Assembly (NCBI GenBank): GCA_017640505.1
Contig: JAEPQO010000003.1
Location: 434,001-498,000 of the forward strand
Source: Rhodospirillales bacterium
GTDB lineage: Bacteria; Pseudomonadota; Alphaproteobacteria; Rhodospirillales; Casp-alpha2
Direction of reading: 5' to 3'
Length of the DNA: 64,000 nt
In this document: positions 1-64,000 of the stretch, piece by piece
How the letters are laid out: each line of letters opens with the position of its first letter
Position numbering within the stretch: position 1 is the first letter of the stretch
Notes under the pieces: model-generated
Told to the model about the DNA's origin: nothing
What the model saw: the letters and a program-made list of their open reading frames with translations, nothing else
Database searches by the model: none
Program-made: the position numbers and the translations under genes

Positions 1-150
1 GAACGTATCGAGGATGGCTCCTACGGCTACTGCGAGGAGACCGACGAGCCGATTACGTTGGCACGCCTGGAAGCGCGACCGATTGCCACTCTTTCGCTCG
101 AGGCTCAGGAGCGACACGAGCGGATGGAGCGGACCCACCGCGACGACTAG
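1..150 (+). CDS. dksA: DksA/TraR-type zinc-finger regulator, C-terminal end only
   Basis: This is the last 49 residues of a protein whose start lies outside the window. The translation runs ERIEDGSYGYCEETDEPI, then LARLEARPIATLSLEAQE, and ends in RTHRDD before TAG. This matches the C-terminal C4 region of DksA/TraR proteins, which bind the RNA polymerase secondary channel and work with ppGpp. Only one cysteine is left in the visible part. Many alphaproteobacterial DksA proteins have lost some zinc ligands, so this is not by itself a sign of decay. In related genomes dksA sits next to the flgH/flgA end of a flagellar cluster, as here. Family assignment is strong; the symbol is slightly less sure because the N-terminal coiled coil is not visible. 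Confidence 0.85.
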   Translation, partial: ERIEDGSYGYCEETDEPITLARLEARPIATLSLEAQERHERMERTHRDD

Positions 151-238
151 GCCGAGCGCCGGGTTTTAGCCGGCCAGCCCGTTTCTCATCGAATTGAATG
201 TAAATGCCGGCACACGGGGCCGGCTGTGCGCGTTTGTG

Positions 239-276
239 CGAAACCCGCGATGTAGAATCGCGGGTTTCGGATTTTA
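239..276 (+). terminator. Rho-independent terminator after the dksA-like gene
   Basis: A perfect 13-bp stem (239-251 pairs with 257-269) with loop GTAGA is followed by GATTTTA. It lies 89 bases after the dksA-like stop codon and no gene lies between. Confidence 0.8.
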
Positions 277-401
277 TGTGATTCATGGATAATTTTTTGG
301 TTCGACGTGCGACCTATGCGCGTGTGCCCGTCCTGTTTTTGCCCGTTGATTCAAGGGGATAGGGGCTTGAAACAATTTTTAACATTTGCACGATTTTTTA
401 G

Positions 402-431
402 TTGCGCCGGGTGTGCGAAATTGTGTATCAT
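402..431 (+). promoter_or_regulatory. Possible sigma-70 type promoter for the 97-residue protein
   Basis: TTGCGC (402-407) and TATCAT (426-431) are separated by 18 bases and lie about 57 bases before the start codon at 488. The gap 151-487 otherwise holds only the dksA terminator and an A/T-rich tract around 360-400. This is a match by eye to a weak consensus. Confidence 0.35.
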
Positions 432-487
432 GATTACGTAGAGGAGTAATTTAGAACAAATTTTACTCCGGAAGGATTGATAGCAGA

Positions 488-781
488 ATGCGTACCGATA
501 GTACACAAGCATCTCCAATAGCCGCTCCAAGCGCGGCCACTGCTGCTTTTCAGGTTGCTCACGTGCAACAGAAGCAGTTCGAGGAGACGCTTGAGCGCGT
601 TAGCGAGAAACAATCCGAAGCTGCCAGAGAAGAACTCCGCAAAGCAGAGCGGAAGGACGATGTCGTCGAGATCAACAACGACATCGAAAAGGTTCTCGAA
701 TCCAACGAATCCGAAAGCACCGAGCCCCGGCCCGCTCCGGAGCCTGATGCGGTGGGCGCGAAGGTGAACGTTTCCGTTTAA
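488..781 (+). CDS. Small coiled-coil hypothetical protein at the flagellar cluster border
   Basis: The 97-residue product is not recognised. Residues 1-20 are Ala/Ser/Thr/Pro-rich (ASPIAAPSAATAAFQVAHVQ). Residues about 25-75 are a highly charged helical stretch (QKQFEETLERVSEKQSEAAR, then EELRKAERKDD). The tail is acidic and Pro-rich. No signal peptide or membrane segment is seen. ATG 488 follows GGAAGG at 471-476. It is transcribed alone, between terminators, and divergent from dksA only in position, not strand. It faces flgH, which is on the other strand. The composition suggests a cytoplasmic or partly disordered structural protein, and a flagellar role is only a guess from position. Confidence 0.6.
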   Translation: MRTDSTQASPIAAPSAATAAFQVAHVQQKQFEETLERVSEKQSEAAREELRKAERKDDVVEINNDIEKVLESNESESTEPRPAPEPDAVGAKVNVSV

Positions 782-809
782 ACTCCAACGGTGGATATGC
801 AGATCGCTG

Positions 810-831
810 GGCGCCGTTGGCGTCTTTTTTT
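810..831 (+). terminator. Weak terminator after the 97-residue protein
   Basis: A six-pair stem with one G-T pair (810-815 with 819-824, loop GTT) is followed by seven T residues (825-831). Confidence 0.55.
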
Positions 832-856
832 GTGTCCGCATGCTGGCCTAATCATC

Positions 857-886
857 AAAGAAAAAGCCGGCGCATTCTGCGCCGGC
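857..886 (-). terminator. Rho-independent terminator for flgH (minus strand)
   Basis: GCCGGCGCA (866-874) pairs perfectly with TGCGCCGGC (878-886) around a three-base loop. Read on the minus strand the stem is followed by TTTTTCTTT. It lies 50 bases after the flgH stop. Confidence 0.8.
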
Positions 887-935
887 CGAAAGTTGCCAGG
901 TTCCTAGATGAACCCAGAACGGGAACTGTGTGAAC

Positions 936-1709
936 TCAGAATGGGAAGATGATATCCCAGACCTGCGTGCCCCAGCGCGGCTGCTGCAAGCTGCTCAGTG
1001 TGCCGCGGCCGCCGTAGGCAACGCGCATTTCTGCAATTTTTTCATGACTGATCGTGTTGTCGCTCTCGATATCCTCGGGGCGGACGACACCGGTAACCAT
1101 CAGTTCGCGAAGTTCCGCGTTGACGAGAATTTCCTGGCGCCCCATCACGACCAGCGAGCCGTTCGGCAGGATCTGCGTGACCACGGCCGCGAAGGTGAGG
1201 TCGATCGTTTCCGACCGTTCGATATCGCCTTCGCCGTTGGTGGCGTGAACGTTGTTGAAGCTCATCAACGATTCCGGATTCACCGCAGCGGCGGCGCCGG
1301 GAATGATATTGGCGAATTTGGTCTCCAGGCCGAGAATGTTGGTGACGTTCGTGTCTTCGCTGTCGTTGCGGTCGCGCTCCGTCGAATTCTCGAGTGTGGC
1401 ACTGTCGGACAGATCCAGTTTCACGGTCACGATGTCCCCGATTTCCTTGGCGCGGTGGTCCTTGAAGAAGGCCCGCGCCCCGTTACGCCATAACGAGCTC
1501 GGGTTCTCCTCCGCGACCTGCGGGGCCGGCATCGGCAGGCTGACCGGCCGGTAGTCCGGTTTCGCCGTCGGGTTCTCGATCGTCGTCAGGTTCGGACCGG
1601 TGCCGACATCGGACAGGCGCGTTGCCAGATTGCACCCGCTCAGGCTCGTGACGGCGACAACAGCGGCAATAATCGGAAGGCTGCGCTTTTTGCTGTTTGC
1701 GGTAATCAT
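936..1709 (-). CDS. flgH: Flagellar L-ring protein FlgH
   Basis: FlgH forms the outer-membrane L-ring that acts as a bushing for the flagellar rod. The 257-residue product starts with a lipoprotein signal: basic MITANSKKRS, a hydrophobic stretch, then lipobox LSGC with the lipidated Cys near residue 26. Typical FlgH motifs follow, including SLWRNGARAFFKDHRAKEIGD, the start of the ring domain and the ILPNGSLVVMGRQEILVN strand region near residue 180, and a C-terminal GTLSSLQQPRWGTQVWDI. Length is normal for the family. It is 48 bases downstream of the truncated flgA and should share its transcript. That upstream part is lost at the junction near 2020, so its native promoter may be missing. Confidence 0.96.
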   Translation of the reverse strand: MITANSKKRSLPIIAAVVAVTSLSGCNLATRLSDVGTGPNLTTIENPTAKPDYRPVSLPMPAPQVAEENPSSLWRNGARAFFKDHRAKEIGDIVTVKLDLSDSATLENSTERDRNDSEDTNVTNILGLETKFANIIPGAAAAVNPESLMSFNNVHATNGEGDIERSETIDLTFAAVVTQILPNGSLVVMGRQEILVNAELRELMVTGVVRPEDIESDNTISHEKIAEMRVAYGGRGTLSSLQQPRWGTQVWDIIFPF

Positions 1710-1757
1710 TTCTTGGTTTCCTTACAGGGGCGGCTTTTGGCCGGCCCGCTTCTTTCC

Positions 1758-2042
1758 CTAGTTGAGGCTCATCGAGAGCTGTTGCGACAAGGACTTCACG
1801 GCAACTCGGCCGGGACCGATCACTTCGGCTTCGACGATCTGGTTCGAACGGCCGTTCTTGATCTGCACGATGTCGCCGTCCGCACCATCCTGCATTGCCT
1901 TGCCCTGTGCCGTCAGGATCATGTTCGGCACCTGGTGAATGATCGTGACGAGGCTGTTCTTCTCTACCAGCACGGGGCGTGTGACGTCGTTGTTGCGGAT
2001 CGGATAGCCAGCGCGGATACCGGCAATGCTGTCCGTGTTCAA
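1758..2042 (-). pseudogene. flgA: FlgA (P-ring assembly chaperone), C-terminal remnant
   Basis: FlgA is the periplasmic chaperone for P-ring assembly. Only the C-terminal SAF-like part is present: GIRAGYPIRNNDVTRPVLVE, KNSLVTIIHQVPNMILTAQG and a terminal GRVAVKSLSQQL. Family members are usually about 140-330 residues and begin with a signal peptide; here at most 94 codons are open. FlgA-like sequence runs out near 2020, where fliM-like sequence on the opposite strand begins. The first usable start is a TTG at 2042 and an in-frame stop lies at 2061-2063, so no signal peptide can be made. This is a 5'-truncated gene, either from a genuine deletion or an assembly join. It lies just upstream of flgH on the same strand. 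Confidence 0.85.
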
Positions 2043-2715
2043 GGCAGAGGAGTGGGATAACTATGGTCTGATAACGGTCGACAGTTCGCTGATTTACTCA
2101 ATCGTCGACGTTCTGCTGGGCGGGCGCCGGGGCACTGCGGCGATGCGTATCGAGGGCCGTCCCTATACGACGATCGAGCGCTCGCTTGTCGAACGCATGG
2201 TGCACGTCATGCTGGGCGACCTGTCGGCTGCTTTCGAGCCGCTGAGCCCGGTCACGTTCCGCTTCGACCGGTTGGAAACCAACCCGCGTTTCGCGACGAT
2301 CTCCAGACCGTCGAACGCGGCCATCGTGGCGCGTCTCAGGATCGACATGGAAGACCGCGGCGGCCGCCTCGAGCTGCTGTTGCCGTATGCAACGCTGGAG
2401 CCGGTTCGTGAACTTCTGCTGCAGATGTTCATGGGTGAAAAGTTCGGTCGCGACACCATCTGGGAAACGCACCTTGCCGAGGAACTCTGGGTGACGGACG
2501 TCGATCTCGAAGCCGTCATCGATACGCAGATCATGAAGCTGCGTGATGTGTTCGACCTCAAGGTCGGATCGCAGATTATGCTGAGCGCGACACAGGACAG
2601 CCCGGTGCAACTCGTCTGCGGCGATGTGCCGATGTACACGGGCCGAATGGGCCGCAAAGGAAGCCGGATCGCCGTCAAGATCGGCGACCGGATCGACAAG
2701 ACGCCGCGCGGATAG
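2026..2715 (+). pseudogene. fliM: Flagellar motor switch protein FliM, N-terminally truncated
   Basis: FliM is the C-ring switch protein that binds CheY-P and FliG. The 229-residue frame starts inside the middle domain: MLSVFKAEEWDNYGLITVD, then SSLIYSIVDVLLGGRRGT, and continues through LVERMVHVMLGDLSAAF to the SpoA-like C-terminal domain (about residues 150-225: AVIDTQIMKLRDVFDLKVGS). Full FliM is usually 320-380 residues. The missing part holds the CheY-binding N-terminal peptide and the start of the CheC-like domain. Fliм-type sequence can be read a few codons before the ATG (IPA at 2017-2025), then stops at TAG 2005-2007. No ribosome-binding site precedes the ATG. Upstream sequence is flgA on the other strand, so the gene is cut at the junction. 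Confidence 0.88.
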
Positions 2716-2749
2716 CATCGCACGGGAAACGGACGAAGGATAAAAGCCG

Positions 2750-3244
2750 ATGCCTTATACCCTGATCGTTGATATCGCCGTCGCCGTGCTGCTGGTGGTG
2801 ACCATCGGTTACGCCGTGACGCTCAACAAGCGTCTTAACCGGTTGCGCAAGGACAAGAAGGATCTGGAAAGTCTCGCCCGGACGTTCGGCGAGTCGACGC
2901 AGCGCGCGGAAGAGAACCTCAATCAGCTGCGTACCGTGGCGCAGGCGCTCGACATCCAGATGGAGCGTGCGCAGACGCTGCGCGACGATATCGCGTTTCT
3001 CGCCGACCGCGGCGGTTCGACGGCGGACCGGCTGGAAGAACTGGTGCGCGAGGCGCGGGACGGTCTCGGTGTGGTGCCGAAGCCGGCGTCGGCGAACATC
3101 GCACAGTCACAACCGCGCAAGGCCCCCAAGGTCGAGCCGCGTGACGAACCGGCAGACGTTGCCCAGAAGGATGGTGACGGTGGCATCGAGCCGCGCTCCG
3201 AAGCCGAACGCGAACTGTTGCGCGCGCTGCGCGACGCCGGCTGA
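2750..3244 (+). CDS. DUF6468-type flagellar-cluster membrane protein
   Basis: The 164-residue product has one N-terminal membrane helix (residues about 4-24, TLIVDIAVAVLLVVTIGYAV). A basic NKRLNRLRKDKKD stretch and a long coiled coil (about 35-110) follow, then a Pro/Lys/Asp-rich linker and a short terminal helix (SEAERELLRALRDAG). The pattern matches small uncharacterised proteins found between fliM and motE in Rhodospirillales-type clusters. It starts 34 bases after the fliM stop and ends 21 bases before motE, so it is in the same operon. The function is unknown; the topology suggests a cytoplasmic coiled coil anchored to the inner membrane near the motor. Confidence 0.75.
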   Translation: MPYTLIVDIAVAVLLVVTIGYAVTLNKRLNRLRKDKKDLESLARTFGESTQRAEENLNQLRTVAQALDIQMERAQTLRDDIAFLADRGGSTADRLEELVREARDGLGVVPKPASANIAQSQPRKAPKVEPRDEPADVAQKDGDGGIEPRSEAERELLRALRDAG

Positions 3245-3265
3245 TACTGAGATGCGAGAGAACGC

Positions 3266-3991
3266 ATGAAAAAGCTCTTTTCGAAAATTCGTTTCCTGCC
3301 GCTGACGATCTTCGCCGCGACGCTGATGCTGACGATCAGGGTCGGCGACATCTGGGAAGGGATCGACTCCCTGATGGAAGGCACGATCAATATTTCCGAA
3401 GCCCGTGCGCAGACGGAACAGCCTGACGCGGCGCCGACTGCAGGCCCGGCGACCGAAGAGGCATCCAGCATGCCGGCGGTCGAACCGGTGCCGGGCGAAC
3501 CTGTCGAAGGCGCGACGACGGTGCGCCAGGATCCGACCAAACTGATTACCGATGATCCGACCCTGCTGACGCCGGCGGAGATCGAAATCCTGATGAGGCT
3601 GGCCGAGCGCCGTGACGAGCTCGCTGCCAAGTCGCGCGAACTGGAAGCCCGGGAAGGTCTGCTGCGTGCCGCGGAAATCCGGATCGAACGCCGCGTTGCC
3701 GAGCTTGAAGACCTGCGCGGTGTTATCGAGGAACGCATCAAGGTGTTTGATGAGCAGCAGGAGAAGAAACTCGGCAGCCTGGTCAAGATCTACGAGAACA
3801 TGAAGCCGAAGGATGCCGCGCGCATCTTCGAGGAACTGGAGATGAATACCCTGCTCGAGGTCGCTGAACGCATGAAAGAACGTAAGCTCGCGCCGGTGAT
3901 GGCGCAGATGAATCCGGAGCGTGCGCGCGAGGTGACGGTCGAATTGCGGGTGCTGCGTGAACTGCCGCGGGCCGTGGGCACGCTGCAGTAG
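3266..3991 (+). CDS. motE: MotE family flagellar motor protein
   Basis: The 241-residue product has an N-terminal signal or anchor (MKKLFSKIRFLPLTIFAATL), then an acidic Pro/Ala-rich linker (about 45-100). A long coiled coil follows (about 105-170, with LAERRDELAAKSRELEAREG). The C-terminal domain resembles the MgtE N-terminal/FliG-like fold: YENMKPKDAARIFEELEMNT and MAQMNPERAREVTVEL. In rhizobia MotE is a periplasmic chaperone for the MotC stator-associated protein. Here it lies in the operon with DUF6468 and two MotB-like genes. Homology to the MotE family is clear from the MKPKDAARIFE motif; the exact role outside rhizobia is inferred. Confidence 0.85.
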   Translation: MKKLFSKIRFLPLTIFAATLMLTIRVGDIWEGIDSLMEGTINISEARAQTEQPDAAPTAGPATEEASSMPAVEPVPGEPVEGATTVRQDPTKLITDDPTLLTPAEIEILMRLAERRDELAAKSRELEAREGLLRAAEIRIERRVAELEDLRGVIEERIKVFDEQQEKKLGSLVKIYENMKPKDAARIFEELEMNTLLEVAERMKERKLAPVMAQMNPERAREVTVELRVLRELPRAVGTLQ

Positions 3992-4006
3992 GGACAAAGG
4001 GACATG

Positions 4007-4059
4007 CCGGGCAGCAAGGTGTTGCCCGGAATGATCGGATTTTCAGGCGAAAATCCGAT
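4007..4059 (+). promoter_or_regulatory. Two tandem hairpins between motE and cheY
   Basis: The first stem pairs 4007-4013 (CCGGGCA) with 4023-4029 around nine bases. The second pairs 4034-4044 with 4049-4059, a perfect 11-bp stem with a four-base loop. Neither is followed by a T tract, so they are not ordinary terminators. They lie in the 139-base gap before the cheY-like start codon and could stabilise transcript ends or tune expression. Confidence 0.5.
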
Positions 4060-4130
4060 TGGGACACCGGGAAAATGGGGTTTCGGGATGTACGTTCCGA
4101 AGCGGACATATCTGGATTTTGGGAGTGGAA

Positions 4131-4517
4131 ATGGCCGTGGACGTGGGCATGAAAGTCCTGATCGTGGACGACTACCCGACCATGCTCAAGGTCCTGAAGT
4201 CCCTGCTCAGACAACTGAAGTTCACCAATATCTCCGAGGCGAGCAACGCCAAGGATGCGCTTTCCATGCTACGGGAAGGCGGTTTCGGGCTGGTCATCTC
4301 GGATTGGAACATGGAGCCGATGAGCGGCTACGAGTTGTTGCAGGAAGTGCGCGCGGACGATGCCTTGAAGGACCTGCCGTTCATCCTTGTCACGGCGGAA
4401 AGCACGACCGAAAAAGTGATCGCGGCCAAACAGGCCGGTGTGTCGAATTACATCATCAAGCCATACACGGCGGGAACGCTGAAGACCAAGCTGGTCAGCG
4501 TCCTGGGCGAATTCTGA
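4131..4517 (+). CDS. cheY: CheY-like chemotaxis response regulator
   Basis: This is a single receiver domain of 128 residues. It shows the acidic pair in KVLIVDDYPTMLK, the phosphoacceptor Asp in GLVISDWNMEPMSGYELL, the conserved Thr in ILVTAES and the Lys in NYIIKPYTAGTLK. No output domain is present, which fits CheY, the phospho-signal that binds FliM. The ATG at 4131 is chosen because GGGAGTGG precedes it at 4121-4128 and the domain starts within a few residues; a longer frame from 4059 would add an unrelated 24-residue leader. It is 13 bases before the first MotB-like gene. Its usual target site on FliM (the N-terminal peptide) is in the part of FliM missing from this window. Confidence 0.92.
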   Translation: MAVDVGMKVLIVDDYPTMLKVLKSLLRQLKFTNISEASNAKDALSMLREGGFGLVISDWNMEPMSGYELLQEVRADDALKDLPFILVTAESTTEKVIAAKQAGVSNYIIKPYTAGTLKTKLVSVLGEF

Positions 4518-4530
4518 GCGGGGCACGGTA

Positions 4531-5271
4531 ATGACGATACGTGATCTCGATCTTGAGTTGCCGCCACAGGAGCCTGAGCAGGCGCCGGATATCGTGCCGG
4601 TATTCCTCGGTCTGTTTTTGCTGGTGCTCGCATTTTTTATCATGCTGGTGTCAATATCGACGTTCGAGCAGGTCAAGTCGACGGCGGTCATGGACAGTCT
4701 GTCGTCGACCTTTACGACGGTGCTGCCGCCGACCTCGGACCCCACCGAATTCAATGCCAAGGACGGCGATATCATTGCCGGCGAAGCGTTCCAGGAACAG
4801 GTGACCACCATTTTCACCACGGCGGTGCAGGTCGAGAAGATCGAGGTCGTGCAGCCGGGCCGATTGATGCGGCTGCATATGCCGGCAAGTGCGCTGTTCA
4901 AGGCAGAGGAAGCGACTGTCCGCGACGATCAGCTGCCGTTGCTGGATCGCGTGGTGGCGGCACTGTCGAACAGGCCGCCGGGATTGCGCCAGGACATGGA
5001 AATCGTGATCGGTGCGCCGCCCACCGGGAATGAATACCTGCCGTTGCAGCAAACGATCGAAACCGCCCGCATGGGTGAGATCGCGCGTGTTCTGACAGGT
5101 CGGGGCGCACCGCCGGACAGCGTGTCGGTGGGCGTCAAAAGCGGTGATGTTGGTAATATCTCCATCTGGTTCTGGGTCAGGGGCATCGAGGAAACGGAGG
5201 TTCGTTTCGAAGAAGCGCTGGAGGAGATGCGCAAGCGCACCGCGCCCGAAGCATCGGGAGGCCAGCCGTGA
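4531..5271 (+). CDS. MotB-like membrane protein lacking the stator aspartate
   Basis: The 246-residue product has one N-terminal membrane helix (about 22-42, VPVFLGLFLLVLAFFIMLVS) and a periplasmic region with OmpA/MotB-like features (LMRLHMPASALFKAEEATVR, DQLPLLDRVVAALSN). Aligned by eye to the next gene product, the proton-carrying Asp of MotB is replaced by Gly27 (FLGLFLLVLAFF against FTDLVSLLLTFF). It therefore probably cannot conduct protons alone. It may be a stator partner or a MotB paralogue with a structural role. Its stop overlaps the next start by four bases, so the two are probably made in fixed ratio. No motA gene is in the window. Confidence 0.75.
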   Translation: MTIRDLDLELPPQEPEQAPDIVPVFLGLFLLVLAFFIMLVSISTFEQVKSTAVMDSLSSTFTTVLPPTSDPTEFNAKDGDIIAGEAFQEQVTTIFTTAVQVEKIEVVQPGRLMRLHMPASALFKAEEATVRDDQLPLLDRVVAALSNRPPGLRQDMEIVIGAPPTGNEYLPLQQTIETARMGEIARVLTGRGAPPDSVSVGVKSGDVGNISIWFWVRGIEETEVRFEEALEEMRKRTAPEASGGQP

Positions 5272-5993
5272 GGCGGGATGCGACATTGGATCTCGACCAT
5301 GTCGAGGAACCGGAACACCGCAACACCAAGATGTGGATGCTGACATTCACCGACCTGGTGTCGCTGCTGCTCACGTTCTTCGTCATGCTGTTCGCAATGT
5401 CGAACGTGAAGATCGACGAATGGGACAAGGTTATCGACTCGCTGTCGCAGACCCTTAATCCCTCTCCGGAGGAAACCGTCCGTAAACCCACCGCGCAGTT
5501 GAACATCGGCACGCTTTTCTATCGCCGTGCCGTCAACCTGGATTACCTCGCTTCCGTGATCGAGGAAAACCTCTCCAATGACCCGTTGCTGCGTGACGTG
5601 CTGATCGTTCGTCTCGAGGACAGGCTGCTGGTCGCATTACCGGGCGACCTGCTCTTTGATCCCGGCGCCGCGGTTATCAGCGAACGCGCGCAGGGCGCTA
5701 TGCTGACGCTTGGTGCGATGTTCGACAATGTCGGCAATACGATTGCTGTTACCGGACACACGGACCCGGCGCCGCCGGACGGCACGTCCTATGCGTCCAA
5801 CTGGGAACTGTCGATTGCGCGGGCCGCTTCCGTTGCGAATGCCATCCGCCGAGGCGGTTACGACGAGAAGATCGTGGCTTTCGGTTACGCGGATACCCAG
5901 TACAACCTGCTGCCGAACCTGGATGACGCCGACCGGCGCAGACTGGCCCGGCGTGTCGATATCATTGTCATGCCGACGGCGAGGGCCTTCTGA
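5268..5993 (+). CDS. motB: MotB-family stator protein (OmpA-like)
   Basis: The 241-residue product has the MotB signature: a short cytoplasmic leader, then one membrane helix with the proton-binding Asp29 (WMLTFTDLVSLLLTFFVMLF). A plug-like segment follows (VKIDEWDKVIDSLSQTL), then a C-terminal OmpA-like peptidoglycan-binding domain (about 115-235) with VTGHTDPAP and NWELSIARAASVANAIRRGG. MotB anchors the stator and carries protons with MotA. MotA is not in the window. ATG 5268 overlaps the previous gene by four bases, and the stop overlaps the next start in TGATG. The gene symbol is given by family; orthology with a specific MotB paralogue is not tested. Confidence 0.85.
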   Translation: MRRDATLDLDHVEEPEHRNTKMWMLTFTDLVSLLLTFFVMLFAMSNVKIDEWDKVIDSLSQTLNPSPEETVRKPTAQLNIGTLFYRRAVNLDYLASVIEENLSNDPLLRDVLIVRLEDRLLVALPGDLLFDPGAAVISERAQGAMLTLGAMFDNVGNTIAVTGHTDPAPPDGTSYASNWELSIARAASVANAIRRGGYDEKIVAFGYADTQYNLLPNLDDADRRRLARRVDIIVMPTARAF

Positions 5994-8900
5994 TGCGGTG
6001 GAGCGGCTACAGACCGTTGCTGGCGGCATGCCTCGCCGTTGCGTGCCTCGGTGCCGTTGGCGACGCGAACGCGGAGCGGGTGTCGGTCAGGGTCGAGCAG
6101 TCGGGCAAGTCTTCGCTGATTACCTTTGCCTGGCAGGTCCCGGTTGCACACAAGCACAGTGTCGAGGACGGCCGCGTGACGGTTCGTTTCTCCCGTCCGA
6201 TCGAAGGCGATTTCGCCCGGCTTGCCGCCGAACTGCCGGACCTGATTGCGGACCCGGCCGCCGGCGCGGATGGACGTTCAGTCAGTTTCACGCTTCGCAA
6301 ACCGGTCGAGGTGTTTGCGTTCTATACCGGTACCGGTGTGACGGTCGAACTCTTCGACGACATTAAGACCGGCGCTCAATCCGCGAGCACGAACGCCGAC
6401 GGGCCGGTCGAGGTGCCGGTTGAACCGGTCACGGCGAGCCGGGTAAAAGCGTCTGCCCAGGCGACGCCTGCTGATGCGCCGGAGATTCGCGTGCGCACCG
6501 GTGAACATCCGGATTACACCCGTGTCGTTTTCGATTTCGAACAGGACGTTCCCTACCAGGTGAGCAATGACGGCGGCGTGGTGACGTTGCGCTTCCAGCA
6601 GCCGGCACGGATTTCGCTGGGCGCTCTGTCGGATGGCGGCGTGCGACTGATTGGCGGCGCGCGGACGGCCGTGAGCGGCAATGCGACGACGGTGACGTTG
6701 GCCGTGCCAGCGACATCGACGGTGCGGGATTTCCTGTCCGGCCCGAAAGTGGTGCTTGATGTGCGCGAGCCGAGCGGGGCTGCGGATCCGGTTGCGCTGC
6801 CGGCAGCGACGGCCGCCGTGGAACAGCCTGCGGCGCCGGCGCCTGAAACGGCGACGGAAGATGCGCCGCCGGCGCAAACTGTTCAACCCGTAGAGACCGT
6901 CGAACCGGCGCCGCCCGCCGCCCCGGAACCGGCCGCTGCGGCTGAGCCGGAAACGTCGGGTGCGCCGACACGACTGGAGGCCGCGCCCACTCAGGACACG
7001 GCAGAGACCGGCCAGCCGCGCGCTCTGACGCCGGATGGCACCCGACCTGCAGCGGCGGAAACGGCTGCGGCGCCGGAGACACCGGCAGCACCGTCGGCCG
7101 ATGACGATCAATTCTCGCAGGAGCTTTCACCGCGTGCGCAGGCCTCGGCCGGCGCGGGCGAGCCGACGGCGGCCAAAGTGTCCGCGACCCCCGGCCAGGA
7201 TCAGCTTGCGTTCCGCTTCGATTTCGACGAGCCGGTGGCGGCGGCAACGTTCCGCCGCGGCGGTGCAATCTGGATCGTCTTCGACAAGCCGATGACCGTT
7301 GATACGGCGGCGCTGCAGCTCGAAGCAGGCGAAGCCGCGTTCGAGATTCTCCAGCTGCCCAATGAAAACGCGACGGTGCTTCGGATCCGTACCTCGGCGC
7401 GCTACAATCCGGCGGTGAAACGGGACGGCCTGGCCTGGGAGATTGATTTCGCGCCAAGGCAGATGGCGCCGCAGGCAGGTCTCGAAGTGAACGCACAGCC
7501 CAATTCCCCGGTCGGTGCGCGGGTCTTTGTTCCCGTGCCCGAACCGGGCCGTCCGATTGCCGTTGCCGACCCGAACATCGGCGACAATTTCGTTGTCGTT
7601 CCAGTCATTCCGCTGGGCCACGCGGTGGGGCGGCCGTTCAGGTTCCCGCAGTTCAGCATCCAGATTGCGGCACAAGGCGTGGTCATTAATCCGATTATCG
7701 ACGATCTTCGTGTCCGCGCCCTTCGGCAGGGGATCGAGATCGGCAGTTCCGGTGTGCGCCTGGCCGTTACCAACGTGTCCGAAGACGCCGCCGCGCATGC
7801 GCAGCTCGCGGCAACCCGTACGATGGTGAAGGCCATCGAGGACCTTGAGCGCTACGCCGCCACCACGGAACAATTCCGCGTTCGCCGTCGTCAGCTGGAG
7901 GCCGCCATTGCGGATGCGCCGAAACGTGGCAAGGCCGCGGCGCGACTGGAACTCGCCAAGTTCTTCTTTGCCAATGCCTACGCGCCAGAAACGCTCGGTG
8001 TGCTACGTGTCGCGATTGAGGATGTGCCGCCGCTGGCAAACGACCCGTCCGTTCTCGTCATGCGTGGCGGTGCGCAGTTCCTGCTTGGCCGATACGACCT
8101 GGCGCTGGCGGATTTCAATCACGAAAGTCTGGCCGAGAACGACGAGGGGCGCCTTTGGGCGGCGGCGACGCGCGCCACGTTGGGCGACCGTATCGGCTCG
8201 GCCCGCGACCTTCGCTTTACCGGCTCTATCGCTCGCGACTATCCGCGGGCACTGAAGATGCCGCTCGGCATTCTCATCGCCGAGGTCGCGGCGGAAACCG
8301 GTGACGGACAGGGCGCGAAACTGTTCCTGGATGCGCTGAACCTCGAAAACCCGACCAAGGGTGAGCAGGCCATGCTCCAGTTCGCCGAGGGCAAGCTCCG
8401 GGAACTCGACGGCGATTTCGACGGTGCCATTGGGTTGTGGGAAGACGTGCTTGAGAGCGATCATCGGCCGTCGCGGGCGCGGGCCCGTGTCGCCCGCACC
8501 GAGATGCTGTTGAAGCTGCGCCGGATCGACCTGCGCGACGCGATCGAGGAATACGAGAAACTGCGCTTTGCGTGGCGTGGCGATAAGCTGGAGTTCGACA
8601 ACCTGCGGCGCCTGGGCTCGCTCTACCTCGACGAGGGTTTCTTCCGGGAAGGGCTTTCCACGCTGAAAGAAGCGGCAACGCATTTTCGGGATTTCGAAGA
8701 TGCACCGGAAATTACCAAGCAGATGAGCGACACGTTCAACACGCTTTTCCTTGGCAACGAGGCCGATGTCCTCGATCCGGTCAAGGCAATCGCGATCTAC
8801 AACGAATTCAAGGAACTGACCCCGGCCGGTGCGAGAGGGGACGAAATGATCCGCAATCTCGCCGACAAGCTGGTCGAGGTCGACCTGCTCGACCGTGCCG

Positions 8901-9535
8901 CCGAACTTCTGAAAGCACAGGTTCAGTTCCGGCTGGTCGGCGAGCAGAAGGCACGGGTCGGTGCGCGCCTTGCACTTATATATGTGTTGGCCGAGAAGTA
9001 TCAGCCCGCGCTCGAGGTGTTGCAGGGAACCGACGAGCCCAACATCCCGGCGGAACTGGCAGCGCAGCGGCGGCACCTGCGGGCGCAGGTTCTGACGGGG
9101 CTGAAACGTTCGGGCGATGCGCTGGCGCTTCTTGAAGACGACGAAAGCGAGAATGCCGAATTGCTGCGCATGGAAGTGTTCTGGAAGAACGCGAATTGGC
9201 GCGATGCTGCGAAATCACTCAGGCTGTTGGTTAAACTGTCCGGTGCCAAGCCGGATGAACCGGTCGACGATGTTCAGGCGACACGTATCATCAACTACGT
9301 GATTGCGCTGACGAATGCCGGTGGTGAACGCGCCGTCAGCCAGATCCGGCGCGAGTACGGCCCGGCCATGGCGGGCACCAAGTTTGCGGAAGCCTTCGAC
9401 CTGGTAACGGCACCGGCCGCAATCGGCACGTTGCCGCCCGAAGGGGTGCCGGCAAAAGTTCAGGAAGCGGAGACGTTCCTGACGGCGTATCGGGACAAAC
9501 TCAAGGACGGGGTGCCGCTGTCGTCGCTGAACTGA
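5993..9535 (+). CDS. Large exported AMIN-like/TPR protein of the flagellar cluster
   Basis: The 1180-residue product is not assigned to a named family. A signal peptide covers residues 1-27 (LLAACLAVACLGAVGDANA). Two beta-rich segments follow (about 30-125 and 160-260, the second with PDYTRVVFDFEQDVPYQV), which look like AMIN domains. Next is an Ala/Pro/Glu/Thr-rich linker (about 265-395), a third similar beta segment (about 400-490, QDQLAFRFDFDEPVAAATFR), and from about 620 to 1140 a helical TPR-like array (RLELAKFFFANAYAPETLGV, FLLGRYDLALADFNHESLAE). AMIN domains usually target envelope structures; TPRs bind proteins. It starts inside the stop of the MotB gene and is last in the operon, so an envelope scaffold for the motor is plausible. 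Confidence 0.8.
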   Translation: MRWSGYRPLLAACLAVACLGAVGDANAERVSVRVEQSGKSSLITFAWQVPVAHKHSVEDGRVTVRFSRPIEGDFARLAAELPDLIADPAAGADGRSVSFTLRKPVEVFAFYTGTGVTVELFDDIKTGAQSASTNADGPVEVPVEPVTASRVKASAQATPADAPEIRVRTGEHPDYTRVVFDFEQDVPYQVSNDGGVVTLRFQQPARISLGALSDGGVRLIGGARTAVSGNATTVTLAVPATSTVRDFLSGPKVVLDVREPSGAADPVALPAATAAVEQPAAPAPETATEDAPPAQTVQPVETVEPAPPAAPEPAAAAEPETSGAPTRLEAAPTQDTAETGQPRALTPDGTRPAAAETAAAPETPAAPSADDDQFSQELSPRAQASAGAGEPTAAKVSATPGQDQLAFRFDFDEPVAAATFRRGGAIWIVFDKPMTVDTAALQLEAGEAAFEILQLPNENATVLRIRTSARYNPAVKRDGLAWEIDFAPRQMAPQAGLEVNAQPNSPVGARVFVPVPEPGRPIAVADPNIGDNFVVVPVIPLGHAVGRPFRFPQFSIQIAAQGVVINPIIDDLRVRALRQGIEIGSSGVRLAVTNVSEDAAAHAQLAATRTMVKAIEDLERYAATTEQFRVRRRQLEAAIADAPKRGKAAARLELAKFFFANAYAPETLGVLRVAIEDVPPLANDPSVLVMRGGAQFLLGRYDLALADFNHESLAENDEGRLWAAATRATLGDRIGSARDLRFTGSIARDYPRALKMPLGILIAEVAAETGDGQGAKLFLDALNLENPTKGEQAMLQFAEGKLRELDGDFDGAIGLWEDVLESDHRPSRARARVARTEMLLKLRRIDLRDAIEEYEKLRFAWRGDKLEFDNLRRLGSLYLDEGFFREGLSTLKEAATHFRDFEDAPEITKQMSDTFNTLFLGNEADVLDPVKAIAIYNEFKELTPAGARGDEMIRNLADKLVEVDLLDRAAELLKAQVQFRLVGEQKARVGARLALIYVLAEKYQPALEVLQGTDEPNIPAELAAQRRHLRAQVLTGLKRSGDALALLEDDESENAELLRMEVFWKNANWRDAAKSLRLLVKLSGAKPDEPVDDVQATRIINYVIALTNAGGERAVSQIRREYGPAMAGTKFAEAFDLVTAPAAIGTLPPEGVPAKVQEAETFLTAYRDKLKDGVPLSSLN

Positions 9536-9550
9536 CGTGCACCGGCGACG

Positions 9551-10309
9551 CTAGCCGCCGAAGCTTTGTACCAGCGATCCGACGATGATGTACCAGCCGT
9601 CGACCAGCACGAAAAAGATGATCTTGAACGGCAACGCGATGATGATCGGCGGCAGCATCATCATGCCCATGGCCATCAGCACGGACGCCACGACCATGTC
9701 GATAATCAGAAACGGCACGAAGATCAGGAAGCCGATCTCAAAGGCGCGTCTGAGTTCGGAAATCATGAACGCCGGTATAAGCACCCGCATCGGCATCTGA
9801 TCGCGTGCTTCCTCGACGCTTGTACCGCTGATATCGACGAACAATTCCAGATCCTGTTCCCGGACATGGCGCAACATGAAGGCGCGGAACGGCTGAACCG
9901 AACGCTCAAAGGCATCGAACTCGTCGATCTGCCCGGCGATCAACGGTTCGATGCCGTTGTCGTACACCTGTTCGAACGTCGGCATCATGATGAAGAACGT
10001 GACGAACATGGCGAGGCTGACCAGCACCTGGTTCGGCGGCGTCTGCTGCGTGCCCATGGCGGTTCTGAGGAACGACAGGACGACAATGATGCGCACGAAC
10101 GACGTCACCATGATCAGGATCGACGGCGCCAGCGACAGGATCGTGATCAGGGCAACGAGCTGGACGATCCGTGCTGTTGCATCGCCGCCACCGGGGCCAA
10201 GGTCGAGGCTGAATGTCTGCGCAACCGCATCCCCGGCGCCGAACAGCACGGCGATTGTAAGGGCGGCGGCACTGATGCCGTACGTGAGTATGAACGTCCT
10301 CAGCTTCAT
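9551..10309 (-). CDS. fliP: Flagellar type III export gate protein FliP
   Basis: FliP, with FliQ and FliR, forms the core of the flagellar export gate. The 252-residue product has a cleavable-type leader (about 1-30), then characteristic FliP segments: SILIMVTSFVRIIVVLSFLR, TAMGTQQTPPNQVLVSLAMF, LIPAFMISELRRAFEIGFLI and FLIIDMVVASVLMAMGMMML. Length and order are normal. It overlaps fliO by four bases (ATGA) on the minus strand and ends 15 bases from the end of the convergent TPR gene. The order fhlB-like, small protein, fliO, fliP on this strand suggests one operon. Confidence 0.98.
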   Translation of the reverse strand: MKLRTFILTYGISAAALTIAVLFGAGDAVAQTFSLDLGPGGGDATARIVQLVALITILSLAPSILIMVTSFVRIIVVLSFLRTAMGTQQTPPNQVLVSLAMFVTFFIMMPTFEQVYDNGIEPLIAGQIDEFDAFERSVQPFRAFMLRHVREQDLELFVDISGTSVEEARDQMPMRVLIPAFMISELRRAFEIGFLIFVPFLIIDMVVASVLMAMGMMMLPPIIIALPFKIIFFVLVDGWYIIVGSLVQSFGG

Positions 10310-10650
10310 TGGTCCTCAGCTCCGGTCCCGGATGTTTCGTCACGGGCGGCCGTTTCGTCGAGGACCTGCCTGAAGTCGACACCGTCGCGGATGTTGCTTT
10401 CGACGACGAGTTCGGTGGTCGGACTGATTACAAGGAGGTGTTCGACATCGTCTCGGCGGACCAGGACGAGTTTGCGGCGCGAATCCAGCGGCGCGACCTC
10501 GACAACACCGATCCTGCGCTCACCTGAGGGCCGGATCGCATTGACCGGAAAGCCGAAACCGAGGCGGCGAAAGATGACGGCGAATACGCCGATCAACGCG
10601 ATCACGAAGATCAGCGCCAGAACGAAGCGAAGGTAACCGTCCATACCCAT
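10306..10650 (-). CDS. fliO: Flagellar export protein FliO
   Basis: FliO is a small membrane protein that helps assemble the FliP ring. The 114-residue product has one N-terminal membrane helix (LRFVLALIFVIALIGVFAVI), a short linker, then a beta-rich cytoplasmic domain (ERRIGVVEVAPLDSRRKLVL, VRRDDVEHLLVI) typical of FliO/FliZ-like domains, and a disordered acidic tail. The start MGMDG at 10650 has a second in-frame ATG two codons later; either could be used. It overlaps fliP by four bases. Confidence 0.9.
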   Translation of the reverse strand: MGMDGYLRFVLALIFVIALIGVFAVIFRRLGFGFPVNAIRPSGERRIGVVEVAPLDSRRKLVLVRRDDVEHLLVISPTTELVVESNIRDGVDFRQVLDETAARDETSGTGAEDQ

Positions 10651-10668
10651 TGATTTGACCGGCCTTGA

Positions 10669-10941
10669 TTATTGTTCCGTGCGTGCCTGCGCCTGTATCG
10701 CTTCGCTGAGCGCGCCGAGCCGCTGTACCAAATGCTGGATCGCGATCGTCACGGCCTGCGGGTCCTCGGGCGGAGTCTCCGCGAGACGGCGGCAAAGATC
10801 GGCAATCGGTTCTTCCAGATTCGTAAGGTCGATCTGATTGCCTTCCCGGATCAATTCGTGGCCGCTTTCGACGAGCTTGGTGAGGTCCTCGATCTCGGCC
10901 ATGTAGTCGGGAGTCGCGCCGTTTTCCGGGGTGTCGCTCAT
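10669..10941 (-). CDS. Small helical hypothetical protein in the fliOP operon
   Basis: The 90-residue acidic product is predicted all-helical, with no signal or membrane segment: DYMAEIEDLTKLVESGHELI, then DLTNLEEPIADLCRRLAETP, then VTIAIQHLVQRLGALSEAIQ. The family is not recognised. Its size, charge and position just before fliO suggest a cytoplasmic flagellar chaperone or export accessory, but no motif proves this. It starts at ATG 10941 and lies 18 bases from fliO and 30 bases after the FlhB-like gene. Confidence 0.65.
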   Translation of the reverse strand: MSDTPENGATPDYMAEIEDLTKLVESGHELIREGNQIDLTNLEEPIADLCRRLAETPPEDPQAVTIAIQHLVQRLGALSEAIQAQARTEQ

Positions 10942-10971
10942 AGTTTCGTTCCTTTGTAACCAGTCGCAACC

Positions 10972-11292
10972 CTAGCGGTTGCGCTTCGCCCAATCCTGCG
11001 TCGGTGGCGCATCGTTGCTGCCCGCCTCGGTATTGGCAAGATATACGTACCTTAATATTTCAGCGACGGCCGTGAACGCTTCGACCGGAATTTCACTGTC
11101 GATGTCGATCGCCGAGAGCAGTTCCGCCAGATCCGCGTCCTCGCGCACCTTGATTCCGTGCGCGAAAGCGAGAGCGAGAATTTGCTCAGCCACCGTGCCG
11201 CGACCAGCGGCGACGACCTTCGGTGCGCGTCCGTCATCTTGTTCCTTGAGCGCGACGGACACCGCGCGTTCCGTCGGTGGCGGCGGTTTCAT
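10972..11292 (-). CDS. FlhB C-terminal-domain-like protein (EscU/YscU/FhlB family)
   Basis: The 106-residue product resembles the cytoplasmic autocleavage domain of FlhB without its membrane part: TERAVSVALKEQDDGRAPKV, VAAGRGTVAEQILALAFAHG, IKVREDADLAELLSAIDIDSE and PVEAFTAVAEILRYVYLAN. The NPTH cleavage motif seen in full FlhB is not present; AAGRG stands near that position. Small FlhB-like (FhlB/YlqH) proteins occur beside flagellar genes and can partly replace the FlhB C-terminal domain. The start at 11292 is chosen because the domain begins there; a longer frame to 11457 adds a Pro/Arg-rich leader. No clear ribosome-binding site is seen for either. A full flhB is at 13975. Confidence 0.8.
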   Translation of the reverse strand: MKPPPPTERAVSVALKEQDDGRAPKVVAAGRGTVAEQILALAFAHGIKVREDADLAELLSAIDIDSEIPVEAFTAVAEILRYVYLANTEAGSNDAPPTQDWAKRNR

Positions 11293-11461
11293 GTTGTTTT
11301 GCGTCAGATCGTCGGTGCGTCCCAACCGCGCCTCCCCAATCCGCGACAGACATGACCTCATTCCGCGCGGCCAAGCCTTTCGCAAGGCTAACCTTCGCCG
11401 GTCCGGTTTAACAAACCATAAATCCCGGGGCGGAGCCGGGAAAAGCGGCAGCGGCATATAT

Positions 11462-11490
11462 CGTTAACAAAGATTCACCACTTGTTAACG
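11462..11490. promoter_or_regulatory. Inverted repeat with two GTTAAC cores before flgB
   Basis: CGTTAACAA (11462-11470) and TTGTTAACG (11482-11490) are perfect inverted copies with an 11-base spacer. The site is 100 bases before flgB and in the divergent region facing the fliOP operon. The TTAA cores recall CtrA half-sites, but spacing is not the standard TTAA-N7-TTAA. It may be an operator for the flagellar operons. Confidence 0.45.
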
Positions 11491-11589
11491 AAACCCGGCA
11501 GATAATGCCCATCAGGAAATCGGCGGGAAATTCCGCCGGAAAACCCCGATGGGGTTCGGGAACGGGACGCGGTTGAAGGGACGCCGGGT

Positions 11590-11994
11590 ATGGATCTGAA
11601 CAAAACGGCCCTGTTTGGAGCGATCAAGGGACGCCTCAGCTGGCTTTCGCAGCGGCAGGAAGTGCTTGCCCAGAACATCGCCAACGCGGATACGCCGCGC
11701 TATCGTGCATCGGACCTTAAGCCCTTTGAATTCAAAGAAATTCTGCGCCAGGAAAAGATTCAACTGAACATGAACGTGACCGATGCGTCGCATCAGCCCG
11801 GTCGTCGCAAACGTATTCGGGACTTTGCGGAGCAGACGGAACGCCAGCCTTTCGAAACCTCGCCGACCGGGAACTCGGTCGTGCTCGAGGAGCAGATGGC
11901 AAAAGTCAACGAGACGCACACCAAGCACAAACTGGTGACGCAGTTGTACAGGAAACACCTGTCGATGATCTCCGCGGCCGTCAGGTCGCGCTGA
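11590..11994 (+). CDS. flgB: Flagellar proximal rod protein FlgB
   Basis: FlgB forms part of the proximal rod. The 134-residue product has the FlgB/rod N-terminal helix and motif LSWLSQRQEVLAQNIANADT followed by PRYRASDLKPFEF. The C-terminal helix includes VLEEQMAKVNETHTKHKLVT, typical of this protein. ATG 11590 follows GAAGGGACGCCGGGT. It is the first gene of flgB-flgC-fliE-fliQ-fliR-flhB, all on the plus strand. flgC starts 17 bases later. Confidence 0.97.
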   Translation: MDLNKTALFGAIKGRLSWLSQRQEVLAQNIANADTPRYRASDLKPFEFKEILRQEKIQLNMNVTDASHQPGRRKRIRDFAEQTERQPFETSPTGNSVVLEEQMAKVNETHTKHKLVTQLYRKHLSMISAAVRSR

Positions 11995-12011
11995 GCTGGA
12001 CGAGGTTTGAT

Positions 12012-12422
12012 ATGGACGATCTTCTTAAAACATTTGCGATCTCTGGCGCCGGTATGCGGGTTCAGGGAGCACGCCTTCGGGTGATCTCGCAGAACATCGC
12101 CAACGCGGATTCCCTGCCGCAGGACCCGAACGGAAAGCCTTACCGCCGCAAAACCATCACGTTCCGCAATGAGCTGGACCGTGCGGTCGGCCTCGACACC
12201 GTGCGTGTCAACAAGGTTCGCCCCGATATGTCCGAGTTCGGCCGCCGCTATGAGCCGAGCCACCCCGCCGCAGACGCCGACGGCTACGTGCTGACGCCGA
12301 ACGTCAACCGGCTGGTGGAAATGACCGATATGCGCGAAGCGCAGCGGTCCTACGAAGCAAACCTTAACGTGATCAAATCGTCGCGCTCTATGCTGATGAG
12401 CACGATCGAAGTGCTGAAATAA
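12012..12422 (+). CDS. flgC: Flagellar proximal rod protein FlgC
   Basis: FlgC is the partner of FlgB in the proximal rod. The 136-residue product shows the rod signature RVISQNIANADSLPQDPNGK, the PYRRKTITF segment, and the C-terminal ANLNVIKSSRSMLMSTIEVL helix with the preceding VNRLVEMTDMREAQRSYE. Length is standard. It sits between flgB and fliE. Confidence 0.97.
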   Translation: MDDLLKTFAISGAGMRVQGARLRVISQNIANADSLPQDPNGKPYRRKTITFRNELDRAVGLDTVRVNKVRPDMSEFGRRYEPSHPAADADGYVLTPNVNRLVEMTDMREAQRSYEANLNVIKSSRSMLMSTIEVLK

Positions 12423-12504
12423 CGAATAAGGCCGGAGAAAACGGTCTCCAGAACAAGGCGCCGGCCGAGAAGCTGTCAGGCGAACCTGGAACGGGAACTG
12501 AGAA

Positions 12505-12831
12505 ATGAGTAATCCATCTATGGGTTTCGCCAACGCGGTCCGGGCTTATGCCGACGTTGCCAACAACAACGCATTCGGCGGCAAACCGGCCAAGTCGGTC
12601 CCCGAAGCGGGCAATGACGATTTCGGTGCCCTGGTCCGGAGCGCAATCGACGAGGCGATCAAGATCGGCGAGAAGAGTGAAAAACTCTCGATCCAGGGCG
12701 TTAACGACCGCGCCGACCTGAACCAGGTCGTGACCGCTGTTGCGGAAGCCGAAGTCACGTTGCAGACTGTGGTGGCGGTGCGCGACAAGGTCATCGAAGC
12801 GTACAAAGACATCCTTCGTATGCCGATCTGA
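12505..12831 (+). CDS. fliE: Flagellar MS-ring/rod junction protein FliE
   Basis: FliE links the MS ring to the rod. The 108-residue product has a loose N-terminal region and the conserved C-terminal helices: DFGALVRSAIDEAIKIGEKS, IQGVNDRADLNQVVTAVAEA and EVTLQTVVAVRDKVIEAYKD ILRMPI at the end. Length is normal. It follows flgC by 82 bases and precedes fliQ by 75 bases. Confidence 0.96.
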   Translation: MSNPSMGFANAVRAYADVANNNAFGGKPAKSVPEAGNDDFGALVRSAIDEAIKIGEKSEKLSIQGVNDRADLNQVVTAVAEAEVTLQTVVAVRDKVIEAYKDILRMPI

Positions 12832-12906
12832 CGTTTTCTCCGGCCGCATCGATGTAACTGCGACCGGAGCCGCCGGCCGCCGGCAACGAACAGGCGGGGA
12901 TCGATC

Positions 12907-13179
12907 ATGAACGAAACCGCAGTCATGGAAATCGGGCGCGAGGCACTTTGGGTGGTGCTGATTACCGCGGGGCCGATCATGCTTGCTGGACTGCTCATCG
13001 GTCTTGCCATTGCGCTCTTCCAGGCGCTGACGACCATTCAGGAAATGACTCTCACATTCGTGCCGAAGATCATCGTGATCTTTGTCGCGATCATGGTGTT
13101 CCTTCCATTCATGATGACCGAGGTCGTCGAGTTCTCGCGCACATTGTTCGACAGGATAATTGCGCTAGGCGTGAACTAG
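12907..13179 (+). CDS. fliQ: Flagellar export gate protein FliQ
   Basis: FliQ is a small inner-membrane protein of the export gate. The 90-residue product has two membrane helices (about 15-38 and 50-75). It carries the conserved core LFQALTTIQEMTLTFVPKII between them. The start follows GCGGGGATCG. fliR follows after 13 bases. Confidence 0.97.
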   Translation: MNETAVMEIGREALWVVLITAGPIMLAGLLIGLAIALFQALTTIQEMTLTFVPKIIVIFVAIMVFLPFMMTEVVEFSRTLFDRIIALGVN

Positions 13180-13192
13180 GCGAGGACCCGCC

Positions 13193-13954
13193 GTGCTCCA
13201 GCAGTTTCTCGAAGTCAACATCTGGGTGCTGATTGTGATCATGGCCCGTGTCGGCACCGTGTTCTCGCTCATGCCGGGGTTCAGCGCAGGCTACATCTCG
13301 ACCCGTTTTCGCCTCAGTATGGCGCTCGCCGTGACCTTTATGCTGCTGCCGGTGCTTGCTGCCTATGTGCCGCCATTGCCGGTGAATGCTGTTGCGATGT
13401 TTCTCATCCTGGCAGGTGAAGTCATTATCGGCGCGTTTCTGGCATCGATCGGCATCTTCGTTATCTCGGCGCTACAGGCTGCGGGGACATTCATCGCTTA
13501 TTTCTCGTCCATGGCCAATGCCCTGATCCAGGATCCGGTCGCCAACCAGCAGAGTTCCGTTATTTCGGGGTTCCTGAGTACAGCGGCGCTGGTCGCCATC
13601 TTTGCCGCCGACCTGCACCATGTTGCGCTTCGTGCGGTAATCGACAGCTTTTCGCTTTTTCAGCCGGGCCAGCCAATTGCGTTCGGCGACATGTCGCAGA
13701 CGCTGGCGATCACGCTTTCCGACTCGTTTGCGTTGGGGCTCAAGATCGCGTCGCCGATGCTGCTGTCGGCGTTGGTCTATTATATCTCGCTCGGTATTCT
13801 CGGCCGCCTGATGCCGACCTTGCAGGTATTCTTCTTCGGGCTGCCGTTGCAGATCAGCATGCAGTTGTGGGTGCTGATGATTTGTTTCTCCGGTATGATG
13901 ATGGTGTTCCTACAGGCGTATTCGGATGCATACACACCGTTTTTGGCGCCCTGA
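13193..13954 (+). CDS. fliR: Flagellar export gate protein FliR
   Basis: FliR completes the FliPQR gate. The 253-residue product starts with GTG (13193), preceded by GAGGA. It has six or more membrane segments and FliR landmarks such as MARVGTVFSLMPGFSAGYIS, GEVIIGAFLASIGIFVISAL, QAAGTFIAYFSSMANALIQD and GRLMPTLQVFFFGLPLQI. Length is normal. It ends 20 bases before flhB. Confidence 0.97.
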   Translation: MLQQFLEVNIWVLIVIMARVGTVFSLMPGFSAGYISTRFRLSMALAVTFMLLPVLAAYVPPLPVNAVAMFLILAGEVIIGAFLASIGIFVISALQAAGTFIAYFSSMANALIQDPVANQQSSVISGFLSTAALVAIFAADLHHVALRAVIDSFSLFQPGQPIAFGDMSQTLAITLSDSFALGLKIASPMLLSALVYYISLGILGRLMPTLQVFFFGLPLQISMQLWVLMICFSGMMMVFLQAYSDAYTPFLAP

Positions 13955-13974
13955 ACAGTTGGTGAAAGCGCGAT

Positions 13975-15045
13975 ATGGCCGAAGAAGACGACGCACAAAA
14001 AACTGAGGACCCGACAGACAAAAAACTGTCGCGCGCCCGGGAAAAGGGACAGGTCGCGTCCTCGCAGGAGGTCAAGAGCTGGGTCGTGCTGTTGGCCGGT
14101 GCGGCCGGCATCGTTTTCATGTCGCCGATCATCGCCGACGATATCCGTGTGATCAGCATTCCCTACCTGGAGAATGTGCACGCCATCCCCTCCGATTTCG
14201 AGGGCATGCGCCACAATCTTATCGGTTCCGCGATCGAGGTCGGCCTGGCGGTGGCGCCGCTTTTCCTGCTGATCGTTCTTTTTGCATTGGCCGGCAACAT
14301 CATGCAGTTCGGGCTTTTGTTCGCGCCTGAGAAGGTCAAGCCGGACTTCGAAAAGGTCTCGCCGATGAAGGGCCTGAAGCGAATGTTCTCGATGCGCTCG
14401 GTGGTCGAGTTCGGCAAGGGCATCCTGAAGCTCGTCATCGTCTCTGCGGTGGCACTCGGCATCACGTTGCCGCTGATGCAGGACATTACGTTGATGCCGG
14501 GGTTCTCGATGGCGGCGATCATGGACCGGATCCTGAACATCGCCATCCTGCTGGCGGCGGGGACCATCGCCGTCATGACCGCAATCGCGGCGCTCGACTT
14601 CATGTTCCAGAAGTATCAGTTCACGAAGTCGATGCGGATGTCGAAGCAAGAGGTGAAAGACGAGCACAAGCAGTCGGAAGGCGACCCGCAGGTCAAAGCA
14701 CGTATCCGTTCCCTGCGCCAGCAACGCGCCCGCGAACGCATGATGGCGGCGGTGCCGGAAGCCGACGTCGTGATCACCAACCCGACCCACTATGCCGTCG
14801 CGCTGCAATACGAGATCGACGAGATGTCGGCGCCGCGTCTGGTCGCCAAAGGCGTCGACACGCTTGCCTTCAGAATTCGTGAAGTCGCCGAGGAGCACGA
14901 CATACCGATCGTCGAGAACCCGCCGCTTGCGCGGGCGCTTCATGCCAGCGTCGAAATCGACGAGGAAATTCCGCCAGAACACTTTGTCGCCGTGGCCGAA
15001 GTTATCGGTTACGTTATGCGTCTAAAGGGGAAAACTATCCATTAG
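13975..15045 (+). CDS. flhB: Flagellar export switch protein FlhB
   Basis: FlhB sets the export apparatus substrate specificity. The 356-residue product begins with the acidic/basic leader AEEDDAQKTEDPTDKKLSRA. Four membrane segments follow (about 30-210), then the cytoplasmic domain. The autocleavage motif NPTH is at residues 269-272 (VVITNPTHYAVALQYE). The tail contains APRLVAKGVDTLAFRIREVA and VAEVIGYVMRLKG, as in full FlhB proteins. It ends 13 bases before cckA, an adjacency seen in other Rhodospirillales-type genomes. Confidence 0.98.
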   Translation: MAEEDDAQKTEDPTDKKLSRAREKGQVASSQEVKSWVVLLAGAAGIVFMSPIIADDIRVISIPYLENVHAIPSDFEGMRHNLIGSAIEVGLAVAPLFLLIVLFALAGNIMQFGLLFAPEKVKPDFEKVSPMKGLKRMFSMRSVVEFGKGILKLVIVSAVALGITLPLMQDITLMPGFSMAAIMDRILNIAILLAAGTIAVMTAIAALDFMFQKYQFTKSMRMSKQEVKDEHKQSEGDPQVKARIRSLRQQRARERMMAAVPEADVVITNPTHYAVALQYEIDEMSAPRLVAKGVDTLAFRIREVAEEHDIPIVENPPLARALHASVEIDEEIPPEHFVAVAEVIGYVMRLKGKTIH

Positions 15046-15058
15046 GGGCGGAGCAAGG

Positions 15059-17557
15059 GTGACGGCTCAGGACGGCGGTTCAGACATGGTCCACAAGGAC
15101 GCAGCGGGCACCAACGGTGCGCCGCGGGGCATGCTGTTCGTCGTATTCGCGGCGGCGGCGCTCGGTGCTGCCGCCTATCTCTGGTTCGAGGTGCCGGAAC
15201 AGCGCGATGTCGCGGCGCCGCTGCTGGCGGGGGCCGCGGGGCTGTTCGCGCTGATTGCGGCCTGGTGTTTCGGCCGTCGTGGCCGTGCCGTCGAAAATGG
15301 CGCCGACCCGCGCGCCTGGGGATTCGAACAGACATCCGCCGCGATCCTGATGACGGACGAAGACGGCCGCGTCACAAACATGAACCGGGGCGCTGCGCAG
15401 GTCTGCAAGGATTTCCAGATTTCCACCAGTGCGGGCCGGGTGCTCGACGCCCTGGGGCTGTCCGCGAACCCGGACGAGGATGCCGGTTTCGCCAAGCTTT
15501 CCGGCCGGGTCCTGCGTTGGCGCACGCGGAAGCTGACGCCGATGCCCGGGCGCGTCTGGCAGCTCGACGACGTCACCGAGATCATCAAGGGGCACGCCGA
15601 ACTGCAGCGCGAAATGGTGCAACTGGAGGATATCTTCAACCTGATGCCGCTGGGATTCCTGTCGGCGGACAGCGAGGGCATGATCGACCGATGCAACGTG
15701 ACGCTGGCGACATGGCTGGGCGAGACACCGGCGACGCTGATCGGCCGCTCGCTCGGCGAGTTCGTGACCGACGCACAGGATTCCGGCGAGCTTGGCGGTA
15801 TCAGTATGGGGGTCCTGACGCTGCAGCCGTCGGGCGACGGCGATCCGTTCGTCGCAACCCTGATGCAGACGGCGAAGATGAACAAGGACGGCACGCGCCC
15901 GCTCTATACCCGTTCGCTGTTGATCAGGGATGTCGCGCTCGACCTCGCGGGGGCGGACGCCGATGAATATGAGGACGACGCGTTCACGGCCGACGAAGCC
16001 GGCATACAGGACGCCGGCGGCGAGACGGACATGCTGATCGACCGCTTGCGCTGGCTGTATCACGAGGCCCCGGTCGGTATTGCGTTCGTCGACATGGACG
16101 GCAATGTCAGCGGTTGTAACAGCGCATTCCGTCGCCTGCTGGGTTTGAAGGCCGATGATGACATCGCGCGGCCGTTTGCCGACATGATCGCCCGCGAGGA
16201 CCGGGATGAAGTGCAGGGCGCACTATCCAAGGCGGTGATGGGCGTGGGCCACGGCGCACAGATGGAGGCGCGGCTCGACAGGACCGACGGCAGGGATCTC
16301 TCGGTCAACCTTTCCATCTCCCGGGTCACGGACGGGAGCGGGGAAACGGCAGGGCTGGTGCTGCATTTCGTCGATACGACCGAACATCGCAACCTCGAGG
16401 TGCAGTTCACGCAGTCGCAGAAGATGCAGGCGGTGGGGCAGCTCGCCGGGGGCGTGGCACACGATTTCAACAACCTGCTGACGGCGATGATCGGCTTTTC
16501 GGATCTGCTGCTGACGCGCCACGGGCCGGACGATCCGGACTTCGCGGACATCATGCAGATCAAGCAGAACGCCAACCGCGCCACCAATCTGGTGCGCCAG
16601 CTGCTGGCGTTTTCCAGGAAGCAGAAGCTGGAGCCGGAGGTCATGGACGTGACCGAGGCGCTCGGTGATCTATCCAACCTGCTCGGCCGCCTGATCGGTG
16701 AACGGGTCGAGCTCAACATGAGCCACGGCCGTAATCTCGGGCCCGTGCTTTTCGACAAGGGGCAGTTCGATCAGGTTATCATCAACCTCTGCGTCAATGC
16801 GCGTGATGCGATGCCGGGCGGCGGCACCATCACGATCTCGACGACAGCCGAAAGTCTCGATCAGCCGACGCCGAAGGGACACGAAATCCTGCAGGCCGGC
16901 GACTACGTGACGATTACCGTTGCCGACAGCGGCACCGGCATCGCCAAGGAAAACCTCGAACGCATCTTCGAGCCGTTCTTTTCGACCAAGGACGTCGGCG
17001 CCGGGACCGGTCTTGGGCTCTCGACCGTCTACGGCATCGTGCACCAGGCGGAAGGGTTTATCTTCGTCGACAGCGCGGTCGGCAAGGGCACGGCCTTCAC
17101 GATCTATCTGCCGGTGCACAAGAAGGAGGGCGAGGGCAAGGTCAAGGTGCAGCAGGTCGCGAAAGCCGAAATGGAAGGCGACTTGACGGGGCAGGGCGTG
17201 ATCCTGCTGGTCGAGGACGAAGATGCTGTCCGCCTGTTCGGCGCCCGCGCACTCCGCAACAAGGGCTACGAAGTGCTGGAAGCGACGGACGGCGAAACCG
17301 CGCTCGACGTCATCGCCAACACCGACAAGAAAATCGACCTCATCATCTCCGATGTGGTGATGCCCGGCATGGACGGGCATACGCTGGTCAATTTGGCGCG
17401 CCAGGAACTGGAAGGCGTCAAGACGATCCTCATGTCGGGCTACTCCGAGGATGTGTTCCGCAACGGCCCCGACATGGACCCCTCCATTGCCTTCCTCGGC
17501 AAGCCGTTCACGCTGAAGGGCCTTGCCGCGAAGGTGAAGGAAGTGCTCGAGGGGTAG
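15059..17557 (+). CDS. cckA: Hybrid sensor histidine kinase CckA
   Basis: CckA is the bifunctional kinase/phosphatase that feeds phosphate through ChpT to CtrA and CpdR, controlling the cell cycle and, in many alphaproteobacteria, flagellar genes. The 832-residue product has two N-terminal membrane helices (about 24-70) and PAS-like segments (about 85-440). The HisKA domain has the phosphorylated His468 in [20 protein letters not shown]. The HATPase domain follows ([48 protein letters not shown]). A C-terminal receiver carries Asp765 ([14 protein letters not shown]). GTG 15059 is preceded by GGAGCAAGG. It may be cotranscribed with flhB. Confidence 0.96.
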
Positions 17558-17631
17558 GATTTTCCCCCCGTTCCGAAAAAATCGCGTTCGCCCTTGCATA
17601 GGCTTCTTTCGAACTATTTGTGCACGTTTGT

Positions 17632-17660
17632 GTCACATGTGACCGAATCTGTCACATGTG
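17632..17660. promoter_or_regulatory. Tandem GTCACATGTG sites between cckA and recA
   Basis: A perfect 12-bp palindrome GTCACATGTGAC lies at 17632-17643. A second copy of its first ten bases (GTCACATGTG) lies at 17651-17660, one start 19 bases after the other. Both are preceded by T (TGTCACATGTG). Two copies at a spacing near two helical turns look like a cooperative binding site. The protein that would bind is unknown. Confidence 0.5.
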
Positions 17661-17756
17661 CCGTCTAACTTCATTGTTACGGACGGCGTGCCCGAGTCCC
17701 TGATTAGGCATCGAATCGCCGCCGAGGACACCCCGGGCGATTTGCCCGAAAAACAG

Positions 17757-17771
17757 GAACACAGTTGGAAC
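17757..17771 (+). promoter_or_regulatory. LexA (SOS) box upstream of recA
   Basis: GAAC-ACAGTTG-GAAC matches the alphaproteobacterial LexA consensus GAAC-N7-GAAC exactly. It lies 121 bases before the recA start. This is good evidence that recA here is DNA-damage inducible. The rest of the 335-base gap 17558-17892 holds the tandem palindromes and an A/T-rich promoter-like stretch (17780-17815). Confidence 0.85.
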
Positions 17772-17892
17772 GATATTCAGAAATAACGTTGTTAATCAGT
17801 GCTTTAAAATATTTCTGGACAATGAGAACAGAACAAGTACAAATGACGACGTTGAATCACTCAACCCAGTATGCAAAGAACGGAGACGAGAG

Positions 17893-18999
17893 ATGAGCAA
17901 CCCAGCCTTACGTGTCGTGGACAAGGATAGCGACGTGGACAAAAACAAAGCTCTGGACGCCGCTGTCAGCCAGATCGAGCGGGCGTTCGGCAAAGGCTCG
18001 ATCATGCGTCTCGGTCAGCGCGAGGTGCAGCAGGTCGCGAGCATTTCGACCGGCTCCATCGGCCTCGATATCGCCCTCGGCATCGGCGGTATGCCGAAAG
18101 GCCGCATCGTCGAAGTGTACGGCCCGGAAAGCTCCGGTAAGACCACGCTTGCACTGCATGTCGTCGCCGAAGCCCAGAAGACCGGCGGCACGTGCGCCTT
18201 CATCGATGCAGAGCACGCACTCGATCCGGTTTACGCCAAAAAGCTTGGCGTCAACGTTGACGATCTCCTGATTTCACAGCCGGACGCCGGCGAGCAGGCC
18301 CTCGAAATCGCCGATACGCTGGTCCGCTCCGGCGCCATCGACGTTTTGGTGGTGGACAGTGTCGCCGCCCTCGTGCCGCGGGCGGAACTCGAAGGCGAAA
18401 TGGGTGACGCCCATGTCGGTCTGCAGGCCCGGCTTATGAGCCAGGCGCTCCGCAAGCTGACGGCGTCCGTCGCGCGCTCCAACACGATGATCATCTTCAT
18501 CAACCAGATCCGTATGAAAATCGGCGTCATGTTCGGCAGCCCGGAAACCACGACCGGTGGCAACGCGCTCAAGTTCTATTCGTCGGTACGCCTCGATATT
18601 CGCCGCATTGGTGCCATCAAGGACCGCGACGAGGTGGTCGGCAACCAGACCCGCGTCAAGGTGGTGAAGAACAAGGTCGCGCCGCCGTTCAAGCAGGTCG
18701 AATTCGACATCATGTACGGTGAAGGCATTTCCAAGATGGGCGAACTGCTCGATCTCGGCGTCACCGCCGGTATTGTCGAGAAATCCGGCGCCTGGTTCTC
18801 GTTCGAGAGCGAGCGTCTGGGCCAGGGCCGTGAAAACTCGAAGACCTTCCTGCGCGAAAACCCCGAATATGCGCAGAAGATCGAGAACATGATCCGTCAG
18901 AACGCCGGTCTGCTCGGCGAGGAAATGATGACCGGACCGGAAAACCCCGACGAAGCGGATGCCGCCGAAGAAGGCGGTGAGGAAGCCGCACTCGACTGA
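17893..18999 (+). CDS. recA: Recombinase RecA
   Basis: RecA forms filaments on single-stranded DNA, drives strand exchange and stimulates LexA self-cleavage. The 368-residue product has the N-terminal helix ([20 protein letters not shown]), the Walker A motif GPESSGKT at residues 77-84, [20 protein letters not shown] before it, the DNA-binding loop 1/2 region ([37 protein letters not shown]) and an acidic C-terminal tail. Length is normal. ATG 17893 follows GGAGACGAGAG. Expression is probably controlled by the SOS box upstream. Confidence 0.99.
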
Positions 19000-19020
19000 T
19001 CTCCAACCACCCCCGGTTGA

Positions 19021-19111
19021 CCCCTCGCCTCGAATCCGCTCCCTGCCGCCCTGGGGAGCGGAGCGCGCCCCGCCCGGTCTCGTCCGGCCGGGCGCCGGGT
19101 GAGGGGTTTTT
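19021..19111 (+). terminator. Branched terminator-like structure after recA
   Basis: An outer stem CCCCTC (19021-19026) with GAGGGG (19101-19106) can enclose two hairpins. One is a perfect 9-bp stem (19035-19043 with 19054-19062); the other is 7 bp (19071-19077 with 19088-19094). The outer stem is followed by TTTTTCTTT. It starts 22 bases after the recA stop. The second hairpin plus T tract alone would be an acceptable terminator. Confidence 0.6.
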
Positions 19112-19226
19112 CTTTCCGGTGACGATCCCTCGACATGGGCTTCCCCAGCCGCTAAAACCTTGCGTCCGCCCCGGAAATCACCATTTCTGGGGATGAATAC
19201 ATCGTCCGGAACCTGGTTTTAAGAAC

Positions 19227-21866
19227 ATGCAGACAGTCAACGATATCCGCCGCGCTTTTCTCGATTATTTCGCCGCCAACGGTCACGAGATCGTGGCGTC
19301 GTCGCCGCTTGTGCCGCGCAACGACCCGACGCTCATGTTCACGAACGCCGGGATGGTGCAATTCAAGAACGTCTTCACGGGCAACGAGACCCGGCCTTAT
19401 AACCGCGCGGTAACTTCGCAGAAGTGCGTTCGCGCCGGCGGCAAGCACAATGACCTCGAAAACGTCGGGCACACCGCCCGCCACCACACGTTCTTCGAGA
19501 TGCTCGGCAACTTCTCGTTCGGCGACTATTTCAAGGAACTGGCGATCGAATTGGCGTGGAACCTTGTGACCAAGGAATTCGGCCTGCCGGCGGACAAGCT
19601 TCTCGTCACCGTGCATTCATCCGACGAGGATGCGGCCGATCTGTGGAAAAAGATCGCCGGTCTGCCGGACAGCAAGGTGATCCGTATCCCGACGTCGGAC
19701 AACTTCTGGGCGATGGGCGATACGGGGCCGTGCGGCCCGTGTTCCGAGATTTTTTACGATCACGGCGACCATATTCCCGGTGGCCCCCCGGGCTCGCCTG
19801 ATGAGGACGGTGACCGTTTCATCGAGATCTGGAACCTGGTGTTCATGCAGTTCGAACAGGTGACGCTGGACGAACGCGTCGACCTGCCGAAACCCTCCAT
19901 CGATACAGGTATGGGGCTCGAGCGGATTTCTGCGGTTATGCAGGGTACGCACGACAACTACGAAACGGATATGTTCAAGACGCTGATCGCAGCGTCGGCG
20001 GATGCGTCCGGCACCGATCCCAAAAGCGTCTCGCACCGGGTCATCGCCGATCACCTGCGGGCCAGTTCGTTCCTGATCACGGATGGTGTTCTGCCGTCGA
20101 ACGAAGGCCGCGGTTATGTGCTGCGCCGGATCATGCGCCGGGCCATGCGCCACGCGCACATGCTGGGCTGCACCGATCCGCTGATGTACCGGCTGGTGCC
20201 GGCCCTGGTTCGCGAGATGGGCGATGCGTACCCGGACCTCAAGCGGTCCGAACCGCTGGTGACGGAAACCCTCAAGCTCGAAGAAACCCGCTTCAAGCAG
20301 CTGCTCGACCGGGGCCTCAAGCTTCTGGACGAAGCGACGGATGGTATGAAAAACGGCGCGACGCTCGACGGCGAGACCGCGTTCCGCCTATACGACACCT
20401 ACGGATTCCCGCTCGATCTCACGCAGGACGCGCTCAAGGCGCGGGAGATCGCGGTCGATGAAGACGGCTTCAACGCCGCCATGCAGCGTCAGAAGGAAGA
20501 GGCCCGCAAAGCCTGGGCCGGGTCCGGCGACGCGGCGACCGATGCGGTCTGGTTCGGTGTCCGCGACGACGTCGGCGCGACCGACTTCCTCGGCTACGAT
20601 ACGGAGAGCGCGGAAGGCCGGGTGGCCGCCATTGTTGTCGACGGCAAGACCGCGACCGACGCGGGCGCCGGGACGAACGTTTCCGTCGTTCTAAATCAGA
20701 CGCCGTTCTACGGTGAAAGTGGTGGCCAGATGGGCGATGTCGGTACCATCACCACGGAAGATGCGGTCATCACCATCACCGACACGCAAAAGCGCGTCGA
20801 CGACCTGCATGTGCACATCGGCACGGTCGAAAGCGGCACTTTGAAAGTCGGTGACGAGGCGCGCCTCGATGTCGATCACGAGCGCCGCTCGCGCCTCCGC
20901 GCCAATCACTCGGCGACCCACCTGCTGCACGAAGCCCTGCGCCGTCATCTGGGCGATCACGTGACGCAGAAAGGCTCGTTGGTGGCGCCGGATCGTCTGC
21001 GGTTCGACATTTCGCATCCCAAGGCGGTGAATGACGACGAACTCGTCGGCGTCGAAACCGACGTGAATGCGCAGATCGCCGCCAACGCCGAGGTCACGAC
21101 CCGGTTGATGGACCCGGAAGCGGCCGTCGAAGCGGGCGCCATGGCGCTGTTCGGCGAGAAATACGGCGAGGAAGTGCGCGTCGTCTCCATGGGCGCGGAC
21201 ACGGACAAGGATTTCTTCTCGACCGAGCTTTGCGGCGGGACGCACGTCAAGCGGACGGGTGATATCGGTGTCTTCAAAATTCTATCCGAGGCAGCCGTCG
21301 GTTCCGGCGTCCGGCGTATCGAAGCCGTGACCGGGGCGGGTGCGCGGGCCTACTTCGCGGAAACGGAAAAGGCGCTGAACGAAGCCGCGAAAGAGCTCAA
21401 GTCCCAACCGGGTGATGTGCCGGCGCGGGTGAAATCGCTGCTGGAAGAACGCCGCAAGCTGGAACGGGAACTGGCGGACGCCCGCAAGAAACTCGCCATG
21501 GGCGGCGGTGCTGCGTCCAATGATGGGGCGAGCACCGTCGAAGAGGTCAACGGCATCAAGTTTTCGGGCCGCGTGCTCGACGGCGTGCCGGCCAAAGAAC
21601 TCAAGGGCCTCGTCGATGACATCAAGCAACAGATCGGTTCCGGCGTTGTCGCCGTCGTCTCGAATACCGACGGTAAGGCCTCATTGGTGGTCGGCGTGAC
21701 CGAAGACCTGACTGAAAAGATGGACGCGGTGGCGCTGGTGCGTGCCGGTTCCGAAGCAGTCGGCGGCAAGGGCGGCGGCGGCCGTCCCGATATGGCGCAG
21801 GCCGGCGGTCCCGACGGCAGCAAGGCCGCGGAAGCCCTGGCGGCCATCAAGGCGGCCGTGCAGTAA
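19227..21866 (+). CDS. alaS: Alanyl-tRNA synthetase
   Basis: AlaS charges tRNA-Ala and edits Ser/Gly mischarging. The 879-residue product has the class II catalytic core with [33 protein letters not shown] and [18 protein letters not shown]. The editing domain has zinc ligands His561 and His565 ([13 protein letters not shown]) and Cys669 in CGGTHV. The C-terminal part has a coiled coil and the C-Ala domain with [16 protein letters not shown]. Length is normal. It follows recA, an order conserved in many bacteria. Confidence 0.99.
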
Positions 21867-21882
21867 TCAAGCTGCCGGGAAA

Positions 21883-22668
21883 CTATTCCGAAAAATAACG
21901 CCCGGGTGTACGGCCCAGAGCGCGACGGAACATGGCAATGAACGCGCTTTGCGACGCGTAGCCGAGATCGAGCGCGACCGTCGTGACGCTCTCGCCGCGG
22001 GCGAGCCGGGCAAGGGCGGCGAGCAGGATCGCCTGTTGTCGCCACTGACCAAATGTCATCCCGGTTTCGCGGCCGAAGATACGCGCCAGCGTCCGTTCGC
22101 TGGCACCGAGTTCTTTCGACCAGTCCTGTAATGTCCTCGTATCGGCCGGGTTCTCCATCAGAGCATCGGTAATGCGCCGGGCGCGCGTGTCGCTCACCAT
22201 CGGCAGGTACAGGGGCGCAACGGGCAGACCTTCGATCCGGTCCAGCAGGACACGGATAAGCCGGCCGTCGGCACTGTCCGGGATCGGATCGTCGGAAAGG
22301 TCCATCGCTTCAATGATAAGCTCGCGCAGCAGCGGGGAGACGGTAACGACGCAGCAGATGTCGGGCAGACCGTCGAGCGCATCTTCACGGATATAGAGCG
22401 ACCGAAGCGAAAGCGGCGTGCCCTGCGCCTGAACGTGATGCGATATCCCGGGCGGGATCCAGACGGCACGTTGCGGTGGGACGACCCAGACACCGTTTTC
22501 GGTCGTGACCCGCATGACGCCGCGGACGGCGTACAGAAGTTGCGCCCGATCGTGGGTGTGCCAGTCGATGATATGATCCGCCGGGCATTCCCGGGCTCGG
22601 GCGAGCACGATGCCATGCCCTTTGTCGATACCGCTGATCGGTGGCAGGATGCGCTCGTTTGGCGACAT
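21883..22668 (-). CDS. AraC family transcriptional regulator
   Basis: The 261-residue product has an N-terminal cupin-like effector domain (about 15-110: HIIDWHTHDRAQLLYAVRGV, ENGVWVVPPQRAVWIPPGIS HH) and a C-terminal AraC DNA-binding domain (about 155-258: LGASERTLARIFGRETGMTF, YASQSAFIAMFRRALGRTPG). This arrangement is like the NimR subgroup that often controls an adjacent efflux transporter. It is divergent from an MFS gene, and the 116-base gap between them holds both promoters. The inducer is unknown. Confidence 0.9.
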   Translation of the reverse strand: MSPNERILPPISGIDKGHGIVLARARECPADHIIDWHTHDRAQLLYAVRGVMRVTTENGVWVVPPQRAVWIPPGISHHVQAQGTPLSLRSLYIREDALDGLPDICCVVTVSPLLRELIIEAMDLSDDPIPDSADGRLIRVLLDRIEGLPVAPLYLPMVSDTRARRITDALMENPADTRTLQDWSKELGASERTLARIFGRETGMTFGQWRQQAILLAALARLARGESVTTVALDLGYASQSAFIAMFRRALGRTPGRYFSE

Positions 22669-22784
22669 GAACTTGTCCGTTTCCCATTATTTATTGTCTT
22701 TATAGCCCATATAAGCCGTAACGCGCCGCTGGTAAAGTGTGTCCGCATCACCGATATGCTCCGATACGCATAAGGAAGACACCG

Positions 22785-23996
22785 ATGACCGAAGGCGGTT
22801 TGTTCAAGGACGGCTGGCGCAGCCGCGAGGTTTTTCTCGTGCTGACGGCGATTGCCATGCCGATATCGTTTTCCACCTGGCAGGCGCTGTTCAACAATTT
22901 CGCGCACGATGTCGCCGGGCTGAAGGGTGACGGCGTCGGCTTTATCCAGTCGTTTCGCGAGGTGCCGGGGTTCCTCAGCTTTACTGTCATCATGTTGCTG
23001 GTGTGGTTTCGGGAGCAGCGTTTCGCGCTGGCGTCGCTCGTTCTGCTCGGCATCGGCACCATGGTCACTGGCTTCTATCCGTCGTTCTGGGGCCTGATGA
23101 TGACGACGTTCGTGATGTCGGTCGGCTTTCATTACTTCGAAAGCCTGCACCAGTCCCTGACCCTGCAATGGATCGACAAAAAGTCCGCGCCCGAGGTGAT
23201 GGGTAAGATCGTCAGTGCGCGCTCGTTTGCGGCACTGATTTCGTTCGGGATTATCTGGCTGATGCTGGATACGGCGGGGTTCGATCTCAAATGGGTCTAC
23301 CTGATCGGTGGCGGCGTCACGGTGGCGATCGGTTTTTTCGCATGGTTCGGCTTCCCCGAGTTCAAGGCGACGATCGAACAATCCAAGAAAATCGTGATCC
23401 GCAAGCGTTATTGGCTTTGGTACGCACTGGTCTTCATGTCGGGCGCGCGGCGGCAGATTTTCGTCGTCTTCGCCGGCTTTTTGATGGTGCAGAAATTCGG
23501 TTTCTCCGCCGGTGAGATGAGCCTGATGTTCCTCGCCAACATGGCGATGACGATCTATCTCGCGCCCAAGATCGGCCGCCTGATCGGACGGATCGGCGAA
23601 CGCCGCATGCTGATCATCGAGTACACCGGCCTGGTCGCGGTCTTCACCGGTTATGCCTTTGCCTCTGAGGCCTGGATGGGCGTCGCGCTTTACATCATCG
23701 ACCACGTGTTTTTCGCCATGGCCATCGCCATCAAGACCTATTTCCAGAAGATCGCCGATCCGGCTGATATCGCGTCTTCCAGCGGGGTCAGCTTCACGAT
23801 CTCGCATATCGTCGCGATCGTTATTCCGGCCGCTTTCGGGTTCCTCTGGCTAACCTCGCCTGCGTATGTTTTCCTGTCGGGAACGGCGATGGCGGCGGTC
23901 TCGCTCGTGCTGGCGTTCATGGTGCCCCGTGACCCGGAACCCGGCAACGAGTCCCTGATCTTCCGTATCATGCCGAAACCACAACCGGCGGAATGA
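22785..23996 (+). CDS. MFS transporter
   Basis: The 403-residue product has about 12 membrane helices and the MFS fold, with SLMFLANMAMTIYLAPKIGR and LIGRIGERRMLIIEYTGLVA in the second half (motif A-like GRIGERR). ATG 22785 is used because AAGGAAG precedes it; a frame open to 22737 adds 16 residues from the promoter region. It is divergent from the AraC gene and may be its target. The substrate cannot be told from sequence alone. The next gene begins 24 bases later. Confidence 0.88.
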   Translation: MTEGGLFKDGWRSREVFLVLTAIAMPISFSTWQALFNNFAHDVAGLKGDGVGFIQSFREVPGFLSFTVIMLLVWFREQRFALASLVLLGIGTMVTGFYPSFWGLMMTTFVMSVGFHYFESLHQSLTLQWIDKKSAPEVMGKIVSARSFAALISFGIIWLMLDTAGFDLKWVYLIGGGVTVAIGFFAWFGFPEFKATIEQSKKIVIRKRYWLWYALVFMSGARRQIFVVFAGFLMVQKFGFSAGEMSLMFLANMAMTIYLAPKIGRLIGRIGERRMLIIEYTGLVAVFTGYAFASEAWMGVALYIIDHVFFAMAIAIKTYFQKIADPADIASSSGVSFTISHIVAIVIPAAFGFLWLTSPAYVFLSGTAMAAVSLVLAFMVPRDPEPGNESLIFRIMPKPQPAE

Positions 23997-24020
23997 CGCC
24001 AGCGGCACGACGGAAGGCAC

Positions 24021-24872
24021 ATGACGAAACGTTTCGAAGGCACAAAAACATACGTTGCGACGGATGATCTGAAGGTCGCGGTCAATGCGGCGGTCGGGTT
24101 GCAGCGCCCGCTTTTGGTCAAGGGAGAGCCCGGCACCGGTAAGACCGTGCTGGCGGAGGAGATCGCCGCCGCGCTGGATGCGCCGCTGATCCCGTGGCAC
24201 ATCAAATCCACCACCAAGGCACAGCAGGGGCTCTACGAGTACGACGCCGTGGCGCGGCTGCGCGACAGCCAACTGGGTGACGAACGCGTCCACGATATCG
24301 CCAACTACATCGTGCAGGGGAAGCTGTGGGAAGCGTTCGAAAGCGCCGAGCGTCCGGTCCTGCTGATCGACGAAATCGACAAGGCGGATATCGAATTCCC
24401 GAACGATCTTCTGCTCGAACTCGATCGCATGGAGTTCCACGTCTACGAGACCAAGGAAACGATCAAGGCGAGAAACCGCCCCATCGTCGTGATCACGTCG
24501 AACAACGAAAAGGACCTGCCGGACGCGTTTCTGCGCCGGTGTTTCTTCCACTACATCAAGTTCCCGGACGAGGACACGATGCGCGCCATCATCGACGTGC
24601 ACTTTCCGGACGTCCAGAAACGCCTCGTGCAGCAGGCGCTGGCAGTGTTCTACGAGCTCCGCGACGTGCCGGGCCTCAAGAAACGGCCGTCGACCTCTGA
24701 ACTGCTGGACTGGATCAAGCTTCTGATGATCGAGGATATTCCCCCGGAGGCGTTGCGGTCCGGTGATCAGAAGGACCTGATCCCGCCGCTGTATGGTGCG
24801 CTCCTCAAAAACGAACAGGATGTGCATATGCTGGAACGCCTCGCGTTCCTCAACCGCCGCGAAGGACGCTAG
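24021..24872 (+). CDS. MoxR family AAA+ ATPase
   Basis: The 283-residue product is a MoxR-type AAA+ ATPase. Walker A is GEPGTGKT (residues 35-42), Walker B is RPVLLIDEIDKADIEFPN, and sensor regions follow (PIVVITSNNEKDLPDAFLRR). The C-terminal lid holds KKRPSTSELLDWIKLLMIED. MoxR ATPases work with VWA proteins as chaperones for metal-enzyme or complex assembly. A CoxE-like VWA protein is encoded at 26607, separated by a zinc-ribbon protein and an MscS channel. The short spacing (3, 91 and overlap) suggests one operon. Confidence 0.93.
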   Translation: MTKRFEGTKTYVATDDLKVAVNAAVGLQRPLLVKGEPGTGKTVLAEEIAAALDAPLIPWHIKSTTKAQQGLYEYDAVARLRDSQLGDERVHDIANYIVQGKLWEAFESAERPVLLIDEIDKADIEFPNDLLLELDRMEFHVYETKETIKARNRPIVVITSNNEKDLPDAFLRRCFFHYIKFPDEDTMRAIIDVHFPDVQKRLVQQALAVFYELRDVPGLKKRPSTSELLDWIKLLMIEDIPPEALRSGDQKDLIPPLYGALLKNEQDVHMLERLAFLNRREGR

Positions 24873-24875
24873 GGC

Positions 24876-25178
24876 GTGGAACTACGCATCCCGAAGATGA
24901 CCTGTCCCTGCTGCGGACACGAGTTCGCGCGTTATTCGTCTTTGCGACTGTCGCCGTTTACCGTCATCCAGTGCCGCAACTGCGGCGCGGCTCTGAAACG
25001 CACGAACAAGCTGATGCCGCTGTTGCTGGCGCTTGGGGGCGTGTTCGCCTTCGGTCTGGCACAGACGCAGTTCAGCCTGACCACGGGGGGCAAGATGGTT
25101 GTCCTCGGGCTGGTCATCTGGGTCGCGCTTTTGGTCGACGAGGCAACGGCCAAGCTTGCGCCGGTTGACCCCAAGTAG
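24876..25178 (+). CDS. Zinc-ribbon membrane protein
   Basis: The 100-residue product has an N-terminal zinc ribbon with two CxxC pairs (CPCC near 9-12 and CRNC near 33-36), then two membrane helices (about 47-65 and 72-90: LMPLLLALGGVFAFGLAQTQ, MVVLGLVIWVALLVDEATA). It starts with GTG at 24876, three bases after the MoxR stop, so translation is probably coupled. No named family is recognised. Its place between MoxR and MscS suggests a membrane adaptor of that module. Confidence 0.7.
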   Translation: MELRIPKMTCPCCGHEFARYSSLRLSPFTVIQCRNCGAALKRTNKLMPLLLALGGVFAFGLAQTQFSLTTGGKMVVLGLVIWVALLVDEATAKLAPVDPK

Positions 25179-25269
25179 ACCTCGGCGTCACCTCGTCGCG
25201 CCCAGGGGTTGCGAGGGGGTGCATTGCGGCTGGTGACGGCACGCGGGTTTCATGATTTCATGGTGAGGC

Positions 25270-26607
25270 ATGGAAAAGTACCTCGACCCCGCTGAACTGG
25301 AACGCCTCGCGCATGCCGCGTGGGAGTCGCTGCTGACGCACGTCTTTATCTGGCAGACGGCCGTGCAGGCGGCGATCGTTGTCGGCGCGCTTCTGCTGGC
25401 AAAGGTCCTGGCACCGCATCTGGCGAAATTGATCGAACGTGCGGCGGATCATCCGCGCTGTCCGGCCTGGCTTAAAGGCAAGGTCCGCGCCCAGGCCGCA
25501 CTCAGCTTCGCGTTCGTCTGGCTGGTGATCCAGTGGTTCACCGTCTTCGCGGCGATCGGTGCCGAGTGGCCGCATCGATTGATGGAGAGCGTTGTCTCGC
25601 TCCTGACAGCATGGGTCGTCATTCGCTTTGCCTCGAGCTTCATTCGCGATCCCGGCTGGGCACGGACGCTGGCCGTCGTCGCTTGGTCTTTGGCGGCGCT
25701 CAATCTCGTTGGGCTCCTCGACCCGACAATCCGCACGCTGGACAGCATGGGGCTCAACCTTGGCGATATCCGTCTGTCGGTGCTTGGGATCATCAAGGCG
25801 GCCCTCGTCCTTATGGTGCTGTTGTGGATCGCCGGCGCGGTGAGCCGTCTGATCGAACATCGTCTTGAAAGTTCGGCGAGTCTGTCGCCTTCGGCGCGGG
25901 TGCTGCTGGGCAAGTTCATCAAGGTCATTCTGATCGTTGTTGCCGTTCTCGCGGCGCTCGAGAGCATCGGTATCGACCTCACCGCGCTTGCCGTATTCGG
26001 CGGTGCCATCGGTCTCGGGATCGGCTTCGGTTTGCAGAAGGTGATCTCGAACCTGATCTCGGGCGTGATCCTGCTGATGGACAAGTCCGTGAAGCCGGGC
26101 GACGTGATCGCCATCGACAATACGTTCGGCTGGATCAACCGGTTGAGCGCACGCTACGTCTCGCTGATCACACGCGACGGTACCGAACACCTGATCCCGA
26201 ACGAGGACCTGATCAGCCAGCGCGTCGAGAACTGGTCGTATTCCGATAGCCTGATCCGGCTCAAGCTGCCGATTGGGGTTGCCTACGAGTCCGACGTGCC
26301 GAAGGCCATGGAACTGGCCGTGAAGGCAGCTGAGGGCGTCAATCGCGTGCTTGAGAGCCCAGCGCCCGTTTGCCGCCTGATGGAATTCGGCAGCGATTCT
26401 GTGAACCTGGAATTGCGGATCTGGATCGCCGACCCGCAAAAAGGCGTCGCCAACGTGCAGTCCGACGTGCTTCTGAACGTCTGGAATCTTTATCATGAAA
26501 ACGGGGTTGAATTTCCGTTCTCGCAGCGTGACCTGCATATCAAGTCGGCCGTACCGCTCAGGGTGCAGATGGTCGACAAGAACAACCCGGACGCCGACGA
26601 AAGCTGA
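25270..26607 (+). CDS. MscS family mechanosensitive channel
   Basis: The 445-residue product has several N-terminal membrane helices (about 20-220), the pore-lining helix and MscS domain (about 230-430). Landmarks are LAVFGGAIGLGIGFGLQKVI SNLISGVILLMDKSVKPGDV and the beta domain (GWINRLSARYVSLITRDGTE, LIPNEDLISQRVENWSY). The C-terminal domain includes LPIGVAYESDVPKAMELAVK. MscS channels release solutes on membrane tension. It overlaps the VWA gene start by one base (TGATG), which ties it to that operon. Whether it gates by tension or by a partner is unknown. Confidence 0.92.
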   Translation: MEKYLDPAELERLAHAAWESLLTHVFIWQTAVQAAIVVGALLLAKVLAPHLAKLIERAADHPRCPAWLKGKVRAQAALSFAFVWLVIQWFTVFAAIGAEWPHRLMESVVSLLTAWVVIRFASSFIRDPGWARTLAVVAWSLAALNLVGLLDPTIRTLDSMGLNLGDIRLSVLGIIKAALVLMVLLWIAGAVSRLIEHRLESSASLSPSARVLLGKFIKVILIVVAVLAALESIGIDLTALAVFGGAIGLGIGFGLQKVISNLISGVILLMDKSVKPGDVIAIDNTFGWINRLSARYVSLITRDGTEHLIPNEDLISQRVENWSYSDSLIRLKLPIGVAYESDVPKAMELAVKAAEGVNRVLESPAPVCRLMEFGSDSVNLELRIWIADPQKGVANVQSDVLLNVWNLYHENGVEFPFSQRDLHIKSAVPLRVQMVDKNNPDADES

Positions 26608-27788
26608 TGTTTATCGATTTCTTTCTCAAGCTGCGTGATACCGGCGTGCCATGTTCGCTCAGGGAATACCTGACGCTGATCGAGGCCGTCGAAGGCGGCT
26701 ACGCCGAGTTCGATATCGAGGGGTTCTACTACCTGAGCCGTTCCGCCATGGTGAAGGACGAACGGAACCTCGACAAATTCGATCGCGTGTTCGGCGAGGT
26801 GTTCAAGGGGCTTGAACCGGTCGAAGGCGAGGACGCGAACGCACACCAGATCCCCGAGGAGTGGCTGCGCAAGCTGGCGGAGAAGCTACTCACCGACGAG
26901 GAAAAGAAGCAGGTTGAGGCACTCGGCGGCTGGGACACGCTGATGGAAACGCTGAAAAAGCGGCTCGAGGAACAGAAGAAACGCCACCAGGGCGGCTCGA
27001 AATGGATCGGCACCGCCGGCACGTCTCCGTTCGGTGCTTACGGCTATAACCCGGAAGGGGTGCGCATCGGTCAAGACGGCAACCGTAACTTCCGTGCCGT
27101 TAAGGTCTGGGACAAGCGTGAATTCAAGAACCTGGACGATACGCTGGAACTCGGCACCCGGAACATCAAGGTGGCGCTCAGGCGGTTACGGAAGTTCGCC
27201 CGCGAGGGCGCACCGAGCGAGCTTGACCTCGACGGTACGATCCGCGGGACGGCGAAGAAAGGGTATCTGGACCTGCACATGCGCCCGGAGCGCCACAATG
27301 CGGTAAAGGTTCTGCTGTTTTTCGACGTCGGCGGATCGATGAACCCCCATATCCGGGTGATGGAGGAGCTGTTCTCGGCGGCGCGTGGCGAGTTCAAGCA
27401 CATGGAGTACTTCTACTTCCACAATTTCCTCTACGAGCGGGTCTGGCGCGACAACCGCCGCCGCCACTCGAACACCATACCGACCTGGGACGTCCTCAGG
27501 ACCTATCCGCACGACTACAAGGTAATCGTCGTCGGCGATGCGTCGATGAGTCCTTACGAAATCGCGATGCCCGGCGGCAGTGTCGAGCACTGGAACGAGG
27601 AGGCGGGTGCGGTCTGGATGCAGCGGTTGCTGCGTGTCTACCCGAAGACCGTGTGGCTCAACCCGGTGCGCCGCGAATGGTGGGACCATACGCAGTCGGT
27701 CGGCATGGTCCGTCAGTTGATGGAAGACCGGATGTTCCCGCTCAGCCTCGAAGGTCTCGAGGATGCGATGCGGGAACTCTCGCGGTAA
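26607..27788 (+). CDS. CoxE-like VWA domain protein
   Basis: The 393-residue product resembles CoxE/VWA proteins that partner MoxR ATPases. Residues about 1-90 are helical, with a charged region (EQKKRHQGGSKWIGTAGTSP) after it. The VWA domain begins near 230 with a MIDAS-like motif (LLFFDVGGSMNPHIRVMEEL), then YFYFHNFLYERVWRDNRRRH and VIVVGDASMSPYEIAMPGGS. The MIDAS is DVGGS in place of the usual DxSxS, as in other members of this group. It shares an operon with MoxR, a zinc-ribbon protein and MscS. The stop is followed by the convergent cyclophilin gene. Confidence 0.88.
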   Translation: MFIDFFLKLRDTGVPCSLREYLTLIEAVEGGYAEFDIEGFYYLSRSAMVKDERNLDKFDRVFGEVFKGLEPVEGEDANAHQIPEEWLRKLAEKLLTDEEKKQVEALGGWDTLMETLKKRLEEQKKRHQGGSKWIGTAGTSPFGAYGYNPEGVRIGQDGNRNFRAVKVWDKREFKNLDDTLELGTRNIKVALRRLRKFAREGAPSELDLDGTIRGTAKKGYLDLHMRPERHNAVKVLLFFDVGGSMNPHIRVMEELFSAARGEFKHMEYFYFHNFLYERVWRDNRRRHSNTIPTWDVLRTYPHDYKVIVVGDASMSPYEIAMPGGSVEHWNEEAGAVWMQRLLRVYPKTVWLNPVRREWWDHTQSVGMVRQLMEDRMFPLSLEGLEDAMRELSR

Positions 27789-28340
27789 TTATTCGACGTC
27801 TGCGGCGACCCGCATGGTGATGATCTTATCGGGATCGTCGACCGTGCCGTTGCGGGTTTCGTCGCCAAGCTTGATGGCGTCCACGTGCTCCATGCCGTCG
27901 ATGACCTCACCCCAGATCGTGTACTGACCGTCCAGGAACGGTGCCTTGTCGAACATGATGAAGAACTGGCTGTCGGCGCTGTTCGGATGCCGCGCCCGCG
28001 CCATTCCGACGGTGCCGCGATAGAACTTCTCGAGATCGGTGAATTCCGCGGCGATGTTCTGTCCGGAACCGCCCGTGCCGTTGCCGTCGGGGTCGCCGGT
28101 CTGCGCCATGAAGCCCTCGATGACGCGGTGGAACAGCAACCCGTCATAAAACTTCTCTCGGACCAGTTCCTTGATGCGGGTGACATGGTTGGGGGCGATG
28201 TCCGGACGCATCTCGATGACCACGCGGCCGGTCTTGAGCTCCAGGTAGAGCGTATTTTCGGGATCGGTGGCGGCAGCGTTGTTTGTCATGGCAAATATGG
28301 TGAAGAGCGCAAGAACGGCAGTGCCCAGAAGGCGGCGCAT
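27789..28340 (-). CDS. Exported cyclophilin-type peptidyl-prolyl isomerase
   Basis: The enzyme speeds cis-trans isomerisation of X-Pro bonds. The 183-residue product has a signal peptide (MRRLLGTAVLALFTIFAMTN NAAAT) and a compact cyclophilin domain: VVIEMRPDIAPNHVTRIKEL, KFYDGLLFHRVIEGFMAQTG, GSGQNIAAEF and SQFFIMFDKAPFLDGQYTIW GEVIDGM. It probably acts in the periplasm. It converges with the VWA gene, with the stop codons touching, and has no terminator hairpin in the gap. Confidence 0.94.
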   Translation of the reverse strand: MRRLLGTAVLALFTIFAMTNNAAATDPENTLYLELKTGRVVIEMRPDIAPNHVTRIKELVREKFYDGLLFHRVIEGFMAQTGDPDGNGTGGSGQNIAAEFTDLEKFYRGTVGMARARHPNSADSQFFIMFDKAPFLDGQYTIWGEVIDGMEHVDAIKLGDETRNGTVDDPDKIITMRVAADVE

Positions 28341-28432
28341 TTCAGTCTCCTGATCTCGTTGTGGGCGGGGCCCGTTTCAAATTCCATGGGTTTTCTGCCC
28401 GACACGGTGGGAGCCGTCAAGGTCGCGGCGGA

Positions 28433-29407
28433 TTACAAATCCTTCAGGTCGAATTGCTCGAGGATCTCCCGTGCGGCGTCGGCCGGCGTCCGTTTACCGG
28501 AACGGACTTCCGCTTCCATTTTTTCGCCGAGACCGCCTTTCTTGCGGACCTCGGCGAGCAGCGTCGACGTGACCTCGTCCCACATCCAGCTCGCTGCCTG
28601 CTCGGCGCGGCGCTCCTCGATCAGACCGGCGCCTTGCATGGCATCCCGGAAGGCTTCCATCTTTTCCCAGACCTCCGGAATGCCGCTCCCGGTATGCGCC
28701 GAGCACCGAAGGACCTCCGGTTTCCAGATGGCGTTGCCGCCGCCAAGCATGCGGATTGCTGCCCAGTAGTCCTGATAAGCGCGGTTGGCGGCTTGTTGCA
28801 GGTCGCCGTCGTTCTTGGTGACGACAAGCAGGTCCGCCATTTCGACGATGCCTTTCTTGATGCCCTGAAGATCGTCCCCGCCGCCCGGTGCGACCAGCAG
28901 CACGAACATGTCGACGAGGTCGGCGACGGCATACTCCGACTGGCCGACGCCGACGGTTTCCACCAGCACCACGTCGAAACCCGCGGCCTCAACCGCCATG
29001 ATGGTTTCTCGCGTGCGCCGCGCAACACCGCCGAGCGAGCCGCCGGAGGGCGAGGGGCGGACATACGCACCCGGGTGCCGGGCAAGCTTCTCCATGCGGG
29101 TCTTATCGCCGAGAATCGAACCGCCGTGCTTGGGGCTGGACGGGTCGACCGCCAGTACCGCGACCTTGTGACCCTGCTCGACAACATGCAGGCCGAACGT
29201 TTCGATAAACGACGACTTGCCGACCCCGGGCACGCCGGAGATGCCGATGCGGATCGACTTCCCGCTTTGCGGCAGCAATCTGGCGATGGCGTCGGAGGCT
29301 TCGGCGCGGTGATCGGGCCGGGTTGATTCGATCCGGGTAATCAGGCGGGCCAGCGCCCGGCGATTGCCTTCCAGCACGCCGCTGACGAGTTGATTGCTAT
29401 CGCTCAC
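28433..29407 (-). CDS. meaB: Methylmalonyl-CoA mutase-associated GTPase MeaB
   Basis: MeaB/ArgK is a G3E GTPase that protects and reloads methylmalonyl-CoA mutase. The 324-residue product has Walker A GVPGVGKSS near residue 57 (IRIGISGVPGVGKSSFIETF), the switch DPSSPKHGGSILGDKTRME, VVLVETVGVGQSEYAVADLV and the base-recognition NKND-like VTKNDGD, then a C-terminal helical dimer arm. It starts with GTG at 29407, overlapping the upstream gene's stop by four bases. The mutase is not in the window, but PrpE at 61617 points to a propionyl-CoA route. Confidence 0.95.
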   Translation of the reverse strand: MSDSNQLVSGVLEGNRRALARLITRIESTRPDHRAEASDAIARLLPQSGKSIRIGISGVPGVGKSSFIETFGLHVVEQGHKVAVLAVDPSSPKHGGSILGDKTRMEKLARHPGAYVRPSPSGGSLGGVARRTRETIMAVEAAGFDVVLVETVGVGQSEYAVADLVDMFVLLVAPGGGDDLQGIKKGIVEMADLLVVTKNDGDLQQAANRAYQDYWAAIRMLGGGNAIWKPEVLRCSAHTGSGIPEVWEKMEAFRDAMQGAGLIEERRAEQAASWMWDEVTSTLLAEVRKKGGLGEKMEAEVRSGKRTPADAAREILEQFDLKDL

Positions 29408-29823
29408 GTCTTCTTTCGCTTTTTCTTCTTGGCTTGCGCCGCATCCGCGGATTTCTTCTCGTCGAACGAGGATCCGAAGGTATGCATGGCCATGACGATC
29501 AGTTTCTCGCGCTGCTCTTCGGGCAGGTCGTTCAGAAGCTTCGACTTGTCGTCGTGGATCGCCAGCGCCTGCTCGATCAGTGCGGCACGGCTAGGTGGAA
29601 GGTTCTTCTTGCGTTCAAGTTCGGCGGACGCGCTGTCTATGGCCTGGCGGACAAGGGTTTCCGGCAGCACATCGTCATCTTCTTGCGACGGTTTTGCGGG
29701 CACGGGATCCGGCTTCGGCACCTGTGCACCGCGCTTGACGGCTTCGATCGCGTCCAGCTTTTCACGCGCGCTTTTGTCGATGAAAATCGACAGTAATGCG
29801 CGTTTGAGGAATTTGCCGGCCAT
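29404..29823 (-). CDS. Basic-tailed hypothetical protein upstream of meaB
   Basis: The 139-residue product has MAGKFLKRALLSIFIDKSAR EKLDAIE at the start, an acidic Pro-rich stretch, a helical middle (LPPSRAALIEQALAIHDDKS KLLNDLPEEQREKLIVMAMH), and a strongly basic tail (AQAKKKKRKKT). It is not recognised as a named family. The four-base overlap (GTGA) with meaB suggests coupled translation, so a role near MeaB or the mutase is possible. Confidence 0.7.
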   Translation of the reverse strand: MAGKFLKRALLSIFIDKSAREKLDAIEAVKRGAQVPKPDPVPAKPSQEDDDVLPETLVRQAIDSASAELERKKNLPPSRAALIEQALAIHDDKSKLLNDLPEEQREKLIVMAMHTFGSSFDEKKSADAAQAKKKKRKKT

Positions 29824-29970
29824 GCCGTTCGACCCCGATACCTTGATGGGTGCGCCATATTAGGTGCTTGCGCCCACGAATCATTTAAGTAACGGTAAGA
29901 CTGTGAAATTTCCTTGTAAACGCTGATCTCCGCTAGCCAGTACTGCTGGCCTGCGCATAGAGTATGAGCC

Positions 29971-31386
29971 ATGAGAAGAAAAAGAGACGCCAAGATCGTA
30001 GCGACCCTGGGCCCGGCCAGCAGCACGGAAGCCCAGATATCGGCCCTGTTCGAAGCCGGAGTGGACGTGTTCCGGATGAACTTTTCGCACGGCGAACACG
30101 CGGGGCACAGAGAGCGGTACAACATTGTCCGGGGTCTTGAGGAGAAGTACGGCCGCGCGGTTGGTATTCTGCTCGATCTTCAGGGACCGAAACTCCGCGT
30201 CGGCGACTTCGAAGGCGGCAGCGTCGAGCTCAAAAGCGGTCAGAAGTATCGTCTTGAAGCCAAGGAGCAGGTCGGCAACACCGAAGTCGCGTGTCTGCCG
30301 CATCCGGAAGTCTTTGATGCGCTGGAGCCGGGTACCGACCTTTTGCTGGACGATGGCAGGCTTCGCCTCAAGGTGCTCGAGCACGGGCATGACTGGGCGG
30401 AAACCGAGGTGGTCATCGGCGGCGAGCTGTCGAACCACAAGGGCCTGAACGTCCCCAGCGTTATTCTCGACGTCAGTCCGTTGACCCCCAAGGATATTGA
30501 GGACATGCGTTTCGGCCTCGACCTGGGCGTCGACTTCGTGGGCCTGAGCTTCGTGCAGCGGCCGGAAGATATCGCCGAGGCGAAAAAGATGATCGCCGGA
30601 CGCGCGCACGTCATTTCCAAGCTGGAAAAACCGCAGGCGCTGAGCCGGCTGGACGAAATCGTCGATCTTTCTGATGCCATCATGGTGGCGCGCGGTGATC
30701 TTGGGGTGGAAGTCCCGCCTGAAGACGTGCCGCTTTTGCAGAAGCGCATCCTGCGGGCTTGCCGTCGTGCTGGTAAGCCCGTCATCGTGGCCACGCAGAT
30801 GCTGGACAGCATGATCCACGCGCCGACGCCGACGCGGGCTGAGGCTTCGGACGTTGCAACCGCCATCTATGACGGTGCGGATGCCGTCATGCTGTCGGCT
30901 GAAACGGCTGTTGGCGAATTCGCGAAAGATAGTGTCGCGATGATGGACCGGATCATCATGCGGGTCGAAAAGGACGCCGTTTACCGGGAGATGCGCGAGA
31001 ACGAGCGCCGTGCCCCTGAGGCGACGGCGGCGGATGCCATCACGGCTGCGGCTCGCCAGGTCGCCGACACCATTTCCGCGGCAGCTGTGGTGACGTTCAG
31101 TACGACCGGCTCGACCACGATGCGTGCCGCGCGCGAGCGGCCCGTGGTGCCGATCTTGGGTCTGACGCCGCGTATCGATACGGCTCGCCGAAGCGCACTG
31201 ATCTGGGGCGTGCATTCAGTACAGACGCAGGACTGTCATACCTTCCGGGAGATGGTGACCAAGGCAATCCATGCCGCCAAGTCCGAGGGGTTCGCCGAGC
31301 CCGGCGACCCCATCGTGATTACCGCAGGTGTGCCTTTTGGCACCCCGGGCGCAACCAACATCCTGCGTATCGCCTGGGTCGAATAG
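29971..31386 (+). CDS. pyk: Pyruvate kinase
   Basis: The enzyme converts phosphoenolpyruvate and ADP to pyruvate and ATP. The 471-residue product has KIVATLGPASSTEAQI, DVFRMNFSHGEHAGHRERYN, LLDLQGPKLRVGDFEGG, the catalytic Lys region (AHVISKLEKPQALSRLDEIV), IMVARGDLGVEVPPEDVPL, KPVIVATQMLDSMIHAPTPT RAEASDVATAIYDGADAVML SAETAVGEF, and the C-terminal domain (TFSTTGSTTMRAARERPVVP written as one region). Length is normal. It is divergent from the meaB upstream gene. Confidence 0.98.
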   Translation: MRRKRDAKIVATLGPASSTEAQISALFEAGVDVFRMNFSHGEHAGHRERYNIVRGLEEKYGRAVGILLDLQGPKLRVGDFEGGSVELKSGQKYRLEAKEQVGNTEVACLPHPEVFDALEPGTDLLLDDGRLRLKVLEHGHDWAETEVVIGGELSNHKGLNVPSVILDVSPLTPKDIEDMRFGLDLGVDFVGLSFVQRPEDIAEAKKMIAGRAHVISKLEKPQALSRLDEIVDLSDAIMVARGDLGVEVPPEDVPLLQKRILRACRRAGKPVIVATQMLDSMIHAPTPTRAEASDVATAIYDGADAVMLSAETAVGEFAKDSVAMMDRIIMRVEKDAVYREMRENERRAPEATAADAITAAARQVADTISAAAVVTFSTTGSTTMRAARERPVVPILGLTPRIDTARRSALIWGVHSVQTQDCHTFREMVTKAIHAAKSEGFAEPGDPIVITAGVPFGTPGATNILRIAWVE

Positions 31387-31426
31387 GGCTTCTCATGTCT
31401 TATCCTGGAACGGGGCGGGCGACGGA

Positions 31427-32317
31427 ATGATCGCCGATCTCGCCCGTATTCTGCTCGACGTCGTCACCCCGGTCGCGGTCTGTGCCGGGATCGGTTTCAT
31501 CTGGGCGAAGATGAAGCAGCCCTTCGACAGCGTGATGGTGACGCGGCTTGTCTCCAACGTCGGTGTGCCGTCGCTGGTATTCGCGACGCTGGTCAAGATG
31601 GAACTCGGCGGCGGGCTGTTTCTGGAGATGGCGCTCGCTGCATTTGTAACGAGCGTGTTCTTTTTCGTGATCGGCTGGGCGGCCCTCAAGATAACCGGAT
31701 TGTCGATCCGGACCTACCTCAACCCGGTCGCCTTTGCGAACACGGGGAACATGGGACTGCCGCTCTGTTTGCTGGCGTTCGGCGAGGACGGGCTCGCGCT
31801 CGGGATTGCCTATTTCGTGGTGAATGTGGTGTTGCTTTTGACCGTCGGCATCGCCGTGGCGTCGAACCAATATAATCTGTTCGATGTGGTCAAGCGGCCC
31901 TTCATCTATGCCGTTCTTGCCGCGTCGATATTTCATTTCACCGACGTCGAGGTGCCGAACGCGTTGCTCTCGACCACCACGCTCCTGGGCAACTTCTCGA
32001 TCCCGCTAATGCTGATCACGCTTGGCGTGTCGCTGGCGACGCTGCAGATCGTTAGCATCAAACGCGCCGCGTTCATCTCGTTCCTGCGTCTGGGTATCGG
32101 TATTCCGGTCGGGTTCGCGTCGGCAGCGATGTTCGGTTTCACGGGAGCGGCCCACGGCACGCTGGTGCTGATGTGTTCGATGCCGGTCGCGGTGATCACG
32201 TTTCTTTTCGCCGAGAATTACGGCGCCGACGGCCGCGCCGTGGCCGGCGCCGTGATTATCTCGACCTTGGCGTCGTTCGCCATCATGCCGGTGCTACTGT
32301 GGTTCCTGATGGGGTAG
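31427..32317 (+). CDS. AEC family transporter (auxin-efflux-carrier fold)
   Basis: The 296-residue product has about ten membrane helices in the AEC/BASS-like pattern. Landmarks are AKMKQPFDSVMVTRLVSNVG VPSLVFATLV, LNPVAFANTGNMGLPLCLLA FGEDGLALGIAYFVV and TLVLMCSMPVAVITFLFAEN YGAD. AEC carriers move organic acids such as malate or malonate. ATG 31427 is preceded by GGGCGACGGA; a frame to 31328 overlaps pyk and is not used. It is 40 bases after pyk and could share its transcript. It converges with the IOR gene with a 3-base gap. Confidence 0.88.
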   Translation: MIADLARILLDVVTPVAVCAGIGFIWAKMKQPFDSVMVTRLVSNVGVPSLVFATLVKMELGGGLFLEMALAAFVTSVFFFVIGWAALKITGLSIRTYLNPVAFANTGNMGLPLCLLAFGEDGLALGIAYFVVNVVLLLTVGIAVASNQYNLFDVVKRPFIYAVLAASIFHFTDVEVPNALLSTTTLLGNFSIPLMLITLGVSLATLQIVSIKRAAFISFLRLGIGIPVGFASAAMFGFTGAAHGTLVLMCSMPVAVITFLFAENYGADGRAVAGAVIISTLASFAIMPVLLWFLMG

Positions 32318-32320
32318 GGG

Positions 32321-35300
32321 TTATTCGGCGGCCTGCGGAGCACGTCCCGGGTTGCGGAACGTATCCAGCAAATCCGCTTCGCACGCCTTCGCCGCCTTCA
32401 CGTTCGCTTCCTTGACGTGGCCAAAGCCGCGCATGCGCTTCGGCAGGTCCGCCAGGTGCAGGGCGGCGGCATGATTGTCGGTGTTCAGATTGCCCGCGAT
32501 CTCGTCGAGGCGGGCTTCGTAATCCGTGATGAGCTGCCGTTCCATTTTCCGTTCCGCGGTGTATCCGAACGGATCGAGGGCCGTGCCGCGAAGCCCCTTG
32601 AGGCCCGCCAGGAAACGGAAAACCGGCAGGATCCAGGCGCCATATTCCTTTTTCTTCAGATGCCCGGTTTCCGGATCGCGATCTGCCAGCAGCGGCGGCG
32701 CGAGGTGGAACTTGATGCGTCCGCCGGCGGCAAACGTGTCGTGGATCGCCTGTTCGAAGCGACCGTCGGTGTAGAGCCGCGCCACTTCGTATTCGTCCTT
32801 GTAGGCCATCAGCTTGAAGAGCCCGCGTGCAACCGCCTCGGTCAGTGCGGTGGACCCCGGCATGGCAGCCGTTTCGGCGGCTCCGATGCGTTCGATCCAG
32901 GCGGTGTAGCGGTCGGCATACGCCTTGTTCTGGTATGCCGTCAGGTCGGCGATGCGGCGCTCGATGAACCCTTCGAGCTCGAACGGCTGCGGCTTCTCGT
33001 CATAACGGCCGACGATGGCCTCGACCGCCTTCAGGTCATGCGCGGCGCGGCGGCCCCAGAGGAAGGCCTGTTTGTTGAACTCGATCGCGACGCCGTTCAG
33101 TTCGATCGCGCGTTCGATGGCTTCCTGCGAGACCGGCAGAAGCCCTTTCTGATAGGCGAAGCCGACCACCATCATGTTGGCGGCGATGGTGTCGCCCAGA
33201 AGCTTGCGTGCCAGCGCCGTCGCTTCGACGAAATTGACGGCATCGTCGCCCGCTTCCTCGCGCAGCGTACGTTTGAAGCCTTCTTCCGGGAACATCATGT
33301 CCGGGTGCCGGGTAAAATCAGCCGTCATGGTCTGGTGCTCGTTGACGACAGCCTTCGAGTTGCCGGCGCGCAGCTTGCCAAGCGTTTCCGGATCCGATGC
33401 CGATACCATGTCGCAGCCGATCAACAGGTCTGCACCACCGGCGGAAATCCTGACGGCGTGAATGTCGTGCGGCTCGGCGGCGAAGCGGAGATGCGAATAC
33501 ACCATGCCGTTCTTCTGTGCGAGGCCGGCGACATCGAGTACCGAAACGCCTTTCTGTTCCAGATGTGCGGCCATGCCCAGGATCGCGCCGATCGTGACGA
33601 CACCTGTGCCGCCGATACCGGTCACGACCACGTTGTAGGGATCACTGAGGTCGACGGTGCCAGGTTCCGGCAGGGCCGGGAAGGGGACGTCGCCGACGGC
33701 CTTGGGTTTCCTGACCTGGGTGTCTTCCACGGTCACGAAGCTGGGGCAGAAGCCGTCGAGACAGGAATAGTCCTTGTTGCATGCCGACTGATCGATGGCG
33801 CGCTTGCGGCCAAGCTCTGTCTCTTTCGGTGTCACGGCGACGCAGTTGGATGCAATGCCGCAGTCGCCGCAGCCTTCGCAGACGAACTCGTTGATAAACA
33901 CGCGCTTCGCCGGGTCGGGGTAAAGGCCGCGCTTCCGGCGACGGCGTTTCTCGGCGGCGCATGTCTGATCGTAGATTAGCGCCGAGACACCCTTAACGGT
34001 GCGAAGATCCCGCTGCACCTGATCGAGATCGTCGCGATGATAGATGTCGACGTCGGACGGGAAGCCGTAATTGATCGGATACTTGTCGGGCTCGTCGGTG
34101 ACGACGACGATCCGCTCCACGCCTTCGGCCCTGATCTGCTGTGCAATGACGGCGGGATTGAGCGTGCCGTCGTGAGTCTGCCCGCCGGTCATGGCGACGG
34201 CATCGTTATAAAGGATCTTGTAGGTGATGTTGATGCCCGACGACACGGCGGCGCGGATCGCCAGCAGCCCCGAGTGGAAATACGTCCCGTCACCCAGGTT
34301 GGTGAAGATGTGCTGCGTTTCCGTGAACGGCGCCTGGCCGATCCAGTTGGCGCCTTCGCCGCCCATGTGGGTGAACGTCGAGGTGTCCCGGTCCATCCAG
34401 ATCGCCATGTAGTGACAGCCGATCCCGGCCGCGGCGCGGGATCCTTCGGGAACCTTGGTCGACGTGTTGTGCGGGCACCCGGCGCAGAAATAGGGGATGC
34501 GCTTCATATCCGGTTTGCCGGATGCGAGTGAGCGTTCCTTGTTGGTGAGGAATTCGAGCCGGTCCTTGATCCGCTCCGAGGTGTGGAACTTCTCGATCCG
34601 CTTGGCGATGGCACGTGCGATCATGGCCGGCGTCAATTCGCCGGCGGAGGGCAGTATCCATTCGCCGTTTTCGTCGAACTTACCGACGACACGCGGACGA
34701 ACGTCCTCGCGCCAGTTATAGAGCTGTTCCTTGAGCTGGTTCTCGATCACGGCACGCTTTTCCTCGACGACGAGGATTTCTTCTAGCCCTTCGGCGAAGT
34801 GACGTGCCGATTCCCGTTCCAGCGGCCAGGGCATGGTGATCTTGAAAAGGCGGATGCCGATCTCGGCGGCATGTTCTTCGTCAATGCCGAGGTCTTCAAG
34901 CGCCTGCAGTACATCCATGTAGGACTTGCCCGTCGCACAGATGCCGAGGCGCGCTTTCGGGTTGTCGATGGTGACCCGGTTCAGCTTGTTGGCGCGGGCG
35001 AACGCGAGTGCGGCATAGATCTTATGGCGATGCAGGCGGCGTTCCTGATCGAGCGGCTGATCGGGCCAGCGGATGTGCAAGCCGCCTTCCGGCATCTGGA
35101 AATCTTCCGGCATCGCAAAGTCGTACAGATGCGGTCCGATATCGACGGACGCGGACGTGTCGATATTGTCGGTGATGCACTTGAGCCCAACCCAGAGACC
35201 GGAATAACGCGACATCTGAATGCCGATCAGTCCGAGCTGCAGAAACTCTTCCACGTTCGCTGGATGCAGGAACGGGATCATGACGTCCATGAAGGCGTAT

Positions 35301-35779
35301 TCGCTCTGGCTCGGGACGGTCGACGATTTGCATGCGGGGTCGTCGCCGGCGAGCGCAAGTACGCCGCCATGCGGCGCGGTGCCGGCCATGTTCGCGTGCC
35401 GGAACACGTCGCCGGTCCGGTCGACGCCGGGCCCTTTGCCGTACCAGATACCGAACACGCCGTCGAACTTGGCGCCTTCGAACATATTGACCTGCTGCGA
35501 ACCCCAAAGCGCGGTGGCGGCAAGATCTTCGTTGACGGCGGGCTGAAACTTGATGTCGCTGGCGGTCAGCAGGTGCCGGGCCTGACCGAACTCCTGATCG
35601 AGTGCGCCGAGCGGCGAGCCGCGATAACCGGTAACGAAACCGGCCGTGTTGCGGCCGTGCGCGCGGTCCAACGCCTTTTGCATCAGCGTCAGGCGGACCA
35701 GCGCCTGGGTTCCCGTCAGAAAGACGCGCCCGGTTTCGAGTGTGTACTTATCCTCAAGGGTCGCACGCAATAGTGACAT
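32321..35779 (-). CDS. Indolepyruvate ferredoxin oxidoreductase, fused alpha-beta form
   Basis: This enzyme decarboxylates aryl-pyruvates to aryl-acetyl-CoA with TPP and iron-sulphur clusters. The 1152-residue protein fuses the parts that are separate in archaea. The N-terminal pyrimidine-binding region has TGYRGSPLGALDQEF and FKPAVNEDLAATALWGSQQV-type sequence. The TPP region has CAGCPHNTSTKVPEGSRAAA GIGCHYMAIWMD and GEGANWIGQAPF. A ferredoxin-like cysteine motif follows (FVCEGCGDCGIASNC, later CNKDYSCLDGFCPSF). The C-terminal gamma domain has VVTGIGGTGVVTIGAILGMA. Length fits the family. The gene stands alone with an inverted repeat before its start. Confidence 0.95.
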   Translation of the reverse strand: MSLLRATLEDKYTLETGRVFLTGTQALVRLTLMQKALDRAHGRNTAGFVTGYRGSPLGALDQEFGQARHLLTASDIKFQPAVNEDLAATALWGSQQVNMFEGAKFDGVFGIWYGKGPGVDRTGDVFRHANMAGTAPHGGVLALAGDDPACKSSTVPSQSEYAFMDVMIPFLHPANVEEFLQLGLIGIQMSRYSGLWVGLKCITDNIDTSASVDIGPHLYDFAMPEDFQMPEGGLHIRWPDQPLDQERRLHRHKIYAALAFARANKLNRVTIDNPKARLGICATGKSYMDVLQALEDLGIDEEHAAEIGIRLFKITMPWPLERESARHFAEGLEEILVVEEKRAVIENQLKEQLYNWREDVRPRVVGKFDENGEWILPSAGELTPAMIARAIAKRIEKFHTSERIKDRLEFLTNKERSLASGKPDMKRIPYFCAGCPHNTSTKVPEGSRAAAGIGCHYMAIWMDRDTSTFTHMGGEGANWIGQAPFTETQHIFTNLGDGTYFHSGLLAIRAAVSSGINITYKILYNDAVAMTGGQTHDGTLNPAVIAQQIRAEGVERIVVVTDEPDKYPINYGFPSDVDIYHRDDLDQVQRDLRTVKGVSALIYDQTCAAEKRRRRKRGLYPDPAKRVFINEFVCEGCGDCGIASNCVAVTPKETELGRKRAIDQSACNKDYSCLDGFCPSFVTVEDTQVRKPKAVGDVPFPALPEPGTVDLSDPYNVVVTGIGGTGVVTIGAILGMAAHLEQKGVSVLDVAGLAQKNGMVYSHLRFAAEPHDIHAVRISAGGADLLIGCDMVSASDPETLGKLRAGNSKAVVNEHQTMTADFTRHPDMMFPEEGFKRTLREEAGDDAVNFVEATALARKLLGDTIAANMMVVGFAYQKGLLPVSQEAIERAIELNGVAIEFNKQAFLWGRRAAHDLKAVEAIVGRYDEKPQPFELEGFIERRIADLTAYQNKAYADRYTAWIERIGAAETAAMPGSTALTEAVARGLFKLMAYKDEYEVARLYTDGRFEQAIHDTFAAGGRIKFHLAPPLLADRDPETGHLKKKEYGAWILPVFRFLAGLKGLRGTALDPFGYTAERKMERQLITDYEARLDEIAGNLNTDNHAAALHLADLPKRMRGFGHVKEANVKAAKACEADLLDTFRNPGRAPQAAE

Positions 35780-35833
35780 GTCAGTACCCTACCTCCCTTG
35801 ATGAAAAGGTAGTGCGCCTCCGCGTCCAGAACA

Positions 35834-35856
35834 ATAGGTCATATGTGCTGACCTAT
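35834..35856. promoter_or_regulatory. Operator-like inverted repeat before the IOR gene
   Basis: ATAGGTCA (35834-35841) and TGACCTAT (35849-35856) are perfect inverted copies with a 7-base spacer. The site is 55 bases upstream of the IOR start, inside the divergent region 35780-36005. The rest of that gap is A/T-rich around 35858-35930 and may hold both promoters. The AGGTCA/TGACCT arms suit a GntR- or Lrp-type regulator, but neither is encoded nearby. Confidence 0.5.
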
Positions 35857-36005
35857 AAAACGCAACTTTTTTGCTGTGACCGCGTACGCTTCGTTTTCTT
35901 ATGTTCGTATTTCTCGATTGTTCATGGAACATAATTCCGGGTGATTTCGCCAGCGCCAGCCGTTATACCGGTCCTCACTTGAAATGAACGAAGAGTAGAT
36001 TCTGT

Positions 36006-36986
36006 ATGCCTGTCCTCGTTACCGGTACGGCTGGTTTCATTGGATTTCACACGGTGCGCGCGCTGGCAGCGCGCGGTGAAAGGGTCATTGGCGTCGACAA
36101 CATCAATGACTATTACGATCCGTCCCTGAAACGTGCGCGCCTTGCCGAACTTGAGAAACTCGATGGATTTACGTTCGTCGAAGGCGATATCGCCGACCTC
36201 GACGCGATGCAGGCGGTTGCCAAGGCGCATCCCGACATTACGCGAATCGTCAATCTGGCGGCACAGGCCGGCGTGCGGTATTCGCTCGAAAATCCATTCG
36301 CCTACACCCGGTCCAATGTCGAGGGCCATCTGGTGATGCTGGAGATGGCCCGGCACCTGAAGAACTGCGAGCATTTCGTCTACGCCTCGTCTTCGTCTGT
36401 GTACGGCGCCAACACGGAACTGCCGTTTTCCGTCGACGATCGCGTCGATCAACCGGTGTCGCTATATGCCGCGACCAAGCGAGCCGGTGAACTGATGTCG
36501 CACTGCTATTCCAGGCTTTACGGCATTCCGGCCACGGGTCTCCGGTTCTTCACCGTTTACGGCCCGTGGGGGCGGCCGGACATGGCGGCATGGATCTTCA
36601 CCCGGAAGATCCTTGCGGGCGAGCCCATCGAAGTCTTCAACGAAGGTGACATGTTCCGGGACTTCACCTTTATCGATGACATCATTCAGGGCGTGATGGC
36701 AGTGCTTGACCACGTGCCCGATGCGGATGTGCCGGAACGCGTTTATAACCTCGGCAATCATCAGGCCGAGAAGTTGACGGATTTTATCGCCGTTCTCGAG
36801 GATGCCCTCGGCAAGAAGGCCGACGTCATCCTGAAACCGATGCAGCCCGGCGACGTGAAGGCCACATTTGCCGACATTGAGGCCAGTCGTCGCGACCTCG
36901 GGTTCGAACCGGTAACTTCGATCCGGGAGGGCATTCCCCAGTTCGTCGAGTGGTACCGGCGTTACCACGGCAACCAAAGTGGCTGA
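36006..36986 (+). CDS. UDP-glucuronate 4-epimerase type NAD-dependent epimerase
   Basis: The 326-residue SDR protein has the NAD-binding VTGTAGFIGFHTVRALAARG, the typical DNINDYYDPSLKRARL that marks UDP-glucuronate 4-epimerases, NLAAQAGVRYSLENPFAYTR, catalytic YAATK (SLYAATKRAGELMSHCYSR) with upstream ASSSSVYG, and FFTVYGPWGRPDMAAWIFTR. It should interconvert UDP-glucuronate and UDP-galacturonate for polysaccharide synthesis. No other sugar genes are nearby. It overlaps the next gene by eight bases. Confidence 0.92.
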   Translation: MPVLVTGTAGFIGFHTVRALAARGERVIGVDNINDYYDPSLKRARLAELEKLDGFTFVEGDIADLDAMQAVAKAHPDITRIVNLAAQAGVRYSLENPFAYTRSNVEGHLVMLEMARHLKNCEHFVYASSSSVYGANTELPFSVDDRVDQPVSLYAATKRAGELMSHCYSRLYGIPATGLRFFTVYGPWGRPDMAAWIFTRKILAGEPIEVFNEGDMFRDFTFIDDIIQGVMAVLDHVPDADVPERVYNLGNHQAEKLTDFIAVLEDALGKKADVILKPMQPGDVKATFADIEASRRDLGFEPVTSIREGIPQFVEWYRRYHGNQSG

Positions 36987-37881
36987 CGCGAAGCCGGGGT
37001 CGTTCGGCCCTATACTGCCACGCCACGTTGCCCTGCTGATCTCGCTTGCGATGATCTGGGGCACGTCGTTTCTGGTGATGAAAATCGGTGTCCAGCATGT
37101 ACCGGCGTTGCCGCTGACAGCAATCCGGCTGGTTGCGGCAGCGCTTGCCATGGTTCTGGCTGTCATCGTTGTGCGCGGGCGATATCCGGCGGGTACGAAA
37201 GCATGGGTGTACTGCTTCGTGCTGGCCTTCTTCGGCAACAGCCTGCCGTTCTTCCTGATCAGTTGGGGGATCGAGGGGATTGCCAGCGGCCGTGCCGCGA
37301 TCCTGATGGCGGTCATGCCGTTGGCGACGCTGGTCCTCGCGCATTTCTTTTCCGCCGGTGACCGGCTCCGCGTTCACAAGCTGGTCGGCATTCTGCTCGG
37401 ATTTGGCGGTGTGGTCGTTCTTGTCGGCCCCGCCGCGCTAAAGGGGTTGGGGGGCAGTCTGCTTCATCAGCTTTCCGTGGCATCGGGCGCAATCTGTTAT
37501 GCGATCTCGGTCATTATCGTGCAGCGGATGCCGCCCGCGCCGTTGATGGGACGGGCCGCGCTGACGCTGGTGTTCGCAGCACTGCAACTGGCACCCGTGG
37601 CGTTCTGGCTTGGTGGTTGGCAGTTGCCGTCCCTGACCTTTGACGGCCTGTGGCCACCACTCTATCTGGGTTTGATCCCGACGGCACTGGCGACGCTGAT
37701 CCTTTTCAAACTGCTAAGCGAACGGGAAGCGTCGTTCGTCGCCTTCCAGAACTATATGGTGCCGGTTTTCGGGGTTTTCTGGGGGGCGCTTTTGCTTGGC
37801 GAGGAGGTCAGCCTGCAGGCGATTGCGGCACTCGCACTGATCCTTTGCGGCATATTCGTCGCCAATCGCCGACGCGGATAA
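36979..37881 (+). CDS. EamA/DMT family transporter
   Basis: The 300-residue product has ten membrane helices and two EamA repeats (about 15-145 and 155-295). It begins with LISLAMIWGTSFLVMKIGVQ, and the second repeat has YLGLIPTALATLILFKLLSE, EASFVAFQNYMVPVFGVFWG and LGEEVSLQAIAALALILCGI. It starts with GTG at 36979, inside the end of the epimerase gene. Substrates of this family are amino acids, metabolites or unknown; none can be assigned here. A second, unlike EamA gene is at 38859. Confidence 0.88.
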   Translation: MADAKPGSFGPILPRHVALLISLAMIWGTSFLVMKIGVQHVPALPLTAIRLVAAALAMVLAVIVVRGRYPAGTKAWVYCFVLAFFGNSLPFFLISWGIEGIASGRAAILMAVMPLATLVLAHFFSAGDRLRVHKLVGILLGFGGVVVLVGPAALKGLGGSLLHQLSVASGAICYAISVIIVQRMPPAPLMGRAALTLVFAALQLAPVAFWLGGWQLPSLTFDGLWPPLYLGLIPTALATLILFKLLSEREASFVAFQNYMVPVFGVFWGALLLGEEVSLQAIAALALILCGIFVANRRRG

Positions 37882-37962
37882 CGAGACAATCCCGGAAATG
37901 CGCCTGACATTGCCCCGCTTTGTCGGTTATGAATGCTGCCGGACATTTGGGGGAGGGGGACA

Positions 37963-38859
37963 ATGTTCGAGGGATTTGAGCAAAGCCGGATAAGCGTCGA
38001 CGGTGTCGGCCTCAATGTACGCTACGCGGGTGAAGGGCCGGGCGTGGTTCTGCTACACGGCTATCCGCAGACGCATATCATCTGGCGGCATATCGCGCCC
38101 TCGCTGGCGGCCACGCATACGGTCGTTGTGCCGGACACGCGCGGCTACGGGGACAGCGACTGCCCGCCGTCGGACCCCGGACACCTGAATTATTCCAAGC
38201 GTACGATGGCGAACGATGTCGTCGCGGTAATGCATGCCCTCGGTCACGATACCTTTTCAGTGATCAGCCATGACCGCGGCGCGCGTGTCGGCTATCGCCT
38301 CGCGCTCGATCATCCCGATCGGGTCATGCACTACATGTCGCTTGATGTGGTGCCGACGCATGAGATGTGGGTGGCGACGGACAAGAACGCGGCGATGGGA
38401 AGTTTTCACTGGATGTTCCTGGCACAGGCCGCGCCACAGCCGGAGACCATGATCGGTCACGACCCCGATGGCTGGGTCGAATGGCTGCACAGATCCTGGG
38501 CAGCGCCCGATTTCGAATTCGAAGAGCATGCCATGGCGGCGTACAAACGCGCCTTTCGCAATCCGGATGTGATCCGCGGCACTTGCGAGGATTACCGCGC
38601 CGGGGCGACCTGCGACGACGAGGACGATGCCACCGATTTCAACGCAGGGCGCAAGATACAATGCCCGATTACCTGCCTTTGGGGTGCGGCACGTGCCAAG
38701 GGCGGGCCGAAGGAAAAGAGCCCGCTCGACATCTGGCGCAACTGGGGCGCAGCCGGCGTGGATGGTGAGGCGATCGCCCGCAGCGGACATTTCATCCCCG
38801 AAGAGGCGCCCGACGATGTCATCCGTTGGGCCAAGACATTCCTCGACGGAAACGCCTAG
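37963..38859 (+). CDS. Haloacetate-dehalogenase-like alpha/beta hydrolase
   Basis: The 298-residue product is like fluoroacetate/haloacetate dehalogenases. It has the oxyanion GVVLLHGYPQTHIIWRHIAP, PDTRGYGDSDCPPSD, the nucleophile Asp104 in VISHDRGARVGYRLALDHPD (in place of Ser) and the catalytic His near the end (ARSGHFIPEEAPDDV). FRNPDVIRGTCEDYRAGATC is also characteristic. Asp at the nucleophile supports dehalogenase or epoxide-hydrolase chemistry. ATG 37963 is used because GGGAGGGGGA precedes it. It lies between two EamA exporters. Confidence 0.85.
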   Translation: MFEGFEQSRISVDGVGLNVRYAGEGPGVVLLHGYPQTHIIWRHIAPSLAATHTVVVPDTRGYGDSDCPPSDPGHLNYSKRTMANDVVAVMHALGHDTFSVISHDRGARVGYRLALDHPDRVMHYMSLDVVPTHEMWVATDKNAAMGSFHWMFLAQAAPQPETMIGHDPDGWVEWLHRSWAAPDFEFEEHAMAAYKRAFRNPDVIRGTCEDYRAGATCDDEDDATDFNAGRKIQCPITCLWGAARAKGGPKEKSPLDIWRNWGAAGVDGEAIARSGHFIPEEAPDDVIRWAKTFLDGNA

Positions 38860-39767
38860 TGCCGACAGCCACGCACGAGCAGAATCTCCTGAAGGGAGCG
38901 GCTTTCCTCGTCGCCGGTTTCGCCGTCATTCCGCTGATGGATGTCGGCGCGAAGGACCTGGGCGGACAGGGGTATGCGCCGGTGCTGGTCGCCTGGGCAC
39001 GCTTCACCTTGTCGGCGCTGGTGCTGTCGCCTGTATTGCTGCGGCGGGGTGCGATGCGACAAATGACCGGACCGGGTGCGAAAATGCAGATTTTCCGTGC
39101 CGTGATGCTGGCATCCGCGACCGTTCTGTTCTTTTCGGCTCTGGTCAGTATGCCGATCGCCGATGCGCTCGCGGTCTACTTCGTTTACCCGTTCCTGATC
39201 ACGCTGCTGGCGCCCTGGGTGCTGGGAGAACAAGTGGGCATTCGCCGTTTCATGGCGGTGTTGATCGGCTTTTCCGGATCTTTGCTGATTATCCGTCCCG
39301 GTTTTCAGGAGGTGCCGACGGGCGTCTACTATGTGCTCGCGGCGGCGGTTTGTTTTGCGCTCTTCAACCTGCTGACCCGGCGACTGACCGGAATGAGCGA
39401 TCCCTGGCTGACCGTTTTTTACCAGTCCATCGTTGGATCCGCCGTGCTGACGCCCTTCATCATTCCGTATTTCCAACTGCCGGATGCCCGCTCAATGGGT
39501 CTGATATGCATGATGATCTTTGCCGCCGTGATCGGGCACTGGCTGTTGATCAAGGCGTATGAACAGGCGCCGGCGTCGCTTCTTGCGCCGTTCGGCTATT
39601 TCGAAATGGTGTCGGCCGTGATCTTCGGTTTTCTCTGGTTCGGTGATTTTCCCGACACCTTCACGTGGCTCGGCATTGCCGTGATTGTTTCAACCGGGAT
39701 CTATATCTCGCTGCGCGAACACAAGCGCAACCAGATGCTGCGCGCGCGACCCGACCCGCAAATCTGA
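38859..39767 (+). CDS. EamA/DMT family transporter (second)
   Basis: The 302-residue product has ten membrane helices in two EamA repeats. It has FLVAGFAVIPLMDVGAKDLG early, then SMPIADALAVYFVYPFLITL and LAPWVLGEQVGIRRFMAVLI, and the second repeat with GHWLLIKAYEQAPASLLAPF GYFEMVSAVIFGFLWFGDFP. GTG 38859 is chosen because it overlaps the hydrolase stop (TAGTG), suggesting coupling; a TTG at 38826 in frame would add 11 residues. It is possibly a drug/metabolite exporter. The coupling to the hydrolase suggests export of a reaction product or relief from a toxic substrate. Confidence 0.87.
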   Translation: MPTATHEQNLLKGAAFLVAGFAVIPLMDVGAKDLGGQGYAPVLVAWARFTLSALVLSPVLLRRGAMRQMTGPGAKMQIFRAVMLASATVLFFSALVSMPIADALAVYFVYPFLITLLAPWVLGEQVGIRRFMAVLIGFSGSLLIIRPGFQEVPTGVYYVLAAAVCFALFNLLTRRLTGMSDPWLTVFYQSIVGSAVLTPFIIPYFQLPDARSMGLICMMIFAAVIGHWLLIKAYEQAPASLLAPFGYFEMVSAVIFGFLWFGDFPDTFTWLGIAVIVSTGIYISLREHKRNQMLRARPDPQI

Positions 39768-39778
39768 CAGGTGTCGGC

Positions 39779-41563
39779 TCAGGCCTTGTAGAGTGCTTCG
39801 AGCCTGTCGCCGTAAATGCCGCGGACGATGTGCCGGCGCACCTTCATGGTCGGTGTCATCTGCTCGTTCTCGACCGTGAACGGTTCGGACGCGATAATAA
39901 ACCTGCGCACCTTCTCGATGTTGCTGAGCGCTTTGTTAATGCGCCCGAACGCCGGTGCCAGCGCGGTATGCAGGTCCTTGTCGCCCGCTAGGTCGGAGAG
40001 CTCGCCTTGCTTCTTGTTGGCGCGTTTCCACGTTGTCAGCCAGTCGGCATCCGGCACCACAACAGCCACCAGGTGCGGCCGCTTGTCGCCATACACCATG
40101 GCTTGCGAGAATTCGGGCTCCGCAATGATGATCCCTTCGATCCGTTGCGGCGCGATGTTGTCGCCGCCGGAATTGACGATGATGTCCTTCTTCCTGTCGG
40201 TAATCATCAGGTGGCCGTTCTCGTCGAACTTGCCGACGTCGCCGGTGTGAAGCCAGCCGTCCCTGATCGTGTCGCGCGTTGCCTCGTCGTTGTTCCAGTA
40301 GCCCTGCATGACCAGTTCGCCACGCACCAGGATTTCCCCGTCGTCGGCGATCTTGACCTCTGTATCGGGGATAGGCCGGCCAACAGTGTGCAGGCGCGCG
40401 TCGGGTGCGCGGTTGACGGAAATGACGGGCGCCGATTCCGTCTGGCCGTATCCCTGCAGGATGCGAAGGCCGAGGGCGGTGAAAAACATGCCGATGTCCG
40501 GATTAAGTGGTGCGCCGCCGGATACCAACGCCTTCAGCCGACCGCCAAACCGGGCGCGGACCTTATCGCGTACGAGCTTGTCGAGGATGACGTCCTGAAC
40601 GCATTCGACGAGGCCAAGACGGCCGGTATCGTATCGCTTGCAGCCCAGTGTCAGGGTGCGGTCGAACATGGCTTTCTTCAACCCACCCGCCTTGACGACA
40701 CCGGTGGTAATCTTCTGATGCAGCACCTCGTACAGGCGCGGCACCGCCGTCATGATCGTCGGATGCGCTTCCAGCATGTTGGCCGACAGGCTCTCGACGC
40801 CCTCGGCGTAGTAAATTTCCGCGCCGATATAGATCGGGAAGAAAAGACCGGCGGTGTGTTCGTAGGAATGGCTGAGCGGCAGAAACGAAAGAAATACTTC
40901 GCGTTCGAGTTTCAGGTCCTTGAGCGCGTCGACCGCGCCGGCGCAATTATGCAGGATCGCGCCATGCGACAGCATGACGCCTTTCGGCGTGCCGCCCGTG
41001 CCGGATGTATAGATGATGCAGGCCGTTTCCTCGCGGCCGATCTCTTCAGCCATCTGCGATATGTTTTCGTGGCGCGCTTGCCCCGTCTCGAGCACGTCGG
41101 CCATACTAAGAACCTTCAGGCCCGCTGTTTCTTGCGGGAGGTCTTCCATGACGATGACGAATTCGACGTGTTCCAGCCCACGTGCGCCGGCGATGACTTT
41201 CTCTGCCAGTTTGGTCGTTGAGACAATCACGCCGCGCGCGCCGCTGTCTGACAGGATGTGGTGATTGTCGGCGGCTGTATTGGTTGTGTAGGCAGGCGTG
41301 GTAATGCCACCGGCAGCCATGATGGCTATGTCGGCGATGGCCCAGGCCGGGCGGTTTTCGGACACCAGGACGATGCGGTCGCCTTTTTCGATACCCAGTG
41401 AAAGCAGTCCGCGTGCCAGGGCCGTCACCCGTGCATTCGCATCGGACCAGGTCTGGCTTTCGTAGACGCCGTCCCGTTTTCGCCACAGGAACGGTTGTTC
41501 GCGAAACTTCGCGGCCTGCTCGAAAAACATGGTGGCAAGATTGGGCCACTCTTCATCGTACAT
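39779..41563 (-). CDS. Long-chain acyl-CoA ligase (AMP-forming)
   Basis: The enzyme activates fatty acids to acyl-CoA. The 594-residue product has the AMP-binding motif YTSGTGGTPKGVMLSHGAIL, the LSFLPLSHSYEHTAGLFFPI segment seen in the long-chain group, GAPLNPDIGMFFTALGLRIL QGYGQTE, WLHTGDVGKFDENGHLMITD RKKDIIVNSGGDNIAPQRIE and the C-terminal Lys region TPTMKVRRHIV. Length fits the FadD15-like group. It is divergent from the M3 peptidase gene. It converges with the EamA gene with an 11-base gap. Confidence 0.93.
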   Translation of the reverse strand: MYDEEWPNLATMFFEQAAKFREQPFLWRKRDGVYESQTWSDANARVTALARGLLSLGIEKGDRIVLVSENRPAWAIADIAIMAAGGITTPAYTTNTAADNHHILSDSGARGVIVSTTKLAEKVIAGARGLEHVEFVIVMEDLPQETAGLKVLSMADVLETGQARHENISQMAEEIGREETACIIYTSGTGGTPKGVMLSHGAILHNCAGAVDALKDLKLEREVFLSFLPLSHSYEHTAGLFFPIYIGAEIYYAEGVESLSANMLEAHPTIMTAVPRLYEVLHQKITTGVVKAGGLKKAMFDRTLTLGCKRYDTGRLGLVECVQDVILDKLVRDKVRARFGGRLKALVSGGAPLNPDIGMFFTALGLRILQGYGQTESAPVISVNRAPDARLHTVGRPIPDTEVKIADDGEILVRGELVMQGYWNNDEATRDTIRDGWLHTGDVGKFDENGHLMITDRKKDIIVNSGGDNIAPQRIEGIIIAEPEFSQAMVYGDKRPHLVAVVVPDADWLTTWKRANKKQGELSDLAGDKDLHTALAPAFGRINKALSNIEKVRRFIIASEPFTVENEQMTPTMKVRRHIVRGIYGDRLEALYKA

Positions 41564-41613
41564 TTTTTCTTGTCCTCCCTTGCGGTCGTCCCGACATCCG
41601 TGTTTCGTGATGT

Positions 41614-41632
41614 TGACGGAACAGAACCGTCA
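41614..41632. promoter_or_regulatory. Inverted repeat in the acyl-CoA ligase / peptidase divergent gap
   Basis: TGACGG (41614-41619) and CCGTCA (41627-41632) are perfect inverted copies around seven bases. It lies about 50 bases before the ligase start and 38 bases before the peptidase start, in a 106-base divergent region with an A/T-rich stretch just after (41637-41650). It is short and may be a chance match. Confidence 0.3.
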
Positions 41633-41669
41633 GGCTTTATAAAATTTTTGAGGCGGGTATCCAATCAAG

Positions 41670-43463
41670 ATGACGAATGTGCGTGAATCCGACCAAACTC
41701 CGGAATCCATGAACTGGAACCTAAATGACCTCTTCCAGGGGCCGGAAGACCCCGCTGTTGAGGCTGATTTAACTGCCGCCGAGAAAGACGCACGGGCCTT
41801 CCAGAAGGCCTTTTCCGGCCGCCTCGAGGGCCTCAGCGGGGCTGAGCTCGGCGCCGCCGTTCAACAGTATGAGGCGATTTTGGAGCGTGCTTTCAAGGTC
41901 ATCAGCTACGCGCAGCTTCTGCATGCCGCCGATACCGCCGACCCCGATATTGCCCGGTTTTACCAGTCTTGCCAGGAACGCGTGACCGACATCACCGGGG
42001 CGACCCTGTTCTTTACGCTGGAATTGAACCGTATCGGCGACGAGGACATGGCGGAAAAGCTCGAGGACACCACGCTTGGCCGATACAGCGCGTGGATCGA
42101 GGCCGAACGCCAGATGCGGCCGTATCAGCTGCCCGACGATCTGGAACAGCTCTTGCACGACAAATCGATCACGGGCCGGTCGGCTTGGGCACGCCTGTTC
42201 GACGAAACGATGGCCGATTTGCGCTTCGATTTCGACGATGAAGAGCTGACATTGGGCGAAGTCCTGAACCGCCTGACGGATAGCGCCCCGGCCGAACGAG
42301 AAAAAGCGGGCCGCAGCCTGTCGGCGGGTCTTGCCTCGCGTATCCGGCTCTTTTCGCTGGTCACCAACACCATAGCCAAGGACAAGGAAATCGAGGACAC
42401 GAAGCGCGATTTTCCGCGTCCCGTTTCCAGCCGCAACCTCGCCAATCAGGTCGAGGACGAGGTGGTCGATGCGCTGGCCGGGGCGGTGACGTCGAATTAC
42501 AGCCGTCTCAGTCACCGGTATTATGCGCTCAAGGCGCGCTGGTTCGGCGTCGACAAGCTGAACTGGTGGGACCGGAACGCGCCGTTCCCGAAGACGGAGG
42601 AGCGGCACTTTACCTGGAACCAGGCCCGGGAGACGGTGCTCGGTGCTTATGCCGGGTTTGCGCCCAGAATGGCCGAAACGGCATCCACGTTCTTCGATCG
42701 TGATTGGATCGATGCGGAACCCAGGCCGGGCAAGAACTCCGGTGCGTTCGCGCACCCGGTCGTGCCGTCCGCGCATCCTTACGTGCTGATGAATTTCTAC
42801 GGTAAGCCGCGCGACGTGATGACGCTGGCGCACGAACTCGGACACGGCGTGCACCAGGTGTTGGCGGCCCCTCAGGGGACGTTATTGTCGAATACGCCGT
42901 TGACGCTGGCGGAGACCGCATCGGTGTTCGGCGAAATGCTGACCTTCCGTGCGATTCTGGATGCCGAGACCGATCCCGCGAAAAGGCGCGTGCTGCTGGC
43001 CGGCAAGGTGGAGGATATGCTGAACACGGTCGTCCGCCAGATTGCCTTCCATTGCTTCGAAACACGGGTGCATGACGGACGCAAGTCGGGCGAACTGACG
43101 GCCAGTCAGCTCGGTGACATCTGGATGGAAACGCAAGCCGAAAGCCTGGGCGACGCAATCGCGCTGGATGACGACTACCGTACACTGTGGGCGTATATTC
43201 CGCATTTCGTGCACACGCCGTTCTATGTATATGCCTATGCGTTCGGCGACAGCCTCGTGAACGCGCTATACGGGCTCTATCAGGACGGCCACCCGAAGTT
43301 CCAGGAGAAGTATTTCGAAATGCTGGCCGCCGGCGGCACACTTCGTCACAAGGAGCTTCTGGCGCCGTTCGGTCTCGATGCGTCGGATCCGTCGTTCTGG
43401 AACCTCGGTCTCGACGTCATTTCCGGTTTCATCGACGAGCTGGAAAAGGACATCCCTGCATGA
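41670..43463 (+). CDS. pepF: M3 family oligoendopeptidase F
   Basis: The 597-residue metallopeptidase cleaves oligopeptides in the cytoplasm. The zinc site HELGH is at residues 388-392 (MTLAHELGHGVHQVLAAPQG), with the third ligand Glu in the following helix (TLAETASVFGEMLTFRAILD). The N-terminal region (WNLNDLFQGPEDPAVEADLT) matches PepF/clade B. A second ATG at 41709 precedes this motif and could be the true start. The stop overlaps the next gene in ATGA. It is the first of a plus-strand series that runs to RidA. Confidence 0.94.
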   Translation: MTNVRESDQTPESMNWNLNDLFQGPEDPAVEADLTAAEKDARAFQKAFSGRLEGLSGAELGAAVQQYEAILERAFKVISYAQLLHAADTADPDIARFYQSCQERVTDITGATLFFTLELNRIGDEDMAEKLEDTTLGRYSAWIEAERQMRPYQLPDDLEQLLHDKSITGRSAWARLFDETMADLRFDFDDEELTLGEVLNRLTDSAPAEREKAGRSLSAGLASRIRLFSLVTNTIAKDKEIEDTKRDFPRPVSSRNLANQVEDEVVDALAGAVTSNYSRLSHRYYALKARWFGVDKLNWWDRNAPFPKTEERHFTWNQARETVLGAYAGFAPRMAETASTFFDRDWIDAEPRPGKNSGAFAHPVVPSAHPYVLMNFYGKPRDVMTLAHELGHGVHQVLAAPQGTLLSNTPLTLAETASVFGEMLTFRAILDAETDPAKRRVLLAGKVEDMLNTVVRQIAFHCFETRVHDGRKSGELTASQLGDIWMETQAESLGDAIALDDDYRTLWAYIPHFVHTPFYVYAYAFGDSLVNALYGLYQDGHPKFQEKYFEMLAAGGTLRHKELLAPFGLDASDPSFWNLGLDVISGFIDELEKDIPA

Positions 43464-44272
43464 ACGAGGGCGGTATGGACGTTCATATCGTCTCCAGAGA
43501 ACCTAAAAATCACAACGGCGCGCCGCCGCTCCTGTTCATTCACGGCGCATTTGCCGGCGCATGGTGCTGGGACGAATTCTTCCTGCCGTGGTTCGCCGAC
43601 GCGGGCTTCGACGCGTCGGCCATCGACCTGCCGGGTCGGCGCGGCCGCCCGGACTATGAGCAACTGCAGGACTTTACGCTCGGCGATTATCTGGACGCGG
43701 TTCTCGCCGCCGTCGACGCATTCGATGTGCCGCCTGTCGTCGTCGGCCATTCCATGGGCGGCTACCTTGCGTGGCGCGTGGCCGAGGCGCGGGATATTTC
43801 GGCACTGCTGCTGATGGCGCCCGTGCCGCCGACCGGTTTGGCGGCGCCGGCGATGCAGCTTCTGCTGTCGAACCCGTCGCTGGCGATGGATGTCGCTGCG
43901 GTCCACGCGGGCAATATTGCCAGTGCCGACACGTTGCACGCGGCGCTTTTCTCGGATGCGGTGCCGATGTCCGTGGCGGAGCGCTATATCGGCCGGTTCC
44001 AGTCGGAGAGCCGGCTCGCTGTCGCCGGTTTGTACGCGCCGTATCTGCCGAACGTGATGGCGGTCTGGGGGACGCCGGTCAAGGTTATCGGCGCCGGTAA
44101 CGACCCGCTGATCCCGCCCGCGCATGTACACTGGACGGGTTCCATTTGCGGCCAGAGCGCCCATATATATCAGGGTATGGGGCACGGGATGATGCTGGAA
44201 ACCGGCTGGAAGCGGGTGGCCGAGGATATCGCCGCCTGGCTGGCCGATGAGGGGCTCGGCAGCAAGAGTTGA
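43460..44272 (+). CDS. Alpha/beta hydrolase
   Basis: The 270-residue product is an alpha/beta-fold hydrolase. It has the oxyanion LLFIHGAFAGAWCWDEFFLP, nucleophile Ser98 in VVVGHSMGGYLAWRVAEA, an acid near IGAGNDPLIPP, and catalytic His in YQGMGHGMMLETGW. ATG 43460 overlaps the PepF stop by four bases; an ATG at 43475 is an alternative with GAGGGCGG before it. The longer open frame to 43187 runs through PepF and is not real. The substrate is unknown. Confidence 0.88.
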   Translation: MNEGGMDVHIVSREPKNHNGAPPLLFIHGAFAGAWCWDEFFLPWFADAGFDASAIDLPGRRGRPDYEQLQDFTLGDYLDAVLAAVDAFDVPPVVVGHSMGGYLAWRVAEARDISALLLMAPVPPTGLAAPAMQLLLSNPSLAMDVAAVHAGNIASADTLHAALFSDAVPMSVAERYIGRFQSESRLAVAGLYAPYLPNVMAVWGTPVKVIGAGNDPLIPPAHVHWTGSICGQSAHIYQGMGHGMMLETGWKRVAEDIAAWLADEGLGSKS

Positions 44273-44301
44273 GCACTGGGAAACGGAGCGCAGCGCGCCC
44301 T

Positions 44302-45642
44302 ATGAGCGAAGACAACAGTTTTGGCGGCCGGGTCCGCCGCTATGCGCGGGTTGGTGGCGCCGTCAGCGGTGTCGCGGCAAAGGCCGTCGGCGGCCGCGTG
44401 TTCGGGATCAAGCTGGACAAGGCGGAACACGCCCGGGAGATCCAGATGGCGCTCGGCGGCCTCAAGGGGCCGCTGATGAAGGTCGCGCAGATCCTCTCGA
44501 CGGTGCCGGATGTCCTGCCAGAGGAATACACCAAGGAACTGATCAAGCTACAGACCAACGCGCCGCCGATGGGCTGGGCGTTCGTCAAGCGGCGGATGAC
44601 GGCGGAACTGGGGGCCGGCTGGCAGAAACGCTTCGAAAAATTCGAGCACGAGGCGTGCAAGGCGGCGTCGCTGGGCCAAGTGCACCGTGCGGTGTCGCTC
44701 GACGGCCGGGACCTCGCCTGCAAGATTCAGTATCCGGATATGTCTTCGGCGGTCGAAGCGGACCTCAAGCAGCTGAAGTTCGTGTTCTCGCTCTATCGCC
44801 GCTACGACAAGTCGATCGATCCGAGCGAAATCCATCTCGAGCTTTCCGAACGCCTGCGCGAAGAACTGGATTACGAGCGCGAGGCGATGAATATGCAGCT
44901 CTACCGCCATATGCTGGCCGGCGAAGACTGCGTGCATGTGCCTGAACCGTTGCCTGACATTTCCACCAAGCGCCTGCTGTCCATGACGTGGCTTGACGGT
45001 GAACCGCTACTCGACAGCCGCGAAGCGCCGCTTGAGATGCGCAATAAACTGGCGCTCAGCATGTTCCGTGCCTGGTATGTGCCGTTCTACAAGTACGGGG
45101 TCATCCATGGCGATCCGCACCTCGGCAACTACAGTTCCTGCAACGACGGTTCGATCAATCTGCTGGATTACGGCTGCATCCGGATCTTCCCGGCGGCTTT
45201 CGTCGGTGCGGTCATCGATCTTTATTTCGCACTGCTGAACGACGACGAGGACCTGGCCGTGCACGCCTATGAAACATGGGGGTTCCGGAATCTCGACAAG
45301 AAGGTCATCGGCATCCTCAATCAATGGGCCGAGTTCCTGTATGCTCCGCTTCTGGAAGACAAGGTGCAGACGATCCAGGAAAAAAGCGGCGTACAGTACG
45401 GTGCAGGTGTCGCCGCCAAGGTGCACGGGCAGCTCAAGGAGGTCGGCGGTGTCACGCCGCCGCGCGAGTTCGTGCTGATGGACCGGGCCGCGATCGGGCT
45501 CGGCAGTGTGTTTACGCACCTTGCCGCGGAGATCAACTGGCACCGTACATTCCACGAACTGATTGAAGGGTTCGATGTCGGAGAGCTGGCGAAACGGCAG
45601 TCGAACGCGTTGGCGGAAGCGGGCATCCCCGATCCCGTGTGA
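44302..45642 (+). CDS. ABC1/UbiB (AarF) family protein kinase-like protein
   Basis: The 446-residue product has the ABC1/AarF hallmarks: KxGQ-like LKGPLMKVAQILSTVPDVLP, the Ala-rich loop in KAASLGQVHRAVSLDGRDLA CKIQYPDM, EELDYEREAMNMQLYRHML, and the catalytic HGDPHLGNYSSC with Mg-binding LLDYGCIRIFP. This group acts in ubiquinone synthesis or lipid homeostasis through an atypical ATPase activity. ATG 44302 is chosen; a TTG at 44269 overlapping the hydrolase stop would add 11 residues. A COQ9 gene at 53662 is the other ubiquinone-linked gene in the window. Confidence 0.9.
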   Translation: MSEDNSFGGRVRRYARVGGAVSGVAAKAVGGRVFGIKLDKAEHAREIQMALGGLKGPLMKVAQILSTVPDVLPEEYTKELIKLQTNAPPMGWAFVKRRMTAELGAGWQKRFEKFEHEACKAASLGQVHRAVSLDGRDLACKIQYPDMSSAVEADLKQLKFVFSLYRRYDKSIDPSEIHLELSERLREELDYEREAMNMQLYRHMLAGEDCVHVPEPLPDISTKRLLSMTWLDGEPLLDSREAPLEMRNKLALSMFRAWYVPFYKYGVIHGDPHLGNYSSCNDGSINLLDYGCIRIFPAAFVGAVIDLYFALLNDDEDLAVHAYETWGFRNLDKKVIGILNQWAEFLYAPLLEDKVQTIQEKSGVQYGAGVAAKVHGQLKEVGGVTPPREFVLMDRAAIGLGSVFTHLAAEINWHRTFHELIEGFDVGELAKRQSNALAEAGIPDPV

Positions 45643-45709
45643 CGGGTCTGCTTGTGGCGGGCGAAGGCTTTGATTAGATTAAATTTTAGTGCTTCTTGAG
45701 GAATAACCG

Positions 45710-46294
45710 ATGTTCGTCGAAGGTGGCGGTTCAAAGAAAAAGTTTCTCCCCGAGGGGGATGTTCTGTTTCGCGATGGCGATCCCGGCGATGCCGCGTTCA
45801 TTGTGGAAAGCGGGCAGATCGGCATTTACAAGATGGTCGAAGGTGAACAGGTCGAACTTGCGGTGCTGAACCCGGGCGAACTGTTCGGCGAGATGGCGAT
45901 CATCGACGGGTCCAAGCGCATGGCTTTCGCGGTCGCCAAGGAAGAGACCGTCGTCGTCGAGATTCCGGCGAAAACGCTGGAACAGAAACTTGCGAAATCG
46001 GATCCCTTCCTGCGCGCGATCATGAAAATTCTCGTCAATAGTCTGCGTAGCGTGCATCAGGCGTACATGCGCCGCGCCCGGTCGGTGACCGATTATCTCA
46101 ATGCGGTTCAATATCATACCCAGGGATTCCGGCTTTATCTGACGCAGTTGGACGAGAACGAACTGACAAAGGCGGGGCTTGGCAAGATCGAGCAGATCGA
46201 CAAGCTGGTCGACGAGCTGAGGAACGATTTCAAATCCCATTCGGACAAGCGCTCGAGCGTGCTTCGTGAAGACGACGTCGAGCGCAAGAGCTAG
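45710..46294 (+). CDS. Cyclic-nucleotide-binding domain protein without DNA-binding domain
   Basis: The 194-residue product has one cNMP-binding beta roll (about 10-125): FLPEGDVLFRDGDPGDAAFI VESGQIGIYKMV, ELAVLNPGELFGEMAIIDGS KRMAFAVAKEETVVVEIPAK. GELFGEMAIIDGSKRMA resembles the phosphate-binding cassette of cAMP-binding proteins. A long helical tail follows (about 130-190, YMRRARSVTDYLNAVQYHT) with no helix-turn-helix. It is therefore not a Crp-like repressor but a small sensor or regulatory subunit. It follows the ABC1 gene by 67 bases, with GAGGA before the ATG. Confidence 0.85.
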   Translation: MFVEGGGSKKKFLPEGDVLFRDGDPGDAAFIVESGQIGIYKMVEGEQVELAVLNPGELFGEMAIIDGSKRMAFAVAKEETVVVEIPAKTLEQKLAKSDPFLRAIMKILVNSLRSVHQAYMRRARSVTDYLNAVQYHTQGFRLYLTQLDENELTKAGLGKIEQIDKLVDELRNDFKSHSDKRSSVLREDDVERKS

Positions 46295-46331
46295 TCCGGC
46301 GGAATCCGTTTAAAACGTCGAGGGGGACAAT

Positions 46332-46730
46332 ATGGCGGGACCGATCTTTCACAACTTCGCTGCGGCGCCGACGCACGTCGCGCCGTTTTCGCATGCCGTC
46401 GAATGCGACGGCTGGGTCCAGCTCACCGGTCAGATGCCGACGGATCCTGACGATGACAGCGCACCGCTGCCCGGCGGCGTTGCGGCACAGACGCGCCGGG
46501 TGATGGACAACCTCGTTATCGTGCTTGGCGAACTCGGTCTCGGACTCGAGCACGTGTTGTCTGCCCGTGTCTTCATCACGCACTTCGAGCGCGACTACGA
46601 AGACATGAACGACGTCTACAAAAGCTATTTCCCGGCGGATCGCCTGCCGGCGCGAACCTGTGTCGGTGTCACCGGTCTCGCCAGGAATGCACTCGTCGAA
46701 ATCGATATGATCGCCAAGCGGCCGGACTGA
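46332..46730 (+). CDS. RidA family enamine/imine deaminase
   Basis: RidA proteins hydrolyse reactive enamines and imines made by PLP enzymes. The 132-residue product has the YjgF/RidA trimer fold: SHAVECDGWVQLTGQMPTDP, GVAAQTRRVMDNLVIVLGEL, HVLSARVFITHFERDYEDMN and the active-site Arg in LPARTCVGVTGLARNALVEI. ATG 46332 has GAGGGGGAC before it. It faces creatinase on the other strand. RidA neighbours often point to amine catabolism. Confidence 0.92.
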   Translation: MAGPIFHNFAAAPTHVAPFSHAVECDGWVQLTGQMPTDPDDDSAPLPGGVAAQTRRVMDNLVIVLGELGLGLEHVLSARVFITHFERDYEDMNDVYKSYFPADRLPARTCVGVTGLARNALVEIDMIAKRPD

Positions 46731-46733
46731 TCT

Positions 46734-47945
46734 TCAGGCCTTGATGATGTTGTGCTCCGGGCCGTACGGGAAGCCGGTGATGTTCTCTGCACCGCTCTCC
46801 GTCACGACCAGGATATCGTGCTCGCGGTAGCCGCCGGCGCCTGGCTCACCTTCCGGGATCATGATCATCGGTTCCATCGAAACCACCATGTTGGGCTCCA
46901 GCACGGTTTCGATGTCCTCGCGCAGTTCCAGTCCCGCTTCACGGCCGTAATAGTGCGACAGGACGCCGAACGAATGCCCGTAGCCGAAGGTGCGCCGGTT
47001 CAAAACGCCGTATGATTTGTAGATCTCGTTCAGTTCATTGGCGATGTCGCAGCAGCGCGCGCCGGGCTTGATCAGGTCGAGACCACGCTCGTGCACCTCG
47101 ACGTTGATCTGCCAGTATTTCAAGTGCGCGTCCGACACCTCTTCGCAGAACAGCGTGCGTTCCAGCGCCGTGTAATACCCAGCGATCATGGGGAAGCAGT
47201 TGAGCGACAGGATGTCGCCGCGTTCGATCTTGCGTGTGGTGACCGGGTTATGTGCGCCGTCGGTATTGATGCCGCTCTGGAACCAGGTCCAGGTGTCGCG
47301 AATTTCCGAATGCGGGAACCGTTTCGCGATCTCCCGGACCATCGCGTCCGTCGACGCGATCATGACCTCGTGCTCCGGCACCCCGGGGGCGACGGCTTCA
47401 ACGCACGCTGCACCGCCGATGTCGGCAACATTGGCGCCATGCTTGATCAGGTCGATTTCGGCGGCTGACTTGACCATGCGCATGCGCATGCAGGCGCCTG
47501 CGATGTCGACGAATTCGGTCTTCGGGAAGGCAGCCTTCAACTTTTCCATGTTCTGGAGTGTCATGTTGTCGAATTCGATGCCGACACGGCCGCCATCCTT
47601 GATCAGCTTCTGCAGCGCCCGAAAGTAGTTGTCCCTGGTCCAGTCGGTATAGATCAGGTTGTCGCCGACCGTGCGGCGCCATGGCTGGCCGCCGTCGATA
47701 TTGGCGCTGACGGATGTCTGGTTTTCCTGGTCGACGACGAGGGCATAGAAGCGCCCGAAATGGCAGAACAGGAAATCGCAGTAGTAGTTGATGTTCTGGT
47801 AGGACGAGAATAGCGCCACATCGATGTTTTCCGCGGCCATATGCGCGCGTAAAAGTGCGAGGCGGCGTTCGAATTCTTCCGCCGGGAAGGTGTTTTCGAC
47901 CCGCTCGCCGTTTCGAATCGTGATGATGTTCACTAAGCCGTCCAT
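46734..47945 (-). CDS. Creatinase (creatine amidinohydrolase)
   Basis: Creatinase splits creatine into sarcosine and urea. The 403-residue M24-fold protein matches the Pseudomonas enzyme along its length: SSYQNINYYCDFLFCHFGRF, SANIDGGQPWRRTVGDNLIY, WFQSGINTDGAHNPVTTRKI with the catalytic His at 232, DILSLNCFPMIAGYYTALER, YGHSFGVLSHYYGREAGLEL and a C-terminal GFPYGPEHNIIKA. His232 falls at the same number as in the characterised enzyme. It is thus very probably a true creatinase rather than a prolidase. ATG 47945 has GGAGG before it. A palindrome lies about 98 bases upstream. No sarcosine oxidase or creatininase is in the window. Confidence 0.94.
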   Translation of the reverse strand: MDGLVNIITIRNGERVENTFPAEEFERRLALLRAHMAAENIDVALFSSYQNINYYCDFLFCHFGRFYALVVDQENQTSVSANIDGGQPWRRTVGDNLIYTDWTRDNYFRALQKLIKDGGRVGIEFDNMTLQNMEKLKAAFPKTEFVDIAGACMRMRMVKSAAEIDLIKHGANVADIGGAACVEAVAPGVPEHEVMIASTDAMVREIAKRFPHSEIRDTWTWFQSGINTDGAHNPVTTRKIERGDILSLNCFPMIAGYYTALERTLFCEEVSDAHLKYWQINVEVHERGLDLIKPGARCCDIANELNEIYKSYGVLNRRTFGYGHSFGVLSHYYGREAGLELREDIETVLEPNMVVSMEPMIMIPEGEPGAGGYREHDILVVTESGAENITGFPYGPEHNIIKA

Positions 47946-48042
47946 GCGAGCCTCCTGCTGTCACCGCTATTTCTAGGGCCGGGATCGTTCGCTGGCAACG
48001 CCGCTGAACGAGCGGGAATGCGGATTGATTCATCGGCGAATC

Positions 48043-48072
48043 ATCTGGTATACCAGATTAGGTATACCAGAT
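48043..48072. promoter_or_regulatory. GntR-type operator: 16-bp palindrome plus repeat
   Basis: ATCTGGTATACCAGAT (48043-48058) is a perfect palindrome. GGTATACCAGAT (48061-48072) repeats its last 12 bases. A 6-bp inverted repeat (TGATTC 48026-48031, GAATCA 48038-48043) abuts it. The TGGTATACCA core is typical of FadR/FCD-type GntR operators. It lies in the 319-base divergent gap 47946-48264 between creatinase and pntAA, 98 bases from creatinase and 193 bases from pntAA. The rest of the gap shows nothing else I can name. Confidence 0.65.
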
Positions 48073-48264
48073 AGGTGTACATATGCGATTTATTGAATAT
48101 AATGATCGCAGCCGCAGAAATTTGCGGTATATGTCTTGATAAGGTCGGTTCGGAGTGCCACTTGCGCATATATCCCGCAACCGTCATAACTGCTTATGAC
48201 CGTCGCCGCCTCGACGCGGTGCTTGGTTGCGAAAAGAAAAAGTTCGTTTCGGAGAGAGGATGCC

Positions 48265-49482
48265 ATGAAAATTGCGATACCCAAGGAACGCGCACCCGGT
48301 GAAGACCGTGTTGCAGCGTCCATCGAGGTGATCGGAAAGCTGACCGGGCTCGGGTGCGAGGTCGTGGTCGAATCCGGTGCAGGCGAGGGTGCGTCGATTT
48401 CGGATGACGCCTTCAAGGACGCAGGTGCGTCGATCGCCAAGGACTTCGCCGCGACCGTCAAGGACGCCGGGATGGTCTGGAAAATCACCCCGCCGAACAA
48501 GACCGAAAGCGGTAAGCTCTCCAAAGGGCAGGTCGTATGCGCTCACCTCTCGGCGCTGACCGAACCCGAAGGGATTGATGTTCTTGCCAAGTCCGGCGCG
48601 ACCGGTTTCGCAATGGAGTTGATGCCGCGCATCTCCCGCGCGCAGTCGATGGATATTTTGTCCTCGCAGGCCAACCTGGCGGGCTACAAAGCGGTTCTGA
48701 ACGCCGCCGAGCTTTACGGCCGGGCCATGCCGATGATGATGACGGCGGCGGGTACCGTGCCGCCGGCACGTGCGTTCATCATGGGTGTCGGCGTTGCCGG
48801 TCTTCAGGCCATCGCCACGGCGAAGCGTCTGGGCGCCGCCGTTTCCGCGACTGACGTCCGGCCCGCGACCAAGGAACAGGTGGCCTCGCTGGGCGGCAAG
48901 TTCCTGGAAGTCGATCCGGAAATGGAGAAAGAGGCGGAAACCGAGGGCGGTTATGCCAAGGAAATGCCGCCGGAGTATTTCGAGAAACAGAAACAGAAGG
49001 TGCGCGAACATTTGCCGAAGCAGGACATCGTCGTCACCACGGCGCTGATCCCCGGCCGTCCGGCACCGAAGCTGATCAGCAAGGATATGGTCGAGGCCAT
49101 GAAGTCGGGCGCCGTCATCGTCGACATGGCGGCCGAAGCCGGCGGCAACTGCGAGCTGACCAAGCCGGGAGAGGTCACGACGACCAAGAACGGCGTGATC
49201 ATCGACGGCCGGCTCAATCTGCCGAGCCGCCTTGCGGAAACCGCATCGGCGCTGTTCGCCAAGAACTTGTTCAATTTCGTCTCGCCGCACTTCGACAAGG
49301 AGAAGGGCACCTTCGAATTCGACGAGGAAGACGACACCGTCAAGGGCACCATGGTGTGCAAGGACGGCAAGATCGTCTCCGATCGGGTGTCTGAAGCGCT
49401 TGGTGCCAAGAAACCGGCAGCCAAGCCGAAAGCGGCGAAAAAAGACGAAGACGCTAAAACCGAAGACGAGAAAGGGGCCTGA
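48265..49482 (+). CDS. pntAA: NAD(P) transhydrogenase subunit alpha 1
   Basis: The transhydrogenase couples proton entry to NADPH formation from NADH. This 405-residue part is the NAD(H)-binding domain I. It has MKIAIPKERAPGEDRVAASI, TVPPARAFIMGVGVAGLQAI ATAKRLGAAVSATDVRPATK, and IVVTTALIPGRPAPKLISKD, with AAEAGGNCELTKPGEV. The C-terminal 40 residues are Lys/Ala/Asp-rich and act as a linker. ATG 48265 is used because GGAGAGAGGA precedes it; an open frame to 48196 adds a non-family leader. pntAB begins two bases after the stop codon. Confidence 0.95.
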   Translation: MKIAIPKERAPGEDRVAASIEVIGKLTGLGCEVVVESGAGEGASISDDAFKDAGASIAKDFAATVKDAGMVWKITPPNKTESGKLSKGQVVCAHLSALTEPEGIDVLAKSGATGFAMELMPRISRAQSMDILSSQANLAGYKAVLNAAELYGRAMPMMMTAAGTVPPARAFIMGVGVAGLQAIATAKRLGAAVSATDVRPATKEQVASLGGKFLEVDPEMEKEAETEGGYAKEMPPEYFEKQKQKVREHLPKQDIVVTTALIPGRPAPKLISKDMVEAMKSGAVIVDMAAEAGGNCELTKPGEVTTTKNGVIIDGRLNLPSRLAETASALFAKNLFNFVSPHFDKEKGTFEFDEEDDTVKGTMVCKDGKIVSDRVSEALGAKKPAAKPKAAKKDEDAKTEDEKGA

Positions 49483-49484
49483 TC

Positions 49485-49907
49485 ATGGATAAAGCGACCC
49501 TTGCAGATAAGGCGGCCGAACTGGCCACGGGCCTTGAGAAACTCGCCCAACAGGCGGGCGATCTCGCGCATTCGGCGACACAGGTCGTCGTCGCCACCGG
49601 CGATACGGCGGCGGCAACGGGCGGCAGTGACTTCCTGTCGTTGTTCACCATCTTCGTGATGGCGTGTTTCGTCGGCTACCACGTGGTCTGGAACGTGACG
49701 CCGGCGCTGCACTCGCCCCTGATGGGCGTCACCAACGCGATTTCGTCGGTGATCATCGTCGGCGGCCTGCTGGCCGTCGGGCCGGCGCTCGTCGACTTTT
49801 CCAAGGTCATGGGGTTCTTCGCGGTGCTGCTGGCGTCGGTCAATATCTTCGGCGGCTTCATCGTGACCCAGCGCATGCTCGCCATGTTCAAAAAGAAGCA
49901 GAAGTAA
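49485..49907 (+). CDS. pntAB: NAD(P) transhydrogenase subunit alpha 2
   Basis: The 140-residue product is the membrane part of the split alpha subunit. A helical N-terminal segment (about 1-45) is followed by three or four membrane helices: DFLSLFTIFVMACFVGYHVV, MGVTNAISSVIIVGGLLAVG and FFAVLLASVNIFGGFIVTQR. The ending RMLAMFKKKQK is typical. Three-gene pnt arrangements are common in alphaproteobacteria. It lies between pntAA and pntB with short gaps. Confidence 0.95.
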   Translation: MDKATLADKAAELATGLEKLAQQAGDLAHSATQVVVATGDTAAATGGSDFLSLFTIFVMACFVGYHVVWNVTPALHSPLMGVTNAISSVIIVGGLLAVGPALVDFSKVMGFFAVLLASVNIFGGFIVTQRMLAMFKKKQK

Positions 49908-49919
49908 GGGAGAGGGAAC

Positions 49920-51314
49920 ATGAGCGGAGCAACTGTCGGGTATCTTTACCTTATCTCAGCGATCCTCTTCATTCTTGCACTGAAGGGGCTGTCGCATCCT
50001 GAAACCTCACGCCGGGGCAATCTGTTCGGCATCATCGGCATGGTCATCGCCATCGTGACGACCATCGCCCATCCGGACGTGGAATCCTACGGCTGGATTG
50101 CCGTTGCGATCCTGATCGGCGGTGGTGTCGGTACCGTGGTCGCTAAGAAGATCGAGATGACGGCGCTGCCGGAACTGGTCGCGGCGTTCCACTCGCTGGT
50201 CGGTATGGCGGCGGTGTTCGTGGCGCTGGCCGCGCTTTACCACCCGGAAGCCTACGGCATCGGGTCCGCCGGATCGCTGCCCGCGGGCAGCCTGATCGAA
50301 ATGGGTCTCGGCATGGCCATCGGCGCCATCACGTTCTCGGGCTCGGTGATCGCTTTCGCCAAGCTGCGTGGGATCATGTCGGGCAATCCGATCACGTTCC
50401 CGGGCCAGCATCTGCTGAACCTGGTGGTGGCGCTGACGATGCTGGCGCTGCTGGTCTACTTCTGCCGCACGGAAAGCTACGCCGCGTTCTGGGCGCTGTT
50501 GATCCTGTCGTTCGCCATCGGCTTCCTGATCATCATTCCAATCGGCGGTGCGGACATGCCGGTCGTGGTGTCGATGCTGAACTCGTACTCGGGCTGGGCG
50601 GCGGCCGGTATCGGCTTCACGCTGGCCAACCCGGCGCTGATCATCACCGGCGCGCTGGTGGGCTCATCGGGTGCGATCCTCAGCTACATCATGTGCAAAG
50701 GCATGAACCGGTCGATCTTCAACGTGCTGCTGGGCGGCTTCGGCGGCGACAGCGGTGGCGGACCGGGTGTCACGGACGACCCGAACAAGCAGGCCAAGGC
50801 CGGCGCCGCGGCGGATGCCGCCTTCATCATGGGCAACGCATCCAAGGTGATTATCGTGCCGGGCTACGGCATGGCCGTCGGCCAGGCACAGCACGCAGTC
50901 CGCGAAATGGCCGACAAGCTCAAGGAAGAGGGGATCGAGGTCAAATACGCCATCCACCCGGTGGCGGGCCGTATGCCGGGGCACATGAACGTGCTGCTGG
51001 CCGAAGCCAATGTCCCCTATGACGAGGTGTTCGAGCTGGAAGAGATCAACCACGAGTTCTCGACCTGCGACGTCGCCTATGTCATCGGCGCCAACGACGT
51101 GACGAACCCGGTCGCCAAGACCGACCCGTCGTCGCCCATCGCCGGTATGCCGATCCTGGATGTCGAGAAAGCGGGAACCGTGCTGTTCGTGAAGCGCTCG
51201 CTGAGCCCAGGCTATGCCGGGGTCGACAACCCGCTGTTCTATGCGGACAACACGATCATGCTGTTCGGTGATGCCAAGGAGATGACGGAAGACATCGTCG
51301 GTTCGCTGGAATAG
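49920..51314 (+). CDS. pntB: NAD(P) transhydrogenase subunit beta
   Basis: The 464-residue beta subunit has eight or nine membrane helices (about 5-265) and the NADP(H)-binding domain III (about 290-464). Motifs include FHSLVGMAAVFVALAALYHP, GSVIAFAKLRGIMSGNPITF, GGADMPVVVSMLNSYSGWAA, and in domain III IIVPGYGMAVGQAQHAVREM, HPVAGRMPGHMNVLLAEANV PYDEV and IGANDVTNPVAKTDPSSPIA GMP. Length is normal. A strong terminator follows. Confidence 0.97.
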   Translation: MSGATVGYLYLISAILFILALKGLSHPETSRRGNLFGIIGMVIAIVTTIAHPDVESYGWIAVAILIGGGVGTVVAKKIEMTALPELVAAFHSLVGMAAVFVALAALYHPEAYGIGSAGSLPAGSLIEMGLGMAIGAITFSGSVIAFAKLRGIMSGNPITFPGQHLLNLVVALTMLALLVYFCRTESYAAFWALLILSFAIGFLIIIPIGGADMPVVVSMLNSYSGWAAAGIGFTLANPALIITGALVGSSGAILSYIMCKGMNRSIFNVLLGGFGGDSGGGPGVTDDPNKQAKAGAAADAAFIMGNASKVIIVPGYGMAVGQAQHAVREMADKLKEEGIEVKYAIHPVAGRMPGHMNVLLAEANVPYDEVFELEEINHEFSTCDVAYVIGANDVTNPVAKTDPSSPIAGMPILDVEKAGTVLFVKRSLSPGYAGVDNPLFYADNTIMLFGDAKEMTEDIVGSLE

Positions 51315-51333
51315 GCGGCCGACAGATCGAACC

Positions 51334-51366
51334 AAAAACCGCCCGGTTTCGCCGGGCGGTTTTTTT
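51334..51366. terminator. Bidirectional terminator between pntB and the Bcr-type pump
   Basis: A 13-bp stem (51334-51346 with 51352-51364, loop TTTCG) is flanked by A5 on the left and a T run on the right. It can serve pntB on the plus strand and the MFS gene on the minus strand. Confidence 0.9.
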
Positions 51367-52582
51367 ATGCGGGCCTCGTGGCGGCCTTCCGCTCGGTCCA
51401 GGTCATCATCAGAAGCGACATGGCACCCAGCAGCGCAAAGCCGCCGACCAGCGGCAGCACGGTGCCGTCATAGAAGTTGCCGACGGCCCAGCCGAGCGGG
51501 ATCGAGATGAACGACTGCAGGGCGCCGACTAGTGCCGCGCCCAGGCCGGCCATCTGTCCCAACGGCTCCATCGCCAGCGCGTTGAAATTGCCGAACAGGA
51601 TGCCGACACAGAAGAACGTCGGCAGCAGCCATGCCATGAACATCCAAAGCGGGGGCACGCCCTGCCATTGCACGGCTGCCGGGATCAGCAATGCCGCGCC
51701 GAGGAACGTCACACCAATCAGCCCGCGATGGCTCAGGTATCGCATGCCGAGCCTCATCACGAGTTTCGAGTTGGTGACCGACGCCGCGCCGATGGCCAGC
51801 GCGGCGATGCCGAAGTAGATCGGGAACATCTCGCCGAGGTCATATGTCGTCTGGAAAATCTGCTGGGCGGAGCTGAGATAGCCGATGAACGCGCCGAACA
51901 CGATGCCGGCGCTCACGGTATAGCCGACGGCCGCCCGATAGCCGAAAAAGACACGGATGCCGCTCAGGATAGCGGTAACCGAGAAAGGCCGGCGATGTTC
52001 GGGCAGAAGCGTCTCGGCCTGCCTGAGCCCGAACCAGACAAAACAGAGAACGGCGTTTAGCGCCAGAAAGATGAACGTCGACTGCCATGGAAAGGCGAGA
52101 ATGAGCCCCTGACCGATGCTGGGCGCAATGGCAGGCACCAGGATGAACACCGCCATGACGATGGACATGACGCGCGCCATGGGGCGGCCTTCGTAACTGT
52201 CGCGCACGATGGCGACCGTGATGACACGCGCCGGTGCCGCGCCTAGCCCCTGCAGGACGCGTCCGGCCAGCATGGTTTCCAGGTTGCCCGCCATGACCGA
52301 CAGAACGCAGCCGATCACGAAGACCACGTAACCGGCATAAATCGTCGGCTTGCGGCCGATGCTGTCGGACAGGGGGCCGGCAAAAAGCTGCCCGACGGCG
52401 AAACCGACAAACAGGGACGAAATGATGAGCTGTGCGTCATTCGGATCGGCAACGCGCAATTCATCGCCAATGACGCCCAGCGCCGGCAGCATGATGTCCG
52501 TCGCCATCGCCACGATCGAGATCATCATCGCGATCATCATCGTGAATTCGGCAAGCGAGAGGGGCTTTTGGGCGCGCTTCAT
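51365..52582 (-). CDS. Bcr/CflA-type multidrug efflux MFS transporter
   Basis: The 405-residue product has 12 membrane helices and Bcr/CflA features: ATDIMLPALGVIGDELRVAD, LFVGFAVGQLFAGPLSDSIG RKPTIYAGYVVFVIGCVLSV (motif A with GPLSDSIGRKP), and MLAGRVLQGLGAAPARVITV AIVRDSYEG (motif C-like). It is a proton antiporter by family; actual drugs are unknown. It is convergent with pntB and its start lies about 85 bases from the rpsU terminator. Confidence 0.92.
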   Translation of the reverse strand: MKRAQKPLSLAEFTMMIAMMISIVAMATDIMLPALGVIGDELRVADPNDAQLIISSLFVGFAVGQLFAGPLSDSIGRKPTIYAGYVVFVIGCVLSVMAGNLETMLAGRVLQGLGAAPARVITVAIVRDSYEGRPMARVMSIVMAVFILVPAIAPSIGQGLILAFPWQSTFIFLALNAVLCFVWFGLRQAETLLPEHRRPFSVTAILSGIRVFFGYRAAVGYTVSAGIVFGAFIGYLSSAQQIFQTTYDLGEMFPIYFGIAALAIGAASVTNSKLVMRLGMRYLSHRGLIGVTFLGAALLIPAAVQWQGVPPLWMFMAWLLPTFFCVGILFGNFNALAMEPLGQMAGLGAALVGALQSFISIPLGWAVGNFYDGTVLPLVGGFALLGAMSLLMMTWTERKAATRPA

Positions 52583-52664
52583 GAGTTCTTTTATCCGAGG
52601 CGCCGCGTGGCGTCGATATCGGGCTGTTATGCAGGGACGTCGAAATCATGTCCCCAAACACGAC

Positions 52665-52695
52665 AAAAACCGCCCGGGGAAAGTCTCGGGCGGTT
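52665..52695 (-). terminator. Terminator for rpsU (minus strand)
   Basis: AACCGCCCG (52668-52676) pairs with CGGGCGGTT (52687-52695). Read on the minus strand the stem is followed by TTTTTGTCG. It lies 43 bases after the rpsU stop. Confidence 0.8.
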
Positions 52696-52738
52696 CGTCA
52701 TGTCCGGCATCCCCGAAGGGACGGTCGAAGGGTCGTGC

Positions 52739-52942
52739 TTAGAAACCCTCGCGCTCGATGCGCTTGCGCTCGAGCTTGCGGGCGCGGCGGACGGCTTCGG
52801 CCTTTTCGCGCGCACGGCGTTCGGACGGCTTTTCGTACGAACGGCGCAGTTTCATTTCACGGAAGATGCCCTCGCGCTGCATTTTCTTCTTGAGCGCCTT
52901 CAGGGCCTGATCGACATTGTTATCACGAACGGTGACTTGCAC
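52739..52942 (-). CDS. rpsU: 30S ribosomal protein S21
   Basis: The 67-residue basic protein is a small-subunit component. It reads [40 protein letters not shown] and ends in a strongly basic helix ([16 protein letters not shown]). Length and sequence match the alphaproteobacterial S21 group. In many alphaproteobacteria it neighbours COQ9, as here with def between them on the other strand. Its own terminator follows. Confidence 0.98.
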
Positions 52943-53114
52943 GGGTGTCTGTCTCTTTCCAACTAACTACACATTAGGGCACAAAGGCCTTGTTCGCGAG
53001 GCCATCCCCGCGAGTGACGGGCCTTATATCAAAGCTTTTCGGCCCTGTGAAGGGCGAAATGCGTTATTTTTTCAGCAATTCAGGATTCGTGATGCGCTTG
53101 AAAAGGAAGGAAAA

Positions 53115-53633
53115 ATGGCGGTTCTGAAGATCGCGCGCATGGGGCATCCGGCCCTGATGGGCATTGCCGAGCCGGTTTCCGACCCCCGCGACCCGGAAAT
53201 CCGGCGTCTGGTGGCCGATATGGTCGATACCATGCGCGATGCACCGGGGATCGGGCTTGCCGCGCCGCAGGTCCATGTGCCCCTGAGACTGGTGATCTAC
53301 ATGGTGCCGGAGGGGCGTACAGACGACGGTGAGGGGCATCCGCTGACGGCGCTGATCAACCCCGAAATCACGGTGCAGGACGATGCGCTGGAAGAGGGTG
53401 TCGAAGGTTGCCTGTCGCTGCCCGGCATGGCCGGACGGGTGGCCCGGCCCCGGCATATTCGCATAAACGCGCTTGATCTGGATGGAAACGCGCTGGAATA
53501 CGAGGCCGAGGGCTACCACGCCCGTGTCGTCCAGCATGAATGCGATCATCTGGACGGCATTCTCTATCCGATGCGGATGACCGATCTCGCCAGCTTCGGA
53601 TACGTTGAGGAAATGACGAAAGCACCGGAATAA
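53115..53633 (+). CDS. def: Peptide deformylase
   Basis: The enzyme removes the formyl group from nascent N-terminal Met. The 172-residue product has all three motifs: GIGLAAPQ (near 47), EGCLSLPG with metal ligand Cys99, and QHECDHLDG with His141 and His145 and catalytic Glu142. It begins MAVLKIARMGHPALMGIAEP. ATG 53115 is preceded by AAGGAAGG; the longer frame from 52917 crosses the rpsU promoter and is not used. Some features (no C-terminal extension, YPMRMTDLASFGYVEE tail) are like the second deformylase type in alphaproteobacteria. Another copy may exist elsewhere. Confidence 0.95.
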   Translation: MAVLKIARMGHPALMGIAEPVSDPRDPEIRRLVADMVDTMRDAPGIGLAAPQVHVPLRLVIYMVPEGRTDDGEGHPLTALINPEITVQDDALEEGVEGCLSLPGMAGRVARPRHIRINALDLDGNALEYEAEGYHARVVQHECDHLDGILYPMRMTDLASFGYVEEMTKAPE

Positions 53634-53661
53634 GCTAGGATTCGCGCTTCAGGAGGCAACG

Positions 53662-54333
53662 ATGGCCAAAGCAAGCAAAGACAGCGTACACGAACGCGCC
53701 CGGAGCGGGCAGACCGAACTGCGTGACACGATGCTGGAAGCAACCCTGCCGCATGTGGCGTTCGATGGCTGGACCGAAACAGCGTTACAAGCGGGTGAGG
53801 CGGACGCCAACCTAGGCGAGGGTGCCGCCTACCGCGCATTTCCGGACGGCATGGCCGACATGGCCGCGCATGCGTCGGATTATTTTGACCGCAAGATGCT
53901 TGGGGCTCTCGAAAAGCAGGATCTTGCGAACATGAAGATCCGCGAGCGCGTGACCGCGGGGGTGCGGGCAAGGATCGAGGCCTGTGCGCCCTACAAGGAA
54001 GCGCATCGCCGCCTTCTGGCCTATCTGGCGCTGCCGACGCACAAGGCACTGGCGGCCCGGCTGGCGTGGGAGACCTGCAACCGCATCTGGTATGCCGCAG
54101 GCGATGACGCGACCGATTTCAATTACTACACCAAGCGCGGTCTGTTGTTCCCGGTCTATACGACAACGGCGCTGTATTGGCATGCCGACAATTCAGAAGG
54201 CAGCGTCGACACGTGGGGTTACCTCGATCGGCGTATCTCCGACGTGCTTAAGATCCCGGGCTATCAGGCGCGCTTCAAGAAAAGCCTGGGCCGCCTGCCG
54301 AATCCGTTCCGTATTCTCAAACGCACGGCTTGA
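53662..54333 (+). CDS. COQ9 family protein
   Basis: COQ9 proteins bind lipid intermediates and help ubiquinone synthesis. The 223-residue product has a TetR-like helical fold: LRDTMLEATLPHVAFDGWTE TALQAG, FPDGMADMAAHASDYFDRKM, IRERVTAGVRARIEACAPYK and the C-terminal COQ9 core WETCNRIWYAAGDDATDFNY YTKRGLLFPVYTTTALYWHA D. The NYYTKRGLL and TALYWHAD motifs are diagnostic. ATG 53662 follows AGGAGG. It is 28 bases after def. Confidence 0.95.
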   Translation: MAKASKDSVHERARSGQTELRDTMLEATLPHVAFDGWTETALQAGEADANLGEGAAYRAFPDGMADMAAHASDYFDRKMLGALEKQDLANMKIRERVTAGVRARIEACAPYKEAHRRLLAYLALPTHKALAARLAWETCNRIWYAAGDDATDFNYYTKRGLLFPVYTTTALYWHADNSEGSVDTWGYLDRRISDVLKIPGYQARFKKSLGRLPNPFRILKRTA

Positions 54334-54346
54334 TCCGAAAAGAAAA

Positions 54347-54435
54347 CGGGGCACGGCCGTTTGGACCGTGCCCCGCAATCAGGGGTGAGATCGCGCTATG
54401 AGTATGCGCGAGGCCGGAAAGGGGGGATTCCGGCC
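54347..54435. other. Two GC-rich hairpins after COQ9
   Basis: A perfect 10-bp stem CGGGGCACGG (54347-54356) with CCGTGCCCCG (54366-54375) lies 14 bases after the COQ9 stop. It has no T tract on the plus strand, though A-rich sequence precedes it. A second stem GGCCGGAA (54412-54419) with TTCCGGCC (54428-54435) has a loop with six consecutive G. The rest of the gap up to 54682 shows a TATGAT box (54653-54658) near the next gene and no open frame I believe. Confidence 0.5.
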
Positions 54436-54682
54436 GCGAGGTTTATCCCATCGCTACACGTAATATGGGTCTGTTCGTGGCCGAGTGCGAGTCACGCGCG
54501 AACACGGTTTTGTGAGCGTTCGGGTGCGTCGATGCGCCCTCGAGAGAATCGCCCCGAATCGATTCCGGGCCCGCATAAAACCCCGGATTTCCGCTTTTTG
54601 AGGCGGATTAAGAGATTCCGCACGAGGACTCGCATCCCCCGGGCGCCTCGGCTATGATTTCCCCGGTTTTTCGGAGATGCCC

Positions 54683-55507
54683 ATGGCGCTCGCGCAGTCG
54701 CAACGTACACCGGTTCAGCCTGACCTGGCGGATCATTTTCTGGCCTGTTCCAAACTCGGGCGGTATCTGACCGTGCATGACGGCAGCCGGTTCGTGATTA
54801 CCGACGATTTCCGCGAAAACGACATGGGGAATGCGGCGGCCGCGGCGGTCGCGACGATCTTCTCGAGAGACCCCCTGGTGGCGCAGGCGGCGCTCCTGCC
54901 GCTCGGCCGCTCCGGTGGGATCAGCCGTAAGCAGCGGCGCTCGTACGAACGTCTGTTCCAGCTGATCGAAGCGCAGGCGCTTGACCCGGTCGTCACCAAG
55001 TCGGCCAAGCACATTCTGGAGAATTCCTTCCGTGAAGCCGAGATCAAGGCGATCGAGGCCGAACTGGGTGACAAGCTCTCGCCGGCCCGGCTCCGTTACC
55101 GGGCGTTCCTCGGTGTGGTGCGCCAGATGCTCGAAAATAAGATTTCGGCGCCGGCATTTCTGGATGAATTCAACGAGTTTACCAAAGCCGTTGCCGGCAA
55201 GCTCGATTTCGGGATTTACAGCTTCTGTCTCGATCGCATCTTCGGCAATCCGCGCATTCCGATGAAGGTCAAGAAGCTGCTGGCGGTCGAGGTCATCAAG
55301 TTCCCGCCGCTGATCCGTCGAGAGCTGATCACCAACCTGTTCGTCTATCCGGGCCAGTCGCAGGAGCTGATCAGCTTCGTTCGCGGCCTCATCATGGCCG
55401 AGCTCGAACCCTCCGTCGTGGTCGAGATCGAACTGCTCGAGACCTTCAAGCAGAACCGGCTTTCCATGAGCGATATCGAGGAAGGGCTGCGTCAGAGCGT
55501 GATGTGA
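54683..55507 (+). CDS. All-helical hypothetical protein
   Basis: The 274-residue product is not assigned with confidence. It appears cytoplasmic and helical: LADHFLACSKLGRYLTVHDG early, then AAVATIFSRDPLVAQAALLP LGRSGGISRKQRRSYERLFQ, ALDPVVTKSAKHILENSFRE, PAFLDEFNEFTKAVAGKLDF and, near the end, RELITNLFVYPGQSQELISF. The style recalls HEAT-like scaffold proteins common in Rhodospirillales. Two ATG codons (54677, 54683) are close; GGAG at 54673-54676 fits 54683 better. It is a single gene with hairpins on both sides. Confidence 0.72.
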   Translation: MALAQSQRTPVQPDLADHFLACSKLGRYLTVHDGSRFVITDDFRENDMGNAAAAAVATIFSRDPLVAQAALLPLGRSGGISRKQRRSYERLFQLIEAQALDPVVTKSAKHILENSFREAEIKAIEAELGDKLSPARLRYRAFLGVVRQMLENKISAPAFLDEFNEFTKAVAGKLDFGIYSFCLDRIFGNPRIPMKVKKLLAVEVIKFPPLIRRELITNLFVYPGQSQELISFVRGLIMAELEPSVVVEIELLETFKQNRLSMSDIEEGLRQSVM

Positions 55508-55527
55508 CGCTTGCTGGAAGACCGCCG

Positions 55528-55591
55528 CCCTGAACTTGATTCAGGGCCCATGAAATTTCAGCGAATATGGATCCTGAACCGAGTTCAGGAT
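55528..55591. repeat. REP-like double hairpin of CCTGAA/TTCAGG type
   Basis: CCCTGAA (55528-55534) pairs with TTCAGGG (55540-55546) around CTTGA. ATCCTGAA (55571-55578) pairs with TTCAGGAT (55584-55591) around CCGAG. The two hairpins share the core CCTGAAnnnnnTTCAGG. This looks like an intergenic repeat pair of a type often dispersed in alphaproteobacterial genomes. No second copy was found by eye in this window. Confidence 0.55.
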
Positions 55592-55604
55592 GACGTTTTC
55601 GACG

Positions 55605-56708
55605 TCACTTCCAGTGCCCGCGCGGATAGATCCGGTTGACGTGGCCCATCTTGCGGCCTTCGCGGATTTCCTTCTTGCCGTAAAGATGCAGGCGCGCGCC
55701 GGCGTCGGCCATCAGGTCCGCCCAGCCCCGCACAGCAGAACCGATCAGGTTCTTCATTTCTGCGTCGTGGTGCGGCGTCACGTCACCCAGCGGCAGGCCG
55801 CAGACGGCGCGCACGAACTGTTCAAACTGGCTGGTCGGGCAGGCATCCATGGTCCAGTGACCTGAATTGTGTGGCCGGGGCGCGATCTCGTTGACGAGCA
55901 CCTTGCCGGCGCGGGTGATGAACATCTCAACAGCCAAAAGCCCGACGAGGTCGAGCCCGTCGGCGATGGCATGGGCGATATCGACGGCTTCTTTGGCCAT
56001 CTCAGGCGACATCACGGCGGGCGCGATAGTGGTGTCCAGAATGTGGTTCACATGACGGTTTTCGACCGGCGGGTAGGTCGCCCAGCCACCGCCCGGCGAG
56101 CGCGCGACAATGACCGAGATTTCCCGTGCGAGGTCCACAAAAGCTTCGAGGATGCCGATATCGGCACCCATTTCCGCCCACGCGGCCTCGAAATCGCAAT
56201 CGGGAGCAATGAATACCTGACCCTTGCCGTCGTAGCCCATGCGTGCGGTCTTGAGCACGGCGGGGCGGCCGATTTCGTTGGCGGCGGCTTCCAGTTCGGC
56301 GGGCGAGGTCACACGCCGGAACGGTGTCGTCGGGGAGATCTTGTTGATGAATTCCTTTTCGACCAGCCGGTCCTGGGCTGTCGCGAGGCTTTTCCAGCCG
56401 GGCCGGACGACCGCATGCTCGGCCAGAAGCTGCACGCTCTCGTGTGGAATGTTCTCGAACTCGAACGTCACCACGTCGACTTTCTCGGCAAAGGACTTGA
56501 GCGCGTCGACGTCGTGATAGGCCGCGACTGTGGTCGCGGCAGAGACCTGCGAAGCGGGGCTGTCCTCGTCCGGGCAGAAGATATGGCACTTGTAGCCGAG
56601 CTGACCGGCAGCAAGCGCCGTCATGCGGCCAAGCTGGCCGCCGCCCATGATGCCGATGGTGCTGCCGGGTGCCAGCGGGTGGGTGTTCTTCATCTGGTTA
56701 TCAGGCAT
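55605..56708 (-). CDS. purK: N5-carboxyaminoimidazole ribonucleotide synthase PurK
   Basis: PurK makes N5-CAIR from AIR, bicarbonate and ATP in purine synthesis. The 367-residue ATP-grasp protein starts [12 protein letters not shown] and has [60 protein letters not shown] and [20 protein letters not shown]. The start at 56708 overlaps the purE stop by eight bases; a longer open frame to 56936 lies inside purE and is false. Overlap implies coupled expression of purE and purK. Confidence 0.96.
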
Positions 56709-57201
56709 CGTCTTTCGGTGCTTCCGCCACGGCGTCGGTTTGTGCCTGACGCCATTGCTGCAGGGCCTGGTCCACGTCGGCATCGCCGAGGGCAACGACC
56801 GATGCCGCAAGCAGTGCCGCATTGATGGCACCGGCGCGGCCGATGGCGAGCGTGCCGACCGGTACGCCGCCCGGCATCTGGACGATGGAGAGCAGGCTGT
56901 CCATGCCCTTGAGGGACTTGCTTTCGACGGGCACACCGAACACCGGCAGCGTGGTCATGGCGGCGGCCATGCCGGGCAGGTGCGCAGCTCCGCCGGCGCC
57001 CGCGATGATGACCTTGAGGCCGCGTTCCTTGGCGGTCTCGGCATACTCGTAAAGCCGTTTCGGAGTACGGTGCGCGGAGACGATTCGGGTTTCATATGCG
57101 ACGCCGAGGGCGTCCAGCGTGTCCGCTGCGTTCTTCATGGTTTCCCAGTCGGACTGGCTTCCCATGATGATCCCGACGTCTGGATTCTGTTGCGCCGCCA
57201 T
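56701..57201 (-). CDS. purE: N5-carboxyaminoimidazole ribonucleotide mutase PurE
   Basis: PurE moves the carboxyl group of N5-CAIR to make CAIR. The 166-residue class I product has [94 protein letters not shown]. The SQSDWETM and [10 protein letters not shown] signatures are clear. It leads the purEK pair on the minus strand and is divergent from the GGDEF-like gene. Confidence 0.97.
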
Positions 57202-57337
57202 CTGATACTCTCCCTCGTGGCTGGGGCGGGAAAGCGCGGCATTATAGGTCCGGCGGCGGCCAGCGCAAGGGGATCGTCAACACTCCGTTAACCATGTGTG
57301 CTATACTCTGGCGTATGTAAAAGTGGGGGTTAAGTCT

Positions 57338-58057
57338 ATGGACGTTAACCGTGCCCAGGGGATTGCGCCCGTTCAAAACCAGTCAGGCAGCAATGCCGGG
57401 CGGGAGCACCATGAAGAACACCAGCACGAAGGCGCAGAGGACGAGCGCCCAAGAGAGCAGGACGCGTTCGAAGTAAACGGCCTAGCGGCCGAGATCACGC
57501 CTGCGGCGCAAAAGGTGTTGGACAGCCTCGCGGCCGAGATCGAGCCATTGCGCCGCCAGCTTGAGATGGCGCACGAGCGTGAGCAGAACCTGCGGGAAGA
57601 TCTGGCCCGGCATTCGTTCCTGCCAGTACCCGGCCGTCGCGAATTCGTTCGCGAACTCAATCATGTTCTTAACCACTTAGGGGATCTGGCGGCGATGCCG
57701 TCGATTGCGCTGCTGCATGTCGCCAACGCAGAGGATGTGCGTCGTCGATACGGGCGAGATGCACTTGACCGTTATCTGGTTCATGTCGCCAATGGCATTT
57801 CCCGGACGCTCCAGCCGACGGATGTTCTCGGCAGTCTGGGCGGCAGCGATTTCGCCGTCATTCTGCTCGGCGCCGGTGCCCAGATGGCACGCGAACGCGC
57901 GGCGGGGATCGTCAACTCCGTGGCGGCGCATCCGTTCAATGAGGCGGGTGAGACCATATCGCCGAAAATCTCCACCGGCGTCGCGGAATTGAGCGTCGGA
58001 AGCTCCTCCGAGGCGTCGATTCGCACCGCGGATCGGGATTTGCTCAAAAACGCCTGA
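57338..58057 (+). CDS. Degenerate GGDEF domain protein
   Basis: The 239-residue product has a His/Glu/Asp-rich N-terminal part (about 18-50), a coiled coil (about 60-95) and a GGDEF fold (about 100-230): PGRREFVRELNHVLNHLGDL, ALLHVANAEDVRRRYGRDAL DRYLVHVANGISRTLQPTDV LGSLGGSDFAVILLGAGAQM. The signature is GGSDF at 168-172, not GGDEF, so diguanylate cyclase activity is doubtful. A TATACT box (57302-57307) lies upstream. ATG 57338 has GTGGGGG upstream. It is convergent with the DUF465 gene, three bases apart. Confidence 0.85.
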   Translation: MDVNRAQGIAPVQNQSGSNAGREHHEEHQHEGAEDERPREQDAFEVNGLAAEITPAAQKVLDSLAAEIEPLRRQLEMAHEREQNLREDLARHSFLPVPGRREFVRELNHVLNHLGDLAAMPSIALLHVANAEDVRRRYGRDALDRYLVHVANGISRTLQPTDVLGSLGGSDFAVILLGAGAQMARERAAGIVNSVAAHPFNEAGETISPKISTGVAELSVGSSSEASIRTADRDLLKNA

Positions 58058-58060
58058 AAT

Positions 58061-58267
58061 CTAGGCGATGATATCCGGTAAAAGCTGACTTTCCAGCTGT
58101 CTGATTTGGTCCTTGAGCGACAGCTTGCGCTTTTTCAGGCGCTGAATCTGCAGCTGATCGAACGGCCGCGTTTCAATCAGATGGTCGATGACGTCATCCA
58201 AATCGCGGTGCTCCAGTTGAAGGTCGTCTAACTGTTTTCTAAGTGAATCTATATCGGTGTCGTTCAT
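58061..58267 (-). CDS. DUF465 (YdcH-like) small protein
   Basis: The 68-residue product is a helical hairpin: DIDSLRKQLDDLQLEHRDLD DVIDHLIETRPFDQLQIQRL KKRKLSLKDQIRQLES. The LEHRDLDDVI and QIQRLKKRKLSLKDQI segments match the DUF465/YdcH family. The family has no settled role. It is divergent from pfk, which starts 85 bases away. A second member lies just after pfk. Confidence 0.88.
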   Translation of the reverse strand: MNDTDIDSLRKQLDDLQLEHRDLDDVIDHLIETRPFDQLQIQRLKKRKLSLKDQIRQLESQLLPDIIA

Positions 58268-58351
58268 GGTACTCAGAGGACTAATATGATCTCATAATGG
58301 ATACCATAATCTACCCGCCCGCAATAGGAGGTTCGGCTGACGCAGTATAAC

Positions 58352-59434
58352 ATGAAACGGGTCGGTGTGCTGACGAGTGGCGGCGATTGTTCCGGCCTCA
58401 ACGCCGCGATCCGTGCCGTCGTGAAACGGTCCGTCCACGGCTATGGTGCCGAAGTGGTCGGTATCCTCGACAGTACTGAAGGACTGCTGGCACGGCCGCC
58501 CCGTACGTTGAACCTCGGCCTCGACCTATTTTCCGGGTCTGTGCTCAGGAGCGGCGGCACCATGTTGGGCACCGTGAACAAGGGGAATCCGTTCGATTAC
58601 CCGCTGGGGGACGGATCATCGCGGGATCGCTCCGGCGAGGTCGTCGAGGCGATCCACACCCTTGGCATCGATGGCCTGATCGGAATCGGTGGCGACGGGT
58701 CGATGCGTATCCTACACGGTCTGATGGAGCTGGCGGAGGTGCCGTTTATCGGTATTCCTAAAACCATCGATAACGATGTGCCGATGACGGAATTCGCGAT
58801 TGGATTTCACACCGCCGTCGGTGTCGTCACCGAGGCGATGGACCGCCTGCAGCCGACGGCCGCAAGCCACCACCGGGTGATGATCATGGAAACCATGGGG
58901 CGCCAGGCTGGGCATATTGCTTTGAGCGCGGGTATTGCCGGCGGTACCGACGTGATCCTGATTCCGGAAATTCCTTATGACATCGGTGCCATCGCGACGA
59001 AGCTTCGCGATATCCTGCTGCACGAACGGCGTAATCATGCCCTGATCGTCTGTGCGGAAGCGGCCAAACCGATCGGCGGCGAGGCACATTTCATCGAACA
59101 GTCCGGCAGCAAGGTATATGGCGGTGTCGGTCATCGCTTGGGCGAGGAAATCCACGAGGCGACGGGGGCGGATACCCGGGTCACGGTGCTGGGGCATGTG
59201 CAGCGCGGCGGCACGCCTTCAAGCTTCGATAGGGCGCTGGCATCGTCGTTCGGGGTGCATGCGGTTGATCTTCTGGCCCAAGGCGCGAGCGGGCGGATGG
59301 TGTCTTTCTGGGACGGCGGAATCCGCGATGTGGCGCTGGACGAGGTCGTTGGAAAGGCTAAGCCCGTGAATTTGAACGGTTCTCGGATGCGGACCGCCCG
59401 TGGCCTCGATATCTGCATGGGTAACAATGGTTGA
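58352..59434 (+). CDS. 6-phosphofructokinase (donor uncertain)
   Basis: The 360-residue product has the PFK fold: RVGVLTSGGDCSGLNAAIRA, GIGGDGSMRILHGLMELAEV PFIGIPKTIDNDVPMTEFAI GFHTAV, METMGRQAGHIALSAGIAGG and VTVLGHVQRGGTPSSFDRAL. Two residues decide the donor in this family. Gly116 (GGDGS, 113-117) is the ATP-type residue; Lys137 (PKTIDND) is the residue typical of PPi enzymes and of some ATP enzymes. The mix leaves ATP or PPi open. It lies between two DUF465 genes. Confidence 0.93.
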   Translation: MKRVGVLTSGGDCSGLNAAIRAVVKRSVHGYGAEVVGILDSTEGLLARPPRTLNLGLDLFSGSVLRSGGTMLGTVNKGNPFDYPLGDGSSRDRSGEVVEAIHTLGIDGLIGIGGDGSMRILHGLMELAEVPFIGIPKTIDNDVPMTEFAIGFHTAVGVVTEAMDRLQPTAASHHRVMIMETMGRQAGHIALSAGIAGGTDVILIPEIPYDIGAIATKLRDILLHERRNHALIVCAEAAKPIGGEAHFIEQSGSKVYGGVGHRLGEEIHEATGADTRVTVLGHVQRGGTPSSFDRALASSFGVHAVDLLAQGASGRMVSFWDGGIRDVALDEVVGKAKPVNLNGSRMRTARGLDICMGNNG

Positions 59435-59560
59435 AAAGGGGGCAGAAGTGAACCGGTTACATGTGGCAATTCGGGCATGTTTACGGTAACATTACACTCG
59501 ACTGGGAGTGATAATTGGAGTTGGGAACGTAATTCAAAATCAGAAAAGGAGGACGTTACG

Positions 59561-59728
59561 ATGGGAAAATCGGAGCGGGTTGATGCATTGATGACGAAGC
59601 ATCATGACCTGGAGGACCTGATCGAAGAAGAAGAAAAGAAATCCCTTCCTGACGATATTGCCATTCACGAACTCAAAAAGCAGAAGTTGAAGATCAAAGA
59701 CGAATTATTGAGTATGGGCGCCGCTTGA
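59561..59728 (+). CDS. DUF465 (YdcH-like) small protein, second copy
   Basis: The 55-residue product reads MGKSERVDALMTKHHDLEDL, then IEEEEKKSLPDDIAIHELKK QKLKIKDELLSM. The DALMTKHHDLEDLIEEE and HELKKQKLKIKDEL parts are DUF465-like. AAAGGAGGAC just upstream of ATG 59561 is a near-perfect ribosome-binding site, so this small gene is probably well translated. A longer frame from 59477 lacks such a site. It follows pfk by 126 bases and is followed by a terminator. Confidence 0.88.
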   Translation: MGKSERVDALMTKHHDLEDLIEEEEKKSLPDDIAIHELKKQKLKIKDELLSMGAA

Positions 59729-59753
59729 GGCCCCCGATGAAAATCTGAAAACA

Positions 59754-59795
59754 AACAAGGCCGCGACCCGCGAGGGGCGGCCTTGTTGTTTTTTT
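59754..59795 (+). terminator. Terminator after the second DUF465 gene
   Basis: AACAAGGCCGC (59754-59764) pairs with GCGGCCTTGTT (59777-59787) and is followed by GTTTTTTTG. It is a textbook Rho-independent signal. Confidence 0.9.
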
Positions 59796-59854
59796 GAGTG
59801 AAGGCGTTCTCGACGCCCCTCATCGTTGGTGCGGGGCAGCCGCGTCGTTCAATC

Positions 59855-61486
59855 TCAGATATCCTTGGCCTGCTCTCGCAGCTTGAATTTCTGAATCTTG
59901 CCGGTGGACGTTTTCGGAAGCTCCGTGAAGACCACGTTCTTCGGGCACTTGTAGTGCGCAAGGTTGTCGCGGCAGAACTGAATGATGTCTTCGGGCGTGG
60001 CCGACGAACCAGTCTTCATTTCCAGAAAAGCACACGGTGTTTCTCCCCACTTGTCGTCGGGTTTGGCGACGACGGCCGCCGAGATCACATCGGGATGTTT
60101 GAACAGCACGCTCTCGACCTCGATCGACGAGATGTTTTCCCCGCCCGAGATAATGATGTCCTTCGACCGGTCCTTGAGCTGGATATAGCCGTCCGGCTGC
60201 AGAACGCCGAGGTCGCCGGAGTGGAACCAGCCGCCTGCAAGCGACGAATCGGTCGTCTTTTTGTTCTTCAAATAGCCCTTCATGACGATGTTGCCCTTGA
60301 ACATGACCTCGCCCATGGTTTCGCCGTCGGCGGGGACGGGCTGCATGGTCTCAGGGTCCATCACGCAGAGGTCTTCCAGCATGTGGTATTTCACGCCCTG
60401 GCGCGCCTTGAGGTATGCCTGCTTTTCAATCGGCTCGTCGTTCCATTCTTCCTTCCAGGCGCACATCACGGCGGGGCCGTAGGTTTCGGTCAGCCCGTAC
60501 GCATGGGTCACGCTGAAACCCTGTTCCTGAATGCGTGAAAGCGTCGTCGCCGGCGGCGGTGCGGCGGCGGTCATGATGTCGACCTTGTGTTCGAACGGGC
60601 GACGTTCCTCGTCCGTCGCGTTGATCACGAAGTTAAGCACGATCGGTGCGCCGCAGAAGTGCGTAACGCCATGATCCGCGATCGCGGCGAAGATCTCCTT
60701 GGCGTTGACCCGCCTCAGGCAGACGTTGGTGCCGGCCAGCGCGGCAATGGTCCACGGGAAACACCAGCCATTGCAGTGAAACATCGGCAGCGTCCACAGG
60801 TAGACCGGATGGTGCGTCATGTTCCAGCCGAGCACGTTGCAAGTCGCGTTCAGATAAGCGCCCCGGTGATGATAGACCACGCCCTTCGGATCGCCGGTGG
60901 TGCCGGAGGTGTAGTTGAGGCTGATCGCCTCCCACTCGTTTTCCGGCAGGTCCCAATCCAGGTCCTCGTCACCGGTCGCGAGAAATGCCTCGTAGTCCAT
61001 TTCGCCGAGTTTCTCGCCCTCGCCGTCGTATTCCGGATCGTCGATGTCGATGACCAGGATGTCGCGGCCGATTTGTTCCAGTGCTACCTTGATGGTGGGC
61101 GAGAATTCGGTGTCCGTGATCAGGACGTCTGCTTCGCCGTGATTGAGAGAAAAGGCAATGATATCGCCATCGAGGCGAACATTGAGCGTGTTGACAACCG
61201 CGCCGATCATCGCCGGGCCGAACGCGCACTCATACATCTCCGGCGTGTTGGACGCCATGACGGCAACCGTATCGCCTTTTTTCACGCCGCGCTTGGCAAG
61301 CGCGGACCCCAGCCGTTTACAGCGGGCATAGGTCTCAGCCCACGTATAGCGTCGTTTACCGTGGATCAGGGACGTCACGTTCGGGTACACGGCCGCCGTC
61401 CGGCGGATGAAGCTCAGCGGTGACAGGGGCGTGTAATTCGCCGGGGTTTGATCCAGGTCAATGTCATAGATGTTGACGTCGCTCAT
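59855..61486 (-). CDS. Acyl-CoA ligase (AMP-forming), DmdB/medium-chain-like
   Basis: The 543-residue product activates an organic acid to a CoA thioester. It has LNYTSGTTGDPKGVVYHHRG AYLNATCNVLGWNMTHHPVY LWTLPMFHCNGWCFPWTIAA, HAYGLTETYGPAVMCAWKEE W, GGWFHSGDLGVLQPDGYIQL KDRSKDIIISGGENISSIEV E and C-terminal LPKTSTGKIQKFKLR. The FHCNGWCFPW segment is shared with DmdB (methylmercaptopropionate-CoA ligase) and related enzymes. ATG 61486 is used, with GGGAG before it. The substrate is not fixed by sequence. It is divergent from the PrpE-like gene. Confidence 0.9.
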   Translation of the reverse strand: MSDVNIYDIDLDQTPANYTPLSPLSFIRRTAAVYPNVTSLIHGKRRYTWAETYARCKRLGSALAKRGVKKGDTVAVMASNTPEMYECAFGPAMIGAVVNTLNVRLDGDIIAFSLNHGEADVLITDTEFSPTIKVALEQIGRDILVIDIDDPEYDGEGEKLGEMDYEAFLATGDEDLDWDLPENEWEAISLNYTSGTTGDPKGVVYHHRGAYLNATCNVLGWNMTHHPVYLWTLPMFHCNGWCFPWTIAALAGTNVCLRRVNAKEIFAAIADHGVTHFCGAPIVLNFVINATDEERRPFEHKVDIMTAAAPPPATTLSRIQEQGFSVTHAYGLTETYGPAVMCAWKEEWNDEPIEKQAYLKARQGVKYHMLEDLCVMDPETMQPVPADGETMGEVMFKGNIVMKGYLKNKKTTDSSLAGGWFHSGDLGVLQPDGYIQLKDRSKDIIISGGENISSIEVESVLFKHPDVISAAVVAKPDDKWGETPCAFLEMKTGSSATPEDIIQFCRDNLAHYKCPKNVVFTELPKTSTGKIQKFKLREQAKDI

Positions 61487-61501
61487 GCTGCTGCTCCCAG
61501 A

Positions 61502-61515
61502 CAAACGCGTGTTTG
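61502..61515. promoter_or_regulatory. PsrA-like site CAAAC-N4-GTTTG
   Basis: CAAAC-GCGT-GTTTG lies in the 130-base divergent region between two acyl-CoA ligase genes, 16 bases before the ligase start at 61486. It matches the published PsrA-type motif (C/G)AAAC-N2-4-GTTT(G/C). PsrA is a fatty-acid-sensing TetR repressor. The motif is short and alone is weak evidence. Confidence 0.4.
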
Positions 61516-61616
61516 TTGCGTGCACGCGAATATGTTTTTTTGCATAATGCCGAAGACATTCGACAAGTTAAAGAGCGCGGTGACAAGCCGAATGCGCCGT
61601 ACCGGGAGAGACATAG

Positions 61617-63527
61617 ATGACCAACGCTTTCGAAGAAGCCTACGCCCGTTCCATCGCGGACCCGGAAGGGTTCTGGGGTGATGCCGCCGAAGCGATCACC
61701 TGGACGAAAAAGTGGGACAAAGTCCTCGATGACAGCAATGCGCCTTTCTACCGCTGGTTCGCCGGCGGCGAGCTGAACACCTGCTACAACTGTCTCGACC
61801 GTCATGTCGAGGGCGGCCGCGGCGATCAGACGGCGTTGATTTACGACAGCCCGGTCACAGGTGGCACCGTCAGGAAATACACCTACACCGAACTTTTGCA
61901 TGAGGTCGCAAGCGTCGCCGATGTGCTCAAGTCGGAAGGCATCGAAAAGGGCGACAGGGTCGTCATTTACATGCCGATGATCCCGGAAGCGGCGATCGCG
62001 ATGCTCGCCTGCGCACGCCTAGGCGCTATTCATTCGGTGGTATTCGGCGGCTTCGCATCGAACGAGCTGGCGGTCCGGATCGACGACGCCAAACCGAAAG
62101 CGATCATGTCGGCGACATGCGGCATCGAGGTCAATCGTGTCATCGAGTACATGCCGCTTCTGAACGAGGCGATCGAGATCGCCAAGCACAAGCCCGACGT
62201 CTGCATCATCAAGCAGCGCCCGGAATGCGACGCCAGCGTGACGGCGACGCGCCATGTGGATTGGGAAGAGGCCAAGGCGGCAGCGGCTCATGCCGACTGC
62301 GTCCCGGTGGAATCAAACCATCCGCTCTATATCCTCTACACCTCCGGTACGACGGGTCAGCCGAAGGGCGTGGTTCGGGACAACGGCGGCCACGCGGTGG
62401 CGCTGAAGTGGTCGATGAAAAATATTTACGGCGCCGATCCCGGGGATGTGTACTGGGCGGCATCCGATGTCGGCTGGGTCGTCGGCCATTCGTATATCGT
62501 CTATGCGCCGCTGATGCATGGCTGCACGTCGATCCTCTATGAAGGCAAGCCGGTCGGTACGCCTGACGCGGGCGCGTTCTGGCGGGTGATTTCCGACCAC
62601 AAGGTGAAGACGCTGTTCACGGCACCGACGGCATTCCGTGCGATCCGCAAGGAAGACCCGAACGCCGAATTGCTCGGCAAATATGACATGAGCAACTTCA
62701 AGGCCCTGTTCCTGGCGGGTGAGCGGACGGACCCCGATACCCTCAATTGGGCCATTGATACGCTTAAAGTGCCGGTCGTCGACCACTGGTGGCAGACCGA
62801 AACCGGCTGGCCCATCGCGTCGAACTGCCTGGGGCTGCACGAATACCCGGTCAAGCCGGGCTCGCCGACGAAACCGGTGCCGGGCTGGAATGTTCAGGTC
62901 CTGCACGAGGAAACGCACGAACCCGTACCGACGGGCGATATCGGTGCCATCTGCGTCAAGCTGCCGATGCCGCCGTCGAGCCTGTTGACGCTCTGGAACG
63001 CGGACCAGCGTTTCAAGGATGCGTACCTGGCGGAGTTCCCGGGGTATTACAAGACGGCGGATGCCGGCATGTTCGACGAAGACGGCTACGTCTACATCAT
63101 GGCCCGGACCGATGACATCATTAACGTTGCCGGTCACCGCCTGTCGACGGGCGGCATGGAGGAAGTACTGGCATCGCATCCGGACGTGGCCGAGTGCGCC
63201 GTTATCGGTGTCGACGACCAGATGAAGGGACAGTTGCCGCTCGGCTTCCTCGTGCTCAAGGCCGGGGTGACCAAGGAACCGGAAGAAATCGTCGCCGACG
63301 TGGTGCAGCTTGTCCGCCAGAAGATCGGCCCGGTGGCCGCCTTCAAGCAGGCAACCGTGGTGCAACGCCTGCCGAAGACCCGTTCCGGCAAGATCCTGCG
63401 CGGCACCATGCAGGCCATCGCCGACAACAAGGAATGGAAGATGCCGGCGACCATCGACGACCCGGTGATTCTGGACGAGATCACCGCGGCGCTCAATGAT
63501 GTGGGCTACGGTGCGTCACGCAAGTAA
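61617..63527 (+). CDS. prpE: Propionyl-CoA synthetase-like acyl-CoA ligase
   Basis: The enzyme makes propionyl-CoA (or acetyl-CoA) from the acid, ATP and CoA. The 636-residue product has the acetyl/propionyl-CoA synthetase N-terminal region (FWGDAAEAITWTKKWDKVLD DSNAPFYRWFAGGELNTCYN), ILYTSGTTGQPKGVVRDNGG, WAASDVGWVVGHSYIVYAPL, DHWWQTETGWPIASN and the C-terminal Lys in LPKTRSGKILRGT. The short Trp-rich start ITWTKKWDKVLD is typical of PrpE-type enzymes. It agrees with the MeaB gene elsewhere in the window for a propionyl-CoA route. Confidence 0.9.
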   Translation: MTNAFEEAYARSIADPEGFWGDAAEAITWTKKWDKVLDDSNAPFYRWFAGGELNTCYNCLDRHVEGGRGDQTALIYDSPVTGGTVRKYTYTELLHEVASVADVLKSEGIEKGDRVVIYMPMIPEAAIAMLACARLGAIHSVVFGGFASNELAVRIDDAKPKAIMSATCGIEVNRVIEYMPLLNEAIEIAKHKPDVCIIKQRPECDASVTATRHVDWEEAKAAAAHADCVPVESNHPLYILYTSGTTGQPKGVVRDNGGHAVALKWSMKNIYGADPGDVYWAASDVGWVVGHSYIVYAPLMHGCTSILYEGKPVGTPDAGAFWRVISDHKVKTLFTAPTAFRAIRKEDPNAELLGKYDMSNFKALFLAGERTDPDTLNWAIDTLKVPVVDHWWQTETGWPIASNCLGLHEYPVKPGSPTKPVPGWNVQVLHEETHEPVPTGDIGAICVKLPMPPSSLLTLWNADQRFKDAYLAEFPGYYKTADAGMFDEDGYVYIMARTDDIINVAGHRLSTGGMEEVLASHPDVAECAVIGVDDQMKGQLPLGFLVLKAGVTKEPEEIVADVVQLVRQKIGPVAAFKQATVVQRLPKTRSGKILRGTMQAIADNKEWKMPATIDDPVILDEITAALNDVGYGASRK

Positions 63528-63549
63528 AGCCAGTATCAATTTGACATGG

Positions 63550-63580
63550 ACGCCCCGGTCAGATGGCCGGGGCGTTTCGC
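63550..63580 (+). terminator. Terminator after prpE
   Basis: ACGCCCCGG (63550-63558) pairs with CCGGGGCGT (63567-63575), followed by TTCGCATT. The T tract is weak. It is the only structure seen in the 207-base gap before the SDR gene. Confidence 0.65.
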
Positions 63581-63734
63581 ATTCTGCCCGGTGTTCATGT
63601 CTGATGTGCGCATTTTTCACGGCTAGTACGCTGTTAGGCTTTTTCCTTACCGCGAGAGGGATGTTATACACGATCCGTAATTGAGAACGTCCCGGTATAC
63701 GGGGCGACGAACCCGACATAGCGGAGGAATGGGC

Positions 63735-64000
63735 ATGCGCTTGAAGGACAAGGTTTGCGTCGTCACCGGTGCGGCACAGGGGATTGGTGAGGCGTGCGCA
63801 AGACGGTTTGCACGCGAAGGCGCCAAGATCGTCGTTTCCGACATTCAGGATGGCAAGGGTGAGGGCGTTGCCGCTGCGATCCGGAACGAGGGCGGCGAAG
63901 CCATGTATTTTGCCTGCGATGTCTCGAAGAAGTCCGATTGTGATGACCTGGTACAGGCTGCGGTCGACGCCTACGGGCAGGTCGACGTCATGCTGGCCAA
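63735..64000 (+). CDS. SDR family oxidoreductase, N-terminal part
   Basis: The gene runs off the window. The 88 visible residues begin MRLKDKVCVVTGAAQGIGEA with the NAD(P)-binding TGxxxGIG motif, then CARRFAREGAKIVVSDIQDG and a CDVSKKSDCDDLVQAAVDAY GQVDVMLA segment. Asp after the second strand (VVSDIQ) favours NAD over NADP. ATG 63735 has GGAGGAATGG before it. The catalytic Ser-Tyr-Lys lies beyond the end, so the substrate cannot be inferred. Confidence 0.9.
   Translation, partial: MRLKDKVCVVTGAAQGIGEACARRFAREGAKIVVSDIQDGKGEGVAAAIRNEGGEAMYFACDVSKKSDCDDLVQAAVDAYGQVDVMLA

Follow-up and report, generated by a model that had tools for sequence, protein, structure and literature searches.

The flgA-fliM junction

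The window, a stretch of 64,000 nucleotides (C6:434001-498000), belongs to an assembly of 3.95 Mb in 12 contigs that is 98.55% complete and 0.01% contaminated. Near its left end, both the sequence itself and the comparison with relatives place the last quarter of flgA, on the minus strand, directly against a fliM gene that lacks its first ~150 codons (Table 1). Our chief comparison genomes, both of the same genus, were G005, which is a single contig, and G003, which consists of about 30 contigs. Intact FlgA has 334 aa in both, and intact FliM has 378-380 aa. Among the 80 matches listed, the top relatives of FliM are metagenome assemblies labelled Proteobacteria, Rhodospirillales or Rhodospirillaceae.

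Table 1 Features of the flgA-fliM locus and of the four deletion sites. Positions refer to the window unless preceded by C6.
Feature	Position	Strand	Details
flgH (L-ring protein), intact, adjoins scar on left	936..1709	-	PF02107 2-172 of 172; 257 aa (G003 257, G005 254)
flgA 3' remnant	1758..2022	-	About last quarter of 334 codons; ChapFlgA 48-122 of 122; flgA_cterm 62-136 of 137; frame 1758-2042 minus, 94 aa
Deletion junction (Del C)	2018..2022	.	TACCG here; partner sites of G003 and G005 both TGCCG; blastn breakpoints 2020-2022
fliM 3' remnant	2020..2715	+	Last ~229 of ~380 codons, open from ATG 2026; TIGR01397 100-319 of 320; PF02154 65-192 of 192 plus FliMN_C; frame 2026-2715 plus, 229 aa
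Surviving flagellar genes	2750..15045	.	DUF6468, MgtE_N-like, receiver, two MotB-like, FliP, a short protein like the FlhB C-terminus, FlgB, FlgC, FliE, FliQ, FliR, FlhB; all open, orthologs in G003 and G005
Survivors without Pfam match	5993-9535, 10306-10650, 10669-10941		Open frames, orthologs in G003 and G005
Del D	C6 418343-418346	.	7,975 bp of G003 absent; ~4 shared bases (read by eye)
Del A	C6 421295-421296	.	8,764 bp of G003 absent; ~2 shared bases (read by eye)
Del B	C6 424978-425049	.	52,489 bp of G003 absent; ~3 shared bases (read by eye)
Del C (flgA/fliM)	C6 436020-436022	.	3,813 bp of G003 absent

In blastn comparisons with either chief relative, the left piece ends at window position 2022 and the right piece starts at 2020, a 3-base overlap; in G005 the absent interval is also ~3.8 kb long. 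There, one strand carries the 5' part of fliM and fliL; the opposite strand carries flgF, flgG and most of flgA, and flgH follows beyond. A gap of ~3.8 kb appears at the same place against G002 and G007, both of which match the FliM profile over positions 4-192 of 192, and in G001 and G004, too, flgG, flgF, fliL and the 5' part of fliM lie on one contig. No FliM match was found in G006, the eighth genome of the genus, which is 65% complete. Judged by the genes of G003, the loss comprises FliL, FlgF and FlgG, as well as three quarters of FlgA and, at its N-terminal end, 40% of FliM. The lost part of FliM presumably includes the CheY-binding peptide, which we take to be N-terminal.

The initial annotation of this locus had proposed that flgA and fliM are cut at one junction, and the shared blastn breaks, together with the profile matches of the two fragments, bear this out. 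The gene order that it expected in intact clusters, flgH-flgA-flgG-flgF facing fliL-fliM, is indeed that of G005 and G003. Its deletion of roughly 3 kb measures 3.8 kb, and FlgA, said to have lost its start, is truncated to a larger extent than that. As for the proposed microhomology, a short-homology join is supported, but not one of ten bases, which reflected the overlap of two opposite-strand readings. When each side was aligned separately, CCG was found in the present DNA, and in each relative the two partner sites read TGCCG, so that the shared homology amounts to 3-5 bases.

Four probable deletions in the flagellar region

The rest of the cluster had been considered intact, which is wrong outside the window, where three larger tight deletions lie to the left. 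We compared all of C6 with all of contig C22 of G003, and the aligned part covers 338 kb (C6 207.6-545.7 kb). Within it, four tight gaps fall inside 17.7 kb of C6 (418343-436022), and together they correspond to ~73 kb as measured on G003. The flgA/fliM break is the smallest of these scars, and the other three (8.0, 8.8 and 52.5 kb on G003) are located 9-16 kb left of the window edge and 11-18 kb left of the junction. At Del B, 70 bases of the genome's own DNA separate the blastn pieces, and an ungapped comparison draws both sides close.

The genes of G003 also indicate what was lost at these sites. Del D took FliI, FliJ and other genes (GDSL-lipase-like, FAD-binding and others), and cut the C-terminal quarter of a 545-residue protein without Pfam match. 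Lost at Del A were FlhA, a sigma-54 activator with a weak receiver match, which we take to be FlbD/FleQ-like, MotA, FliN, FliH, FliG, most of FliF and ~23 residues of FlhF. Among the scanned genes, Del B cut the last ~15% from one FlgE-type protein and removed a second FlgE, FlgD, a FliK-like protein, FlgK and an FlgN-like protein, as well as flagellin, FlaF, an FlgL-like protein whose match is below the curated cut-off, a rod-binding protein, FlgI and NeuB. In C22 of G003, the Del B stretch holds a large block with NeuB between the hook genes and flagellin, plausibly concerned with flagellin glycosylation. Del A leaves an in-frame fusion, in which ~93 residues of the FliF N-terminus are joined to FlhF in a 399-residue open frame (L016:377-1576, minus strand; C6:420376-421575). 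Elsewhere in this part of C6, a 670-aa frame (L016:9387-11399, minus strand; C6:429386-431398) combines a fatty-acid hydroxylase domain with a solute-binding protein domain behind it and adjoins ABC transporter genes; its counterparts have 671 aa in G003 and 355 in G005.

G002, G003, G005 and G007 all have the DNA that is absent here at Del C. At each of the four sites, G005 has additional DNA, which comes to ~4 kb rather than 8 kb at Del D; G006 carries the Del D DNA (~6 kb) and the Del A DNA, and G002 the Del A DNA. As the missing DNA is thus present in several genomes of the genus, the window genome is the derived one. Over the aligned 338 kb, gaps of at most 100 bp on the C6 side that face at least 2 kb of G003 occur seven times, and four of the seven are the flagellar deletions. 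Tight gaps are thus not confined to the flagellar region: the remaining three lie outside it (near 212.8, 287.9 and 347.5 kb) and may be insertions in G003. The converse pattern, a tight gap on the G003 side, was seen at two places in aligned C6.

Two other origins of the gaps were rejected. A repeat-driven deletion finds no support at the paired ends, which share no exact word longer than 12 bases within 400 bp in G003 (the longest at the four joins have 10-12 bases), and a single large rearrangement is at odds with the flanking pieces, which hold their order across the four gaps. The junction 61-mer has a single occurrence in C6. The relatives' DNA is continuous across the site, the junction is tight with short homology, and the lost genes are absent elsewhere as far as their families were searched. 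The flgA/fliM junction is therefore very probably the scar of a real 3.8 kb short-homology deletion, one of four that removed flagellar genes.

Surviving genes

The survivors considered here are 22 flagellar genes or parts of genes, 5,354 codons in all. Every one is open, with lengths near those of their orthologs except for the four cut ones and for differences in start choice. The FliM remnant shows one own-only amino-acid change in 229. With G005 as outgroup, the survivors carry 324 own-only amino-acid changes versus 265 that are G003-only, and the corresponding numbers for 107 control genes (33,846 codons) are 1263 versus 1549. A gene-level permutation of the amino-acid changes gives p 0.0011; in its nonsynonymous/synonymous form, the test is weaker (p 0.041). 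When FlhF and FlgE are taken out, the survivors show 236 own-only versus 205 G003-only changes. It should be considered that the flagellar gene set was our own choice, and that seven genes whose flagellar role is unclear (C6 418180, 419579, 421739, 422145, 423716, 434488 and 449059) were left out of both sets.

These counts point to a slight relaxation of the surviving genes on their own branch, although the acceleration could have another lineage-specific cause. A recent loss predicts just such slight relaxation with frames that are still open, which matches the data. We thus infer that the flagellum was lost recently relative to the split from the sister species.

Besides the full FlhB at 13975-15045, a short protein at window 10972-11457 (minus strand) resembles only the C-terminal part of FlhB (PF01312 258-335 of 335).

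Flagellar content of the assembly

In profile searches of the whole assembly, FliM and FlgA gave one match each, and these are the two fragments; the search for full-length fliM and flgA that had been suggested thus recovered nothing but the remnants. FlhA had no match in the assembly, and seven of the eight genus genomes have one. A second flagellar system was rejected on the single FliM match and the lack of FlhA in the assembly. Flagellin, too, had no match in the assembly; its absence is weak evidence when taken alone, since only four of the eight genus genomes match, and G002, which is 93% complete and has a full FliM, also gave none. For Flg_bbr_C, the domain of rod and hook proteins, three matches were found here versus eight in each of G003, G004 and G005. 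The three are FlgC in the window, an FlgG paralogue on contig C4 and a weak match on C5, and a normal FlgG, a full hook protein and FlgK are not among them. The only FliL match in the assembly is on C4. FliF is reduced at its own locus to the N-terminus that is fused to FlhF, and FliG lies inside the missing 8.8 kb. The set expected of a functional flagellum (FlhA, FliF, FliG, rod, hook and flagellin) is not present, FliF and FliG being judged at their loci. By established knowledge of the missing parts, the organism, as predicted from its genome, cannot build a flagellum.

An assembly error, by which flagellar DNA that is present in the cell would have been dropped or misjoined at four places, seems quite unlikely. 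In two related assemblies, contigs stop within fliM (G001:C208/C209 and G004:C4/C271), which indicates that this conserved stretch can break assemblies, and at 98.55% completeness in 12 contigs the missing pieces could sit in unassembled DNA. Nonetheless, such an error fits poorly with four tight joins of ~2-5 shared bases that have no long common word at the paired ends, with the absence of the searched missing families from other contigs, with the lack of any N in C6 400001-440000, and with the mild relaxation of the survivors.

Still less probable, to a degree that we would call remote, is that the remnant (FliP, FliQ, FliR, FlhB and the cut FliM) was kept for another job, for example as a residual export channel. 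The open survivors and the nearly unchanged FliM remnant would suit such a role. However, with FlhA absent from the assembly, and with fliI, fliH, fliN, fliG and most of fliF in the missing stretches, the remaining parts would not suffice for any known type III export apparatus. In addition, the survivors as a group are accelerated on their own branch relative to the controls, and a recent loss accounts for their open frames without a new function.

A stand-alone FlgG-like gene (L015:9498-10280, plus strand; C4 1288782) and a FliL-like gene (L014:9160-9666, minus strand; C4 1504162) occur genus-wide, away from the flagellar cluster, and are retained despite the flagellum loss. The initial annotation had called for a genome search for flgG and fliL, and these are the genes that it returns; they are paralogues rather than the deleted genes. 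Their identity is 85-90% with the extra genes that G003 and G005 carry, and only ~60% (FlgG) and 30-35% (FliL) with the normal ones, and the surroundings of the C4-type paralogues are conserved, in G003 for both and in G005 for FliL. That the existence of these genes reflects a rearranged flagellum, with flgG and fliL moved to C4 and working from there, can practically be dismissed on these identities and on the presence of both normal and extra copies in G003 and G005. From these comparisons, the C4 genes are genus-wide paralogues and not moved copies; as the relatives carry them beside the normal genes, they do not refute the deletion.

Chemoreceptors

The assembly contains 13 matches to the chemoreceptor signalling domain on C4, C5, C6 and C7 (e.g., L067:4237-6381, minus strand; L173:14929-16686, plus strand; L224:3787-5625, plus strand), one of which is partial and lies in a frame of 154 residues, and the seven other genus genomes have 0-3 (G003 has 2, G005 has 0). 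Ten of the 13 receptors were scanned; all ten match the signalling domain and nine have a HAMP, PAS or other sensory domain. No CheW-domain match was found in the assembly, and hence no standard CheA or CheW; two of the eight genus genomes (G004 and G006) do have one. This absence supports the flagellum loss only weakly, since six of the eight, including the flagellated G003 and G005, lack a match. As G003 and G005 combine flagellar genes with few or no receptors and no CheW-domain match, a loss of CheA and CheW need not be connected with the loss of the flagellum. Many receptors with no CheW-domain match would mean either that this genome recently lost its kinase genes or that its receptors work with a different partner. 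When 34 kb of the G006 contig that carries the che genes were compared with C6 for a scar of the che locus, only short matches were obtained, at chemoreceptor loci and one receiver. One could imagine a lineage in which chemotactic swimming persisted until very recently and the flagellum then went in a burst of deletions concentrated on flagellar genes, with a dozen receptors kept that signal elsewhere without CheA and CheW; we regard this scenario as quite unlikely.

Probable flagellum loss in the organism and its family

A recent loss of motility, one of two readings offered by the initial annotation, remains the best in view of the four tight deletions, the open survivors and the missing families. 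We infer that the deletions, at least four in number, are biological and arose by illegitimate (short-homology) recombination after motility had stopped paying. At the junction, a 3.8 kb deletion with 3-5 bases of chance homology at its ends would have fused flgA to fliM, and flgG, flgF, fliL and the 5' part of fliM would have gone with it. Together, the four deletions would have removed the export gate FlhA, the export ATPase complex, most of the MS-ring protein, FliG and FliN, along with the distal rod, hook, P-ring and filament.

Flagellum loss seems to be recurrent in the family, as FlhA is missing in 9 of the 48 family genomes searched, including our own. If only genomes of at least 90% completeness and no more than 5% contamination are counted, it is missing in 4 of 23. 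In the Rhodobacterales, the fla1 cluster is reported to be absent in 7/50 genomes of clade 1, and figures of 8/35 and 3/50 are given for two further clades (PMC12363192). Our case resembles these independent, sporadic losses of flagellar clusters within flagellated clades of Alphaproteobacteria, but what is reported there is the absence of clusters, whereas here the loss is part-way, with four scars and many open leftovers (PMC12363192). In experimental evolution of Campylobacter jejuni, motility is reported to have been lost with gene deletion and genome reduction (PMC7677240). Motility loss is accompanied by gene loss in both cases, although the Campylobacter work was done in the laboratory and in an unrelated genus, and our loss is deduced from one genome (PMC7677240).

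Since flagella are often lost, this appears to be a rather ordinary, if clear, instance of recent gene loss and a good example of a known process, and ideas on how flagella work are unchanged by it. What it offers is a flagellum loss that appears to have been caught part-way, with clean deletions and open leftovers, in a genus where the flagellum is retained by the other well-covered members. In such genomes, the annotation of a single flagellar gene would wrongly predict motility, and the order and tempo of flagellum loss would become open to study.
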